NCBI RefSeq assembly: GCF_011008905.1
Contig: NZ_JAAIVI010000017.1
Coordinates: forward strand, 1,341,750-1,405,749
Reading direction: 5' to 3'
DNA: 64,000 nucleotides
DNA from: Wenzhouxiangella sp. XN201
GTDB lineage: Bacteria; Pseudomonadota; Gammaproteobacteria; Xanthomonadales; Wenzhouxiangellaceae
In this document: one piece after another, positions 1-64,000 of the stretch
Layout: each line of letters begins with the position of its first letter
Numbering within the stretch: position 1 is the first letter of the stretch
Notes under the pieces: model-generated
The model's input: only the letters and a program-made list of their open reading frames with translations
Databases searched by the model: none
What the model was told of the DNA's origin: nothing
Position numbers and translations under genes: made by a program

Positions 1-1230
1 CAGGACTCGATCGAGCCCGGTTTTGGGCCGCACGACGAGCATCTTTCCGTGGCACTGCTCTCCCCTTGTGTTGCACCAGCGCACCGGAATACCTGCCTCG
101 TGCAACTCCCACGCAACCTGGCGATTGGGTATGCCATTCTTCTTGCGTCCGAAAGCGTCCTCATTGGGATCGAGCAGGACTCGGATGGCGGCGCCCCGCT
201 CGTGGGCGTCGATCATCGATTCGATGATTTCACGGTGCGACAGATAAAACATCAGCAAGTCGAGCGAATCGCCGGCTCCCGTTGAATCGATCATGGCCAG
301 CGCGGCATCGCGAATGGCCGCCTCGGTCAGGATACGAACCTCGGCCACTAGGGACCGGGGCGAATCGAGGGATAGCGCCGGCCAGTCGGGTTCGCGACCG
401 GTCGAAAAATGGACAACGGCACGCTCGGTCGCCAGAAGATCGCTCACGGCGGGTCCGTCGAAAGCTATGGCGATATTGTCGTGCCGGCTGCTGGCATCGT
501 GTGGATTAGCCGAGGTGACCAGCGCCTCGGGGCCGCGCTCACCGTCCACCACCAGGGTCTTGCGGTGATTGGCCTTGAAATTGAACATGGTCAGGTAGGT
601 TCTCAGCGTGACCTTTCCCTCACCGACGGGATTGGGTAGCCAGCCGCCGCGATGACCGTTGCCGAACCACTGACAGCAGATACGCCAAGCCGAGGACCAA
701 AGCGGATTGGGATCGCGCAGGCGCCTCAGCTCCGTTTCGATGACGTCGACGCCGGCCTGCTCCAGCTCGGCGAACAGCGGTTGCTGTACGCCGTCGTAGA
801 GGTCGTTGAACGGGTCGGTGAGCAGCACCGCTTTCAGGGTGTCGTGAGTCCGCCGCTCGGTTGTCATGGCATTGACCAATTCGTCGGAGAGGGGGCGGTA
901 GCCATCTCCGGCCTTGCCGGCAAATCGGTTGACCAGGAAAAAGTCACTCACCACAAGACTCTCGGCCCGTTCAATCATGTCGAAGGCCGCATCGAATATC
1001 TTGCGCTCGTTATGCTGCCGGCCTTCGGCATCCAGCCAGGTCGAATCCGCGTGGAAGCGCACGGCGGCGGCCGGGCGCCACGGACCCGCCACGTTGAGGC
1101 CTTCCGGCAGGGGCTTGATCTGGTGCCACGCAGCCGTTCCCAGATAGGCCACTAGCAGCACGACGAAACCGCGAAGAAACCACTGAGCCGGGCGTTTCGC
1201 TCTTGGAGGGTTTGGGCGCATGCCGAGCAT
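1..1230 (-). CDS. Phospholipase D-like membrane-anchored protein (3' end outside window)
   Basis: The reading frame is open for 410 codons from an ATG at 1230 to the left edge, so the C-terminus is missing. An N-terminal hydrophobic helix (about residues 17-36) suggests an inner-membrane anchor. Two HxK motifs mark a phospholipase D/cardiolipin-synthase-like enzyme with two half-sites: NHRKTLVVDG around His222 (full HxKx4D) and CHGKMLVV around His394. Enzymes of this family hydrolyse or transfer phosphodiester bonds, usually of phospholipids. The exact substrate cannot be told. A second in-frame ATG at 1221 is an alternative start; neither has a clear Shine-Dalgarno. It is divergent from the DUF302 gene. 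Confidence 0.75.
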   Translation of the reverse strand, partial: MLGMRPNPPRAKRPAQWFLRGFVVLLVAYLGTAAWHQIKPLPEGLNVAGPWRPAAAVRFHADSTWLDAEGRQHNERKIFDAAFDMIERAESLVVSDFFLVNRFAGKAGDGYRPLSDELVNAMTTERRTHDTLKAVLLTDPFNDLYDGVQQPLFAELEQAGVDVIETELRRLRDPNPLWSSAWRICCQWFGNGHRGGWLPNPVGEGKVTLRTYLTMFNFKANHRKTLVVDGERGPEALVTSANPHDASSRHDNIAIAFDGPAVSDLLATERAVVHFSTGREPDWPALSLDSPRSLVAEVRILTEAAIRDAALAMIDSTGAGDSLDLLMFYLSHREIIESMIDAHERGAAIRVLLDPNEDAFGRKKNGIPNRQVAWELHEAGIPVRWCNTRGEQCHGKMLVVRPKTGLDRVL

Positions 1231-1367
1231 TATGACGGATCGGTTGGGACGAGTTGTGCCGGGATCGAGCAGTGATTTGCGGTAACCGCCAGCGATGTTC
1301 GCTTCACCCCGCCGCACTCGACCGGGTATCCTGAAGGAAGGGGTATCGCTGAGTGGAGCTTAATCAG

Positions 1368-1760
1368 ATGAATAATGAATTCAGTTTCGGCAAGACGGTC
1401 CAGTTGGAGTTCGACAAGGCAGTCGAGGCGGTGACCGATGCACTCGAAGATCAGGGGTTCGGTGTGTTGACCGAAATCGACGTCCAGGCCACTTTGAGGA
1501 AGAAGCTGGACAAAGAAACGCGTCCCTATCGGATTCTCGGTGCCTGCAACCCTGAACTGGCGCACCGCGCATTGTCGGCGGAGCCGCAGATCGGGGTCCT
1601 GCTACCGTGCAACGTTGTCGTGCGGGAAGGTGAGGATGGCCAGGTCCATGTTGAATTCATGGATCCGCAGGCGGTGCTGAATCTGGTCGACAACCCGGCC
1701 GTTCACGATGTGGCGGCTGAAGTGCGGGATCGTCTGACGCAGGTGTTCGAAGCGATCTGA
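1368..1760 (+). CDS. DUF302 family protein
   Basis: A 130-residue protein with the DUF302 hallmarks: KTVQLEFDKAVEAVTDAL near the start, GFGVLTEIDVQATLRKKL, and LGACNPELAHRAL in the middle. It is predicted soluble and has no signal peptide. The biochemical role of DUF302 is not established. I chose ATG 1368 because GGAG lies about 9 nt upstream; an in-frame GTG at 1353 preceded by a purine-rich stretch would add five residues. The 3' end overlaps the C-terminus of the opposite-strand ATC-hydrolase-like gene by about 100 bp. Confidence 0.8.
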   Translation: MNNEFSFGKTVQLEFDKAVEAVTDALEDQGFGVLTEIDVQATLRKKLDKETRPYRILGACNPELAHRALSAEPQIGVLLPCNVVVREGEDGQVHVEFMDPQAVLNLVDNPAVHDVAAEVRDRLTQVFEAI

Positions 1761-2514
1761 TCCGGGCTCCCCTCTCTCGGGTGGCCCGCGCTATCCAGCA
1801 CATGTCGCAGACTGGATCGCCATGTGACAGGGTTTGTCTCCGCCGATAGTGGCCGCGGCGGCCGTCGCCGGCAATGATGTCGGCGCCGGGCCAGTCGTAC
1901 AGGCACCAGCTCGCCCTGAATGCTTCCAGCGCATGGGGGTCCTTCGTCTCCTCGCTCAGCCGGCGCAGGTAGGATTGCGGCGGGCAATGGGTGAAATGGG
2001 TTAGATAATCTTCACCATCGGCACGGTACTCGACGGCGTAGCCGGGTGCGCCCGGCGCATTGAAAGGGAAGCGCAGCAGCATCCGGACTGTCCAGCGCAG
2101 CCGTCGGCCGGGATCGCGCGTGATCAGGCGCACGGGAAGCGAGCTCAAGGACAGCATTCGCCGATAAACGTCCCATCCGAGGTCCGCTACGACCTGCCGG
2201 GTGCAGTCGGGGGTGATCCCGAAGCCGCGGAGCACTCGGTCAGCGGCTGCAGTGCAGATTGCCAATTCGACCATCAGCCGGTTGCCGAAACTGGGCAGTG
2301 TCTCCAGCGCGGCGCCTGGACGGAGTTCTTCGGCATCGGCGTCCAGGGCCGTAACGAAGCGTTTTACCTCCGGGGCGAGCCAGCGCAGATGGCGTCCCTC
2401 GGTATCGATCAGGGTGCGATTCACAAGCACCCGCCGGCTCGCGCGCGAGACGACGATGCTCAGGATGCGGCGACTGAGTCGCCATTTGAATGGGGTCTGG
2501 TCCGATTTCGCCAT
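1657..2514 (-). CDS. L-2-amino-thiazoline-4-carboxylic acid hydrolase-like protein
   Basis: 285 codons, last gene of the metal operon. The start ATG shares its A with the stop codon of the CDF gene (TAATG), so translation is probably coupled. The C-terminal half contains a Gly-Asp-rich segment ending in TLSHGDPVCDMCW, resembling the final motif of the ATC hydrolase family. That family was named after an enzyme opening the thiazoline ring on the route to cysteine; most members are of unknown function. About 45 residues after this motif run antisense into the DUF302 gene and look like low-complexity Arg/Pro sequence, so the true end may have drifted through a frameshift. Family assignment is moderately sure; function in metal tolerance is inference. 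Confidence 0.6.
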   Translation of the reverse strand: MAKSDQTPFKWRLSRRILSIVVSRASRRVLVNRTLIDTEGRHLRWLAPEVKRFVTALDADAEELRPGAALETLPSFGNRLMVELAICTAAADRVLRGFGITPDCTRQVVADLGWDVYRRMLSLSSLPVRLITRDPGRRLRWTVRMLLRFPFNAPGAPGYAVEYRADGEDYLTHFTHCPPQSYLRRLSEETKDPHALEAFRASWCLYDWPGADIIAGDGRRGHYRRRQTLSHGDPVCDMCWIARATRERGARIRSLRTPASDDPALQPPHRERPGCRPDSAPPADP

Positions 2515-3452
2515 TACTGTGACTCCCCGCCGGTGACTTGGCGTGTGATGTCGATGGATTCGGCACCGTGTTCGTCCAGGCAGGTCTGTTCGACCTGCAG
2601 GGTTGAGAAGAAAAAGCCGTACTCTGTCTTGAGCAGGCGGTTGGCGGTCTTCAGTATGGACTGCGCGTCGGCGGACTCGGCGACCCGCAGATGGCCCGAA
2701 AAGACGTAGCGGCCGCTGGTCAGCGCCCAGGCGTGGACGTGGTGAGCGTCTTCGACAGCGTCGAGGCGCTCGAGCGACGCGATGATTTCGGCCAGGTCGA
2801 CATCGCTCGGGGTTCCTTCCATGAGCAGGTGCATGGCGTCGCGGAGAATGCCCCAACTAGCCCAGAGCAGCACAACACCGAAGATCATGCCGAGGATCGG
2901 ATCGATCAGCAGGAAGCCGGTGAAATGGATGACCAGGGCAGTCACGATGATCAGCAGGCTGCCGACAAAGGTCTGGATGATGTGCCAGAGCGCACCCTTG
3001 ACGTTGAGATCGCTACGGCTTTGCTTCCAGATGAGGGCAAGGGATATGATCTCAGTGACCAGGCCGCCTGCCGCCGCCCACAGCATGGGCGTAGGTGGCA
3101 GGTCGATCGGCTCCGCCAGGCGCATGCCGCCCATCACGATCACGATCAGGGCCATGCCCAGCAGAAAGCCGCCATTGACCAGGGCACCGATCAGTTCGGC
3201 CCGGTACCATCCGAAGCTGCGATCCTGGTCCGCGGGACGGCGTGCCAGTCGGGCCGCGACGATGGCAACCAGTACGCCGCCGACGGCCGAGAAGGTGTGG
3301 AAGGCATCCGAGATAACAGCGATGGATCCGGTCCACAGGCCGATGGTCATTTCGACAACGAAATAGACACCGGTGAGCCACGCGGAAATCACCATGCCGC
3401 GGCCGCTCGAGGGCATGTGCCCGGCGTGTCCGTGAGCGTCGTGATTCGACAT
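2514..3452 (-). CDS. Cation diffusion facilitator (CzcD/ZitB-type) transporter, degenerate metal site
   Basis: 312 residues with a His-rich N-terminus (NHDAHGHAGH), about six membrane helices and a C-terminal cytoplasmic domain containing HHVHAW. Overall it aligns with ZitB/CzcD, the Zn/Co/Cd-proton antiporters of the inner membrane. However, in the two HxxxD metal-site motifs the His is kept and the Asp lost: TM2 reads HTFSA (His52, Ala56 where ZitB has HMLTD) and TM5 reads HIIQT (His157, Thr161 where ZitB has HVLGD). Transport of Zn by the usual mechanism is therefore uncertain. It sits 14 bp after the PII-like gene and overlaps the downstream gene by 1 nt. Confidence 0.88.
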   Translation of the reverse strand: MSNHDAHGHAGHMPSSGRGMVISAWLTGVYFVVEMTIGLWTGSIAVISDAFHTFSAVGGVLVAIVAARLARRPADQDRSFGWYRAELIGALVNGGFLLGMALIVIVMGGMRLAEPIDLPPTPMLWAAAGGLVTEIISLALIWKQSRSDLNVKGALWHIIQTFVGSLLIIVTALVIHFTGFLLIDPILGMIFGVVLLWASWGILRDAMHLLMEGTPSDVDLAEIIASLERLDAVEDAHHVHAWALTSGRYVFSGHLRVAESADAQSILKTANRLLKTEYGFFFSTLQVEQTCLDEHGAESIDITRQVTGGESQ

Positions 3453-3466
3453 GATTCTTCTTCGCC

Positions 3467-3787
3467 TCAGCCTTCACCGTTCTCGATGATCTTTCGGTCG
3501 CGAATGCGAACGACTCGATCAACTGGTTCGATGGCGACCAGACCGTCGCCCGCCGCGCCCGTATGAGCGGCTTCCACGATCAGGTCGGCAATCTCCCCGG
3601 CGCGCGTGGTGAATATCTCGATACGAGCGAATCGGTGGGTCCAGTCGTCGCGGAAGAAATTGCGGTATTCCCCGAATCCACGAACCGGGCTGACGGTAAG
3701 ACCGTTGATGTCGGCCTCCTTGAGCGCGTCTTCAACACCTTCCAGCGCACTGAAGCGCACGATGGCTTCGACCTTCCGCGTGCTCAT
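3467..3787 (-). CDS. PII-like signalling protein of the metal-efflux operon
   Basis: 106 residues, the size of a PII (GlnB-type) trimer subunit. The C-terminal half carries a PII-like block AGDGLVAIEPVDRVVRIRD. The T-loop region (GLTVSPVRGFGEYRNFFRDDW) lacks the normal uridylylation tyrosine context of GlnB/GlnK, so it is not a classical nitrogen sensor. A divergent group of PII proteins encoded beside CusABC-type pumps is known and has been proposed to act in metal homeostasis; position and sequence fit that group. A strong ribosome site (TAGGAG) lies upstream. It is located between the DUF411 lipoprotein and the CDF transporter. Confidence 0.8.
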   Translation of the reverse strand: MSTRKVEAIVRFSALEGVEDALKEADINGLTVSPVRGFGEYRNFFRDDWTHRFARIEIFTTRAGEIADLIVEAAHTGAAGDGLVAIEPVDRVVRIRDRKIIENGEG

Positions 3788-3797
3788 GGGTCCACTC

Positions 3798-4292
3798 CTA
3801 CTCGATGGCTTCGTAGTGATTGAATACTTCGGTTTCGCCGTCTCGCTTGAACAGCACGACGTCGTAGGCCATCCGCCGATGGTCGACTTCCATTCCCGGC
3901 GAGCCCAGCGGCATGCCGGGTACGCTCAGGCCGCGCGCATCGGGTTGTTCCGACAGTAGCCGCAGCACGTCTTCGGCCGGCACGTGACCTTCGATGACGT
4001 AGTCACCGACCACCGCGGTGTGGCAGGAAGGCAGCTCGTGTGGCACCCCATGTTCGCGCTTTACCCGGCCCATATCGGTTGTCGGGACTTCCTCAACCTT
4101 GAAGCCGTTGGCCTGCATGTGCTCGACCCATTTGCCGCAGCAGCCGCACTGGGGATCGTGGTAGACCGTCATCTCGTGCTGGGCGGAGGTCAGGGTCTGC
4201 TCTGGATCCTGACCTTCCGACCGTGCCTGGCACCCGGCGGTCAGCAGGAGCGCGCTTGCGAGAATGATGGCTGTGGTGAGTTTAGTGGTCAT
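3798..4292 (-). CDS. DUF411 domain lipoprotein, probable periplasmic metal-binding protein
   Basis: 164 residues. I chose ATG 4292, which has AAGGAG about 10 nt upstream and gives a lipoprotein signal peptide ending at LLLTAGC. The mature part begins the DUF411 domain with YHDPQCGCCGKW, a thioredoxin-like fold with paired cysteines, followed by SCHTAVVGDYVIEGHVP and a Met/Gly/Pro-rich segment (GLSVPGMPLGSPGME). DUF411 proteins are common next to Cu-efflux systems and are thought to bind copper in the periplasm. The start overlaps the 3' end of the cytochrome gene by 11 bp, implying coupling. Confidence 0.85.
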   Translation of the reverse strand: MTTKLTTAIILASALLLTAGCQARSEGQDPEQTLTSAQHEMTVYHDPQCGCCGKWVEHMQANGFKVEEVPTTDMGRVKREHGVPHELPSCHTAVVGDYVIEGHVPAEDVLRLLSEQPDARGLSVPGMPLGSPGMEVDHRRMAYDVVLFKRDGETEVFNHYEAIE

Positions 4293-4965
4293 GATCGTGA
4301 TCTCCTTCGGACGACTCGTCCGTTTGGTGGTGGTCTTGGGGGTGGGAATGGTCATCTGGCGCTTCATGCTCGGCTCCCGACTCCATGGGAATATCGCTGT
4401 CGCCATGATCGTGGCCGCCGTGGGAATGCCGGGCGCCCGCATTGCGTGCAGCCTCGAGCAGGACGGCATACTGTCCAGGCTCGAACTGCGGAAAGCGCTC
4501 GATCAATGCGACCAGCGGCCAGAGGTCCTCATCGGCGTGGGTTTCGCCCCAGGCCGGCATGCCGGTCATGCGGATGCCGTGGCGGATGACCCAGAAGATC
4601 TCCTCGGGGGTTCGCGCACGAGCGACTTCTGCCAGGTCCGGCGGCGCGGGATTGAGCCCTTGTGCGATCAAGCTGGGAGCTTCTCCCGGCGCTGCGTGAC
4701 AGGTTGCACACATGTCCTCGTAGGCAATAACCGTCGCGTGCAGTTCTTCCGTATCCTCTAGGCTCGGTGTCGCATCCTCGATCGTGCTTGCCGAGCGCGC
4801 AACGGCGTTTTCGCGAATCGTTGTCAGCGTGTGCTCGGTCAGGGCCCAGTGGTCGCCGTCGGCCGACACATTGACGCGTCCATTGAGTGCGATGGCCCAG
4901 AAAGCCACGCATCCGACAACGAACAGGACCAGGGCTGAAATGATCAATGACAGGATGATTCTCAT
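4282..4965 (-). CDS. Membrane-anchored c-type cytochrome with His-rich tail
   Basis: 227 residues. One N-terminal membrane helix (about 4-27) is followed by a mono-heme domain with the heme attachment motif CATCH and a likely axial Met in IRMTGMPAWG, typical of cytochrome c of the cbb3-III/CccA fold. The last 50 residues are rich in His, Asp and Glu (SHGGHDHGDSD, then GDHDHDH at the very end), a probable metal-chelating tail. The start overlaps the cusA-like stop (ATGA). A cytochrome inside an RND metal operon suggests redox handling or sensing of copper in the periplasm; this is inference. Confidence 0.87.
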   Translation of the reverse strand: MRIILSLIISALVLFVVGCVAFWAIALNGRVNVSADGDHWALTEHTLTTIRENAVARSASTIEDATPSLEDTEELHATVIAYEDMCATCHAAPGEAPSLIAQGLNPAPPDLAEVARARTPEEIFWVIRHGIRMTGMPAWGETHADEDLWPLVALIERFPQFEPGQYAVLLEAARNAGARHSHGGHDHGDSDIPMESGAEHEAPDDHSHPQDHHQTDESSEGDHDHDH

Positions 4966-7900
4966 GATCGTGCCTCCTTGTTGTCGGGGAAGTTTAGTCC
5001 GAAGGATTTCCAGAGGTAGTAGATAGTCGGGACCACGAGCAGTGTGAGGATCGTCACGCTGATCATTCCGCCGACCATCGGGGCGGCGATTCGGCGCATG
5101 ATCTCCGAGCCGGTGCCGTGGCCGAGCATGATCGGCAGCAGACCCGCGATGATCACCGACACGGTCATCATGATAGGGCGCACCCTGAGCAGCGCGCCGT
5201 CGGTGACAGCCTGCATCACATCGCTTCGCGTCAGGGAGTGTCCCGCTTCAGTAGCTTCGCTGCGGTGACGGGCCAGCGCCTGATCCAGATAGACGAGCAT
5301 GAGTACCCCGATCTCCACGGCCACCCCGGCCAACGCAATCATGCCGGCACCGACAGCCACGGACTGGTTGTAGCCCAGCAGGTAGAGCAGCCAGTAACTG
5401 CCGACCAGGGATAATGGCAATGTTCCCAGGATGATCAGGACCGAGATCGGATTTCGGAAATTCATGAACAACAGCAAGACGATGATGCCGATCGCGGCCG
5501 GCACCACCAACTTGAGCTTTTCGGCGGCACGCTGCATGAACTCGTATTGCCCGGACCAGCCCAGCGAATAGCCGGACGGCAGATCGATTTGCTCGGAAAC
5601 TGCCCGTTTGGCCCGCTCTACATATCCGCCCAGATCCTTGTCGTTGACGTCGATATAGATCCAGCCGTTGAGGCGGGCGTTCTCGGTCCGGATCACGCCT
5701 GGACCGGTCTCGATGGCAATATCCGCTACTGCGGATAACGGGATTTGGTCTCCTCCGGGTGTGACGATACTGAGACTGTTCAGGTCTCCGAGGGAGTCGC
5801 GAACATGGCGCGGATAGCGCAGGTTGATTGGGTAGCGCTCCAGTCCCTCTACGCTTTCGCCGACCCTCATGCCACCGACTGCGGAACGCACAATCTCGTG
5901 CACGTCACGAATGTTCAGTCCAAAACGGGCGGCTTCTTCGCGCAGCACGTCGACAGTGACATAGCGGCCACCGGTCACGCGATCGGCATAGACCGAGGCG
6001 GTGCCCGGCACGTCTTCAATGACGCGCTCGATATCTTCGCCAATCCGGTTGATCACGTTCAGGTCGGCACCGGACACCTTGACCCCGACGGGCGTCTTGA
6101 TGCCGGTTGCCAGCATGTCGATGCGGTTCTTGATCGGCATGATCCAGGTATTGGTCAGACTGGGCACCTGGACCAACTCATCGAGCTCGGCCTTGAGCTT
6201 GTCCATGGTCATGCCGTCACGCCATTCTGATCGCGGCTTGAGCCGAATGGTGGTCTCGATCATCGTCAAGGGTGCCGGGTCGGTGGCCGTGTCGGCGCGG
6301 CCGGCCTTGGCATAGGCCGTTTCGACTTCCGGGACTGTCATGATCAGTCGATTGGTCTGGCCCAGAATCTCCGCCATCTTGCCGGCCGAGGCGGCCGGAT
6401 AGGCGCTCGGCATGTAAAGCAGGTCGCCTTCGTCCAGCTCCGGCATGAACTCGCTACCGATGCGACTGTAGGGGATCCAGGCGCTGGCGAGGATGGCCAG
6501 TGTCAGAACAATGGTCGAGATCGGAAAGCGCAGGGCGGCTGCCAGGACCGGACGATAGACCCACGTCAGAAACCGATTGATCGGATTCTTGTGTTCCGGC
6601 GTGATACGCCCGCGAATCAGATACCCCATCAGCACGGGCACGAGGGTAATCGCCAGGCCGGCGGCAGCCGCCATGGCATAGGTCTTGGTGAAGGCCAGGG
6701 GCTTGAACATGCGGCCTTCCTGGGCCTCGAGGGCAAAGATCGGCACGAAGCTCAGGGCGATGATCAGCAAGGAGAAGAAAAGTGCCGGACCGACTTCCAC
6801 GGCCGCATCGGCCAGTGCGTTCCAGCGTGCTTCACCCTTGAGCTCGTCTTCGGCATGCTCCAGGTGCTTGTGGTAGTTCTCGATCATCACGATCGCGGCA
6901 TCCACCATGGCCCCGATGGCGATGGCGATGCCACCGAGGGACATGATGTTGGCGTTGATTCCCTGGATCTGCATGACGATGAACGCGGAGAGAATGCCCA
7001 GGGGCAGGCTCAGTACGATCACAAGCGAGGAACGGAAGTGGAACAGGAAGATCAGGCACACCAGTGCGACAACGATGAATTCCTCGATCAACTTCTCCCG
7101 TAACGTATCGACGGCCCGGTTGATCAGTGAGGACCGGTCATAGGTCTCGACGATTTCGACGCCTTCGGGCAGGCCTTGTTTGAGCGTTTCCAGTTTGTCC
7201 TTCACCCGCTCGATGGTGGCCATGGCGTTTTCACCGAAGCGCATGACGATGACGCCCCCTACGGCTTCGCCTTCGCCGTTGAGTTCGCCAACGCCACGTC
7301 GCAGTTCCGGTCCGAATTGGATTTCCGCGATGTCGCCGATTCGAATGGGCACGCCACTGTCGGTGGTGCGAACGGGAATCGCCGCGATATCGTCGAGGGA
7401 ATCGACATAACCGGTGGCACGGACCATGTACTCGGCTTCGGCCATTTCAATGACCCGGCCGCCTGTTTCCATATTGCCGTTCTGGATGGCCTCGCGGACC
7501 CGCGTCAAGGGAATATTGTGGGCGCGCAACTTGTCTGGATCGACCACGACCTGGTACTGGCGGACCATGCCGCCGATGGAGGCGACCTCGGAGACGCCTT
7601 CTACGGTCTGAAGTTCGTACTTCAGAAACCAGTCCTGGAGCGAGCGCAGTTCGGCCAGATCGTGCTGACCAGTTCGATCGACCAGGGCGTACTGGTACAC
7701 CCAACCGACGCCGGTCGCGTCCGGCCCCAATGCGGGACGGGCTTCCTGGGGCAGGGTGGGCGCGACCTGGCTGAGATACTCGAGCACACGCGAGCGCGCC
7801 CAGTACAGGTCGGTGCCATCCTCGAAGATGACGTAGACGAAGGAGTCGTTGAAGAACGAGTAGCCTCGGACGGTCGTCGCTCCGGGCACTGACAGCATGG

Positions 7901-8114
7901 CGGTGGTCAGTGGGTAGGTCACCTGATCTTCGACCACCTGCGGAGCCTGCCCCGGGAAGGTCGTCTTGACGATGACCTGTACGTCGGACAGGTCGGGGAT
8001 GGCATCCAGCGGCGTCTTGAGCATCGCGATCGTGCCCCAGGCCGCGAGCAGCGCCGAAAGCATCAGGACCAGGAAGCGGTTCCTGATGGACCAGCGGATG
8101 ACGGCTCCGATCAT
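4962..8114 (-). CDS. cusA: CusA/CzcA-family heavy-metal RND efflux pump
   Basis: 1050 residues, full length for HME-RND pumps. It is the inner-membrane proton-driven pump that captures metal in the periplasm and passes it to the outer-membrane channel. Twelve membrane segments are visible, with the HME signature GAMVDAAIVMIENYHKHLE in the TM4 region and two large periplasmic loops. The periplasmic part around NRIDMLATGIKTPVG and PLTMIETTI matches E. coli CusA much more closely than CzcA and retains methionines, so Cu(I)/Ag(I) is the likely substrate. It is translationally coupled to the adaptor gene upstream (4 bp overlap) and to the cytochrome downstream. Confidence 0.93.
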   Translation of the reverse strand: MIGAVIRWSIRNRFLVLMLSALLAAWGTIAMLKTPLDAIPDLSDVQVIVKTTFPGQAPQVVEDQVTYPLTTAMLSVPGATTVRGYSFFNDSFVYVIFEDGTDLYWARSRVLEYLSQVAPTLPQEARPALGPDATGVGWVYQYALVDRTGQHDLAELRSLQDWFLKYELQTVEGVSEVASIGGMVRQYQVVVDPDKLRAHNIPLTRVREAIQNGNMETGGRVIEMAEAEYMVRATGYVDSLDDIAAIPVRTTDSGVPIRIGDIAEIQFGPELRRGVGELNGEGEAVGGVIVMRFGENAMATIERVKDKLETLKQGLPEGVEIVETYDRSSLINRAVDTLREKLIEEFIVVALVCLIFLFHFRSSLVIVLSLPLGILSAFIVMQIQGINANIMSLGGIAIAIGAMVDAAIVMIENYHKHLEHAEDELKGEARWNALADAAVEVGPALFFSLLIIALSFVPIFALEAQEGRMFKPLAFTKTYAMAAAAGLAITLVPVLMGYLIRGRITPEHKNPINRFLTWVYRPVLAAALRFPISTIVLTLAILASAWIPYSRIGSEFMPELDEGDLLYMPSAYPAASAGKMAEILGQTNRLIMTVPEVETAYAKAGRADTATDPAPLTMIETTIRLKPRSEWRDGMTMDKLKAELDELVQVPSLTNTWIMPIKNRIDMLATGIKTPVGVKVSGADLNVINRIGEDIERVIEDVPGTASVYADRVTGGRYVTVDVLREEAARFGLNIRDVHEIVRSAVGGMRVGESVEGLERYPINLRYPRHVRDSLGDLNSLSIVTPGGDQIPLSAVADIAIETGPGVIRTENARLNGWIYIDVNDKDLGGYVERAKRAVSEQIDLPSGYSLGWSGQYEFMQRAAEKLKLVVPAAIGIIVLLLFMNFRNPISVLIILGTLPLSLVGSYWLLYLLGYNQSVAVGAGMIALAGVAVEIGVLMLVYLDQALARHRSEATEAGHSLTRSDVMQAVTDGALLRVRPIMMTVSVIIAGLLPIMLGHGTGSEIMRRIAAPMVGGMISVTILTLLVVPTIYYLWKSFGLNFPDNKEARS

Positions 8115-9544
8115 GGCTGATCTCCCGATTTATCCTCGCTCATGGCGTGGTTGTCGCCGTGGGCGGAGTGGTCCATGGTTTCGCCCGATTCCGGTTCCGA
8201 TTCCGATTCCGATTCGGTGCCGTGGTCCATGTCCTGATCCGTTTCATGGTCCATCGAGTGGTTCATGTCGTGGTCCATCTCGTGGTCCATGTCCTGATCC
8301 ATGTCGTCGTCTGAAGCGCTCTTGTCATCGAGCAAGCGCATCAGGCTGGCGTCTGCGCTGGCCTCCGAGTCGATCAGGAACTGACTGGACACCACGATCT
8401 GCTCGCCTTCCTCGAGTCCGGCGGTAATCTCCGTGAACCCGCCCGATTCGAGGCCGGTGGCCACTTCCGCAGGCCGGAATCGACCTTCTCCCAGCGCCAG
8501 TATCACGCGCTCTCCCTGGCCGGTTCGGATGATGGACTGGGTGGGTACGACGAGGGCCTCGGCATGCGGGTCGGCCGCGATCGAAACGCGGGCATACATG
8601 TTGGGCTTGAGCTTCAGATCCGGATTGTCGAATACCAGGCGCACACGCCCGGTGCGTGTTTCCGATCGAATGGTCGGATAGACAAAATCGATCTCGCCGT
8701 GCCATTCGCGGCCGGCTTCTGCCCAGGGAAGCCGCATTGTGGCTCGCTGACCCGGTTCGGCCCAGTTGATCTGGCCCTCGAAAAGATCGGCTTCCACCCA
8801 GACCCGGGACAGGTCTGCAATGGACATGAGGGTGCCACCCGGCTGGACATACATGCCCTGCCGAACATTGAGTTCGAGCAGGTGGCCGTCTTCGGGCGCG
8901 TGAACCGTGAAGAGCCGGCTCGGCGTTCCACGTTGTCGCAGGCCGCGGACCTGCTCTGCATTCATGCCCAGTGAGGCCAGCCGCGATTGGGATGCCGTGA
9001 CGAGCGTCTGATTGCCCATTCTTACGGCTTGCAGGTATTCTTCCTGCGCGCTGACCAGGGCCGGGGAATAGATCTCGAACAGAGGCTGTCCGGCCGATAC
9101 CTGTTCACCTTCCGTTTCCACATGCAGTACTTCGATCCAGCCTTCGGTGCGGACGTGGACGTGGGCAATCTGACCGCCATCGGGCGTCACCAGGCCCACG
9201 GCGTCGATGTCGCGCGCCAGGTCCCGACGCTGGACGGGCGAGACCTTGACGCCGATGTTGTTGATTACCGTCGGATTGATCCGGATCGACGGTTGACCCT
9301 GGTTGCCCTCCTGACCGGCCTCGTCGGCATAGACCGGCACGAGATCCATGCCCATGGGCGATTTGCCGGGCTCGTCGCGCCGGTAGTTCGGGTCCATGGG
9401 GGCAACCCAGTAGAGAATTTCGCGCTCGGCCTCGCCCGGCTGATCCTGACTTCCCGAGTCGGATCCCCCGAAGGCCCACCAGGCCGCAAGAAAGCCGACG
9501 GCGACGGCTGTAAGCGCTATAACCACGACTTGCCACTTGTTCAC
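8111..9544 (-). CDS. cusB: CusB-family periplasmic adaptor with Met/His/Asp-rich C-terminal tail
   Basis: 477 residues. The start is a GTG at 9544 whose last bases overlap the stop of the channel gene (GTGA), preceded by GGGAGAAG. Order of parts: N-terminal membrane helix (about 5-23); a heavy-metal-binding motif with WVAPMDP and GKSPMGMDLVPVY; the barrel-sandwich and alpha-hairpin (VHVRTEGWIEVLHV, AQEEYLQAV); beta-barrel and membrane-proximal domain (VVPTQSIIRTG). The final 65 residues are a repetitive Asp/Met/His run (repeated MDH and MDQ units) not found in E. coli CusB. The protein bridges CusA and the outer-membrane channel and can deliver metal to the pump. The tail probably buffers Cu/Ag. 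Confidence 0.92.
   Translation of the reverse strand: MNKWQVVVIALTAVAVGFLAAWWAFGGSDSGSQDQPGEAEREILYWVAPMDPNYRRDEPGKSPMGMDLVPVYADEAGQEGNQGQPSIRINPTVINNIGVKVSPVQRRDLARDIDAVGLVTPDGGQIAHVHVRTEGWIEVLHVETEGEQVSAGQPLFEIYSPALVSAQEEYLQAVRMGNQTLVTASQSRLASLGMNAEQVRGLRQRGTPSRLFTVHAPEDGHLLELNVRQGMYVQPGGTLMSIADLSRVWVEADLFEGQINWAEPGQRATMRLPWAEAGREWHGEIDFVYPTIRSETRTGRVRLVFDNPDLKLKPNMYARVSIAADPHAEALVVPTQSIIRTGQGERVILALGEGRFRPAEVATGLESGGFTEITAGLEEGEQIVVSSQFLIDSEASADASLMRLLDDKSASDDDMDQDMDHEMDHDMNHSMDHETDQDMDHGTESESESEPESGETMDHSAHGDNHAMSEDKSGDQP
8160..8320 (-). repeat. Imperfect tandem repeat encoding the Met/His/Asp tail of the adaptor
   Basis: On the + strand, short units such as TGGTCCAT recur at irregular 9-30 bp intervals, encoding repeated MDH/MDQ tripeptides on the minus strand. 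A second run of GATTCC units encodes alternating Ser/Glu. The pattern suggests growth by slippage within an in-frame metal-binding tail. Confidence 0.75.
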
Positions 9545-10872
9545 GATTCTTCTCCCGAAAGAAAGAGGATTTGCGCCCAGGCGGATCCGGCCCGGGCTTG
9601 CAGTTCGGCCTGCTTGATCTGCGTATCCAGGTCGGTCAGTTGACTGCGGATGAGTTCGGCAAAATCGGTCTGCCCGTTGGCATAGGTTGTCACTGAAGCC
9701 TCGACCGTGTCCCGGGCGCGCTCGGAAACTACCTTTTCGTAGAGGGCCAGGCGTTCTCGATAACGTTGCCAATCGGCTATGGCCTGCTTGAGTTGACGCC
9801 GGAGGTCGAGCAGGAGTGCATCACGATCAAATGTGGCTGCACTGCTGCGGCGGATCGCCGCCGTTTGACGCTTGTCCTGCCGTTGTCCCGCAAACAGCGG
9901 CAGGGACATGGTCACGCCGATGCTGGCCAGGTCGGGGTGGTCGGAGCGCAGGCCATAGCCGGCCTCAATGGCCAGCTTGGGCTTGTAGGCCTGTTCCGCC
10001 AGTTCGATGCCGAGCTCGGCCGCTTCAATGCGGGCTTGCTTGGCCTGGACGGCCGGATGGGAAACCAGTTGCTGCTGCAGTTCATCGGGATCGATTGCCG
10101 TCGCCTCGAAATCGGGCATGCTCTCGGGCAGGGGGCGATACGCTTCGCCACCGATGTAACGGGATAGCGTCGCTCGCGCTCGATCGGCCATACGCCGGTG
10201 CTCGGTAATCCGATCATCGAGCAAAGCGAGTTCCAGTTCTGTTCGCAACAGGGCCTGTGAATGGAGTCCGCCGGCGGCAAACCGCGACTGCAGCGATTCG
10301 ATCTGCTGCTCAATTCGGCCCCGGCTCCTGCGGAGCACCGCCACTGCCTGATCCTGCCAGGCCAGTTCCAGCCAGGCCTGGCGGGTTTCCAGTGCAATCC
10401 GTCGAAGTGCAAGATCGGTTTGTGCACGCTCACCGCCGGCTTCCGTGCTGCGCTGGCGTTGCCGGATATCCAGCGTTCGGCCCGCCGGGATTTCCTGGCG
10501 GAGTCCAATTCGCAAGGCCTGGGTCATACCCTCCTGGTCCAGCCGGAAGGTGTCGGTCGGCACGTTGACGACCTGGGCCGAAATCATCGGGTCCGGCAGT
10601 TGGCCATCGGCGATGGCGTCATTTTCGAGGGCCTCGCCGCGGGCCACATATTGCTGAACGCTCGGATCGGCGGCGGTGGTCGCCAGGGACACCGCCCGCT
10701 CCATCGTCAGTGGTGTTTCGTCGCTTGCTACGGCCCGCGTTTCAGCAGCATTTTCATCGCCTGAATCGGCTGCCGGCGTTAACGTCGAAAATACCAGTAG
10801 AACGGACAAGTACAGGGCCAATCGCGCCAGGCGACTGGAGCAGTATGCAGACTGGAGGGTGCCATTGGACAT
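9541..10872 (-). CDS. cusC: TolC-family outer-membrane channel of the metal RND system
   Basis: 443 residues with a cleavable signal peptide (hydrophobic segment around 17-33, cleavage near TPAADS). Two OEP repeats with long heptad-like helices are seen, e.g. LRIGLRQEIPAGRTLDIRQ and the matching second repeat IGVTMSLPLFAGQRQDKRQ, as in CusC/CzcC. It forms the outer-membrane duct for the CusBA complex. First gene of the eight-gene operon, with ribosome site AGAGAGG upstream of ATG 10872. The stop overlaps the adaptor start. There is no lipobox, unlike E. coli CusC. Confidence 0.9.
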   Translation of the reverse strand: MSNGTLQSAYCSSRLARLALYLSVLLVFSTLTPAADSGDENAAETRAVASDETPLTMERAVSLATTAADPSVQQYVARGEALENDAIADGQLPDPMISAQVVNVPTDTFRLDQEGMTQALRIGLRQEIPAGRTLDIRQRQRSTEAGGERAQTDLALRRIALETRQAWLELAWQDQAVAVLRRSRGRIEQQIESLQSRFAAGGLHSQALLRTELELALLDDRITEHRRMADRARATLSRYIGGEAYRPLPESMPDFEATAIDPDELQQQLVSHPAVQAKQARIEAAELGIELAEQAYKPKLAIEAGYGLRSDHPDLASIGVTMSLPLFAGQRQDKRQTAAIRRSSAATFDRDALLLDLRRQLKQAIADWQRYRERLALYEKVVSERARDTVEASVTTYANGQTDFAELIRSQLTDLDTQIKQAELQARAGSAWAQILFLSGEES

Positions 10873-10986
10873 GGTGAACCTCTCTTGATGGGTTCTGTAG
10901 ATCTTGGGTATTGCGCGCCGGTCGTTGAAACACGCCGATTCACTGCGGCATGTCGACGCCCGTGCAGGGAGAATAGCTTGTGGGGA

Positions 10987-11379
10987 TCAGGCCCGAGGTG
11001 GGCGAAGGAGGCTGCTAATGATGTCGTGGGGAGCAGGTGCGTTTAGCGGCGAAGGCGGATGGCTTTTCGCAGCCGGCAGGGTTGTGCCGAGGCGGACGGG
11101 AACGACGAGACTCGTGGCCGGGCAGAGACAGCGACAGGTTTCGTGTTCGCAGCCGGCATCTTTCTCGCAGCAGTCATGCGCCGACTCCTCGTAATCTGCG
11201 TCCGGCTGGTGCTCGGCCATATCTGAGTGACAGTCCGCATTGTCGCCGTCACTGGCAACCTGCGCGAGGGTCGCGTCGTACTGAGAAGGCGTCGCGCTCG
11301 CTCCCCACACCGGCAGGCCGCCCATCACAAGGGCGAGAGCCAGAATGCAGCGGAGCAGGATCGACGCGATTGAGTGCAT
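10987..11379 (-). CDS. CopL-like small periplasmic metal-binding protein
   Basis: 130 residues with a signal peptide (hydrophobic 7-24, cleavage after VWGASA). The mature part is rich in His, Cys and acidic residues: CHSDMAEHQPD, then HDCCEKDAGCEHETCRCLC. This resembles CopL of Xanthomonas, a small Cys/His protein encoded just ahead of copper-resistance genes and needed for their copper-induced expression. It lies 114 bp upstream of the channel gene in the same direction, so it may be the leader gene of the operon. Family assignment rests on composition and position, not a strict motif. Confidence 0.65.
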   Translation of the reverse strand: MHSIASILLRCILALALVMGGLPVWGASATPSQYDATLAQVASDGDNADCHSDMAEHQPDADYEESAHDCCEKDAGCEHETCRCLCPATSLVVPVRLGTTLPAAKSHPPSPLNAPAPHDIISSLLRPPRA

Positions 11380-11386
11380 AAGTTCA

Positions 11387-11392
11387 AGTGTA
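11387..11392 (-). promoter_or_regulatory. -10-like hexamer 7 nt before the CopL-like start
   Basis: On the minus strand TACACT is followed by only 7 nt and then ATG 11379. A transcript starting the usual 6-8 nt after this hexamer would begin at or next to the start codon, i.e. leaderless. No Shine-Dalgarno is present between them. A matching -35 is not obvious. Confidence 0.4.
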
Positions 11393-11615
11393 CCAGCAAC
11401 TTCATTGGCGCGAGGCAGGTCAGTAAAGCGTTCTCATCGCCGATTCCGACCAGGTTCTTGTGAGACCCTTGTCCCGGCGCGTGGTTCCGGCGGCTTCGGG
11501 AAATCTGCTATCTTTTCACTGAGTGTCTTTTCAAGGGGATCACGCTATTCATGTCTTCATTTTGCCGCAGCTGGATTGACAACTTGATCTCGGCGGCATT
11601 GACGGGGAGTAATGC

Positions 11616-13877
11616 GTGAGCGCTTCGCCCATGCATCGGATCAAGCCCTTGCTGGACGCCTTGCCGCGTTCGCTCTTTCTCGCCTCGCGGGATCTCGACG
11701 GCGTGATCTCGGGGCGCAGCATTCCCACGCGCAAAGCCGTCGAACGCATCCTGGAATTGATCGAACCCCTCGGCATGGGTCGGCGCGTTCTGGTGATCGG
11801 CGCCGGGGCCGGCTATCTGGCCGCGGCGTTAGCCCGTATGGTCGAAGATGTCGTAGTGGTTGAGCTCAAGACCGAGGTGGCCGATATTGCCAGGGCCAAC
11901 TTCGAGCGGGCCGGGATCGAAAATGTCCACCTGATCCTCGGCGAGGGCGCACTGGGCGCGCCCGATCTGGCACCTTTCGACCTGATTCTCTGCACCGCCC
12001 GTATCAACAACCGGGAGCGCCTCGCCGGTCAACTGACCGAAGGTGGCCACCTGGTTACGCTCGAGGGAGACGACCCCTTGGTGCCCTTGCTCGCGGTCCA
12101 GAGCTTGGAAAACGAGCGCTTCAGGCGACGTGAGCTCGGGCTGGTCAACCTGGCCCATGATGCGGGTGAAACCATGATCGACCTGGGCTATGTCGACGAA
12201 AGGCAGCTCGACGATGCTCGGGAGGAAGCGCGTCGGCGGCGCGAGCCGGTGATTTCGGTCCTACAGCGTCGTGGCGATATTGCCGATGTGGATCTCTATC
12301 GCAGCCTTGCCGAACGGTACGGACTGCGGCTGGCCAGCGCCGACGAGCTGCTCAAGGATCTCGATCTCGCACTGTTTCGACGTTTTTCCAAGACTTTCCT
12401 GGACAACCAGCGTCTGTTGCCAATTCGTTCGAGCGACGGGGTTCTGTACGTGGCTACCGACAATCCCGATGCTCCGACCGAGGATGTGGCGCGGGTGCAG
12501 GACTTCAAATCGGTAGAGAAGTATCTGGTTACGCCCACTGATTTCCGGCGGCTGTGGCAGGTCATCGATCTTTCCTCGCGCGGCAGCGAAATGCTGAAGT
12601 GGACCGAGCGGAAGCAGGAACCGGCGCGCTCCGACGACCTGCTCGACAATTCCGATCGCGAGCTCAGCCATTACCTGGTTTCACTGTACGAATCGATCCT
12701 ACTCGATGCGGTCAGCGCCAAGGCTTCCGATATTCATGTCGAGCGTTACGGCGACCGGATTCGAATTCGAATCCGGGTTGACGGAGAACTGCACGATCTG
12801 ACGCACTACCAACTCACGCCGCGTGACCATGCTGGCCTCATCAACGTCATCAAGGTGCGCGCCGAAATCAACATTGCCGAGCGACGCCTGCCGCAGGGCG
12901 GTCGCTCGCATATGCGGGTAGGCGCCACCAACTATGACCTGCGGGTCCAGATCCAACCATCGTTGCACGGCGAGCACGCCGTGATTCGCCTGCTGTCCCA
13001 GACCGGTCGAGTGCTGGGCCTGCGAGAATTGGGCATGTCCGAGCGCGTGGCGGGTTTCTACCAGCGGCTGCTGGACAATCCCGCCGGGCTCGTGCTGGTT
13101 GTGGGGCCGACCGGTTCGGGCAAGTCGACGTCACTGTATGCGGCGCTGCAGGAGCTGGCCGACGACGGTCGACGCAAGGTGATCACCGTGGAGGACCCGA
13201 TCGAGTACTCCATCGACAATATCCAGCAGACGCGGGCGCGTCCCGATATCGGATTCAGCTTTGCCGATGCCATGCGGTCTTTCGTGCGCCAGGATCCCGA
13301 CGTGATCATGGTGGGCGAGATCCGGGATGCGGAAACAGCGCTGGAGGCCATGCGCGCATCACAGACCGGGCACCTGGTGCTCTCAACCCTTCACAGTAAC
13401 GACGCAGTCGACGCGCTACAGCGCCTCTACGATCTGCAAGTATTGCCCAATTCGATCGCCGGGGAGCTTCTGGCAATCATCGCCCAGCGCCTGGCCAAGC
13501 GCATCTGCGAGCACTGTCGGGAGCCGGCCGAACCCGATAGCCGCGTTTTACGAGAGTTGTTTCCGGAGCGTGTGCCCGTCAATTTCCGCTGTTTTCGGGG
13601 CCGAGGCTGCAAGCACTGCAATGGCCTGGGCACGCGCGGCCGGGTCGCCGTGGTCGAGTACTTGCAAGTCAACGACGATATTCGGCGCGTCATTTCACTG
13701 CAGCCGCCGGCCGGGGAGCTGCGCTGGCAGGCACTCGACGCCGGCTTGATCACCATGCGCGACAGCGCGCTCGACCACGTCATCACCGGCACGATTCCGC
13801 TTGACGAAATCCGCCGCATCCTGCCGCAGGATCGCATGGCGCCCGAGCAGCGCGGTGGCAGGAGGAAACAGCCGTGA
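11616..13877 (+). CDS. GspE/PilB-type secretion ATPase with N-terminal PCMT-like methyltransferase domain
   Basis: 753 residues from a GTG start preceded by GGGGAG (6 nt spacing). Residues about 30-165 resemble protein-L-isoaspartate methyltransferase: SAM motif VLVIGAGAGY (58-67), GEGALG (109-114) and PFDLILCTA (120-128). The PCMT catalytic Ser of the ISQP motif aligns with Pro37, so repair activity is doubtful. Residues about 185-330 are a T2SSE_N/MshEN domain. The ATPase follows with Walker A GPTGSGKST (about 491), Walker B region DPDVIMVGEIRD (about 563) and a tetracysteine zinc site (CEHC...CKHC). The protein should power type II secretion or type IV pilus assembly, but no other secretion gene is nearby. 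The 3' end overlaps the next gene by 4 bp. Confidence 0.88.
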   Translation: MSASPMHRIKPLLDALPRSLFLASRDLDGVISGRSIPTRKAVERILELIEPLGMGRRVLVIGAGAGYLAAALARMVEDVVVVELKTEVADIARANFERAGIENVHLILGEGALGAPDLAPFDLILCTARINNRERLAGQLTEGGHLVTLEGDDPLVPLLAVQSLENERFRRRELGLVNLAHDAGETMIDLGYVDERQLDDAREEARRRREPVISVLQRRGDIADVDLYRSLAERYGLRLASADELLKDLDLALFRRFSKTFLDNQRLLPIRSSDGVLYVATDNPDAPTEDVARVQDFKSVEKYLVTPTDFRRLWQVIDLSSRGSEMLKWTERKQEPARSDDLLDNSDRELSHYLVSLYESILLDAVSAKASDIHVERYGDRIRIRIRVDGELHDLTHYQLTPRDHAGLINVIKVRAEINIAERRLPQGGRSHMRVGATNYDLRVQIQPSLHGEHAVIRLLSQTGRVLGLRELGMSERVAGFYQRLLDNPAGLVLVVGPTGSGKSTSLYAALQELADDGRRKVITVEDPIEYSIDNIQQTRARPDIGFSFADAMRSFVRQDPDVIMVGEIRDAETALEAMRASQTGHLVLSTLHSNDAVDALQRLYDLQVLPNSIAGELLAIIAQRLAKRICEHCREPAEPDSRVLRELFPERVPVNFRCFRGRGCKHCNGLGTRGRVAVVEYLQVNDDIRRVISLQPPAGELRWQALDAGLITMRDSALDHVITGTIPLDEIRRILPQDRMAPEQRGGRRKQP

Positions 13878-14962
13878 GCAGAAAGCCGCAACTGCAACGA
13901 CCGCCGGCTGAAACGGCCTTCGCCGACGAGCTCAAGAGATTAGCAAGCTGGGACGAGCATCCCGTGCCGCCGGGGTGGAAGCTCTCGCCTTTGGCCGTGG
14001 AGAAGTTCGTGCTCGGCGATGACGAGTTGAAAATCAGTCACAAGATCGTGATTGATCCGGGCGTGATCACGCGCGTGGTGATTGCCCTGTGTACCGACCG
14101 GGGCTGCCTGCTCGTCGGCGAGCCGGGAACGGCCAAGTCCTGGTTGTCCGAGTTGCTCGCCGCGGCCATTTCTGGCGACTCCTCGCTGACTCTGCAGGGC
14201 GGGGCACTCAGCGAAGTCGGCCAGCTGCTCTACAGCTGGAACGATGCGCTGCTCGCCCAGGGCGGCCCCAGGCCGGAGGCGCTGGTGCCCAGCCCGATCT
14301 ATCGCGGCATGCGTGACGGCAAGATCGTGCGCTTTGAAGAGGTTGCCCGCTGCCCCCAGCCGCTGCAGGATGCGCTGCTGTCGATCCTGTCCGACCGGCT
14401 GATCACGGTGCCGGAACTCAGTGGTCAGTCCGGCGTTCTCTATTCGCGCGCAGGCTTCAACGTGATTGCCACATCCAACAGCATCGACGAGGGTGTGAAC
14501 CGGATGAGTGCCGCGCTCAAGCGGCGCATGAATTTCGAGACGGTTCCCTCGATTCGCGAAGTCGAAGACGAAATCGAGGTGGTGTCGCGAGAGGTCGGCC
14601 GGCTCAACGAGTACGCCGGCGTCGATGTACGCATCGATCCATCCGTAATCATGGCTTTGGTGACCATTTTCCACGAACTGCGCAACGGCCAGTCGCTGAG
14701 CGGCCGCTCGACCGACCGTCTGGCCGGTGCGACCATGTCGACGGCCGAAGCTGTCAGTGTCGGCCATGCACTGTGCATTCATGCGCGTTATTACTCTGAC
14801 GGCGAAGTGGATATCAAAAACCTGGTCCATTTCATCGTCGGATCGGCGCTGAAAGACCAGCCCGACGATCGTCGCCGGTTGCGCCACTATTTCGACACGG
14901 AAATCGCTCAGAAGCGCGGCGAAATATGGAAAGCGGTTTACGCCCAGCGGGAGCTGATCTGA
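13874..14962 (+). CDS. MoxR-type AAA+ ATPase
   Basis: 362 residues. GTG start inside the stop of the GspE-like gene (GTGA overlap), so the two are probably co-translated. Walker A GEPGTAKS, Walker B-like KIVRFEEV, sensor-1 region FNVIATSN and an arginine-rich ALKRRMNFETV identify an AAA_5/MoxR ATPase. MoxR proteins are chaperone-like and normally pair with a VWA-domain protein. No VWA partner is in this operon; the nearest VWA gene (norD) is convergent and has its own NorQ. Substrate unknown. The stop lies 7 nt from the convergent norD stop. Confidence 0.82.
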   Translation: MSRKPQLQRPPAETAFADELKRLASWDEHPVPPGWKLSPLAVEKFVLGDDELKISHKIVIDPGVITRVVIALCTDRGCLLVGEPGTAKSWLSELLAAAISGDSSLTLQGGALSEVGQLLYSWNDALLAQGGPRPEALVPSPIYRGMRDGKIVRFEEVARCPQPLQDALLSILSDRLITVPELSGQSGVLYSRAGFNVIATSNSIDEGVNRMSAALKRRMNFETVPSIREVEDEIEVVSREVGRLNEYAGVDVRIDPSVIMALVTIFHELRNGQSLSGRSTDRLAGATMSTAEAVSVGHALCIHARYYSDGEVDIKNLVHFIVGSALKDQPDDRRRLRHYFDTEIAQKRGEIWKAVYAQRELI

Positions 14963-14969
14963 TATTCCA

Positions 14970-16904
14970 TCAATGCTGGAGGAGCTGCCGGTAGATCGCT
15001 GGCAAGGCTCGGCTGAGCGCTGCCGCGTGCGGCACGATAGCGTAGCCGTTGCGGCCAAAGATGAGCGGAAAGTACTGTCGGGCACGCGCGTCGATGGTGA
15101 CGCCGAAGACCACCAGGCCGTCGCGGCGGGCCTCGCGCACGGCCATGCGCGTGTCCTCGATGGCGTAGCGGCCTTCGTAGTGATCGGTATCATTGGGCTT
15201 GCCGTCGGTGAGGACCAGCAGCAGGCGGTGACGGTTGGCCTTCTCGGCCAGTTCGGCGGCCACGTGACGGATGGCCGCGCCCAGGCGCGTGTAGCGTCCG
15301 GGCTCGAGCGCGGCGATGCGGCGCTCGATGCCGCGATCCATGGGCTCGTCGAAGCGTTTGAGCGGCGTGATTTCCACCCGTTTACGCCGGTGCGAGGTAA
15401 AGCTGTAGACGGCCTGCTCGTCGCCGCAGGCGTCGATGCCGTTGGCGAGCACCAGCAAGGCTTCCTTCTCGATGTCGATGACGCGGCGATCGTCGAGCCA
15501 GGAGTCCGTCGAGAGCGACACGTCCACCAGGGTGGCCACGGCCAGATCGCGCGAGGTGTCGCGCCAGGTCGAGTAGATGCGCTCCGAGCCGGAATGGCCG
15601 GCGGCGCGCTCGGTGACCATGCGCACCAGGGCGTCGGTGTCGAACTCGTCGCCGTCGAGCTGGGCGCGCAGCAATTCGCGCCGCGGCCTGAGCGCCTCGA
15701 ACTGCCGCCGCACGCTGCGAATACGCGAGCGGGTGTCGGCATCCGGTGACCAGTCTTCGTCGGCCATTCCGGGGTCGAGCACCTGTACGGCACAGAAATC
15801 GGGCAGATAGCGCCGGCGACCGTAGTGCCATTCAGGCCAGGTGACATCGGACTGCAGCGAGGATTCGGGAACGGCTGCGGAGGCGACCTCCAGGCCCATC
15901 TTCAGTCGCGTGGCTGCCTTCTTGCGGTGTTGGGACAGGGTCAGTTCTTCAAGTCCTTCGGCAGCCTGCCGCGCCTCGTCTTCGTCGTCGTCTTCGACCG
16001 CGCGGTTGACGTTGACCATCTCCGCCCAGGAAATGATCTTCTCGAAGGGGTTGAGCATCAGCGGGTCGTCGCGCTCGGTCTGGTCGAGATGGCGTCGGTG
16101 GGCCTGAAACATCTGTTCGCCCGCTTCTTTTGCATCGCCGCCGGTCTCCTCTTCGTCGGCGTCTTGATCGGACCCGCTCTCGGTTCCGGCACCGGCGGTG
16201 ACTGTCGGCCAGAGCGGCACCGGCAGTGGCGGGTGATAGCCGGACGGGGCGCGGAAGCGGCGGATGGACCGGGGATCTTCGGTCACGGCCCGGTAGAAGT
16301 CTTCGCTGCGCTCGTCGAGGTCGACGCTCTCGCCCAGCACACGGCGAATGACTCGCTCGACAGCGGCCTCGATCGGCGGCAGCCGGCGGGAAGGTCGCAA
16401 GCGGATCAGCCCAGCAGCCAGATCGGCATAGCGCGAGCGCCAACCCGGGAATTCCCGGAGCAATGCTTGCAGGGCCTCGCCTGAAGCCGCCAGGTACAGG
16501 AGATCTTGCTGTAGTGGATCGGATGTCGACGGTGGCAGGCGGCTGAAGGCCAGGAACGCGGTCTGCCAGAAATACAGCAGGCGGTTGCTTTCGGTATCGG
16601 GAAACAGGGCGTTGCGCTGCGGCAGAATCAGGTGTTCGCCGTCGAACCGCGCCAACTCCATCGGCTCCTGATCGAGGCCCAGGCGCTGGCGCCAGCTCAG
16701 GCGATGAAAGTGGCCCGCCGCTCTGGCAGTGGTCAGTGTGATGCCGGTCGGACCACCCAGGGCGCGGAAATAGACTGCCAGCGCATCGCGCAGGGATTCG
16801 AAATCGACGGCGGCTTCGGGGTGGGTCGGGTAACTGCTCGCCGCGGATGCCCAGCGGTGCCACCAGCGGCCGGCGAGTTCCTCGAATTCGAGCCATTCAG
16901 GCAT
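14970..16904 (-). CDS. norD: NorD, VWA-domain nitric oxide reductase activation protein
   Basis: 644 residues. The C-terminal third is a von Willebrand A domain with a MIDAS motif (DVSLSTDSW) and the later MIDAS Thr/Asp positions (GRYTRLGAAIRH, LVLTDGKPND). The N-terminal half is the helical NorD domain; the middle is acidic (DEEETGGDAKEAGE, EDDDEDEAR). With NorQ it is required to activate cNOR, probably by inserting the non-heme iron of NorB. It is the last gene of norCBQD, 36 bp after norQ. Confidence 0.92.
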   Translation of the reverse strand: MPEWLEFEELAGRWWHRWASAASSYPTHPEAAVDFESLRDALAVYFRALGGPTGITLTTARAAGHFHRLSWRQRLGLDQEPMELARFDGEHLILPQRNALFPDTESNRLLYFWQTAFLAFSRLPPSTSDPLQQDLLYLAASGEALQALLREFPGWRSRYADLAAGLIRLRPSRRLPPIEAAVERVIRRVLGESVDLDERSEDFYRAVTEDPRSIRRFRAPSGYHPPLPVPLWPTVTAGAGTESGSDQDADEEETGGDAKEAGEQMFQAHRRHLDQTERDDPLMLNPFEKIISWAEMVNVNRAVEDDDEDEARQAAEGLEELTLSQHRKKAATRLKMGLEVASAAVPESSLQSDVTWPEWHYGRRRYLPDFCAVQVLDPGMADEDWSPDADTRSRIRSVRRQFEALRPRRELLRAQLDGDEFDTDALVRMVTERAAGHSGSERIYSTWRDTSRDLAVATLVDVSLSTDSWLDDRRVIDIEKEALLVLANGIDACGDEQAVYSFTSHRRKRVEITPLKRFDEPMDRGIERRIAALEPGRYTRLGAAIRHVAAELAEKANRHRLLLVLTDGKPNDTDHYEGRYAIEDTRMAVREARRDGLVVFGVTIDARARQYFPLIFGRNGYAIVPHAAALSRALPAIYRQLLQH

Positions 16905-16940
16905 CGGGGCTCACGCTAAGTGAATGTGATCAGAGGTGCC

Positions 16941-17747
16941 CTAGAAACTGTGCGAGAGCAGTTCCTCGAGTGCGGCGATGACGTCCTCGTCGTCGCTCAG
17001 CGGCTGGATCAACGTCGCCCGGGCGGCGGTATCCATGGCCATGCCGTCGGCAACCAGGCTGGCGCAGTAGACCAGCAGGCGGGTCGACACGCCTTCCTCC
17101 AGATCCTTGCCCTTGAGTTCGCGAATGCGGCGGGCGAGGTTGACCAGTCCGGCACACAGGTCCCTCGACAGGCCGCTTTCTGTGGCCACAATTTCGATTT
17201 CCACATCCGGCGGAGGACAATCGAAGCTCAGCGCCGCAAAGCGCTGGCGTGTACTCGGCTTGAGCGACTTGAGAACGTGCTGGTAGCCGGGATTGTAGGA
17301 AACGACCAGCATGAACTCCGGCGGCGCCTGCAGAACCTCGCCGGTGCGCTCCAGTGGCAGGATGCGGCGGTCGTCGGTAAGCGGGTGCATGACGACCGTG
17401 ACGTCCTTGCGTGCCTCGACCACTTCGTCGAGGTAGCAGATGCCGCCTTCACGCACGGCGCGGGTCAGCGGGCCGTCCACCCAATTCGTCTCTCCACCGG
17501 AGAGCAGGTAGCGGCCGGTCAGATCGGCCGCTGTCAGATCGTCGTGGCACGCGACGGTAAACAACGGCCGCCCTAGGCGGGCGGCCATATGGGCGACGAA
17601 GCGGGTCTTGCCGCAGCCGGTCGGGCCCTTGAGCAGCAGCGGCAGGCCCTGCTTCCAGGCCGCCTCGAAGAACGTGCACTCGCCGGCCGTCTCACGGTAC
17701 CAGGGCAGTTCCGTCGACGGTTGGGCATTTCGCCCGGCATCACCCAT
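16941..17747 (-). CDS. norQ: NorQ/CbbQ-family MoxR AAA+ ATPase
   Basis: 268 residues, the length of CbbQ/NirQ/NorQ proteins. Walker A GPTGCGKT, Walker B GGICYLDEVVEA, sensor-1 FMLVVSYNPGYQ and an arginine-finger region PSTRQRFAAL. It forms a hexameric ATPase that works with the VWA protein NorD to mature the NO reductase. The start overlaps the norB stop by 8 bp. Confidence 0.94.
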   Translation of the reverse strand: MGDAGRNAQPSTELPWYRETAGECTFFEAAWKQGLPLLLKGPTGCGKTRFVAHMAARLGRPLFTVACHDDLTAADLTGRYLLSGGETNWVDGPLTRAVREGGICYLDEVVEARKDVTVVMHPLTDDRRILPLERTGEVLQAPPEFMLVVSYNPGYQHVLKSLKPSTRQRFAALSFDCPPPDVEIEIVATESGLSRDLCAGLVNLARRIRELKGKDLEEGVSTRLLVYCASLVADGMAMDTAARATLIQPLSDDEDVIAALEELLSHSF

Positions 17748-19095
17748 CCGCGATACCGGATGCCACGTGCGCGTCGCCCTTGGGGCGCTGCTCGCGTGGC
17801 TTGCCGAGGGTGGCCCACAGGAAGATCAGCGCCCCGATGACCACGACGATGCCGGCGCCGAAGCGCATGGCGTAGAACACCCAGATCTGGTCCTGCGTGG
17901 TCATGTAGTTTTCACCCATGACGCGCTGCAGGTGAGTCTGGACCACGCCGGCGAAGGTCAGCGTGAAGGTCATGAAGGCCATGCCGCCGGTCATCAGCCA
18001 GAAACTCCACATGTTGCGGATCTGGTTGTAGGGCAACTTGCCCCGAAGTTGTGGCATGGCGTAGGTGATGATCGCCAGATTGAGCATCACGTAGGCGCCG
18101 TAGAAGGCGAGATGGCCGTGAGCGGCCGTGACCTGGGTGCCGTGGCTGTAGTAGTTGACCCACGACATGTTGTGCATCAGCCCCCACACCCCGGCGCCGA
18201 AGAAGGCCATGACGGCGCAACCGAGGGTCCAGAGAATCGCCGCCTTGTTGGGATGGTTGCGGCTGCCCTGCCAGAACATGTAGAAGGTGAAAACCACCAT
18301 CGAGAACAGTGGCAGCACCTCAAGCGCGCCGAAGATGTTGCCCAGCGGCTGCCAGTAGGATGGCGTGCCGATCCAGTAGTAGTGGTGGCCGGTGCCGAGC
18401 AGGCCGGCGAACAGCACCAGGCCGACGATCACGTACAGCCACTTCTCGATGATCTCGCGGTCGACGCCGGACATCTTGACCAGCAGGTAGGCGAGCAGGG
18501 AAGCCATGATCAGGCCCCAGACACCTTCTACCCAGAGATGGATGACATACCACCAGTACATCTTGTCCAGCGACAGGTTCGCCGGGTTGTAGAAGGCGAA
18601 CAGCCAGAAGATCGCTGCCAGCCACAGTCCGGCCATGAGGATCATGGAAATGGCTGTCCGGCGACCCGCCATCAGTGTGCGGCTGCCGTTATAGAGAAAC
18701 ATCAAAAACGAGATGGTCAGCAGGATCTTGATCCACAGTGGCTGCTCGAGAAACTCGCGACCTTCATGGATGCCGAACTGGTAACTGATCAGGGCCGCGG
18801 CACCGGCGAACACGAAGATGCCCAGCTGGATGTAGGCAATCATCGGGCTGTGCAGTTCGGTTTCCGCCTCCTCGGGCAACAGGTAGTAGGTGGCACCGAA
18901 AAAGCCGATCAGCAGCCACACGACGAGGAGGTTGGTGTGGCTCATGCGCATGATGTGGAAGGGCATGGCCTCGGCCATGAACTCCGGCCACACATATACG
19001 GCGCCCGCGAGCAGGCCGAACAGCACTTGCCCGGCAAACAGCAGCAGTGCGGCAATGAAAAATGGGTAGGCGACTTTCTGCGTCTGGTACTTCAT
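17740..19095 (-). CDS. norB: Nitric oxide reductase large subunit (cytochrome b)
   Basis: 451 residues with twelve predicted membrane helices. Histidine ligands typical of heme-copper-type cNOR are present: MSHTNLLVVW (heme b), HLWVEGVW and GTGHHYYWIG (heme b3/FeB site with the characteristic Glu), and TAAHGHLAFYGAY. It reduces 2 NO to N2O at the heme b3-FeB centre in the inner membrane using electrons from NorC. The start has GAGGGAG upstream and follows norC by 13 bp. Confidence 0.97.
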   Translation of the reverse strand: MKYQTQKVAYPFFIAALLLFAGQVLFGLLAGAVYVWPEFMAEAMPFHIMRMSHTNLLVVWLLIGFFGATYYLLPEEAETELHSPMIAYIQLGIFVFAGAAALISYQFGIHEGREFLEQPLWIKILLTISFLMFLYNGSRTLMAGRRTAISMILMAGLWLAAIFWLFAFYNPANLSLDKMYWWYVIHLWVEGVWGLIMASLLAYLLVKMSGVDREIIEKWLYVIVGLVLFAGLLGTGHHYYWIGTPSYWQPLGNIFGALEVLPLFSMVVFTFYMFWQGSRNHPNKAAILWTLGCAVMAFFGAGVWGLMHNMSWVNYYSHGTQVTAAHGHLAFYGAYVMLNLAIITYAMPQLRGKLPYNQIRNMWSFWLMTGGMAFMTFTLTFAGVVQTHLQRVMGENYMTTQDQIWVFYAMRFGAGIVVVIGALIFLWATLGKPREQRPKGDAHVASGIADG

Positions 19096-19108
19096 TCAGA
19101 TCTCCCTC

Positions 19109-19564
19109 TTATCCCGAAATCGTCGGTGGCCAGCCCTGCGTGTCGATCTCGCTGGTCCAGCGGAAGAAATCGACCAGGGCGTCGAGTTCTTCTTCGCTCA
19201 GATGCTTGTAGGAAGGCATCTGGCGTCGGCCGGGCGCGCCCAGCGGCTGCAGCTGAATCCATGACTTGATCCCCTGGCGGGCGGCTTCCGGGTTGTCGGC
19301 ACCGCCGTAGCGCAACCACACGTTGCCGAGCTCGGGCGCAAAATAGGCGCCTTCGCCAAGCAGGCTGTGGCAGTTGATGCACGACTCCTTCTCCCACACG
19401 TGCTTGCCAAGCTTGACCGACTCGGTCAGACCTTCGTGATCGGTGGATTCGGTGACGATGTAGTAGTGGCTGTGCGCCGTCAGACCGACGAAGATGATGA
19501 AGAAAATGATGGAGCCGCCCAGAAAGATGTTGCGCGCGGCGTTGCGGCTGAGACCCTCGATCAT
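19109..19564 (-). CDS. norC: Nitric oxide reductase cytochrome c subunit
   Basis: 151 residues. One N-terminal membrane anchor (about 12-31) and a periplasmic cytochrome c domain with CINCH and a probable Met ligand in RRQMPSYKHL. It delivers electrons from soluble cytochrome c or azurin to NorB. First gene of norCBQD. ATG 19564 follows GAGGAGGG; a palindromic FNR/Dnr box lies about 36 nt upstream. Confidence 0.96.
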   Translation of the reverse strand: MIEGLSRNAARNIFLGGSIIFFIIFVGLTAHSHYYIVTESTDHEGLTESVKLGKHVWEKESCINCHSLLGEGAYFAPELGNVWLRYGGADNPEAARQGIKSWIQLQPLGAPGRRQMPSYKHLSEEELDALVDFFRWTSEIDTQGWPPTISG

Positions 19565-19599
19565 TGGACCCTCCTCAAGCCAATGAATGAATGTGATGC

Positions 19600-19613
19600 T
19601 TGATTTACATCAA
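19600..19613. promoter_or_regulatory. FNR/Dnr-type operator upstream of norC
   Basis: The sequence TTGATTTACATCAA is a perfect TTGAT-N4-ATCAA palindrome, the recognition pattern of FNR/Anr/Dnr/NNR regulators. Such regulators activate denitrification genes under low oxygen and NO. The centre is only about 42 nt from the norC ATG; for a classical -41.5 activator site the transcript would start almost at the start codon, so the promoter geometry is unusual. Confidence 0.8.
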
Positions 19614-19673
19614 TTTCATTCTAGGGTCTCGGCGGTTTCGGGTACAAGGAAATTCGTCAAAAAAACCCGACTC

Positions 19674-19952
19674 TTACGTTAGCAGTTCCTGATATTCCGG
19701 GTGTCGTTCGATCCAGGCTGCCACGTACGGGCAGCGGGCCCGGACCTTCAGATTCTGATCGTCGGCCCAGTCGAGTGCATGCCTGGTCAGCTGCCCGGCA
19801 ATGCCGCGCCCGCCGACCGCCTTGGGCACGCCGACGTGGTTCATGCTCACCACGTCGCCTTCCAGGGTGAAGTCGAGTACACAGGAATGACCTTCGACGA
19901 CGGCTTCGAAGCGGCCGGCCTCGCGATCGAGTTGAATGTCCAGGTCGCTCAT
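19674..19952 (-). CDS. Small GNAT-type N-acetyltransferase (YjdJ/GNAT_2 family)
   Basis: 92 residues. The segment MNHVGVPKAVGGRGIAGQLTRHAL contains the acetyl-CoA pyrophosphate-binding pattern (V-P-x3-GGRGIA), followed by ARCPYVAAWIERHPEY. This matches the short single-domain GNAT-like family typified by human GTLF3B/E. coli YjdJ. Substrate unknown. It lies between serA (21 bp upstream of its start) and the nor promoter. Confidence 0.85.
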   Translation of the reverse strand: MSDLDIQLDREAGRFEAVVEGHSCVLDFTLEGDVVSMNHVGVPKAVGGRGIAGQLTRHALDWADDQNLKVRARCPYVAAWIERHPEYQELLT

Positions 19953-19973
19953 GGAAGGTCTCCCAGGTCGGGG

Positions 19974-21206
19974 TCAGTAGAGGAATCGGGTGCGGATGGT
20001 GGCGGGAATGGCTTCCAGGCCGCGGATGATGCGGGTGGCATCCTCGGTCTCGGCGTCCATCACCACGTAGCCCACGTCCGGCAGGGTCTGCAGGTACTGG
20101 GCGACGATATTCACGCCGGCTTCGGAAAACACGCTGTTGATCGCCTGCAGTACGCCCGGCTCGTTGCGGTGAATGTGCAGGATGCGCCGGGCAGTGGCGT
20201 GGTCGGGCAGGGCGACTTCCGGAAAGTTGACCGCACCCATGGTCGAGCCGTTGTCCGAGTAACGCACCAGCTTGCCGGCCACGTCGAACGCGATGTTCTC
20301 CTGCGCTTCACGAGTCGAGCCACCGATGTGCGGGGTCAGCAGGACGTTGTCCATTCCCCTGAGTTCACTGATGAATTCCTCGTCGGGTCCGGAGGGCTCG
20401 CTGGGGAAAACGTCGATGGCCGCACCCGCCAAGTGACCGGATTTGAGCGCCTCGGCCAGGGCGGGAATGGCGACCACATTGCCGCGCGAGGCATTGATCA
20501 GGCGGCTGCCCGTTGGCAGGGCCGCCAGCTCGGGTTCGCCGATCATGCCCCGGGTCTGTTCGGTGTCGGGGACGTGCAGGCTGACGATGTCGGACTGCGC
20601 AAGCAGCTCGGTCAGGCCCGAGACCTGCCGGGCGTTGCCCAGCGGCAGCTTGTCGACGATATCGTGGAAGATCACGTTCATGCCCAGTCCTTCGGCCAGG
20701 ATGCCGAGCTGCGATCCGATGTGACCGAAGCCGACGATCCCCAGGGTCTTGCCGCGTACTTCGTGCGAGCCGCTGGCGGTCTTGAGCCACTGCCCGCGAT
20801 GGGCGGCCATGTTCTTTTCGGGGATGCCGCGCATCAGCATGATGATCTCGGCCAGCACCAGCTCGGCCACGGAGCGGGTGTTGGCATAAGGCGCGTTGAA
20901 CACCGGGATGCCGCGCCGGCGGGCGGCAGCGAGATCGACCTGGTCGGTGCCGATGCAGAAACAGCCGATGGCGGTGAGCTTGTCGGCGGCGTCGAGCATT
21001 TCTTCGGTAACCCGGCTGCGCGAGCGGATGCCGAGAAAATGCACGCCGGCCAGCGCCTTGCTCAGTGCATCGGGTTCGAGAGCGGTCGACTCGACCTGGA
21101 GGTTGGTATAACCCGATGTGCGAATGCTCTCCACGGCGCGGTCGTGGATGCCCTCGAGCAGCAGGAAGTTGATCTTGTCTTTCGGCAGGGAGTGCCTGGC
21201 GTTCAT
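19974..21206 (-). CDS. serA: D-3-phosphoglycerate dehydrogenase
   Basis: 410 residues, exactly the E. coli SerA length from the chosen ATG at 21206 (MNARHSLPKDKINFLLLEG). NAD-binding GxGxxG is seen as GIVGFGHIGSQLG; catalytic Arg/Glu/His fall in INASRGNVV, DVFPSEP and LTPHIGGSTREAQ. A C-terminal ACT domain (ILHIHRNEPGVLQAINSVF) suggests serine feedback inhibition. It oxidises 3-phosphoglycerate to 3-phosphohydroxypyruvate, the first step of serine synthesis. A further in-frame ATG at 21257 would overlap the divergent gene's start and is less likely. Confidence 0.95.
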   Translation of the reverse strand: MNARHSLPKDKINFLLLEGIHDRAVESIRTSGYTNLQVESTALEPDALSKALAGVHFLGIRSRSRVTEEMLDAADKLTAIGCFCIGTDQVDLAAARRRGIPVFNAPYANTRSVAELVLAEIIMLMRGIPEKNMAAHRGQWLKTASGSHEVRGKTLGIVGFGHIGSQLGILAEGLGMNVIFHDIVDKLPLGNARQVSGLTELLAQSDIVSLHVPDTEQTRGMIGEPELAALPTGSRLINASRGNVVAIPALAEALKSGHLAGAAIDVFPSEPSGPDEEFISELRGMDNVLLTPHIGGSTREAQENIAFDVAGKLVRYSDNGSTMGAVNFPEVALPDHATARRILHIHRNEPGVLQAINSVFSEAGVNIVAQYLQTLPDVGYVVMDAETEDATRIIRGLEAIPATIRTRFLY

Positions 21207-21243
21207 GCGGATGATCGGCTCGGTTTCGGCGGGCTGAAGGGGT

Positions 21244-21250
21244 GATAATA
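21244..21250. promoter_or_regulatory. Overlapping divergent -10 elements between serA and the FAD-linked dehydrogenase
   Basis: GATAATA reads as a GATAAT -10 on the + strand, ending 6 nt before ATG 21256, and as TATTAT on the minus strand about 39 nt before the serA ATG. The two genes may share one small divergent promoter region. The + strand spacing implies a leaderless transcript. Confidence 0.35.
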
Positions 21251-21255
21251 ACGTC

Positions 21256-22614
21256 ATGAGCCGCTTCGATCCGATCGAATCGCTGAACGATGCCGAGTCC
21301 CTGGCCCATTACGGACGGGACTGGACGCGCTTCTGGCCCGCCCGGCCCGAAGCAGTGGTGTTTCCGCGTAGCACCGACGAGGTCGCGGAACTGGTCCGCA
21401 TCGCGCGCCGCGAAGGGCTCAAGCTGGTGCCCAGCGGTGGGCGCACCGGCTTGTCGGGCGGTGCCGTGGCCAGCGAGGGCGAGGTTGTCGTCTCGCTCGA
21501 GAAGATGCGCGACGTGCTTGAGCTCGACCCAACCGAGCCGAGCCTGCGGGCCCAGGCGGGTCTGCCGGTGGGCGAGCTGCAGCGTCGCGCTACCGACGCC
21601 GGACTTTACTATCCCGTTGACTGGGCGGCGGCGGATTCCAGCCAGCTTGGCGGCTCCATCGCCACCAATGCCGGCGGCATCCGGGTGCTCAGATACGGCA
21701 TGACCCGCGACTGGGTGCGTGGGCTGACCGTTGTTACCGGCACTGGCGAGGTGCTGGCGCTCAATCGCGGCCTGGTCAAGAACAACACCGGGCTCGACCT
21801 GCGCCACCTGATGATCGGCTCCGAGGGCGTGCTCGGCATCATTACCGAAGCCACTGTAGCCCTGACCCGGCCGCCGCCGGAGCAGTCGGTGCTGTTGCTC
21901 GGGTTCACCGAATTGGCAGCGATCATGCCCGCCTTCGCCGAACTGCGGGGTGGCCTGAACCTGTCAGCCTTCGAATTCTTCGACCGGAGCTCGGTCGAGC
22001 ATGTCTCGAAGGCCACCGGCGAGTCATTTCCGCTCGACGGTGAGTGTCCTTTCTATGCGGTTGTAGAGTTCGATGACCCCGACCAGTCCAGCCAGGAAAA
22101 GGCGCTCGGCCTGTTCGAGCGACTGGCCGAGGTCGGCCATGTCTCCGACGGCACCATCAGCCAGTCGGGCGCGCAGGCCGAGGAGCTGTGGCGCTGGCGC
22201 GAGGCGATCAGTGAGGCCATCAGTCCGCGCACACCCTACAAGAACGACCTGTCGGTGCGCGTCTCGCGCGTGCCGGAGTTCCTGGAATCACTGGATCGAT
22301 TGGTAGGCGAGCACTACCCGGAATTCGAAGTCGTCTGGTTCGGCCATATCGGCGACGGCAACCTGCATATGAACGTTCTGCGGCCAGACGATTGGTCGAT
22401 CGACGACTTCCACGCCGCCGGCAAGCAACTGAGCCCGCGCGTATTCGAGCTGGTGCGCAAGTTCGAGGGCAGTGTCTCGGCCGAACATGGTGTCGGTTTG
22501 CTCAAGCGGGAAGACCTGCATTACAGCCGCTCACGCTCGGAAATCGAATTGATGCGGCAGATCAAGGCCGCCTTCGATCCCGACGGCATTCTCAATCCCG
22601 GGAAAGTCTTCTAA
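21256..22614 (+). CDS. FAD-binding oxidoreductase, probable D-2-hydroxyglutarate dehydrogenase
   Basis: 452 residues of the D-lactate/glycolate/D-2-hydroxyglutarate dehydrogenase family. FAD-binding PSGGRTGLSGGAV near residue 60, IGSEGVLGIITEA near 190, the metal/substrate motif HIGDGNLHMN, and C-terminal SAEHGVGLLKRE and ILNPGKVF. It would oxidise a D-2-hydroxyacid and pass electrons to a flavoprotein or quinone. Bacterial SerA also makes D-2-hydroxyglutarate from 2-oxoglutarate, and in Pseudomonas stutzeri a D-2-hydroxyglutarate dehydrogenase removes it and drives serine synthesis. The head-to-head placement with serA supports this substrate here, by inference. Confidence 0.85.
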   Translation: MSRFDPIESLNDAESLAHYGRDWTRFWPARPEAVVFPRSTDEVAELVRIARREGLKLVPSGGRTGLSGGAVASEGEVVVSLEKMRDVLELDPTEPSLRAQAGLPVGELQRRATDAGLYYPVDWAAADSSQLGGSIATNAGGIRVLRYGMTRDWVRGLTVVTGTGEVLALNRGLVKNNTGLDLRHLMIGSEGVLGIITEATVALTRPPPEQSVLLLGFTELAAIMPAFAELRGGLNLSAFEFFDRSSVEHVSKATGESFPLDGECPFYAVVEFDDPDQSSQEKALGLFERLAEVGHVSDGTISQSGAQAEELWRWREAISEAISPRTPYKNDLSVRVSRVPEFLESLDRLVGEHYPEFEVVWFGHIGDGNLHMNVLRPDDWSIDDFHAAGKQLSPRVFELVRKFEGSVSAEHGVGLLKREDLHYSRSRSEIELMRQIKAAFDPDGILNPGKVF

Positions 22615-22624
22615 AAAAGCATTA

Positions 22625-22791
22625 ACCGCAAAGACGCTAAGAGCGCGAAGCGATCACTGAAAGAGAAAAACCGATAAACCACGGAAATCACTGAATACAC
22701 GGAATGACTCAAGAAACAATATCCTCTTTCCGTGAGCTTCCGTGTATTCCGTGGTTTCTTTGCTTTTTTATTTCCTTTGCGTCTTTGCGGT
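22625..22791. repeat. Nested intergenic inverted repeat (ACCGCAAAGACGC / CCACGGAA family)
   Basis: The 192-bp gap between the dehydrogenase gene and mfd holds two nested palindromes and no gene. Outer arms: ACCGCAAAGACGC (22625-22637) and its exact complement (22779-22791). Inner arms: AAACCACGGAA (22676-22686) with TTCCGTGGTTT (22747-22757), and AATACACGGAA with TTCCGTGTATT (22738-22748). The inner motif recurs at 33951-34045, so this is a dispersed repeat family. It may also serve as a bidirectional terminator for the convergent genes. Confidence 0.85.
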
Positions 22792-22806
22792 GAATGCTTT
22801 TGAAGT

Positions 22807-25800
22807 TCACGCAGCCGCGCGCTCGGCCGGTGCAAGACGTTCGAGCAGTTCCTCTGCCATGTGAAAGCGATCCTCGAGCGTTTCGAACTCGCCCTTGATG
22901 CGCAGCCGATCGTTGTCGGGCAGTTCGAAGGTGTGCGATTCCTTCTGGATCATCTTCAAAAGCTCGCCCATGTTGATGTCCGGCTTGGCCTTGAACTCCA
23001 CGCGGCCGCCGGCCGGTCCGACTTCAAGTCGCTTGATGCCCAGCTTCTTGGCGCGCAGTCTCAACTCAGCGGTGGTGAACAGGTTTTTGACTTCCTGCGG
23101 CAGCAGGCCGAAGCGGTCGATCATCTCGACCTGCAGGTCGTCGAGCTTCTTGTCGGTGTCGGCCTGGCTGATGCGTTTGTAGAGCACCAGGCGCTGGTGC
23201 ACGTCGGGCAGGTAGCTGTCGGGGATCATGGCCGTGATGTGCATGTCGACCTCGCTGGTGATCGACATCGGTTCGTCCAGGTCCGGCTCCTCGCCGTTCT
23301 TCAAGGCCTCGACGGCGCGGTTGAGCAGGTCGGAGTAAAGCGCGAAGCCGATCGCTTCGATCTGGCCAGACTGGTCTTCGCCGAGCAGCTCGCCGGCGCC
23401 GCGGATTTCGAGGTCGTGGCTGGCCAGGGTGAAGCCCGCGCCCAGGTCTTCCAGGGACTGGATGGCCTCCAGCCGTTTCTTGGCATCGCGCGTGAGCACC
23501 TTCCACGGCGGGGTGATCAGGTAGGCGTAGGCCAGGTGGTGCGAGCGGCCGACGCGGCCGCGCAGCTGGTGCAGCTGGGCCAGGCCGAACTTGTCGGCGC
23601 GGTTGATGACGATGGTGTTGGCCGTGGGCACGTCGATGCCGTTTTCGATGATACTCGAGCACACCAGCAGGTTGATGCGACGCGCATAGAAATCACGCAT
23701 GGTCTTTTCCATCTCGCCCGGCGGCATCTGGCCGTGGGCCATGCCGATACGGGCGTTGGGAAACAGTTCCTCGAGTTCCGCGACCTGGCGCGGCATGGTG
23801 CGCACCTCGTTGTGCAGGTAGTAGACCTGCCCGCCGCGCTGGAACTCGCGCGAGACGGCATCGCGGATGGTCGGCGTGTCCCACTCGGACACGAAGGTGC
23901 GAACCGCCAGTCGCTTGGCCGGCGGCGTGGCGATGATCGACAGTTCGCGCAGGCCCGCCATCGACATGTTGAGCGTGCGCGGAATCGGCGTGGCGGTGAG
24001 CGTGAGCAGGTCGACCTCGGCGCGCAGGGCCTTGAGCCGCTCTTTCTGGCGGACGCCGAAGCGCTGCTCTTCGTCGATGACGACCAGGCCGAGATCGCGA
24101 AACTTGATGTCCTTCTGAAGCAGGCGGTGGGTACCGATGACGATATCCACCGTGCCGTCTTCCAGGCCCTCGACCGTTTTTGCGGCAGAGCCGCCTGAGC
24201 GCGACAGCAATCGCACTTTGACCGGCCAGTCGGCGAAGCGATCCGCGAAGTTGCGGTAGTGCTGTTCGGCCAGCAAGGTCGTGGGCGCGAGCATGGCGAC
24301 CTGGCGGCCGGAATTGGCGACGACGAAGGCGGCGCGTAGCGCGACCTCGGTCTTGCCGAAGCCGACGTCGCCGCAGACGACGCGGTCCATGGGTTCACTC
24401 GAGGCCAGGTCGGACAGCACGGCGTCGATGGCGGTTTGCTGGTCCTCGGTTTCCTCGTACTCGAATCCTGCGGCAAAACGCGCGTACAGACCGCGGTCGA
24501 TCTCGAAGCTCTGGCCCTGCCGGGCTGCACGTCGCGCCTGCAGGTTGAGCAGTTCCGCGGCGGCATCGCGCACTTTCTCGGCCGCCTTGCGGCGGGTCCG
24601 CGCCCAGCGGTCGGAGCCGAGTTTATGCAAGTCGACCGCTTCTGGATCGGCGCCGGTATAGCGGCTGACCAAGTGCAGGTCGGTCACCGGCACGTAGAGC
24701 TTGTCGCTGCCGGCGTATTCAAGGCACAGGTACTCGGCCGTCGTGTCCCCGGCATCGAGCACTTCCAGGCCCAGGTACCTGCCAATACCGTGTTCCAGGT
24801 GGACGACCAGCGCGCCGGGCTGCAGGTCGGCCAGGCTCTTGATCATGGTTTCCGGATCCTGGCCCGTGCGACGTTCGCGGCGCACGGTGCGCGTATGGCC
24901 CGGGAAGAGCTCGCTTTCGGTCAGCACGGTGATGCCGCGATCGCCCAGCCGGCAGCCGCCGGAGACCGGCATTTCCACCACCGCCAGCGGCTCCTCGCCG
25001 CTGACGAAGGCCGACCAGGAATCGAGCAGTTTCGGCTGCAGTCCGCCGGCGCGCAGGGCATCGCGGATCAATTCGCGGCGGCCGGCGGTGTCGGCGGCAA
25101 TGAGAACACGATCGTCCATTTCGCGCAGCTTGCGGGCGGTTTCCTCGGCCTTCTCGTCCAGATCCAGGCTGGGGGCAGGCGCGACCACGTCGGCGGCGGG
25201 TTTGCGTCGCGTCACCTTCACCGCGGCGTCGTCTTCCATGGTCCGGACCAGGTCGGCGGCCGGTACGAACAGTTCGTCGGGGGCGAGTACCGGCCGTTCG
25301 ATGTCACCACCGCGCTGTTCCCGGCGGGATTCGACCTCACGCCAGTAGTCCATGGCTGCTTCGTCGACGCCCGGAAGCAGCAGCAGCCGATGCGGTTGGG
25401 GAAGATAATCGGTCAGGCTGGAAGTGGATTCGAAAAACAGCGGGAGGTACTGCTCCAGGCCCTGGCTGTGATGGCCCTCGCCGACGTCCTGGTAGGGCAG
25501 GGCGCGCCTGAGATCGACGTCGAATCGATTGCGGAAGGCGCGCCGGAAAGCCTGCCGACTGTCCTCGTCGAAGGGATACTCGCGTGCCGGCAGCATGTCG
25601 ATGCGCTCGAGCTTGCCGGTCGAGCGCTGGCTCTCGGCATCGAATGTTCGGATCGATTCGATTTCGTCGTCGAACAGTTCCAGACGATAGGGCTCGGGGC
25701 GGCCCATCGGCCAGAGATCCATGACTGCGCCGCGCACGGCAAACTGGCCGGGCTGCCACACCTGCTCTGCGGACTGGTAGCCGGCAGCGTGCAGCCGGCT

Positions 25801-26229
25801 GCGGAAGGCCTGGTTGTCGAGCCGGTCGCCGACAGCCAGGTCGAGGCTTTGCCCCTGCACCCAGGCCACCGGTGGGAGGCGCTGCATCAAGGCGGTGATC
25901 GGCGCGATCACCACGCCCGACTCCATGCCCGGCAGGCGCGAGAGCAGGTCGAGGCGCCGCGAGATCAAGTCGGGATGGGGTGAATAGAGATCGTAGGGCA
26001 GGATTTCCCAATCCGGAAACAGCTCCGCATCGGCCACGCCCAGGTGATTGATGTCGTCGCGCAGATGACGGGCCGCATAGCCGTCGGCGACTGCGACCAG
26101 AACGGGGCCGCCCTTGCGCCCGGCGTAGGTCGATATGGCGAGCGCCAGCGGAAGGCCCTCGAGCAGGGGCCAGTCGACGCGTTCATGGTCGCCGCGGGGC
26201 GGGTTGAAGACGGAAAAGCGCTCGGACAT
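22807..26229 (-). CDS. mfd: Transcription-repair coupling factor
   Basis: 1140 residues from ATG 26229 (MSERFSVFNPP). N-terminal UvrB-like domains (HPDLISRRLDLLSRLPGM); RNA-polymerase-interacting domain around DLQPGALVVHLEHGIGRYLGLE; RecG-like helicase with Walker A GDVGFGKTEVALRAAF, DEEQ box VIDEEQRFGV, TATPIPRTLNMS and motif VI QLRGRVGRSHHLAYAYL; C-terminal TRCF domain. It displaces RNA polymerase stalled at lesions and recruits UvrA. An upstream TTG at 26265 would add 12 residues and is less likely. Convergent with the dehydrogenase gene. Confidence 0.97.
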   Translation of the reverse strand: MSERFSVFNPPRGDHERVDWPLLEGLPLALAISTYAGRKGGPVLVAVADGYAARHLRDDINHLGVADAELFPDWEILPYDLYSPHPDLISRRLDLLSRLPGMESGVVIAPITALMQRLPPVAWVQGQSLDLAVGDRLDNQAFRSRLHAAGYQSAEQVWQPGQFAVRGAVMDLWPMGRPEPYRLELFDDEIESIRTFDAESQRSTGKLERIDMLPAREYPFDEDSRQAFRRAFRNRFDVDLRRALPYQDVGEGHHSQGLEQYLPLFFESTSSLTDYLPQPHRLLLLPGVDEAAMDYWREVESRREQRGGDIERPVLAPDELFVPAADLVRTMEDDAAVKVTRRKPAADVVAPAPSLDLDEKAEETARKLREMDDRVLIAADTAGRRELIRDALRAGGLQPKLLDSWSAFVSGEEPLAVVEMPVSGGCRLGDRGITVLTESELFPGHTRTVRRERRTGQDPETMIKSLADLQPGALVVHLEHGIGRYLGLEVLDAGDTTAEYLCLEYAGSDKLYVPVTDLHLVSRYTGADPEAVDLHKLGSDRWARTRRKAAEKVRDAAAELLNLQARRAARQGQSFEIDRGLYARFAAGFEYEETEDQQTAIDAVLSDLASSEPMDRVVCGDVGFGKTEVALRAAFVVANSGRQVAMLAPTTLLAEQHYRNFADRFADWPVKVRLLSRSGGSAAKTVEGLEDGTVDIVIGTHRLLQKDIKFRDLGLVVIDEEQRFGVRQKERLKALRAEVDLLTLTATPIPRTLNMSMAGLRELSIIATPPAKRLAVRTFVSEWDTPTIRDAVSREFQRGGQVYYLHNEVRTMPRQVAELEELFPNARIGMAHGQMPPGEMEKTMRDFYARRINLLVCSSIIENGIDVPTANTIVINRADKFGLAQLHQLRGRVGRSHHLAYAYLITPPWKVLTRDAKKRLEAIQSLEDLGAGFTLASHDLEIRGAGELLGEDQSGQIEAIGFALYSDLLNRAVEALKNGEEPDLDEPMSITSEVDMHITAMIPDSYLPDVHQRLVLYKRISQADTDKKLDDLQVEMIDRFGLLPQEVKNLFTTAELRLRAKKLGIKRLEVGPAGGRVEFKAKPDINMGELLKMIQKESHTFELPDNDRLRIKGEFETLEDRFHMAEELLERLAPAERAAA

Positions 26230-26380
26230 GGTCGGGGTGGCGTGCGAAACGAGACAGTTTATCAAGCGGACGCCGCTTGGCCCGATTAAATCGCTCTGAG
26301 CTTCAGCTATTCGGTGGCCTTTTCAGCAGAAGCTTGTCGATTTCAGCGACTTCGGGTAGACTTGCCGGCTTGATTCGGAA

Positions 26381-26457
26381 GGGCGATTAGCTCAGTTGGT
26401 TAGAGCGCTGTCTTGACATGGCAGAGGTCGCTGGTTCAAATCCAGCATCGCCCACCA
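26381..26457 (+). tRNA. tRNA-Val (GAC)
   Basis: 77 nt cloverleaf. Acceptor GGGCGAT pairs with ATCGCCC, discriminator A, encoded CCA at 26455-26457. D-arm GCTC/GAGC, anticodon stem CTGTC/GGCAG with loop TTGACAT (anticodon GAC), T-arm CTGGTTCAAATCCAG. The following 240 bp up to thrS contains no convincing gene. Confidence 0.97.
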
Positions 26458-26683
26458 CCGATTGCTTCCCAGCCCTCCCTGAATCCGCCGCTTTCGGCGC
26501 CGATCGGTGCTCACAATCCTCATGTGCCATCAAGGCACACTGCGGTTGCTGCGCTCCGCGCGTCACCGAAATCGACGAATTCAGGAAGCGCTGGAAAGCA
26601 ATCGGTCCCCTCTGTGAATCCTGACCTCTTGGGCAAGGCTTCAGTTTCCGGGAATTTGCCCAACCTCGTGGCTTGACTGACGG

Positions 26684-26689
26684 TAGAAT
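26684..26689 (+). promoter_or_regulatory. -10-like hexamer 8 nt before thrS
   Basis: TAGAAT is followed by 8 nt and then the thrS ATG, with no Shine-Dalgarno between. Transcription from it would give a leader of about 0-2 nt, leaving no room for the structured autoregulatory leader known in E. coli thrS. The -35 is unclear. Confidence 0.4.
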
Positions 26690-26697
26690 TCGCACCC

Positions 26698-28620
26698 ATG
26701 GTTCAGATTACGCTTCCAGACGGTAGCCGGAAGGATTTCGAGCGTTCGGTGACGGTGCACGAGGTGGCCGAGTCGATCGGGCCGGGCCTGGCCAAGGCGG
26801 CTTTGGCCGGGGAGGTCGAAGGTCGGCTGGTGGACACCAGCTATACGATCGAGCGCGATGCCGAGTTGCGCATCATCACCGCGCGTGACGACGAGGGCCT
26901 GGAGATCATCCGGCATTCGACGGCGCACCTGCTCGCCCAGGCAGTGAAACGTCTGTATCCCGAAACGCAGGTCACCATCGGCCCGGTGGTCGACGACGGC
27001 TTTTATTACGACTTCGCGCGCGAGGAGCCATTCCGCCCCGAGGATCTCGAGAAGATCGAGTCGGAGATGGCGAAGATCGTGGCCGAGGACATCGCGGTTG
27101 AACGCGAGGTCATGGGACGCGACGAGGCGGTCGAGTTCTTCCGCGATCAGGGCGAGGAATACAAGGCGAAGATCATCGCCGACATTCCGGCCGACGAGAC
27201 GCTCTCGCTTTATCGTCAGGGTGATTTCATCGACCTTTGCCGCGGCCCGCACGTGCCTTCGACCGGCAAGCTGGGCGCGTTCAAGCTGACCAAGCTGGCC
27301 GGCGCCTACTGGCGCGGCGACTCCGACAACGAGATGCTGCAGCGCATCTACGGCACCGCCTGGCCGGACAAGAAGCAGCTCAAGGCCTACCTCAAGCGCC
27401 TGGAAGAGGCCGAGAAGCGCGACCACCGCAAGCTCGGCGCGCGCTTGGATCTCTACCACATCCAGCCCGAGGCGCCGGGCATGGTGTTCTGGCACGACCG
27501 CGGCTGGCGCATCTACCTGGCGCTGCAGGACTACATCCGCGGCCGTCTGCAGGAGGCCGGATACGAGGAAATCCACACGCCCTCGATCGTCGATCGCAGC
27601 CTGTGGGAGAAGTCCGGCCACTGGGAGAACTTCGGCGACGACATGTTCATTACCTCCTCGGAGGACCGGGTATACGCCGTCAAGCCGATGAACTGCCCCT
27701 GCCACGTGCAGGTATTCAACCAGGGGCTGAAGAGCTACCGCGACCTGCCGCTGCGCATGGCCGAGTTCGGCTCCTGCCATCGAAACGAGCCCTCGGGCGC
27801 GCTGCACGGCCTGATGCGCGTGCGCAACTTCGTTCAGGACGATGCCCATATCTTCTGTACCGAAGATCAGATTCGAGACGAAGTGCTGGCCTTCAACAAG
27901 CTGGTGTTCGACGTCTACAACGATTTCGGTTTTACCGACGTGGCGGTCAAGCTCTCGACCCGGCCGGAAAAGCGCGTCGGATCGGACGCCGTCTGGGACA
28001 AGGCCGAGAAGGCCCTGGCCGAGGCGCTCGAGGCCGCCGAGATCGAATACGAGCTGCAGCCGGGCGAGGGTGCCTTCTACGGGCCCAAGATCGAGTTCTC
28101 GCTGACCGACTGCATTGGCCGCGTGTGGCAGTGCGGCACCATGCAGGTCGATTTTTCCATGCCCGGCCGCCTGGGCGCGGAATATGTCGACGAAGACGGC
28201 GAGCGGCGCGTGCCGGTGATGCTGCATCGCGCCATCCTGGGCTCGATCGAGCGCTTCATCGGTGTCCTGATCGAGCACTATGCCGGCGATCTGCCGCTGT
28301 GGCTGGCGCCGGTGCAGGCCGTGGTGATGAACATCACCGATGCCCAGGCCGACTATGTGCGAGAGGTCACCAACATTCTGAATCGTCAAGGATTTCGGGT
28401 GGACTCGGACTTGCGTAACGAGAAGATCGGCTATAAAATCCGCGCCCGCACGCTCGAGAAGATTCCGTATCTGCTGGTGGTGGGTGATCGCGAGGTGGAG
28501 AATCGCCAGGTGGCGGTGCGTCTGCGTGACGGCACCGACCTGGGGGCGATGCCGATCGACGATCTGGTCAATCGCCTGTCCACAGAGGTAGCGCAGCGCG
28601 GCCCAATCGCGGATAATTGA
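26698..28620 (+). CDS. thrS: Threonyl-tRNA synthetase
   Basis: 640 residues. N-terminal TGS domain ([20 protein letters not shown]), editing domain with [16 protein letters not shown] and the zinc-type [13 protein letters not shown], then the class II core with motif 2 [22 protein letters not shown], motif 3 [13 protein letters not shown] and a C-terminal anticodon domain ([22 protein letters not shown]). It charges tRNA-Thr. First gene of the block with infC, rpmI, rplT, pheS and pheT. Confidence 0.98.
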
Positions 28621-28643
28621 CGATTCGCCTCAAACAGAACCAA

Positions 28644-28649
28644 AAGGAG
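28644..28649 (+). promoter_or_regulatory. Shine-Dalgarno that sets the ATC start of infC
   Basis: AAGGAG lies 8 nt upstream of ATC 28658, the optimal distance. No ATG, GTG or TTG in the frame lies at a suitable distance; the next candidate (GTG 28715) would delete the conserved N-terminus. Confidence 0.85.
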
Positions 28650-28657
28650 TAGCACAC

Positions 28658-29179
28658 ATCGCAACGGATAAGAAGACCCGACGCAACGAGGACATTACGG
28701 CGCGAGAAGTACGCGTGGTTGGATCCGACGGCGAACAGATCGGGGTGATGGGGATCAGGGATGCGCTGGTCCGTGCCGAGGAAGAAGGCATGGATCTGGT
28801 GGAGATCGCGCCGCAGGCCGAGCCACCCGTCTGCCGTATCATGGACTGGGGCAAATTCCGCTTCGAAGAGTCCAAGAAGGCGCAGGCAGCGCGCAAGAAG
28901 CAGAAACAGATTCAGATCAAGGAAGTGAAGTTCCGCCCGGGAACCGACGATCACGACTACGACGTCAAGATGCGCAACCTGCGCCGGTTCATCGAGGACG
29001 GAGACAAGGTCAAGGTGACCCTTCGCTTCCGAGGTCGGGAAATGGCCCACCAGGAACTGGGCCGCGACCTGCTCAAGCGGGTCGAGCATGACATGGCCGA
29101 AGAAACGGTCGTGGAGCAGCACCCGCGGATGGAAGGCCGGCAGATGGTGATGATGCTGTCACCCAGAAAGGCCACCTGA
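28658..29179 (+). CDS. infC: Translation initiation factor IF-3 (ATC start codon)
   Basis: 173 residues. The conserved IF-3 N-terminus [18 protein letters not shown] is encoded right after ATC 28658, with AAGGAG 8 nt upstream. The N-domain ([11 protein letters not shown]) and C-domain ([26 protein letters not shown]) are complete. IF-3 binds the 30S subunit, blocks 50S joining and checks the start codon. A rare AUU/AUC start lets IF-3 repress its own translation in E. coli and relatives; the same control is expected here. Confidence 0.96.
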
Positions 29180-29306
29180 AGCGCTTGGAACGAACCGGCA
29201 GCCAAGGCTGTCGGAAACAACTCGCTGGAATGCAGCTCGACGAAGCGTTGCCCGGACGGCCCGGGTCAACCGCTGCACGAAGGTAAAACAACAGGAGATC
29301 AGGACA

Positions 29307-29504
29307 ATGCCGAAGATGAAGAGCAACCGAGGCGCTGCCAAGCGCTTCCGGGCTACCGGTAGCGGGCGCATCAAGCGCAAGCGCGCCTACCACAGCCATA
29401 TCCTCACCAAGAAGGACACCAAGCGCAAGCGTCGCCTGCGTGCTTCCACCCTGGTCAACCGCGCGGACGAGAAAGCCGTGCGCCAGATGCTGCCGAAGCT
29501 GTAA
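29307..29504 (+). CDS. rpmI: 50S ribosomal protein L35
   Basis: 65 residues, start [19 protein letters not shown] after ribosome site CAGGAG. Strongly basic and full length for bL35. The 127 bp between infC and this gene contain a 7-bp hairpin (29195-29214, CCGGCAG/CTGTCGG) and nothing else recognisable; in E. coli this interval carries the L20 autoregulatory operator. Confidence 0.97.
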
Positions 29505-29516
29505 GGGAGAGCGATC

Positions 29517-29873
29517 ATGGCAAGAGTCAAGCGTGGAGTTATCGCCCGTCGTCGTCACCGCAAGGTGCTCAGCCGGGCCAAGGGTTATTACGGCGCACGC
29601 CGCAAGGTCTATCGCGTTGCCAAGCAGGCGGTCATCAAGGCCGGCCAGTACAGCTACCGTGACCGCCGTCAGCGCAAGCGCGATTTCCGCAGCCTGTGGA
29701 TCCAGCGGATCAACGCCGCGGCCCGTGAGCACGGCCTGTCCTACAGCCGGTTCATCAACGGCCTGAAGCTGGCTGAGGTCGCCATCGACCGCAAGGTGCT
29801 GGCTGACCTGGCCGTCAATGACAAGGCCGCCTTCAAGGCGCTGGCCGAGAAAGCTCAGTCCAGTCTGGGCTGA
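29517..29873 (+). CDS. rplT: 50S ribosomal protein L20
   Basis: 118 residues, canonical bL20 with [19 protein letters not shown] at the start and [20 protein letters not shown] in the globular domain. It is an early 50S assembly protein and, in enterics, the repressor of rpmI-rplT. It follows rpmI by 12 bp and precedes pheS by 2 bp. Confidence 0.98.
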
Positions 29874-29875
29874 GC

Positions 29876-30880
29876 ATGGACACCTCGGCATCGCAGGATC
29901 TGCTCGAGGACGCCCTTGAGCAGGTCGCCAAGGCCGACAGCGAGCGAACCCTGGACGAAGTCCGGGTTCGCTTTCTTGGCAAAAAGGGGGCGCTGACCGC
30001 ACAGCTCAAGGCTCTGGGGCAGCTTCCGCCCGAACAGCGGCGCGAGGCCGGCCAGCAGATCAATCGCGCCAAGCAGACCCTCGAACAGGCCATCGCACAG
30101 CGCGCAGAACGACTGGCGCGCGAGCGGCTCGATGCCCGCCTGGCCGAAGAACAGATCGACGTGACCCTGCCGGGGCGGACGACATCTGCCGGCGGCGTGC
30201 ATCCGGTCAATCGGGCAATGCATCGCCTGCTCGATATTTTTCAGCGCCTGGGATTCGAGGTCGCCACCGGTCCCGAGGTCGAGGACGATTACTACAATTT
30301 CGAGGCACTCAACTTTCCGCCGCATCACCCGGCCCGGGCGATGCACGATACCTTCTATCTGCCCGACGGCCGCTTGCTGCGAACCCACACCTCGCCGGTG
30401 CAGATTCGCGTCATGAAGGAACGTGGTGCACCGGTGCGCATCGTGGCGCCCGGTCGCGTGTATCGTTCCGATTCGGATCAGACGCACACACCGCAATTCC
30501 ACCAGATCGAAGGCCTGCTGGTCGACCGGGACGTGACATTTGCCGACCTCAAGGGCATGTTGTCGGACTTCGTCAACGCCTTTTTCGAGGACGATCTCGA
30601 GATGCGCTTGAGGCCGTCCTATTTCCCGTTCACCGAGCCCTCGGCCGAGGTCGACGTGCGCTGGCGCCATCCCGACGGGTCGGCCGGCGACTGGCTGGAG
30701 GTGCTGGGCTGCGGCATGGTCCATCCCAACGTGCTCGAGAATTGCGGCGTCGATCCCGAGGTCTACACCGGCTATGCCTGGGGGCTGGGTGTCGAGCGCT
30801 TTGCCATGCTGCGCTATCGCGTCGACGATCTGCGCCTGTTTTTCGACAACGAACTGCGCTTCCTGCGCCAGTTTCGCTGA
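29876..30880 (+). CDS. pheS: Phenylalanyl-tRNA synthetase alpha subunit
   Basis: 334 residues. N-terminal coiled coil, then the class II core: [20 protein letters not shown], motif 2 [22 protein letters not shown], and motif 3 [14 protein letters not shown]. It catalyses Phe-tRNA formation as an alpha2-beta2 tetramer with PheT. The ATG lies 2 nt after the rplT stop, so it depends on that transcript. Confidence 0.98.
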
Positions 30881-30910
30881 GCCTCCCCGCGTCATGACTA
30901 GGAAAACGCC

Positions 30911-33286
30911 ATGAAGATCAGTCATCGCTGGCTAAGCGAATGGGTGGATTCGGGCCTGAGCGCCGAAGCCATTGCTGAACGCTTCACCCTGGCCGGCCTG
31001 GAAGTCGACTCAATCGAATCGGTGGCGCCGCCCCTGGACGGCGTCGTGGTGGGTGAGATCCTGGCGGTCGAGCCGCATCCGGATGCCGATCGGCTGAGGG
31101 TTTGCCGCGTCGCCGGCGACAGTGAAGAACGCACCATCGTCTGCGGCGCAGCCAACGCGCGGAAGGGCCTGAAGGCGCCACTGGCCACGCTCGGCACGAA
31201 GTTGCCGGGCGGGCTCAAAATCAAGCCGGCGAAATTGCGCGGCGTGGCCTCAGAAGGCATGCTCTGTTCGGAGCCCGAGCTGGGCCTGGGCGAAGATGCC
31301 GACGGCCTGATGGAGTTGCCCGACGATGCGCCCACCGGAACGTCGCTGTCCGAGTACCTGGGGCTGGACGATCATGTGCTCGAAATCGACCTGACGCCCA
31401 ACCGGGCCGACTGCCTGTCGGTGCGCGGCCTGGCGCGTGAGCTCTCCGCGATCAGCGACAGCCCGGTGTCTTCGCCCCGAATCGACCGCGTTGCGCCGAG
31501 CAGCGATCGCGATGTCGACATCGAGCTCCTGGCGCCTGAGGATTGTCCGCACTACGTCGGGCGGGTGATCGAGGACATCGATCCCGAAGCCCGGACACCG
31601 CTGTGGCTGACCGAACGCCTGCGGCGCGCCGGTCTGCGCAGTCTCGGGCCGATCATCGACGTGACCAACTACGTCCTGCTCGAGCTGGGCCAGCCAATGC
31701 ATGCCTTCGACCTGGACATCATCAAGGGCGGCATTCGGGTCAGGCGGGCCGAATCCGGAGAGAAGTTCACCCTGCTGGACGGACAGGAAATCGAGCCCGA
31801 CCGCGACATGCTGTTGATTGCCGATCACGAGTGCCCGCTGGCCCTGGCCGGCATCATGGGCGGTCTGGATTCGGCGGTGAGCGAACAGACCCGCTCGATC
31901 CTGCTCGAGTCGGCCTGGTTCAATCCGGCCACCATCAGCGGTCGTGCCCGCCGGCTGGGGCTGGCGACCGAGTCGGCCCATCGATTCGAGCGTGGCGTCG
32001 ATCCGGCCCTGCAGGAATTGGCTGTCGAGCGGGCCACGGCGCTGATTCTCGAAATCGCCGGCGGTCGCCCGGGGCCGGTGCGGGCAGCTCGCGACGATGC
32101 ACATCTGCCCACGGCCGAAACGGTCGAGCTGCGGCTCGATCGGCTGAATCACGTGCTGGGCAGTGCGCTGACGGCCGACGAGGCGGCAGCCATTCTCGAA
32201 CGTCTGTCCATGCGTGTCGAACGTAGTCAAGATCATTTCCGCGTGACCGCGCCGAGCGCACGACGGGATATTGCCATCGAGGCCGACCTGATCGAGGAAG
32301 TCGCCCGGATTTACGGCTACGATCGCCTGCCGGTTCGCCATCCCGGCGGCGAGATCATCGTCAAGGCACCCGCCGAAACGCTGTTGTCCGATCGCGCGCT
32401 GCGCGAGCAACTGGCTGCGCGCGGATTCCAGGAAGTGATGACCTGGAGCTTTGTCGGCGAGCGCGAACTCGAAATGCTCGGCATGGCAGACGGCGCTCAG
32501 CCACTGGCCAATCCCCTGAGCCGTGAAATGGCCGTGCTGCGCACGAGCCTGTTGCCGGGGCTGCTGGCCGCTGCCGGCCGCAACCGCCGACGCCAGATTG
32601 CTGCTTTCCGCCTGTTCGAAATCGGCCACTGCTTCTTCAACGGCAAAAACGGTTTCGAGGAGCCGGAGCGGCTGGGCCTGTTACTCACCGGCGCTGTGGT
32701 TGCCGAGCATTTCTCCGCCAAGAGTCGGGCGGTCGATTATTACGATCTCAAGGGCGAAATCGAGTCCCTGCTGAGTTTCAATGGCATTGCCGGCCGGGTC
32801 AGCTTCGAGCGTGGTCGGCAATCCTGGCTTCACCCGGGACAGGCGGCCGAATTGCACATCGACGGCAGGCTGGCCGGCTGGCTGGGCCAGCTCCATCCGG
32901 CGCTGGTCGAAGAGTTGGAACTGGATCAGGCCGTCTTCGCGGCCGAGCTGGACCTGGCGGCCATCAGCACCCGGCGCCTGCCGGAACACCGTGACAGCGG
33001 CCGTTTTCCGGCTGTTCGGCGCGATCTCGCCGTCGTGGTCTCGGACGAGTACCCGGCCTCGGCCGTGCTGGATGCGATCGTCGAGGCCTCCGGCCAGCGG
33101 CTCGAGGACTGCATCGTATTCGACGAGTATCGTGGGAAGGGAATCGAAACCGGGTTTAGAAGTTTGGCTATTGGCTTGATTTTGCGCGATGTTTCGCGCA
33201 CTCTAGAGGATCGTGAGGTTGACGGGCTCATCCGCGGGGTGGTCGCCGATCTCGAAAATCGTTTCGATGCCAAGCTGAGAGGTTGA
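30911..33286 (+). CDS. pheT: Phenylalanyl-tRNA synthetase beta subunit
   Basis: 791 residues with all usual modules: EMAP/tRNA-binding domain ([20 protein letters not shown]), B3/B4 editing domain with [11 protein letters not shown] and ALAGIMGG, B5 domain, core-like domain ([14 protein letters not shown]) and C-terminal ferredoxin-like anticodon domain ([19 protein letters not shown]). It binds tRNA-Phe and edits mischarged Tyr. It precedes ihfA by 7 bp. Confidence 0.98.
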
Positions 33287-33293
33287 AAAGGGG

Positions 33294-33593
33294 ATGTCGT
33301 TGACCAAAGCTGATCTGGCCGCCGCACTGTTCGATGAGGTCGGCCTCAACAAGCGTGAAGCCAAGGAATTTGTCGATGCCTGGTTCGAAACCATCCGTCA
33401 GGCGTTGGAAGATGGCGACCACGTCAAATTGTCGGGATTCGGCAACTTTCAATTGCGCGACAAGAACCGCCGGCCGGGCCGCAACCCCAAGACCGGCGAG
33501 GAAATTCCCATTTCCGCGCGTCGCGTGGTGACTTTCAAGCCGGGACAAAAGCTCAGGACGAGGGTGGAAGCGTATGCTGGATCCGCGGAGTAA
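33294..33593 (+). CDS. ihfA: Integration host factor alpha subunit
   Basis: 99 residues of the HU/IHF family with the DNA-arm signature [26 protein letters not shown] and N-terminal ALTKADLAA-like start ([19 protein letters not shown]). With IhfB it bends DNA at specific sites and supports sigma-54 promoters and nucleoid structure. Position after pheT is typical of Gammaproteobacteria. The 3' end overlaps the MerR gene by 20 bp. Confidence 0.97.
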
Positions 33594-33930
33594 TCAGGAA
33601 CTACCGCCGATACCGGCAAAGCGCTACTTCACGATCGGTGAGGTCAGCGAACTGTGCGCGGTCAAGCCGCACGTGCTGCGTTACTGGGAGCAGGAGTTTC
33701 CCCAGCTCAAGCCGGTCAAACGCCGCGGGAATCGACGCTACTACCAGCGCCACGACGTCCTGATGGTGCGCCAGATTCGCAGCCTGTTGCACGAGCAGGG
33801 CTTCACCATTCAGGGCGCGCGCCAGCGCCTCGAGGGCGACAAGGCCCAGAACGACGTCTCGCGCAGCCAGCAACTGGTCAAGCAGATGCGGGTGGAACTG
33901 GAGGAAATCCTCCACGTCCTGCGCCGCTGA
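33574..33930 (+). CDS. MerR-family transcriptional regulator
   Basis: 118 residues. Winged [33 protein letters not shown] followed by [21 protein letters not shown] and a coiled-coil end; no C-terminal Cys or ligand domain. This short MerR next to ihfA is widely conserved in Gammaproteobacteria with no settled target. Start ATG 33574 lies inside ihfA, so the two are coupled. Confidence 0.9.
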
Positions 33931-33950
33931 GATCGTCGTGATTTTGAGTG

Positions 33951-34045
33951 ACCACGGAAAACACGGAAGTCACGGAATGTGAATGAGGTTGTGTTCTCAA
34001 CTTCCTGATTTTTTTTCCTTCCGTGTATTCAGTGTCTTCCGTGGT
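33951..34045. repeat. Intergenic inverted repeat (ACCACGGAA family), second copy
   Basis: Between merR and tRNA-Pro. Left arm ACCACGGAA (33951-33959) pairs with TTCCGTGGT (34037-34045); ACACGGAA (33961-33968) pairs with TTCCGTGT (34019-34026). Units CACGGAA are repeated three times in the left arm. Same family as the inner palindrome at 22676-22757. A T-rich run in the loop could also terminate transcription of the ihfA operon. Confidence 0.82.
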
Positions 34046-34128
34046 TCCAGTCTTTACGACCCGGATCAATGGCACAAATCAGTCGAATCGGGGTAAAATG
34101 CCCGCTTTGACCCCAAGCAAGTTTCGGT

Positions 34129-34205
34129 CGGAGCGTAGCGCAGCCTGGTAGCGCACCACAATGGGGTTGTGGGGGTCGGGAGTTCGAATCTCCCCGCTCC
34201 GACCA
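34129..34205 (+). tRNA. tRNA-Pro (GGG)
   Basis: 77 nt. Acceptor CGGAGCG pairs with CGCTCCG, discriminator A and encoded CCA (34203-34205). D-arm GCGC/GCGC, anticodon stem CCACA/TGTGG with loop carrying GGG, T-arm GGGAGTTCGAATCTCCC. A -10-like TAAAAT at 34094-34099 fits a promoter. The 143 bp up to folE2 contain no recognisable gene. Confidence 0.97.
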
Positions 34206-34348
34206 TTTCACTTTCCCAACCGCTCGCAGCAGCGGAGCCCCGGATTCACGATTCCTTTATCGTTTGTGGCGTTTAATATTGTTTCTAGATACTGAAGCCC
34301 CAAGTTGATTCAGGGCATCTATCCAACCACAGTTCAGCGGAATCCGCC

Positions 34349-35323
34349 ATGAAACATCGCCCGAAAGTCGCCAACTTGCCCGACGTGGCCAGCCAGGTCG
34401 AGGCCCAGATTGCCGGCCAGCTCGACTGGGTGGGCATGAACGAAATCGAATTGCCGGTGTTGCTCGACGGCAGCGACGGGCGGCGCATGCAGACAACGGC
34501 GCGCATCAGTGCCTTTGTCGATCTCGAGCGCCCGGAAAAGCGTGGCATTCACATGTCTCGCCTCTATCTCCACCTCGATCGGGCCCTGGCTGAGCACACG
34601 GTCACGCCGGCGTTGCTGCGCCACCTGCTGCGCGATTTTCTGGACTCGCACGAGGATCTCAGTTCGCGTGCCATGATCCGGCTGGACTTCGACTACATGC
34701 TCCGGCGGCGTTCCCTGGCCAGCGACAACAGCGGCTGGAAGCGTTATCCCATCAGCATCATCGCCGGACTGGAAGGCCGCGAGTTCGAGCTCGAAATGGC
34801 GTTCCAGGTGGTCTATTCGAGTACCTGCCCGTGTTCGGCCGCGCTGGCCCGACAGCTGATCCAGGACCAATTCCGCAAGGATTTCGCTGACTCCGGCTCG
34901 GTCGATGCCGAATCGGTGCTGGCCTGGCTGGGCTCTGAAGAAGGCATCGTTGCCACGCCGCACAGTCAGCGCAGCGCAGCCGATCTTCGCCTGCAACTGG
35001 CGCCGAGTTTCGAGGCCTTTCCTTTCGTCGAGGTGATCGACGCCATCGAGGGTGCTCTGAAGACGCCGGTGCAGGCTGTGGTCAAGCGCGAGGACGAGCA
35101 GGCCTTCGCGCTGCTCAATGGTCAGAACCTGATGTTTTGCGAAGACGCAGCACGGCGTGTACAGACGGCGCTCGAGTCGCACGAGCGGGTGATCGACTTC
35201 TGGGCCCGCTGCCGCCACTTCGAGAGCCTGCATCCCCACAATGCCGTGGCGATCGTCACCAAGGGTGTCGAGGGTGGCTACAAGCCGATCGACGGCCAGC
35301 CTTCCGGCTGGCGTCACGGATAA
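34349..35323 (+). CDS. folE2: GTP cyclohydrolase FolE2 (type IB)
   Basis: 324 residues. Family motifs KRGIHMSRLY (65-73), the catalytic/metal-binding cysteine in STCPCSAALARQ (Cys160) and ATPHSQRS near 216. It converts GTP to 7,8-dihydroneopterin triphosphate, first step of folate synthesis and of the queuosine pathway that ends in QueF (50555-50944). Type IB enzymes can use Mn and often take over when zinc is scarce; I did not find a convincing Zur site upstream. Confidence 0.95.
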   Translation: MKHRPKVANLPDVASQVEAQIAGQLDWVGMNEIELPVLLDGSDGRRMQTTARISAFVDLERPEKRGIHMSRLYLHLDRALAEHTVTPALLRHLLRDFLDSHEDLSSRAMIRLDFDYMLRRRSLASDNSGWKRYPISIIAGLEGREFELEMAFQVVYSSTCPCSAALARQLIQDQFRKDFADSGSVDAESVLAWLGSEEGIVATPHSQRSAADLRLQLAPSFEAFPFVEVIDAIEGALKTPVQAVVKREDEQAFALLNGQNLMFCEDAARRVQTALESHERVIDFWARCRHFESLHPHNAVAIVTKGVEGGYKPIDGQPSGWRHG

Positions 35324-35338
35324 GAGGCAACCCGCTCT

Positions 35339-36277
35339 TTATCGGCGCTCGAGCCCGACCTGGAGCTCGGGCAGGGCCAATCCGATACGTTCGGCGCCTG
35401 GATCCGACCAGGCCTGTCCGAGCACCTCGCCATCTTCCGCGTCCCGCACCGTCAGCCTGAGCAACACGGGCTGATCGTCCCGATCCATTCGGTAGTACTG
35501 CAGGTCGATTGCAAACCCCAGGCTCATCTCGCTGGCGTCGTTTGCCTCGACCGCGGCGCGGTCGGGTTCCAGCGCGAGGGAATTTGCAACACGCCAGCTG
35601 CCGCCTTCGCGGATGCCGGCCCAGCCGGTGAAACGGGCGGCCGGCAGAAACGTCAGCACCTCATCGCGCCCGCGTGTTCGGCCGTCCTCCAGGTAGAGCA
35701 GTCTTTCTCCGATTACCAACCGGCGACCGTCGAACGCCAGTTCCTTGAGCAGGCCGGTGGCATTTTCGCCTTCGCCGAAACGGCAACGGGCCGGATCGGT
35801 TTCCCCGACCAGGCCACGGTCGTTCAACTGGAATTGCATGTCGCAGCTGTTCGAAGCGCGGCCGTCGGCGCCGAGCGGGGCGAACTCTCCTTCGAGGCGG
35901 TTCGCTACAGCGCCCGGGCGCAGAACCAGTCCGAAGCGCCGGGTTGCATCGTTGGAAGCCGTAGCGCGCTGGCTCAAGACAAAGCCGATCGACTGTGACT
36001 CGGAAACCGATTGGGGCCGCACGGTCAGCTGCTGTACCGCTGTGTGGCCGTCAGCGTCCGTCACACTGAGGTAGCGGCCGGGCAGGGCGCGGGCGATCTC
36101 CTGTAACTGGGGCGAAGGTCCGGCGCCGGGCGTTTCCCGACCGGGTGCGGCGCAGCCGGCCAGAGCCAGGACCGCGATCAAGGTCAGAAGGCGGATGCAC
36201 GGGCGCCGATTCCGATCGGTGGATTCCTGCGCTCGCAGGCGACATTCCCCAGGGTTCGGTGACGACTCAGCGCGCAT
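35339..36277 (-). CDS. Lipoprotein with possible CpeT-like fold
   Basis: 312 residues. A lipobox (LAVLALAGC) follows an unusually long n-region from ATG 36277, which overlaps the upstream stop by 11 bp. The mature protein has a segment LVGETDPARCRFGEGEN and a pattern of short strands (LLYLEDGRTRG, FTGWAGIREGG) that weakly recalls CpeT/CpcT-type chromophore-lyase-like proteins, beta-barrel proteins also found in non-photosynthetic bacteria. Function unknown. Encoded in one run with the M23 peptidase and MltD genes, suggesting an envelope role. Confidence 0.6.
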   Translation of the reverse strand: MRAESSPNPGECRLRAQESTDRNRRPCIRLLTLIAVLALAGCAAPGRETPGAGPSPQLQEIARALPGRYLSVTDADGHTAVQQLTVRPQSVSESQSIGFVLSQRATASNDATRRFGLVLRPGAVANRLEGEFAPLGADGRASNSCDMQFQLNDRGLVGETDPARCRFGEGENATGLLKELAFDGRRLVIGERLLYLEDGRTRGRDEVLTFLPAARFTGWAGIREGGSWRVANSLALEPDRAAVEANDASEMSLGFAIDLQYYRMDRDDQPVLLRLTVRDAEDGEVLGQAWSDPGAERIGLALPELQVGLERR

Positions 36278-37115
36278 CGGGATTTTCGCTCCAGTCCAGC
36301 AGCAGGCCCGGGTCGATGCGGATATCACCCAGGTTCATACGCCAGTCCAGGTGTGGCCCGGTGGCCCGGCCGGTGGCACCGACCTCGGCGATCACGTCAC
36401 CGCGGGCAACTTGCTGACCGGTTTCGACGTGAATCCGTTCAAGGTGCAGGAAGGCGGACACCAGGCCGTGGCCGTGATCGATGAACAGGGTGCCGCCGGA
36501 AAAATACATGTCGTCGTGCACCAGCGTGACGAGGCCTGGAGCGGGCGCCTTGACGGGCGTTCCGGTCGCTGCGGCGACGTCGATGCCCCAGTGGGGATTG
36601 CGTGGTTCGCCGTTGAGAATTCTCTGGCTGCCGTAGACGCCGGTCACCGGCCCGGTCAGCGGCCAGTCGAATCCGTCGAGCCAGTCGGTGCGTGAATCGC
36701 GCCGCTCACGCGCCTGGCGGGCGAGACGCGCCTCGGCGCGAATCCGCTCGAGTACGGCTTCCGGCGGCGTGACCTTGTCTTCGGGCAGGCCGTCGATGCG
36801 CTGGATGTCGAAATCGCGCTCGATCGGCTCGAGCACTCGCTCGATCTCGCTGCCGTCGGGCAGCCGTGCAGTGACCTTGCGTGCTCGAGTCTGTTCACGG
36901 GCCATGGCGACCAGAAAACGCCCGTCGTCGCCGGTCATGACCGGCTCTCCGTCCAGGCTGACCCGGCTGCCGGGCGGGGCCTGGCCGATCAGCAGGCTGC
37001 CCTGCAGGGGTTCACTCGAGAACGTGATGTTTCCGTTGTCCGCAGCCACGGCGCTGGCCGCTGACAGTGGCAGCAGTATCAGCAACAGGACTGTCAGACC
37101 CGGTCGATCACGCAT
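36267..37115 (-). CDS. M23-family peptidase (LytM domain), periplasmic
   Basis: 282 residues with a signal peptide cleaved near AVAADN. An Ig-like/carboxypeptidase-regulatory stretch (PPGSRVSLDGEPVMTGDDGRF) precedes the LytM domain, with zinc ligands in NPHWGIDVAA (HxxxD) and TGPHLDWRM (HxH-type second motif) and the central HGHGLVSAFLHL. The catalytic set is intact, so it is probably an active peptidoglycan endopeptidase rather than an EnvC-type activator. The start overlaps the MltD stop by 8 bp. Confidence 0.9.
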   Translation of the reverse strand: MRDRPGLTVLLLILLPLSAASAVAADNGNITFSSEPLQGSLLIGQAPPGSRVSLDGEPVMTGDDGRFLVAMAREQTRARKVTARLPDGSEIERVLEPIERDFDIQRIDGLPEDKVTPPEAVLERIRAEARLARQARERRDSRTDWLDGFDWPLTGPVTGVYGSQRILNGEPRNPHWGIDVAAATGTPVKAPAPGLVTLVHDDMYFSGGTLFIDHGHGLVSAFLHLERIHVETGQQVARGDVIAEVGATGRATGPHLDWRMNLGDIRIDPGLLLDWSENPDAR

Positions 37116-38721
37116 TGCCGCCTCCGCGAATGGTCAGCGTCTGTCCCGGCCGCAGGATAGCTTCCTCGCCGAGACTGTTCCAGCGCATCAGGTCGTTGAC
37201 CGACACCTGATGGCGGCGGGCGATGGTCCACAACGAATCTCCCCGGCGCACGGTATATTCCTGCGACGCCGCGGTCGCGGCCCCCGATTGACCCATGTGC
37301 ACCAGGATACGATCGCCCGGCCGTATCAGGCTGTTACCACCGAGACCGTTCCAGCGCTGCAGGTCGCCGACGGTCACACCGTACTTGCTGGCGATCACCC
37401 AGAGGCTTTCGCCCGGACGAACCTGGTGCTGGAAGCGTCGGGTGGGCAGCAGGCGCTGTTGCAGGCGGCTGAGCTCGGCATAGCGCTCGGCATGCGGCGA
37501 GTCTTGCGGCATCTTCCCGTTGGAAGCCAGCCGCAGTTTCTGGCCGGCGCGCAGGAAATCGCCGTTGAGCTGGTTGGCATCGCGCAGTGCCCCGACCGTG
37601 GTGTTGTGCCGTCGGGCCAGATGGGACAGGGTGTCTCCCGGGCGCACGCGCACCTCTTGCCAGACCACCATGTCGTCGGACTCGAGCGTGGGCAGGGCTT
37701 CACGGACCCGGTCGGCGCGGCCAGCCGGCACCATCAGGTGGTGCGGGCCCGAGGGCGGCGTGACATGACCGTTCAAGCCGGGGTTGATGGCGACCAGCTT
37801 GGCGATGTCCAGGTCAGCGGCCACCGAAAGCGCGACGACGTCAATCGGCCCATCGAGTTCGATCCGAGCCACCTGCGGGCGGTTGTCCCAGATCGGGATC
37901 TCGAAGTCGTAGCGCTCGGGCTCGGCGAAAAGGCAGCCCAGGCCGTTGAGCTTGGGGACATAGCCGAGGGTTTCGCGTGGCAGACGCAGGCTGTTCCAGT
38001 GGCTCGGCAGACCGGCACGGCGATTTCGCTCGATGGCGCGCCAGACGCGGCCCTGGCCGCCGTTGTAGGCCGCCAGCGCCAGGTTCCAGTCACCGAACCG
38101 GCCATGCAGGTAGGCGAGATAATCGAGTGCTGCACGGGTGGCGGCCCAGACGTCGCGGCGGCCGTCGTAGAAGTCATTGATTTCGATGCCGCGCTCGCGA
38201 GCGGTGGCGCTGACGAACTGCCAGGTTCCGGCCGCCCGACCGTGGGAGTAGGCGAAGGGGTCGTAGGCGGATTCGACGATCGGCAGCAGAGCCAGCTCGC
38301 CCGGCAATTCACGCCGCTCCAGCTCGCCGGCGATGTCGTACAGCCACGGCCGGGCGCGGTCGAGTACCCGTTTCATGTACTCGTCGCGTTCGGCATACCA
38401 GTAGGCCCATTGCTCCGCCCGGCTCTCGGGGGCGCACTCGGTAAACTCGAAACGATCGACGACTCGTGCCCACAAGTGCGGCGGAGGCTGTTCTTCCGCT
38501 TCGACCGGCAGATCGTCACCCAGATTGCGAGTGGCTTCTTCGACGACGCTGAAGGGATCGGGCAGGTCGACCGGGTGGCGCTGTTCCTTTTCCGCACCCG
38601 GCGAGTCGACTTGCTCCGTCACGGCGCAGCCGGCGACCGCCAGGACCAGTATCAGGACCGACCCGGCCCGGAGCACGCCCGGGCAATTGAAGATGAGACT
38701 TGGTTTCGAATTTCGTTGCAT
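37108..38721 (-). CDS. mltD: MltD-like membrane-bound lytic transglycosylase with three LysM domains
   Basis: 537 residues, lipoprotein (lipobox VAGC). SLT domain with catalytic Glu in LLPIVESAYDPFAYS, then AAGTWQFVSATARERG and LALAAYNGGQGRVW. Three C-terminal LysM repeats begin at VRVRPGDTLSHLA, HQVRPGESLWVIA and YTVRRGDSLWTIA; E. coli MltD has two. It cleaves the MurNAc-GlcNAc bond giving 1,6-anhydro ends. Paired with an M23 endopeptidase, which suggests coordinated wall remodelling. Divergent from rnr. Confidence 0.93.
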   Translation of the reverse strand: MQRNSKPSLIFNCPGVLRAGSVLILVLAVAGCAVTEQVDSPGAEKEQRHPVDLPDPFSVVEEATRNLGDDLPVEAEEQPPPHLWARVVDRFEFTECAPESRAEQWAYWYAERDEYMKRVLDRARPWLYDIAGELERRELPGELALLPIVESAYDPFAYSHGRAAGTWQFVSATARERGIEINDFYDGRRDVWAATRAALDYLAYLHGRFGDWNLALAAYNGGQGRVWRAIERNRRAGLPSHWNSLRLPRETLGYVPKLNGLGCLFAEPERYDFEIPIWDNRPQVARIELDGPIDVVALSVAADLDIAKLVAINPGLNGHVTPPSGPHHLMVPAGRADRVREALPTLESDDMVVWQEVRVRPGDTLSHLARRHNTTVGALRDANQLNGDFLRAGQKLRLASNGKMPQDSPHAERYAELSRLQQRLLPTRRFQHQVRPGESLWVIASKYGVTVGDLQRWNGLGGNSLIRPGDRILVHMGQSGAATAASQEYTVRRGDSLWTIARRHQVSVNDLMRWNSLGEEAILRPGQTLTIRGGGNA

Positions 38722-38803
38722 GCGCTCAGTCGTGGTTCAGCAGCCGCCAATTATGCGGGCATCTGGATTCAGGTCAATGCGGTTTTACAGTGGCGGCGGC
38801 GGG

Positions 38804-38809
38804 TACAAT
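38804..38809 (+). promoter_or_regulatory. -10-like hexamer 7 nt before rnr
   Basis: TACAAT followed by 7 nt and ATG 38817; no Shine-Dalgarno precedes the ATG. The likely transcription start coincides with the start codon. A TTTACA (38784-38789) lies 14 bp upstream, short for a -35 spacer. Confidence 0.45.
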
Positions 38810-38816
38810 GCCACTT

Positions 38817-40952
38817 ATGACTGATCAATCTTCGCACATTACGCCTGAGCGTATTCGCGCTGCGCTCGAGCAGGCCGGTAGACCGGTTTCCCGTCGCCAG
38901 CTTTCCCACCTTTTTGACCTCGACAAGGCCGCGTCCGACGAGCGACTGCGTCCGGTTCTTATGGACATGGTCGCCAGGGGCGAACTGGTCAAGAATCGGC
39001 GCGCGGCCTATGGCCTGCCGTCCCAGATGGATCTCGTCGCCGGGCGTATCAACGCCCATCCCGACGGTTTCGGTTTCGTGATTCCGGATGGCGATGGCGA
39101 TGACCTGTATCTCGCACCGAAACAGATGCGCCAGGTTTTCAACGGTGACCGGGTCCTGGCGGCCGTCACTGCAGTCGATCGACGCGGCCGCAAGGAAGGG
39201 GCCATCGTCGAAGTGGTCGAGCGCGTCCACACGCAGGTGGCCGGTCGATTGTTGATCGAGTCGGGCGTGGCCACGGTGGTTCCCGACGACCCCCGCATGA
39301 CCCAGGAAATTCTCGTCCCGTCAGAACGTGTGGGCGAGGCCAAGCCGGGCCAGGTCGTGGTGGTTCGCATCGACAAGCCGCCGACCATGAAGCGCGGTGC
39401 CGTGGGTGAGATCATCGCCGTGCTCGGCCATGCCGACGAACCGGGTATCGCCACGGATATCGCCGTCTACAGCCACCAGCTGCCCTGGGAGTTTCCCGAG
39501 GCGGTGACCCGCGAGGCCGAAGGCTTCGGTGCCGAGGTCAATCCGGACACTGCGGGCAAGCGTCTCGACCTGCGCGACCTGCCGATGGTGACCATCGACG
39601 GCGCCGATGCCCGTGATCTCGACGATGCCGTGTTCGCCGAGCCCCGCGGCGACGGCTTTCGCGTGTTGGTGGCGATTGCCGATGTCGCCGAGTACGTGCA
39701 TCCCGGCCGGCCCCTGGACGACGAAGCCGAGAAACGCGGCACTTCGGTGTACTTTCCCGATCGCGTGATCCCGATGCTGCCCGAGGCCCTGTCCAACGGT
39801 CTGTGTTCGCTCAATCCGAAAGTCGATCGCCTGTGCCTCGTCTGCGAGATGAAGGTCGACGGCAAGGGCAAGGTCACATCAAGCCGTTTCCACGAGGCGG
39901 TGATGCGTTCGCACGCGCGACTGACCTACGATCATGTGCGGCGCATCATGGAAGCCGGTGACCCGGATCTGACCGAACGATTCGGTCACGTGCTGGGCAA
40001 TCTGCAGGCCCTGTTCGAGGTCTACCGGCTGTTCTTCCGTCGCCGGGAACGGCGCGGCGCACTCGATTTCGACTCGCAGCAGGCATATTTCGAATTCGAC
40101 ACGGATGGGCGAGTGGCCAATATCCGGCTGCAGCAGCGCCACGACGCGCATCGCCTGATCGAGGAGCTGATGGTCGCGGCCAATGTCGAGGCGGCCAAGT
40201 TCGTCGGCCGCGGCAAACTGCCCCTGCTTTACCGGGTTCACGAACCGCCCCCGTCGGACAAGCTCGAGGGGCTCGAGGAGTTTCTGCGTGTCAACGGCAT
40301 CCAGGTACGCTGGTCGGAGACGCCCGATCCGCAGCAGTTTGCCGCCATCCAGCACAAGCTGTCCGGCCAGCCCAACGAGTCCCTGGTCAACGCGCAGTTG
40401 CTGCGCAGCCTCAGCATGGCGGTCTACCAGCCTGAAAACAAAGGTCACTTCGGGCTGGCGCTCGAGCACTATGCGCATTTCACATCGCCGATCCGACGCT
40501 ATCCCGACTTGCTGTTGCACCGTGCGATCAAGCACCTGTGCCGCAACCTGAAAAAGCGTGACTTCCACTACGGTCACGCACGTATGGAGGAGCTGGGACG
40601 GCACTGTTCCTGGACCGAACGGCGTGCCGAAGACGCTTCGCGCGATGTCGAGGAGCGCCTCAAGTGCCAGTTCATGCAGCGCCATGTCGGTGACATATTC
40701 GGCGGCATCATTTCCGGCGTGACCAGCTTCGGCCTGTTCGTCGAGATCGACAACCTGGCGGTCAGCGGCCTGGTCCACGTCACGGCACTGCCCAACGACT
40801 ACTACCATTTTGATCCGGTCAGCTCCAGCATGACCGGCAAGCGCCGCGGCATTCGCTATCGTCTCGCCGACCGCGTCCGTGTCGAGGTCATCGCTGTCAA
40901 TCTCGAAGAGCGCAAGATCGATTTTCGGCTCTTCGAGCAAGAGGACGACTGA
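38817..40952 (+). CDS. rnr: Ribonuclease R
   Basis: 711 residues from ATG 38817. Winged-helix start (ITPERIRAALEQAGRPVSRRQL), cold-shock domains (HPDGFGFVIPDGDGDDLYL), RNB catalytic domain with the Asp cluster DGADARDLDDAVFA and HYAHFTSPIRRYPDLLLHR, and C-terminal S1 domain (GISGVTSFGLFVEIDN-type). A 3'-5' exoribonuclease that degrades structured RNA and takes part in rRNA quality control. It lacks the long Lys-rich tail of E. coli RNase R. rlmB follows 14 bp downstream, the usual order. Confidence 0.96.
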   Translation: MTDQSSHITPERIRAALEQAGRPVSRRQLSHLFDLDKAASDERLRPVLMDMVARGELVKNRRAAYGLPSQMDLVAGRINAHPDGFGFVIPDGDGDDLYLAPKQMRQVFNGDRVLAAVTAVDRRGRKEGAIVEVVERVHTQVAGRLLIESGVATVVPDDPRMTQEILVPSERVGEAKPGQVVVVRIDKPPTMKRGAVGEIIAVLGHADEPGIATDIAVYSHQLPWEFPEAVTREAEGFGAEVNPDTAGKRLDLRDLPMVTIDGADARDLDDAVFAEPRGDGFRVLVAIADVAEYVHPGRPLDDEAEKRGTSVYFPDRVIPMLPEALSNGLCSLNPKVDRLCLVCEMKVDGKGKVTSSRFHEAVMRSHARLTYDHVRRIMEAGDPDLTERFGHVLGNLQALFEVYRLFFRRRERRGALDFDSQQAYFEFDTDGRVANIRLQQRHDAHRLIEELMVAANVEAAKFVGRGKLPLLYRVHEPPPSDKLEGLEEFLRVNGIQVRWSETPDPQQFAAIQHKLSGQPNESLVNAQLLRSLSMAVYQPENKGHFGLALEHYAHFTSPIRRYPDLLLHRAIKHLCRNLKKRDFHYGHARMEELGRHCSWTERRAEDASRDVEERLKCQFMQRHVGDIFGGIISGVTSFGLFVEIDNLAVSGLVHVTALPNDYYHFDPVSSSMTGKRRGIRYRLADRVRVEVIAVNLEERKIDFRLFEQEDD

Positions 40953-40966
40953 ACGGCAAAGCGAAC

Positions 40967-41701
40967 ATGAAACGCGAACTGGCGATGGGTATCAACGCTG
41001 TCGAGGGGCTGGTTCGCAACGCTCCCGAACGGATCGTGCGCGCCTGGATCAAGCCGGGCGGTCGTCGGCTCGACTCGCTCGAGGATGCATTGCGCTCGAC
41101 TGGCGTTGCCGTTGAACATGCCGATGAACGTTCGCTCGACCGCATGGCTGGCAAGGTCCGCCATCAGGGTGTGATCGCCGAGTTCAATCCGCGCCAGCCC
41201 GGCGACGACCGGCGATTGCAGGAACTGGCCGAAGAGATTGACGAACAGGCCCTGTTCCTGGTGCTTGACGGCGTGCAGGACCCCGGTAATCTGGGCGCCT
41301 GCCTGCGTACCGCTGCCGCGGCCGGTGTGACGGCGGTGATCATCCCGAAGGACAAGGCGGCCGGCCTGACGCCGGCAGCGCGCCGGGCGGCGGCGGGTGC
41401 GGCCGAACGGGTCGAGTTGGTCGTGGTGACCAACCTGGCGCGCAGTCTGCGCCTGCTGGCCGATCAGGGGATCTGGCGCGTCGGCCTGGCGGCCGGTAGC
41501 GGTCGCAGCCTTTTCGATGGCCATCTGTCCGGTGCGCTGGCACTGGTGCTCGGCAGCGAGGAGAAGGGTCTCAGGCGGCTGACGCGCGAGCACTGTGATG
41601 AACTGGTCGAGATTCCGATGCCCGGCGCGATCGAAAGTCTCAATGTTTCGGTCGCGGCCGGCGTTGCCCTGTTTGCCGCGCTGCACAGGAGGCGTTCATG
41701 A
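40967..41701 (+). CDS. rlmB: 23S rRNA (guanosine-2'-O)-methyltransferase RlmB
   Basis: 244 residues, SpoU/SPOUT family. N-terminal substrate-binding domain (MGINAVEGLVRNAPERIVRAWI), then knot motifs LVLDGVQDPGNLGACLRTA, LALVLGSEEKGL and IPMPGAIESLNVSVAAG. It methylates G2251 (E. coli numbering) of the 23S P-loop. Operon with rnr upstream; overlaps the deaminase gene by 4 bp. Confidence 0.96.
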   Translation: MKRELAMGINAVEGLVRNAPERIVRAWIKPGGRRLDSLEDALRSTGVAVEHADERSLDRMAGKVRHQGVIAEFNPRQPGDDRRLQELAEEIDEQALFLVLDGVQDPGNLGACLRTAAAAGVTAVIIPKDKAAGLTPAARRAAAGAAERVELVVVTNLARSLRLLADQGIWRVGLAAGSGRSLFDGHLSGALALVLGSEEKGLRRLTREHCDELVEIPMPGAIESLNVSVAAGVALFAALHRRRS

Positions 41702-42273
41702 AAGCGGTCAACGGATTCCGGGTCGATCTGCCCGACTGGGTAACCGAGTTCTCGGCGAAATTGCCGGTGTGCCTGCCGACAGCGCGTGAGCGCATGGCCG
41801 CGGCGGTCAGCCTGTCGGAACAGAATGTACGGCACGATACCGGTGGTCCCTTCGGTGCCCTGGTTGTGGTGGCGGCGACCGGCGAGGTGGTATCGCTTGG
41901 CGTCAACCGGGTTGAGCCACAGCTGTGTTCGGCCGCACATGCCGAGATCGTCGCACTCAGCCTGGCGCAGCGCCGAATGGGTTCCTGGAGCCTGGCCGAC
42001 ACGCGGCTGGGTCCGCTGCAGCTGGTCAGTTCCTGTGAACCCTGCGCGATGTGCCTGGGTGCGATTCCCTGGTCGGGTGTCCATTCGGTGCTGTGCGGTG
42101 CGATCAAGGCCGATGCAGAGGCGGCCGGTTTCGACGAGGGGGTGCGCCCGGCGCAGTGGGTCGAAGCGCTCGAGCGGCGCGGCATCGAGGTCCGGACCGG
42201 CATCCTGCGGGAACCGGCAGCGCGGGTGCTGGAGCGTTACGCCAGCGGTGGAAGGACCATCTACAATCCTTGA
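41698..42273 (+). CDS. Nucleoside/guanine deaminase of the CDA superfamily
   Basis: 191 residues. Zinc and catalytic motifs are intact: HAEIVAL (His81, Glu83) and SSCEPCAMC (Cys113, Cys116), with GGPFGALVV upstream. The MAF-type C-terminal YASGGRTIYNP resembles guanine deaminase (GuaD) and related nucleoside deaminases more than TadA. Substrate not certain. ATGA overlap with rlmB. A strong terminator follows. Confidence 0.85.
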   Translation: MKAVNGFRVDLPDWVTEFSAKLPVCLPTARERMAAAVSLSEQNVRHDTGGPFGALVVVAATGEVVSLGVNRVEPQLCSAAHAEIVALSLAQRRMGSWSLADTRLGPLQLVSSCEPCAMCLGAIPWSGVHSVLCGAIKADAEAAGFDEGVRPAQWVEALERRGIEVRTGILREPAARVLERYASGGRTIYNP

Positions 42274-42301
42274 GGCAGGGACCAGGGACTAGGGATAAGA
42301 A

Positions 42302-42331
42302 AAAGCCGGGGCGGTGGACCGCCCCGGCTTT
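42302..42331. terminator. Bidirectional intrinsic terminator
   Basis: A perfect 13-bp stem AAAGCCGGGGCGG / CCGCCCCGGCTTT with a TGGA loop. T-rich sequence follows on the + strand (CTTCTT) and A-rich on the left serves the minus strand. It separates the convergent deaminase and DUF4168 genes. Confidence 0.93.
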
Positions 42332-42378
42332 CTTCTTATGCAGGTCTCGGCGGGGCCGAGACATTCGCCTCAGGCGAA

Positions 42379-42744
42379 TTACTGCTGGAGCATTTCGGTC
42401 AGCTTCTGCTGCAGCTCCGGATCATTCTGGATCGACATCGCGATCTGGTTGAAGGACTCGACGTCCAGGCCGGCTTCTTCGACCGCGGCCGTCATTTCCT
42501 CGTTGGCTTCCAGCTGCAGCTCGTTGGCCTTCTCGGGATCGTCGACTTCCTGCAGGCGTGCGGAAAAGTCCTGCTGGATGCTGGCGATCTCGACCTGGGC
42601 CTCGGCAAACTGCTCGAGCTGCTGGTCGCTGACATCAATCGTTTCAGGCTGTGCCTGCTGTTGCCCTTGCTGGGCCATGGCGGCCATGCCGAACAGCAGT
42701 GCAACGGTAACGGTAAACAGTTTGAGGGTATTGCGAAGCGTCAT
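42379..42744 (-). CDS. DUF4168 family exported protein
   Basis: 121 residues. Signal peptide cleaved at AMAQQG; the mature part is small, helical and Gln/Glu-rich with VSDQQLEQFAEAQVEIASIQQDF and ESFNQIAMSIQNDPELQQKL, the DUF4168 pattern. Function of the family is unknown. Strong ribosome site AAGGAG. Monocistronic with its own promoter and terminator. Confidence 0.88.
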   Translation of the reverse strand: MTLRNTLKLFTVTVALLFGMAAMAQQGQQQAQPETIDVSDQQLEQFAEAQVEIASIQQDFSARLQEVDDPEKANELQLEANEEMTAAVEEAGLDVESFNQIAMSIQNDPELQQKLTEMLQQ

Positions 42745-42881
42745 GTCTTGACTCCTTGAACTTGGTTGTGTGTTTTGCTTGCGGTTTCATAATTGCAACT
42801 CGCATGCCAGCCGTTTCAGGCACCAGAAAACAACGGGTTGGAGTGGGCCGCCTACGCGCATCGCCTTTTTGATGTGTCATA

Positions 42882-44347
42882 ATGGCGCATGTGACAGTAC
42901 TGACACCGCTCCGAAGTTTGCGCCTGCAGCTCGTGCTGCTGCTTGTGTTGCCGCTGGCCTTGTTCGGCACGCTGGTGGTCTGGGCAACCTATGAGGCGGT
43001 CGAGACCCTGGTCGAACGCCGCCTGGAAAAGGAAATCGAACTGGTGGCGCGCGCCCTGCGAGTACCCGTGGAGCAGGCGTTACAGGCGGGTGACCTGAAA
43101 AGTGTCGAACAGACCCTCGACGCGGTCTTCGAGATCGGCCGCGTATACGGCGCGTACGTCTACGATGCCGGTGGCCGACGCATTGCCGTGGCCGGCGAGG
43201 CCCGGCCCGGACCTCGCGAGCAGGTCGAAGCCGCCGAGCTGGTCCAGATCGGTGAAGAGATGGGCCGCTACGCCGAGTTGGCCGGGGAAGATGTTTTTTC
43301 CTATTTCGTGCCGCTCAACGATCCCGCCGGGCGCATCGCCGGGTTGTTGCAGGTGGTGCGGCTTGAAAGCGAGATCGCCCGGCGCCTCGACGAAATCAAG
43401 ACGCAGAGCTGGCTGGCCTGGGGTGGCGTGATGATCGTGATGCTGGTTATCGTGCTCATCGGTCATCGCCTGGCGGTGGGGCGTCATGTCGACCGCCTGG
43501 TCGAGGACATGGCGCGGATCGAGGCCGGCGAGCGCGAGCACCGGGCCAATCCCGGCGGTCCGGTCGAGTTTTCCGGGGTGGCGGCCGCGCTCAATCGCAT
43601 GCTCGATGGTCTCGACCGCATGGCCCGCGAGCTGGCCGAGCAGCGGCGTGAGCGGCGGAGCATGGAGCGGCGGATGCTGGCCCAGGAAGGGCTGGCTCGT
43701 CTGGGCCAGTTTTCCTCCGGCGTTGCGCACGAGCTGGGCGCGCCGCTGACCGTCATCGACGGCGATACGCGCCGGCTGCAGCGGGAAGCGTCGCTCTCGC
43801 CGGATGCACAGCGTCGCCTCGACCGCATTCGGCGCCAGGTCCATCGCACGCGCGAGCTCATCAATCAGTTGATGGAGTTTGCACGCAGCGACCGCAGCGA
43901 GCCCGAAGCGGTTGACCTGGGGCGCTTGCTGCAGCGCGTTCTTGCCGGGCTCCGCCCGGAATGCGAAAGTCGCGGCATCACACTCGAAGGGCCTTCGGAA
44001 GAGGGCGGCTGGCTGGTCGAGGGCTGGTCGCCGCGCCTGGAGCATGCCCTGCTGAATCTGGCACGCAATGCCGTTCAAGCGGCGGAACACCGGGTCCGGG
44101 TCAGCGTTCGAGATTCCAGCCGCTCGGTCACGATCAGTTTTGAGGATGACGGTCCCGGCATTCCGGTCGGACAGCGCGAACAGATCTTCGAGCCTTTCCA
44201 CACGGCCGGGAAGGGGCGACAGGGCACGGGCCTGGGCCTGGCCATCGTGCGTGGCGTGGCCGAGGAGCATGCTGCCCGCATCGACGTGCTGAGCAGCGAT
44301 GAGCTGGGCGGCAGTCGTTTCGAGCTGGAAATTCCGAGGCAGGTGAC

Positions 44348-44351
<4 letters not shown>
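42882..44351 (+). CDS. Sensor histidine kinase, NtrB-like, paired with a sigma-54 regulator
   Basis: 489 residues from ATG 42882. TM1 about 14-35, a periplasmic sensor of about 140 residues, TM2 about 178-196, HAMP, HisKA with phospho-acceptor His283 in GVAHELGAPLTVI, and HATPase with N box NLARNAVQAAE, G1 EDDGPGIP and G2 GTGLGLAIV. The ligand is unknown. A CATAAT -10-like box (42878-42883) overlaps this ATG, so a GTG at 42891, exactly 7 nt after the box, may be the real (leaderless) start. ATGA overlap with the regulator. Confidence 0.93.
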
Positions 44352-45724
<1,373 letters not shown>

Positions 45725-45817
45725 GCGGGCGTGGTTAAGCCGCGGTTGAACTATGGGTGGGAGTATGGAATCCGAGTACAAGGGGCCCATGCAGGAAACC
45801 TCAAAGGAGAGACCCTC

Positions 45818-46486
45818 ATGCAGTGGACAAATCGATTCTCGAAATTGTCGATCATCATCGCGGTATTGGTTCTGGCCGCGTGCGCCACGACCACTGATCC
45901 GTATACCGGAGAAGAGCGCGGCACCCGCACCTCGCAGGGGGCTGCCATCGGTGCCGGTGTCGGCGCGGTCCTGGGTGCGATTTCCGGCGGTGACCGACTC
46001 AAGAGAGCGGCTATCGGCGCCGGTGTGGGCGCAATCAGCGGGGCGGCCATCGGCAACTACATGGACCGCCAGGAAGCTGAATTGCGAGAGCAGTTGCGCG
46101 GTACCGGTGTGAGCGTGACACGCCGCGGCGACGAGATCATTCTCAACATGCCCGGCAACGTCACCTTCGATTTCGACAGCGCCAGTCTGAAGTCGGATTT
46201 CTACGAGGTGCTCAATTCAGTCGCCCTGGTGCTCGACGAGTATGAAAGCACAGTGCTGGTCATCGATGGCCATACCGATTCGACCGGATCGCGCAGTTAC
46301 AACATGGAGCTTTCACGGCGTCGGGCCGAGGCAGTGGGTCGCTACCTCCAGTCCCAGGATATCGATCCGGTGCGGATGGCCACTTACGGCTACGGGCCCG
46401 ATCACCCGGTCGCATCCAATGACACCGATGCGGGGCGGGCGGCCAACCGGCGGGTGGAGTTGACCCTGATGCCGCTTACTGAATAG
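45818..46486 (+). CDS. OmpA-family lipoprotein with glycine zipper (YiaD/Pal-like)
   Basis: 222 residues from ATG 45818, which has AAAGGAG upstream. Lipobox VLAAC, then a glycine-zipper segment (AAIGAGVGAVLGAISGG, repeated once) and a C-terminal OmpA domain with GHTDSTGSRSYNMELSRRRAEAV and AANRRVELTL that binds peptidoglycan. It likely anchors or inserts in the outer membrane. Convergent with rluB, 23 bp apart. Confidence 0.92.
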   Translation: MQWTNRFSKLSIIIAVLVLAACATTTDPYTGEERGTRTSQGAAIGAGVGAVLGAISGGDRLKRAAIGAGVGAISGAAIGNYMDRQEAELREQLRGTGVSVTRRGDEIILNMPGNVTFDFDSASLKSDFYEVLNSVALVLDEYESTVLVIDGHTDSTGSRSYNMELSRRRAEAVGRYLQSQDIDPVRMATYGYGPDHPVASNDTDAGRAANRRVELTLMPLTE

Positions 46487-46509
46487 TGATTGCCGGCCTG
46501 GCGGCGCGC

Positions 46510-47493
46510 TCAGTCGCCGCCGGTCGCCGGCTCGAGGACCAGTTCCACGGCCCGTGCAGGCAACCCGACGTCTTCGCGCAGGACGCGATGGTCGGCCGCC
46601 GGCAGTTCTTCGAACTGCCGCTGGCGAACCCGTGCCGGCAGGAATACCGGCCCGAAGCGGACCCGTTTGAGGCGCGCCACTTGCGCGCCCACGGCCTCCC
46701 ACAGGCGCCGCACCTCGCGCTGACGGCCCTCCATCAGGGCCACCGTGTACCAGCTGTGGCCACCGGTCACTTCGCCGGCCACGACGTCGCTGAAACGCGC
46801 CGGCCCGTCGTCGAGTTCGACGCCTTCCAGCAGGCGCCGGATCTGCGCGTCGTCGACCGAGCCGCGGATCCGGCACAGGTATTCGCGATCGACCTGGCCG
46901 CTCGGATGCATCATGCGGTGAGCCAGTTCGCCGTCGGTGGTCAGGATCAGCAAGCCGGCCGTGTTGATATCGAGCCGGCCGACCGCGATCCAGCGACCGC
47001 TGTCGAGCTTTGGGAGCCGGTCGAAGACGGTCCGCCGACCTTCGGGGTCGCTGCGGGTGGTGATCTCGCCCTCGGGCTTGTGGTAGATCAGGGTGCGGTG
47101 ATCGGTCGGCTGCGTCGCGATGCGCCAGCGCCGGCCATCGAGTTCGACCAGGCTGCCTTCGCCGACGGTCGTGCCCAGTTCGGCCACCGTGCCGTCAACG
47201 CGGATCTCGCCGGCTTCGATGCGCGCTTCGAGTTTGCGCCGTGAGCCGAGCCCGGCCCGGGCCAGCACTTTCTGCAGTCGCTCGCTGGCGCTGGTTTCAG
47301 CCGGCTGAGCGCTCGTTGTCGGTTTCGGGCGCCGCTTCGGCGTCTTCTTCCGACTGCCCTTCGGACGAGCCTTCCCCGGCGATGCCTTCGCTGCCTTGCG
47401 CTGCGTCGGTCCGGTCCGGCTCGCTGCCGTCACTTTCGCGGGCTTCCTCGCCGGTCTGCGCGTGGTCTTCTTCTTTCTCGTCGGCTTGTTCAT
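46510..47493 (-). CDS. rluB: 23S rRNA pseudouridine synthase RluB
   Basis: 327 residues from ATG 47493. A Lys/Arg-rich N-terminal tail of about 65 residues, then an S4 domain (SERLQKVLARAGLGSRR) and the catalytic domain with Asp in VGRLDINTAGLLILTTDG. It makes pseudouridine at position 2605 of 23S rRNA. No start codon exists between the tail and the S4 domain except a GTG inside the tail, so the coding region must overlap scpB by at least about 120 bp, up to 197 bp. Expected scpA-scpB-rluB order. Confidence 0.9.
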   Translation of the reverse strand: MNKPTRKKKTTRRPARKPAKVTAASRTGPTQRKAAKASPGKARPKGSRKKTPKRRPKPTTSAQPAETSASERLQKVLARAGLGSRRKLEARIEAGEIRVDGTVAELGTTVGEGSLVELDGRRWRIATQPTDHRTLIYHKPEGEITTRSDPEGRRTVFDRLPKLDSGRWIAVGRLDINTAGLLILTTDGELAHRMMHPSGQVDREYLCRIRGSVDDAQIRRLLEGVELDDGPARFSDVVAGEVTGGHSWYTVALMEGRQREVRRLWEAVGAQVARLKRVRFGPVFLPARVRQRQFEELPAADHRVLREDVGLPARAVELVLEPATGGD

Positions 47494-48094
47494 GATCGTC
47501 ATCCTCCGCGCTGGACGAGACCGGTCCGGAATCCGGGGCCTGCAGTTCCAGTTCAGGTTCGAGCGTGTCGATGTCCTTGATCTCGGCCAGGGTCGGCAAT
47601 TCGTCCAGCGACTTGAGATCGAAGTAATCGAGAAAGGTGCGGGTCGTGCCCAGCAGTTCCGGACGACCGGGCACATCGCGATGGCCGACCACCTTGATCC
47701 AATCGCGCTCCTGCATGGTGCGCAGGATGTTGGAACTGACCGAGACGCCGCGGATTTGCTCGATCTCACCGCGCGTAATCGGCTGGCGGTAGGCGATGAT
47801 GGCCAGGGTCTCGAGCAGTGCGCGCGAGTAGCGGGGCGGCTTTTCCGCCCATAGCTGGGAAATGACGGGCATCAGGTCGCTGCGGATCTGCAGCCGGTAA
47901 CCGCTCCCGACTTCCTTCAGTTCCACGGCACGTTCTTCCAGTTCGGCGTCGAGCGCGGCGAGTGCTTCGCGTAGCTTGCCGTGGCCGGGCTGTTCCTCGG
48001 CCGGGAACAGGCCGTTGAGCTGGTTGAGGCTCAGCGGATTGCCGGCGGCCAGCAAGGCGCCTTCGACGATACGTTTGAGAGTGTTGATTTCCAT
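47297..48094 (-). CDS. scpB: Segregation and condensation protein B
   Basis: 265 residues. Two winged-helix domains typical of ScpB: LKRIVEGALLAAGNPLSLNQL and ALLETLAIIAYRQPITRGEIEQIRGV, followed by WIKVVGHRDVPGRPELLGTT. A tail of about 85 residues is very acidic (EKEEDHAQTGEEARES) and overlaps the basic start of rluB in another frame. ScpB binds ScpA and the SMC head in the condensin complex. Start ATG 48094 lies 16 nt after scpA. Confidence 0.94.
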   Translation of the reverse strand: MEINTLKRIVEGALLAAGNPLSLNQLNGLFPAEEQPGHGKLREALAALDAELEERAVELKEVGSGYRLQIRSDLMPVISQLWAEKPPRYSRALLETLAIIAYRQPITRGEIEQIRGVSVSSNILRTMQERDWIKVVGHRDVPGRPELLGTTRTFLDYFDLKSLDELPTLAEIKDIDTLEPELELQAPDSGPVSSSAEDDDHEQADEKEEDHAQTGEEARESDGSEPDRTDAAQGSEGIAGEGSSEGQSEEDAEAAPETDNERSAG

Positions 48095-48110
48095 TGCGTT
48101 ATCTTCGCGC

Positions 48111-48923
48111 TCAGGCCTGGGACGGGGCACGGACGTAGATGTTGCCGAACAATTCCTGCTGGACCAGGTCGATGAGGTGCTCGCGCAGCAATTCGAGCAT
48201 GGCCAGGAAGGTCACGACGGCCCCCATGCGGCCTTCCTCGAGGTCGAAACAGCGGTCGAACTCCACGTACTGGTCGCTGGAGACCAGGCTGATGATACGG
48301 GACATGCGTTCGCGTACCGAAAGCGGTTCGGCCTGGATGTGGTGCTGGGCGAACATTTCGGCGCGGGCCATCACGTCCTTCAGCGCCAGCAGCACTTCGC
48401 GCAGGTCGACTTCGGGTGGAACGCGCACCTGGCCATGATCCTCGACCTCGGCCGCGGCCACCGCCACATCGCGTTCCAGCCTGGGCAGGCCGTCGAGATC
48501 CTCGGCCGCCTGCTTGAAGCGTTCGTATTCCTGCAGTCGCCGTATCAGCTCAGCGCGCGGGTCTGCTTCCTCGTCCTCCTCGACGTGGGGACGTGGCAGC
48601 AACATGCGCGACTTGATTTCGGCCAGGATGGCGGCCATCACCAGGTATTCGGCGGCGAGTTCGAGGCGCAGTTCGGTCATCAATTCGATGTAGCCGGTGT
48701 ACTGACGCGTCACCTCTGCGATGGGGATGTCGAGAATGTCGAGATTCTGCCGTCGGATCAGGTACAGCAGCAGGTCGAGCGGTCCCTCGAAAGCCTCCAG
48801 AAACACTTCCAGCGCGTCGGGTGGAATGTAGAGATCGTCGGGCAGCTGCAGCAGGGGCGAGCCCTGCACGATGGCAAAAGGCATTTCCTCCTGGTGGGCC
48901 CGGTTATCGGGGGCGTCGCTCAT
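48111..48923 (-). CDS. scpA: Segregation and condensation protein A (kleisin)
   Basis: 270 residues. Kleisin N-terminal motif FEGPLDLLLYLIRRQNLDILDIPIAEVT and C-terminal winged helix (TFLAMLELLREHLIDLVQQELFGNI). It bridges the two SMC heads with ScpB; smc itself is at 51010-54495. Start ATG 48923 (MSDAPDNRAHQ) rather than the long in-frame upstream extension, which is antisense to the YciI gene. Confidence 0.95.
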   Translation of the reverse strand: MSDAPDNRAHQEEMPFAIVQGSPLLQLPDDLYIPPDALEVFLEAFEGPLDLLLYLIRRQNLDILDIPIAEVTRQYTGYIELMTELRLELAAEYLVMAAILAEIKSRMLLPRPHVEEDEEADPRAELIRRLQEYERFKQAAEDLDGLPRLERDVAVAAAEVEDHGQVRVPPEVDLREVLLALKDVMARAEMFAQHHIQAEPLSVRERMSRIISLVSSDQYVEFDRCFDLEEGRMGAVVTFLAMLELLREHLIDLVQQELFGNIYVRAPSQA

Positions 48924-48931
48924 GGGGTGCA

Positions 48932-48937
48932 AGTGTA
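48932..48937 (-). promoter_or_regulatory. -10-like hexamer 8 nt before scpA
   Basis: On the minus strand TACACT, 8 nt (TGCACCCC), then ATG 48923. No Shine-Dalgarno; suggests a leaderless scpA-scpB-rluB transcript. Confidence 0.4.
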
Positions 48938-49040
48938 GCGGTTTGGACGACGCGATAGGAGTCGGATGGCGGCCGGGTTTCGGCATGGCAGGGCGGGGGC
49001 CGATACAATGCCGTTTTCCACGCGATGGATGAGTGCTGCG

Positions 49041-49340
49041 ATGCTCTACATGATTCTCGGCCGCGACGCCGAGCAAAGCCTTCAGCGGCGCAGCGGCGCC
49101 CGCGACGCACATCTGGCGCGCATCCGCGCTCTGGCCGACGACGGTCGACTGGTGCTGGCCGGGCCGCTGCCGGCCATCGATGCCGAAGATCCGGGCCCGG
49201 CTGGCTTCAGCGGCTCGCTGATCGTGGCCGAGTTCGACAGCCTGATCTCGGCGCGCGACTGGGCCGATGGCGATCCGTACCTGCAGTGCGGCGCCTGGAC
49301 CGAAACCGAAGTGAAGCCCTTCAAACAGGTGCTGCCGTGA
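49041..49340 (+). CDS. YciI family protein
   Basis: 99 residues of the ferredoxin-like YCII fold: MLYMILGRDAEQSLQRRS, HLARIRALADDGRLVLAGPLP and DPYLQCGAWTETEVKPFKQVL. Family members show weak dioxygenase- or dehydrochlorinase-like folds; role unclear. Often beside a BolA gene, as here (GTGA overlap). A TACAAT -10 at 49004-49009 is a likely promoter. Confidence 0.92.
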   Translation: MLYMILGRDAEQSLQRRSGARDAHLARIRALADDGRLVLAGPLPAIDAEDPGPAGFSGSLIVAEFDSLISARDWADGDPYLQCGAWTETEVKPFKQVLP

Positions 49341-49606
49341 GCGATCGGCCCGCCATGATTCGCGAGCGCCTGGAAGCGGCGCTGGCACCGGACGAGCTCG
49401 AGATCGTCGACGAGTCGCACCTGCACCGCGGTCATCCGGGGGCAAAGGACGGGCGCGGGCATTTCCGCGTGCGCATCGTCAGCGACGTTTTCGCCGGGCT
49501 GCCGCGCCTGGCCCGGCATCGACGTGTCTATGCCGCTGTGGGTGACCTGATGACGACCGATATTCACGCGCTCAATATTGAGGCTCTTTCCAGTAATGAG
49601 ATATAA
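49337..49606 (+). CDS. BolA family protein
   Basis: 89 residues from GTG 49337 overlapping the YciI stop. BolA signature DESHLHRGHPGAKDGRGHFRVRIVSDVFAGLP is complete, with a His for Fe-S ligation. BolA proteins bind monothiol glutaredoxins through a shared Fe-S cluster and some bind DNA. Overlaps the following PPIase gene by 11 bp. Confidence 0.92.
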   Translation: MSDRPAMIRERLEAALAPDELEIVDESHLHRGHPGAKDGRGHFRVRIVSDVFAGLPRLARHRRVYAAVGDLMTTDIHALNIEALSSNEI

Positions 49607-50429
49607 ACTGCTGATGTTCATTCCTTTGTTCCTGCTGGTTGCCTGTGAGCAGCAGCCGGAAAGTGGGCGAGAGACGCGCGACGAAGTCGTACTGGTCAAG
49701 GTCGATGGCGAGCCGGTAACCCTGCCCATGCTCGAACGGGTGATGGAAGCTCGCGGCGTCAGTGAGGATGAGCATGAGCGCATGCGCGCACTGCTCGATG
49801 AACTGGTACGGATGCAGGCGGTGGCCAATGCCGCCGAGGCCGAGGGTCTGGAAACCGATCCCGAGGTGCGCGCCGATTTACGCCTGGCCCGATTGCAGAC
49901 CTTCTATCGACACTACATCAACCGGGCGCAACAGGCCGAACCGGTGACCGAAGAGGACATCGAGGCGGTCTACGAAGCCCAGCTGGAGCGTTCGGGCGAT
50001 ACCCAGTACCGCATTGCCGCCATTCGCTATGCCGATCCGGCCCGGGGACGCGCCGCGCTGTCGCAGTTGGCGGCGGGCGAGACCGACTTTGCACGCTTGC
50101 AGCGCCAAGCCGAACAGCGTGGCCTGGCGGTGGACGAACCCGGCTGGATCGATCGCAGCCAGGTGCCCGGCGAGTTCGCCCACGCAATGGCAGACACCGA
50201 CGTAGACGGGGTCGTGCCGATGCTGTTGGAATCCGGTCAGGGCTGGCACCTGGTCCGGGTGCTCGAGACCCGGCCCCTGGAGGCGCCGGGCCTGGACGAA
50301 GTGCGCGAAGGTATTGCCCGATCGCTGCTACAGGACCAGCGTCAGCGGCTGATCGAATCGCTCTACGATCAGGCCGAAATTACACCCATGCTGCCGCTCG
50401 AGGAGGCCGACCCGGAGCCGGAGGAGTAG
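49596..50429 (+). CDS. Parvulin-type peptidyl-prolyl isomerase lipoprotein (PpiC/SurA-like)
   Basis: 277 residues from ATG 49596. Lipobox LLVACEQQ, SurA-like helical N-domain (VDGEPVTLPMLERVMEARG) and a PpiC-type rotamase domain (TQYRIAAIRYAD, WIDRSQVPGEFAHAM, GWHLVRVLETRP). It probably assists folding of envelope proteins. Resembles EpsD-type isomerases. Starts inside the BolA gene. Confidence 0.85.
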   Translation: MRYKLLMFIPLFLLVACEQQPESGRETRDEVVLVKVDGEPVTLPMLERVMEARGVSEDEHERMRALLDELVRMQAVANAAEAEGLETDPEVRADLRLARLQTFYRHYINRAQQAEPVTEEDIEAVYEAQLERSGDTQYRIAAIRYADPARGRAALSQLAAGETDFARLQRQAEQRGLAVDEPGWIDRSQVPGEFAHAMADTDVDGVVPMLLESGQGWHLVRVLETRPLEAPGLDEVREGIARSLLQDQRQRLIESLYDQAEITPMLPLEEADPEPEE

Positions 50430-50458
50430 TCTGCGTGTTTAGTCACGGAGTTTATTGA

Positions 50459-50543
50459 AACCGCAGATTTCGCAGATTGACGCAGATTTGGAAAAGACCA
50501 TTTTTCTGTTGGAAATCTGCGCGAATCTGCGTAATCTGCGGTT
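50459..50543. repeat. Intergenic hairpin of CGCAGATT units
   Basis: Left arm AACCGCAGATT (50459-50469) pairs exactly with AATCTGCGGTT (50533-50543). Inside, CGCAGATT is repeated three times on the left and its complement three times on the right. No gene in this 125-bp gap. A different repeat family from the CACGGAA one; could terminate both convergent genes. Confidence 0.85.
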
Positions 50544-50554
50544 CCCCAAGACCG

Positions 50555-50944
50555 TCAGGGTAGATTCACTCCCTGCGGCGCCACCCAGCCTTCGGCGCGG
50601 TGCTCGGCCACGACCGTGGTGTAGATGCCGCCGCGGACATTGAATTCTGCGCTCAGGCGCATGAAGCGCGGCTGGACGGCGTCAACCAGGTCGGCGAGAA
50701 TGCGGTTGGTGACATCCTCGTGAAAGGCACCCTCGTCGCGAAAGCTCCAGATGTAGCCCTTGAGCGCCTTGAGTTCGACGCAGCTGGTGTCCGGAACGTA
50801 CTCGATCAAGAGCTCGGCAAAGTCCGGCTGGCCGGTCTTGGGACACAGGCAGGTGAACTCGGGAATGCGAATACGAATGGTATAATCCCGCGCCGGCTGC
50901 GGGTTGGAAAAGGTTTCCAGATTCTTGCTGGGTTCAATGGCCAT
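50555..50944 (-). CDS. queF: NADPH-dependent 7-cyano-7-deazaguanine reductase
   Basis: 129 residues, the short (YkvM) form. Catalytic Cys34 and Asp41 in [20 protein letters not shown], substrate-binding Glu in [23 protein letters not shown]. It reduces preQ0 to preQ1 for queuosine. It belongs to the same pathway as FolE2 (34349-35323). Divergent from smc. Confidence 0.97.
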
Positions 50945-51009
50945 TTCGGTCGGCTTCCTGGCGTCGATTGCGCGTACATTACAACAACTCGAAACGATAC
51001 TCTGTCCTG

Positions 51010-54495
<3,486 letters not shown>

Positions 54496-54574
54496 TCACC
54501 CGGTTCGGGAGGCGGCGTGCACGCATGCCGTTCGGTTACACTCTGTGCAACCGCAAACTGCAAGGTCTGACGAC

Positions 54575-57318
<2,744 letters not shown>

Positions 57319-57320
57319 AA

Positions 57321-57334
57321 TTGTTTCAGGTCAA
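57321..57334. promoter_or_regulatory. Imperfect FNR/Anr-like site upstream of the universal stress gene
   Basis: TTGTTTCAGGTCAA differs from TTGAT-N4-GTCAA at the A4 position. A TAGAGT -10-like element (57356-57361) sits about 30 bp from its centre, which would put the site near -41 of the transcript, the geometry of a class II FNR promoter. Several universal stress genes are Anr-controlled in other Gammaproteobacteria. Confidence 0.35.
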
Positions 57335-57418
57335 TAAGCGGCAGCGAGAGATTGCTAGAGTATGTGATATCGGGTGTTTTAACCCGCAAGCTGATGCATG
57401 ATTCGAGGAGATGGAGCG

Positions 57419-57859
57419 ATGACTGATCCGATCAAGGAAATCCTGGTGCCGGTCGACGGTTCGGAGAACGCCAACCGGGCCGTGCGGTTCGCCGCTACCA
57501 TGGCCGAGCGCCTGGATGTACCGATGCGCCTGTTCTATGTGTTTCCTGCGGCTTCGGTCGAGATCATCGGCATGGCCGGCATGTCACGCGACGATATCGA
57601 TCAGGCTGCCCAGACCGCGGCGCAGCGTGCCTTCGATGCCACCCGGGAGGCACTTGGTGATGCCGCTCCCAAGGCACTCGACGAAGACACCTCGATCGGC
57701 GATCCGGCGGAGGAGATCGTACGCTTCACCGAGGATGATCCCGGCGTGATGGTCATCATGGGTCGCCGCGGCCTGTCGCGCATGAAGTCTCTGGTGCTGG
57801 GCAGTGTCAGCGACAAGGTCAGCCGCCACGCCAAGAGTCCCGTCACGATCATTACCTAA
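57419..57859 (+). CDS. Universal stress protein (UspA family)
   Basis: 146 residues from ATG 57419 (GAGGAG upstream). N-terminal ILVPVDGSENANRAVRFA and C-terminal ATP-binding motif GRRGLSRMKSLVLGSVSDKV, which fits G-x2-G-x9-G(S/T). Single Usp domain, soluble, ATP-binding type. Often induced by oxygen limitation or stationary phase. Its stop codon overlaps the convergent dnaE2 stop by 4 bp. Confidence 0.94.
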   Translation: MTDPIKEILVPVDGSENANRAVRFAATMAERLDVPMRLFYVFPAASVEIIGMAGMSRDDIDQAAQTAAQRAFDATREALGDAAPKALDEDTSIGDPAEEIVRFTEDDPGVMVIMGRRGLSRMKSLVLGSVSDKVSRHAKSPVTIIT

Positions 57860-60800
57860 CAAAAATCCCGCGAGCGACTGTCGAGTTCGGCCAGCCAGTC
57901 ATCGAGGCAGTCGATACGTTCCGCCACCAGGTGGCACACGCCCTCGACGTTCTGCAGCTTGCCGTGCACGCGCAGGATGCGGCCACCGAGCACCTCGCGG
58001 CGATAGCGTTCGAGCAGCTTCGGCCAGACCACCACGTTGATGATCCCGGTCTCGTCCTCCAGCGACAGGAAGACCACACCCGAGGCCGTGCCCGGGCGCT
58101 GGCGGTGCGTGACCAGGCCGGCCGCCGACAGGCGGCGTCCGTCGGCCTGTTGCGGTAATTCATTGGCCCGAAGGGTCTGCCGTCCCAGCCGGCGGCGCAG
58201 CAGTTTCAGCGGATGCCGTTCCAGGCTGAGCCCCAGGCTGGCATAGTCATCGATCAACTCGCTGCGGGCATCGGGCAGGGTGAGTTGCACCGGTTTGTCG
58301 TGGATTTCGGTACCGGCCAGCAGATCCCCCTGGCGTCGCGCCCCCAGCGCGGCCCAGCGGGCACGGTGCCGGTGCCCGGCCAGCCCCTTGAGCGCGCCGG
58401 CATCGGCGAGTTTTCGCAAAGCGGCCCGGTCCAGCCCGGCCCGCTCGGTCAGCTCGTCGACATCGCGGAAGGGAGATTCCGATCGCGCATGCGCGATCCG
58501 TTCGGCGACGTCTTCGCGAAATCCCTTGATCATGCGAAAACCCAACCGGACCGCCGGTTGGGTTGTTTGCTGGTTTGCTGGTTTGCTGGTTGGCTGGTTT
58601 TGGTCATTCGAACATTCGAATTTCGAATTTGTTTGTGATTTGGTATTTGGTGCTTGGTGCTTTCCTGTAAGGGTGCAATCCCAGTCGCTATAGCGCACAT
58701 CCACCGGCAACACCCGCACGCCATGGCGTTTCACGTCGTTGATGATCTGCGCCGGCGCATAGAAGCCCATCGGCTGGCTGTTGAGCAATGCGCAGGCAAA
58801 GGCGGCCGGGTGGTGGCATTTGAGCCAGGACGAGACGTAGGTCAGCAGGGCGAAGCTGGCCGCATGCGATTCGGGAAAGCCGTATTCACCGAAACCACAG
58901 ATCTGCCGGTAGATGCGTTCGGCGAATTCGTCGGAGTAGCCGCGTTCGCCCATGCCCTCGAGCAGCCGTTCGCGAAATGGCTCCAGCCCGCCGCGCCGAC
59001 GCCAGGCCGCCATCGCCCGGCGGAGCTGGTCGGCTTCGCCGGCGCTGAAGCCGGCCGCGACCATGGCGATCTGCATCACCTGTTCCTGGAAGATCGGCAC
59101 GCCCAGGGTGCGTTCAAGCACGGTTTTCAGTTCCGGGCTGGGGTAGGCCACGGCATCAGGGTTCCGCCGACGTTCGAGATAAGGGTGGACCATATCGCCC
59201 TGGATCGGACCGGGCCGCACGATCGCCACCTCGATGACCAGGTCGTAGAAACAGCGCGGCTTGAGTCGCGGCAGCATCGCCATCTGCGCCCGCGACTCGA
59301 CCTGGAAGACCCCCACCGCATCGCCGCGGCAGAGCATGTCGTAGGTTTGGGCGTCTTCACGGGGAATGGCTGCCAGCGTCAGCTTGCGCGGCTTCGTTGG
59401 TTCCTCGGGTGGTTCTTTCGTTCGCTGGTTGGCTGGTTCGCTGGTTGGCTGGTTTTGAACATTCGAATTTCGGTCATTCGAATTTGTTTGTAATTTGGTG
59501 CTTGGAATTTGGTGCTTGCTGTTCACCAGCTCCATTGCTTTCCGGATCACCGTCAACATCCCCAGCGCCAGGCAGTCGACCTTGAGCAGGCCGAGCGTTT
59601 CGAGGTCGTCCTTGTCCCACTGGATGATGGTGCGATCGGCCATGGCGGCGTTTTCCACCGGCACCAGTTCGTACAGCGGTGTATCCGATATGACCATGCC
59701 GCCGACATGCTGGGAGAGATGGCGCGGAAAGCCGATCAGGCGGTCGGTCAGTTCGAGCAAGTGTTTCGTCAGCGCCGCGTCCGGATCGAGGCCGTTTTCA
59801 CGCAGCCGCTCGGGCCAGACTTCGGGTTGGTCCCACCAGGCCAGCGAGGCGGTCAGGCGGTTGATGCGTTCGGGCTCGAAGCCCAGCGCGCGGCCGACAT
59901 CCTGCATGGCGCTGCGCGGGCGGTAGCAGATTACCGTCGCGGCCAGGGCGGCGCGTTCGCGGCCGTATTTTTCGTAAACGTACTGCAGCACTTCTTCGCG
60001 TCGCTCGTGCTCGAAGTCGACGTCGATGTCCGGTGGCTCGTTGCGCTCCTTCGACAAAAAGCGCTCGAACAGCAGCTGCTGTTTCGACGGATCGACCTCG
60101 GTCACGCCCAGGCAGTAGCACACCGCCGAGTTGGCCGCCGAGCCGCGGCCCTGGCAGAGAATGCCGCGCGAGCGGGCGAAGACCACCAGGTCATGCACGG
60201 TCAGGAAGAAGGCTTCCACGCCCATGGCCTCGATCAGGGCCAGTTCGCGCGAGAGCAGGGCCTGAACCGTCTCCGGAACGGTCTTGCCGTAGCGTTTCCG
60301 GGCGCCTTCCAGGGTGAGCTGGCGCAAATGCTGGATGGGGCTGAGCGGCTGCGGCACCAGCTCGCGCGGATAGCGGTAGTTCAGTTCGTCGAGCGAGAAA
60401 GCGCAGCGTTCAGCCAGTCTCAGGGTTTCGCTCAGCCATTCGCCCGGATACAGCTTCGCCAGGACTTCGCGGCCGCGCAGATGCTGCTCGCCGCTGGCGG
60501 CCAGGGCCAGGCCGCACTCGGCCACCGGCCGCCCCATGCGCAGGGCCGTGAACACATCCAGCAGCGGCTTGTCCTCACGCACTGCCAGGCGTACGTCGCC
60601 GCAGGCCAGACGCGGGATGCCGTGACGCTCGCCCAGCCGCTCGAGTTCGCGCAACCATTCACGCTCGCCGGGGACGAGCAGGCGGCTCGCGCCCAGCCAC
60701 AGGCGATTGCCGAAACGCTGTTTGAGCCAGGCGGCAAGAGTTTCGTTGGCTGGTTCGCTGGTTGGCTGGTTCGCTCGTTCTGTCGTCCCGGAAATCGCGA

Positions 60801-61314
60801 AGCGGTTATCCGGGATCTCGCACCTGGTGGCATCTCTCATCCATGCCGTGCCGCCGTCGAACGTGCGAGGTCCCGGCTCTTCGGCCGGGACGACAGGATT
60901 TGGGGAGCTCTTCCCCGTTTGTCGGGCCGGTTTCCAGATCACCAGCACGTTCTCGAGGCCCTCGTCCAGGTCTGTGACCTCGAGCCGGTACTCACCCTTG
61001 CCGGCACGTCGCCGGGCGCGGGTAATCAGGCGGCAGATCTGTGCATAGGCGGCCCGGTCGGGCGCCAGCAACACCAGGTGGAGGCTGTCAAGATGGAACT
61101 CGCTGCCGATGATCAGATGAACCCCGTGTTCCCGCACCGCCTCGTGGGCGCGTACCACCCCGGCCATCGAGCACTCGTCGGTGATCGCCAGGGCCGCATA
61201 GCCGCGCTCGGCGGCACGCCGGACCAGGGCTTGTGGCTGCGCGGCCGAGCGCCGGAAGCTGAAGGCACTCAGCGCATGCAGTTCGGCGTATCCGGGTGGG
61301 GGCGAGGCGGGCAT
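57856..61314 (-). CDS. dnaE2: Error-prone DNA polymerase DnaE2 (ImuC) with three repeat-derived inserts
   Basis: 1152 residues; DnaE2 is normally near 1030. PHP domain ([33 protein letters not shown]), palm with catalytic acids in [20 protein letters not shown], and fingers with [17 protein letters not shown], then an OB fold near the C-terminus. Three segments without counterpart in ordinary DnaE2 lie at residues about 135-190, 599-638 and 883-919; two or more contain [10 protein letters not shown]-like runs encoded by dispersed repeat DNA. The frame is intact throughout and flanking motifs are unbroken, so the enzyme may be active. It works with ImuA and ImuB in SOS mutagenesis; GGAG precedes the ATG. 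Confidence 0.95.
   Translation of the reverse strand: [1152 protein letters not shown]
58561..58665. repeat. Dispersed repeat inside dnaE2, copy 1
   Basis: 8-bp units of the type GGTTTGCT/GGTTGGCT (58561-58601) are followed by an AT-rich part with ATTCGAA, TTCGAATTTGTTTGT and TTGGTGCTTGG. Base composition is far lower in GC than the gene around it. It encodes residues about 883-919, between the DWDCTL and [10 protein letters not shown] motifs. Confidence 0.85.
59411..59519. repeat. Dispersed repeat inside dnaE2, copy 2
   Basis: Same composite as copy 1: GGTTGGCT/GGTTCGCT units, then ATTCGAA and TTCGAATTTGTTTGT and TTGGTGCTTGG. It encodes residues about 599-638, just before the conserved [15 protein letters not shown]. 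Confidence 0.85.
60745..60780. repeat. Dispersed 8-bp repeat inside dnaE2, copy 3 (short)
   Basis: GTTGGCTG/GTTCGCTG units only; the AT-rich half is absent. Directly followed by a REP-like palindrome pair. Encodes [10 protein letters not shown] in the third insert. Confidence 0.8.
60781..60895. repeat. REP-like palindrome pair inside dnaE2
   Basis: TGTCGTCCCGG (60781-60791) is the exact complement of CCGGGACGACA (60885-60895), and inner segments GGGATCTCGCAC and GTGCGAGGTCCC pair with one mismatch. Each half also folds alone through CCCGG/CCGGG. This is the layout of two inverted REP units (a BIME), normally intergenic, here within a coding region. Confidence 0.8.
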
Positions 61315-61347
61315 GACGGACTCCGATGATTCGCGGATTTTGAGAAA

Positions 61348-61363
61348 CTATAAATTTATATAG
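61348..61363. promoter_or_regulatory. LexA-like dyad between dnaE2 and imuA
   Basis: CTAT-N8-ATAG (AT-rich centre), flanked by A and T to give ACTATA-N6-TATAGT. Length and spacing equal the gammaproteobacterial SOS box CTGT-N8-ACAG, with one substitution in each half. It lies midway between the divergent dnaE2 and imuA starts, where one operator could control both. dnaE2 and imuAB are LexA-controlled in other bacteria. Confidence 0.5.
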
Positions 61364-61393
61364 TATCCTGATCCACCCATACGGAGTCTTTCA

Positions 61394-62053
61394 ATGTGGG
61401 CTCAGGTCCAGCTCGAAAAGCTGCTCGATCAACGCTCCGATCTCTGGCGGGGACGGGCACGCAGGTCCTTCCCGGCTGTGTCCACCGGTCTGGACTGGCT
61501 CGACCGCGGGCTGCCCGGCGGTTGGCCGCTGGGCCGGCTGACCGAGTTTCTGCCGCGCGTGAGCGGCTGCGGCGAACTGGGCCTGCTGCTGCCGCTGCTG
61601 GCCCGCTGCACACAGCGGGAACAGCCGGTGGTGCTGGCCGGGCCGATGCTGGTGCCCGGGCCACAGGCCCTGATCAAGGCGGGTGTGGTGCTCGAGCACC
61701 TGGTGGTGGTGCGCGAGGTCCGTGAGGTGTTGTGGGCGGCCGAGCAGTGCCTGAAAAGCGGCTTGTGCGGTAGCGTGGTGGTCTGGCCGCCGGCCGGCCG
61801 GGTGGGGGAGCGGGTCGTGCGTCGCCTGCAACTGGCTTCCGAGCAGAGCCCGGGACCGGCTTTCGTGATCTATCGCCCCGGGCAGTCGCCACCGGCGTCG
61901 GTTTCGGCCCTGCGCCTGGGCCTGGGTCCCGGGCCCGAGGTCGAGGTCCTGCGCAGTCCGGCCGGCCTGGTCGAGTCGAGGCGACTGTCCCCGGTGTTTG
62001 AATCCGTCATCGAACTATCGCGCTACCGAGAGCATGTCCGCTCGGCCCGGTGA
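61394..62053 (+). CDS. imuA: ImuA, translesion-synthesis accessory protein (RecA/SulA-like)
   Basis: 219 residues, ATG 61394 with GGAG upstream. RecA-like N-part with FPAVSTGLDWLDRGLPGGWPLGRLTEFL but no full Walker A, as usual for ImuA. It links the ImuB-DnaE2 mutasome, by analogy to other systems. 20 bp overlap with imuB; divergent from dnaE2. Confidence 0.9.
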   Translation: MWAQVQLEKLLDQRSDLWRGRARRSFPAVSTGLDWLDRGLPGGWPLGRLTEFLPRVSGCGELGLLLPLLARCTQREQPVVLAGPMLVPGPQALIKAGVVLEHLVVVREVREVLWAAEQCLKSGLCGSVVVWPPAGRVGERVVRRLQLASEQSPGPAFVIYRPGQSPPASVSALRLGLGPGPEVEVLRSPAGLVESRRLSPVFESVIELSRYREHVRSAR

Positions 62054-63479
62054 ACTGTGGTTGGGGCTGCACTGCCCGCAGTTGCCCCTGCTGGCGGCCT
62101 GGCAGTGTGATCCGGAACCGCCCGGGCTGTACGCCGTGCACGGCTATCGGCGTGGCCGCCACGTGATTCTGCAGGCCAGCACGGCGGCGCAGCGCGCCGG
62201 GGTGGCGCCGGGCCAGCCGCTGAGCACGGCGCTGGCGATCGCGCCGGCGCTTGCCAGCCGGCCGCGCCATTCGCGAGCCGAGCGTGCCTTGATCGAGCAA
62301 CTGGCGCTGGGTGCCTGGCGGGTCAGCAGCCATGTGGTGCAGGCCCCACCCGACAGCGTGGTACTGGAAATTGCCGGTAGCCGGCGCCTCTACGGCGGCC
62401 TGCGGCCGCTGGTCGAAACCCTCTGCGCACAGCTTGAACACGAGGGTCTGCCGGTGCGGGTCGGTTCGGCGCCGGTGGCGGCCACGGCCCGGCTGTTTGC
62501 CCGTCACGGTCTGCATGCCGCCAGCCCGGGCACCATGCGCGAGAAACTGGCGGACCTGTCCCTGGACGCACTGGCCCTGGATGAGGAACAGGCACATGCC
62601 CTGGCGGGTTGCGGCCTGAAATCCGTGGCCGATCTGCTGCGCTTGCCGAAGCCTGAGCGGGCGCGGCGCTTCGGGTCGGAGCTGAACCGGCGCCTGGCCT
62701 GCCTGGAAGGGCGATCACCCACGCCGCTGGCCGCCTGGCAGCCGCCGGAGACATTCCGGCTGCGGCTGGAACTGCCGGCGGCCAGCAGCGACAGTTCGGC
62801 CCTGTTGTTCGTGCTGCGCCGCGCCGTGGCCCGCATGGCGCACTGGCTGGACGTTCGCGATCAGGCGCTCACACGCCTGCATGTTGCACTCAGGCGTGAG
62901 GATGGCGGCGGCAGCGTGCCGCTTCAGGTGGGCTTGTCGCGTCCGGGTATGGATCAGGCTCGCTTGCTGGAACTGCTCGCCCTCAAGCTCGAGAAACTCG
63001 AGCTGCCGGGGGCGGTGGAAGCCGTCGAACTGCATGCCGAGAGTACCGATGAGCACCGCCCGCCGCAGGCCGACCTGTGGAGCGGCAACAACCGTGGCGA
63101 TGCCTGGCCGGCGCTGCTGGATCGATTGCAGGCGCGCGTGGGTGAGGGCGGTCTGGCTGGTCTGGCCGTGCGGCCCGATCATCGTCCCGAAAGAGCCTGG
63201 CGCTGGGTCGCGCCGGGAACCCCGGTGCGCTGCGAGGACGAGCGGCCGCGGCCAACCTGGCTCTTGCCCGAGCCGCGCTCCTGCCGGCGCGAGCAGCTGT
63301 GCCTGGAAGAGGGGCCGGAACGGATCGAGGCCGGCTGGTGGGACGGCGTGGAATGCCGGCGCGATTACTTCATCGCCCGCGACCGTCAAGGCCGCCGCCT
63401 GTGGGTTTTCCACGAGCACGCCGGCGAGGGCGGCTGGTTCATCCAGGGGGTCTTCGACGACATCGCGTCGACGTCTTGA
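62034..63479 (+). CDS. imuB: ImuB, Y-family polymerase-like mutasome subunit
   Basis: 481 residues from ATG 62034 (MSARPGELWLGLHCPQLPLLA). Y-family fold with finger/palm remnants (LEIAGSRRLYGGLRPLVETL) and a little-finger region. The catalytic acidic triad of DinB is not seen, as in other ImuB proteins, which act as beta-clamp-binding hubs for DnaE2. The stop TGA lies inside the -35 of the following heat-shock promoter. Confidence 0.93.
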   Translation: MSARPGELWLGLHCPQLPLLAAWQCDPEPPGLYAVHGYRRGRHVILQASTAAQRAGVAPGQPLSTALAIAPALASRPRHSRAERALIEQLALGAWRVSSHVVQAPPDSVVLEIAGSRRLYGGLRPLVETLCAQLEHEGLPVRVGSAPVAATARLFARHGLHAASPGTMREKLADLSLDALALDEEQAHALAGCGLKSVADLLRLPKPERARRFGSELNRRLACLEGRSPTPLAAWQPPETFRLRLELPAASSDSSALLFVLRRAVARMAHWLDVRDQALTRLHVALRREDGGGSVPLQVGLSRPGMDQARLLELLALKLEKLELPGAVEAVELHAESTDEHRPPQADLWSGNNRGDAWPALLDRLQARVGEGGLAGLAVRPDHRPERAWRWVAPGTPVRCEDERPRPTWLLPEPRSCRREQLCLEEGPERIEAGWWDGVECRRDYFIARDRQGRRLWVFHEHAGEGGWFIQGVFDDIASTS

Positions 63480-63503
63480 AAGCGGGCGCGGCGAGCCACA
63501 TTT
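63475..63503 (+). promoter_or_regulatory. Sigma-32-type heat-shock promoter for hsp20
   Basis: CTTGAAA (63475-63481), 14 bp, then CCACATTT (63496-63503), close to the sigma-32 consensus CTTGAAA-N11-16-CCCCATNT. It lies about 100 bp upstream of an Hsp20 start codon. The -35 overlaps the imuB stop codon. The leader of about 95 nt is otherwise unassigned. Confidence 0.65.
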
Positions 63504-63603
63504 ATATCGACGAGATCGCCGCAAGGGGTCTCATCACGCCCGGCCTGATACAGGCGGGCAGTTGTCAACCCAATACCGATTGCTTCATAAGGAGGATACG
63601 GTT

Positions 63604-64000
63604 ATGAACACATTCGATCTTTCACCCCTGTACCGCACGGCCATTGGCTTTGATCGCCTGGCCGACATGCTTTCGAACGCGCAACGCGTCGATACCAACG
63701 GTTATCCGCCCTACAACATCGAGTCGCTGGGCGAGGACCGCTACCGCATCACCATGGCGGTGGCCGGTTTCGGCCGTGACGAACTCGACATCGTCTCCGA
63801 GCAGAACACACTGACGGTTTCCGGCAACAAGAACGAGCCTTCCGAGGCCGACGAAGGAGACCGCGAGTTCCTCTATCGGGGCATTGCCAATCGCAGCTTC
63901 GAGCGCCGTTTCCAGCTCGCCGATCATGTCAAGGTGGCCGGCGCCGACCTGGAGAACGGGCTGCTGCACATTGAACTGCAGCGCGAATTGCCCGAACGGA
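63604..64000 (+). CDS. Small heat-shock protein Hsp20/IbpA (3' end outside window)
   Basis: 132 codons are visible. ATG 63604 follows AAGGAGG. N-terminus MNTFDLSPLYRTAIGFDRL matches IbpA; the alpha-crystallin domain includes NIESLGEDRYRITMAVAGF, LTVSGNK, FLYRGIANRSFERRFQLADHV and ENGLLHIEL. An ATP-independent holdase for unfolded proteins. The C-terminal IxI tail is beyond the window. Confidence 0.95.
   Translation, partial: MNTFDLSPLYRTAIGFDRLADMLSNAQRVDTNGYPPYNIESLGEDRYRITMAVAGFGRDELDIVSEQNTLTVSGNKNEPSEADEGDREFLYRGIANRSFERRFQLADHVKVAGADLENGLLHIELQRELPER

Follow-up and report, generated by a model that had tools for sequence, protein, structure and literature searches.

How a translesion polymerase gene can hold three stretches of repetitive sequence and still encode an intact protein is the question raised by the dnaE2 (imuC) gene of Wenzhouxiangella sp. 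XN201 (G000; 3.13 Mb), which was analysed within a stretch of 64,000 nucleotides (the window). The gene is located on the minus strand (57856-61314), where the frame is open for 1152 codons, as the original prediction had claimed with the strand left unstated, while the plus-strand frame contains stops. On the basis of the open frame and a full match to the NCBIfam error-prone polymerase model NF004225 (1428.5 bits; cut-off 939), the product is an error-prone DNA polymerase of 1152 aa, compared with 1047 positions in the profile, and the surplus consists mostly of three inserts. The motifs PDIDVDF (residues 428-434) and KVDCLAL (residues 578-584) contain the putative catalytic aspartates D429, D431, D433 and D580, which we take to have the role of their counterparts in E. 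coli Pol III alpha, and all four are invariant across 89 aligned sequences. The gene is neighboured by a divergent imuA-like gene (61394-62053, plus strand; NF033429, 135.7 bits, short of the 150-bit cut-off) and an imuB-like gene of the impB/mucB/samB family (61998-63479, plus strand; Pfam IMS). A search for structured RNAs in 57400-61800 gave as its sole match a microRNA family, far below the gathering score.

The inserts occupy loops 1, 2 and 3 at residues about 134-191, 600-642 and 885-920, close to residues 135-190, 599-638 and 883-919, where segments absent from usual DnaE2 proteins had been predicted. Each incorporates an array of an 8-bp unit, in the sense strand AACCAGCC and variants thereof, so that the claim of units common to all three segments holds; the arrays are short and imperfect. 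Insert 1 (60742-60915, minus strand) is a composite of two element types, an octamer array of the AACCAGCC type (60743-60780, minus strand) and a CCCGG palindromic element (60780-60896) which includes GTCGTCCCGG / CCGGGACGAC and has perfect 12-bp arms (60780-60791 and 60885-60896), and this composite recurs at a site scored as intergenic. Inserts 2 (59389-59517, minus strand) and 3 (58555-58662, minus strand) both combine a heptamer/AT-rich half-element with an octamer array (59420-59454 and 58556-58600, respectively, minus strand). The AT-rich part (ATTCGAA / TTCGAATTTGTTTGT), rightly predicted to be common to two segments, is confined to these two inserts, where the heptamer AAGCACC is also found, with insert 1 carrying the CCCGG palindrome instead. 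Sequence comparison linked insert 1 to copies L084 (158 nt, 78 % identity) and L085 (160 nt, 74 % identity), insert 2 to copy L105 at C17:59443 (63 nt, 95 % identity) and insert 3 to copy L109 at C17:95936 (66 nt, 86 % identity). The resemblance of all three inserts to copies elsewhere in the genome indicates that the elements were copied in, rather than produced by local slippage only. In a stem test with a minimum of 12 bp, insert 1 passes with 16 bp, while inserts 2 and 3 fail with 10 and 8 bp, respectively. Third codon positions have a G+C fraction of 0.53 within the inserts and of 0.82 across the rest of the gene.

The repeats are dispersed in the XN201 genome. At up to two mismatches, GGTTGGCTGGTT occurs 17 times in the window (13 copies within dnaE2) against 4.1 expected, a number reached in none of 100 shuffles. 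Genome-wide, 82 exact 12-mer matches were found (40 forward and 42 reverse; reversed control 0), forming 37 clusters after removal of two duplicates from 39 entries, of which 33 were scored outside genes, three in dnaE2 and one in a nucleotide-sugar dehydrogenase gene, in agreement with the original prediction of a dispersed intergenic repeat. Sites were assigned as inside or outside genes by a codon-score rule made for this analysis and trained on 11 window frames taken as genes, and the pattern ARGCACCAARGCACCAA, which was built with the wrong period, is excluded from all counts. Inverted arms are present in some intergenic copies, and several have two octamer arms face to face around a GCGGGGCGGCTTCGCCGCG-like core. 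A RAYT transposase (Y1_Tnp, PF01797) was not found in XN201, while the domain is present in five of fourteen control genomes.

A DnaE2 model built from 89 sequences (mean pLDDT 85.2; pTM 0.85), which supersedes a 25-sequence model (mean pLDDT 62.9), has bacterial Pol III alpha proteins as its best structural matches. Segments with pLDDT <50 comprise residues 136-185, 606-634 and 889-912, all within the inserts, as well as 701-704 and the C-terminus. The prediction is one of a confident Pol III alpha-type fold in which the three inserts form disordered loops, and together with the open frame this is in keeping with the proposal that repeats entered in frame between conserved blocks and created new disordered loops. 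Mapped onto E. coli alpha, the loops fall in the intervals 108-154 (loop 1), 575-583 (loop 2) and 817-833 (loop 3). Loop 2 lies between two Pfam matches and loop 3 inside the HHH_6 match (865-984); a position at a domain boundary is borne out for loop 2 of DnaE2 alone, and the idea that every loop has one was dropped. Octamer arrays are present in six dnaE2 inserts, which belong to three closely related species and are not independent of one another. All six have AACCAGC in the sense strand and encode a hydrophilic peptide, while the opposite strand, encoding a tryptophan-rich peptide (GWFAGWLV), is never read in them; this count omits one AACCAGC occurrence in G020 loop 1, which was taken as chance. 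Set against the 40 forward and 42 reverse matches genome-wide, the one-sided orientation in dnaE2 is evidence for a sieve acting on the product. A special openness of the elements was rejected, as they are open in 1.7-2.3 of six frames versus 3.1 of six in random windows of the same loci, which are partly coding.

Across the genus the same loops are occupied by different repeat families. The family set searched for dnaE2 comprised 43 genomes, 42 of which contain the protein or its paralogue, and 31 sequences were included in the insert alignment. Loops were counted as repeat-bearing when they contained a tandem run or a stem of at least 12 and above the 99th percentile of 100 codon shuffles. 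With these codon-shuffle controls, repeats are present within the genus in loop 1 of 5/24 species, loop 2 of 20/25 and loop 3 of 15/22, and in the other genera of the family in 0/5, 0/5 and 1/6, respectively. The fillings vary among the sequences and include 8-bp arrays with AT-rich halves, CCACGGAAG hairpins, CAAGGAA hairpins, GGGAGAC, AAAGGTG, GGGACCA, GGTTCGG and others, with some single loops holding composites of two or three element types. The notion of one repeat entering dnaE2 three times thus stands as regards in-frame repeat inserts, but falls short of a genus-wide pattern in which different families occur in the same three loops. For example, XN201 and G017 are sisters in the tree (100/99) and carry different families at loop 2, with the G017 family shared with the more distant G039. 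This distribution implies two or more changes of family at loop 2 inside the clade, unless the families were carried by recombination. Within single species, neither an insertion event nor a target duplication or an empty site was seen. Between XN201 and G017, protein identity is 85.0 % for DnaE2, 84.5 % for DnaE1 and 87.8 % for IcmF, with a median of 86.6 % over 61 orthologue pairs (selection threshold 60 %). Considering that DnaE2 is conserved to the same level as DnaE1, general decay is unlikely, and a general relaxation of dnaE2 was rejected on the same grounds.

The main unit in XN201 is 8 bp with 7-bp parts, and its relatives carry dispersed 7-bp tandem units. Of the insert families, four were each sought in 30 genomes: the AT-rich part was matched in five, CAAGG in nine, CACGG in eight and AGACGG in nine (216 matches in G029 alone). 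A fifth family, CAGGG, was matched in eleven genomes (106 matches in G018, where the reversed control scores 99). The CAGGG reversed control about equals the pattern itself in both G018 and G023, because the unit resembles its own reversal. The searched families were found elsewhere in their host genomes, with the sole exception of G035, where the genome search located the AT-rich part only in and immediately after dnaE2. For six patterns, 246 sites were classified (covering only part of the AGACGG and CAGGG matches), 27 of which were too near an end, leaving 192/219 outside genes and 27 inside genes. The latter comprise 21 in dnaE2 (18 loops in eleven species) and three in icmF; a CusA/CzcA efflux gene and a sugar dehydrogenase gene hold one each, and the last site (L433) is a single chance 12-mer in a PF01808 gene and was counted as false. 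As the six patterns were taken from dnaE2 inserts, the dnaE2 share is inflated by design and its matches are guaranteed by the pattern choice, and the informative figures are the sites outside dnaE2 and the scan without patterns.

Three of the six in-gene sites outside dnaE2 fall in icmF, and the idea of dnaE2 as nearly the sole host gene was consequently dropped. IcmF, which is unrelated to DnaE2 and fuses a B12-binding domain to a GTPase and a mutase, was found in 28/30 genomes, four fragmentary proteins being removed before runs were counted. Runs in the whole gene were detected in 18/24 species for IcmF (44 runs; shuffle expectation 0.00) and in 19/25 species for DnaE2 (38 runs; shuffle expectation 0.15), while DnaE1 gave runs in none of the 20 species fetched (shuffle expectation 0.05). 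The event can thus not be peculiar to a translesion polymerase, as the original prediction had supposed, and the equally heavy colonisation of IcmF argues against explanations tied to mutagenesis. The IcmF runs are clustered, with 39/44 at residues 175-199, 425-474 and 525-574 (numbered on the XN201 protein), a further four at residues 200-249 and the remaining one close to where the G035 frame starts, and the heptamer families differ from species to species. In the three IcmF proteins scanned, for which domain boundaries are approximate, the sites met first are not within any listed domain stretch. The run test flags one G035 DnaE2 run outside the three loops, which is probably due to chance. 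Loop 2 of G037 passes the loop tally and fails this stricter whole-gene test.

When the surrounding 264 kb of XN201 and 200 kb of G017 were scanned for any 7- or 8-bp run, 1/212 and 1/154 predicted genes, respectively, were flagged, both being dnaE2 (codon-shuffle expectation 0.00), with three further runs in about 50 kb of intergenic DNA. When these 464 kb were scanned for inverted repeats, 17 stems of 18 or more were obtained, two of them inside genes, namely G017 dnaE2 and a 674-aa gene adjoining dnaE2 in XN201, while XN201 dnaE2 itself was unflagged. The 61 orthologue pairs (24,794 residues) contain three internal length changes of at least ten residues, and by eye the one in dnaE2 is alone in being made of these repeats. 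ImuB matched as a single unbroken segment in 25/26 genomes with a match (six of these being partial), and such unbroken alignments give no sign of inserts; the G039 ImuB match is split over two contigs.

Among 80 further DnaE2 proteins (L232 being from the same family), 72 have a loop 2 of 9 residues, and the inserts are not conserved in the distant proteins examined, all of which are without them. A loop 3 of at least 40 residues is present in five. In a Pirellulales protein, loop 3 is a 141-nt hairpin (-78.8 kcal/mol) of which related copies exist in the same 8 Mb genome (22 matches, self included and several overlapping), and in a Thiobacillus protein it is a hairpin-rich insert of 294 nt (-155.2 kcal/mol).

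We consider it probable that proliferating short repeats have serially colonised a small number of permissive loops, and that the inserts persist there through tolerance. Elements with a period of 7 or 8 bp, often with inverted arms, would multiply mainly between genes, with each lineage amplifying its own sequence families, and the copies may spread by transposition-like copying, recombination or template switching. Copies would also enter genes, where nearly all are presumably lost through breaking the protein, while frame-keeping copies in flexible loops would be tolerated. The loops of DnaE2 (three) and IcmF (three to four), both large proteins, may thus have been colonised, overwritten and recolonised by whichever family is resident. 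The encoded peptide would presumably be translated with no function of its own being necessary, and tolerance rather than benefit would underlie its survival.

Two observations count against tolerance alone. Many large proteins have linkers, yet the scan without patterns gave dnaE2 only, and DnaE2, with an identity equal to that of DnaE1, is no more relaxed overall than other proteins. It is possible, although doubtful, that DnaE2 and IcmF belong to a small group of large proteins that serve as acceptors for the whole genome, in which particular loops are preferentially and repeatedly filled with the current short repeats of the lineage. A mechanism or selection beyond passive tolerance would then be at work, for example selection for pausing of the ribosome or for long disordered spacers, and DnaE2 loop 3 would be used likewise in distant phyla. 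A rather unlikely alternative is that a repeat already in a loop attracts more, by insertion into repeats, recombination or gene conversion, so that the bias would reside in the DNA and not in the tolerance of the protein. The composite inserts, the switches of family at loop 2 inside one clade and the elements immediately after dnaE2 in G017, G035 and G039 would be expected under such attraction, but it leaves unexplained the first entry and the use of loop 3 in an unrelated phylum (Pirellulales), and many intergenic sites, judged by eye, hold a single repeat family.

Selection might also favour long, rapidly changing loops in DnaE2 and IcmF, or hairpins in the mRNA that delay the ribosome at particular positions and aid folding. 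In line with this, DnaE2 loop 2 is situated between two Pfam domain matches, no listed domain stretch covers the first three IcmF sites, strong hairpins are formed by many inserts and orientation in dnaE2 shows a preference. The reading is nevertheless improbable, as DnaE2 loops 1 and 3 are at no clear domain boundary, hairpins are dispensable given the failed stem tests of XN201 loops 2 and 3, loop 2 does not count as repeat-bearing in five species of the genus, and the 9-residue loop 2 is kept in 72/80 other DnaE2 proteins. The presence of arrays with 7-8-bp units in a gene for mutagenesis also brings to mind a contingency locus, in which slippage of units that are not multiples of three would switch the mutagenic polymerase on and off. 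This is very improbable, as no internal stop occurs among the matches listed, in which shortened frames run to contig ends, the arrays are short and imperfect, and the metabolic enzyme IcmF shows the same pattern; phase variation is unsupported by the frames of the listed matches or by the literature. Repeats are classic places of misassembly, but an assembly error or a decaying gene is scarcely credible, judged from assembled sequence, when an open frame with this pattern is seen again across many separate assemblies, including the single-contig G037, and when the putative catalytic aspartates are invariant and conservation equals that of DnaE1.

The proposed serial colonisation of tolerant loops can be compared with several known systems. 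Cyanobacterial STRR repeats are heptamer arrays with small dispersed repeats nested inside, which also occur within the functional RNA gene rnpB, and the present repeats resemble them in forming heptamer arrays. Rickettsia palindromic elements (RPE), reportedly described by Ogata and colleagues, provided the parallel drawn in the original prediction, which is apt in terms of in-frame elements. It does not extend to inserts 2 and 3 of XN201, which are non-palindromic, so that RPE membership is not established; the likeness is one of description. In the part of the review PMC2229807 considered here, in-frame elements including RPE are covered, with RPE in 19 reading frames, and as in our case the repeats lie both between genes and in frame within proteins, where they are apparently tolerated. 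The host group differs, however, and in the present genomes two genes take nearly all in-gene sites found. Heptameric G-rich repeats of the GGGNATC type, described in the considered part of PMC4692102 for Xanthomonas and Nostoc and under-represented in coding regions there, are likewise dispersed 7-bp units that are mostly intergenic, often in inverted pairs and variable between close relatives, but serial in-frame colonisation of particular loops is not among the features reported in that part.

The closest precedent is found in PMC3733652, where the portion of the text considered describes GTAG/CGTC-tagged REPs as small dispersed repeats in frame within genes of several species, names DnaE2 among the hosts and proposes a mutator link, with repair genes as the sole tagged genes in many species and different REPs at about the same site in recB of X. 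campestris and X. oryzae. In contrast to the REPs of that portion, the present elements are mostly arrays with a 7-8-bp period in a genome with no RAYT, same-loop replacement extends over about 20 species, and the metabolic enzyme IcmF is hit equally. Because IcmF is hit as often, the proposed repair/mutator link is insufficient here. Among the titles and abstract openings that formed the scope of the literature comparison, none concerned serial same-loop replacement or repeats in IcmF. In-frame repeats within genes, DnaE2 included, are thus already known, while same-site replacement and the second host gene appear to be new. These loops provide a natural replicate series for the formation of new protein from non-coding repeats, with the same loops filled in many species from different donors and DnaE1 as a negative control, and make testable the old question of whether repeat insertions are tolerated or useful. 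The CCCGG palindrome of insert 1 contains CGTC and could be a REP of the CGTC kind.

In-frame repeats are also hosted by icmF, the fused mutase gene comprising a B12-binding domain, a GTPase and a mutase, where three to four sites hold lineage-specific 7-bp arrays in the species of the genus (loci L451 and L442-L471). In the icmF of strain XN201 itself (L451; G000:C22:128491-131523), these arrays consist of GGGACTC and GAGTCCC, located near residues 181 and 224, respectively, and form inverted arms which flank a short segment. Arrays within an open frame were further observed in two other genes, both on the minus strand. An octamer array, made of the 8-bp unit that is dispersed in the XN201 genome, occurs in a nucleotide-sugar dehydrogenase (TviB-like) gene (L078:1235-2608; G000:C17, ~931.5 kb), and an array of the AGACGG heptamer family is found in a CusA/CzcA-type RND efflux gene of the related genome G029 (L227:1-2034).

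The surroundings of dnaE2 are likewise rich in repeats, as full or partial repeat elements are situated directly past its stop codon in three relatives (G017:C26:143969-149951; G035:C137:6719; G039:C209:5213), and in G017 beside imuB as well. The imuA-like and imuB-like genes are divergent from dnaE2 in the window (57856-63479), and imuB is similarly divergent in the close relatives G016, G017, G035 and G039; in G037, G036 and G015 it lies far from dnaE2. Among distant bacteria, long DnaE2 loops lacking strong hairpins are present in Granulosicoccus (L267:3501-6851; loop 3, 54 aa) and Shewanella carassii (L304:3501-6713; loop 1, 46 aa).

Other tandem arrays occur in the window. At 8221-8311, 7.6 copies of the 12-bp unit CGTGGTCCATGT, a period which is a multiple of three, are located within a listed reading frame. 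Two short 9-bp arrays lie near each other at 50462-50540, with apparently opposite units (CGCAGATTT and AATCTGCGCG), and this pair may represent another hairpin element.
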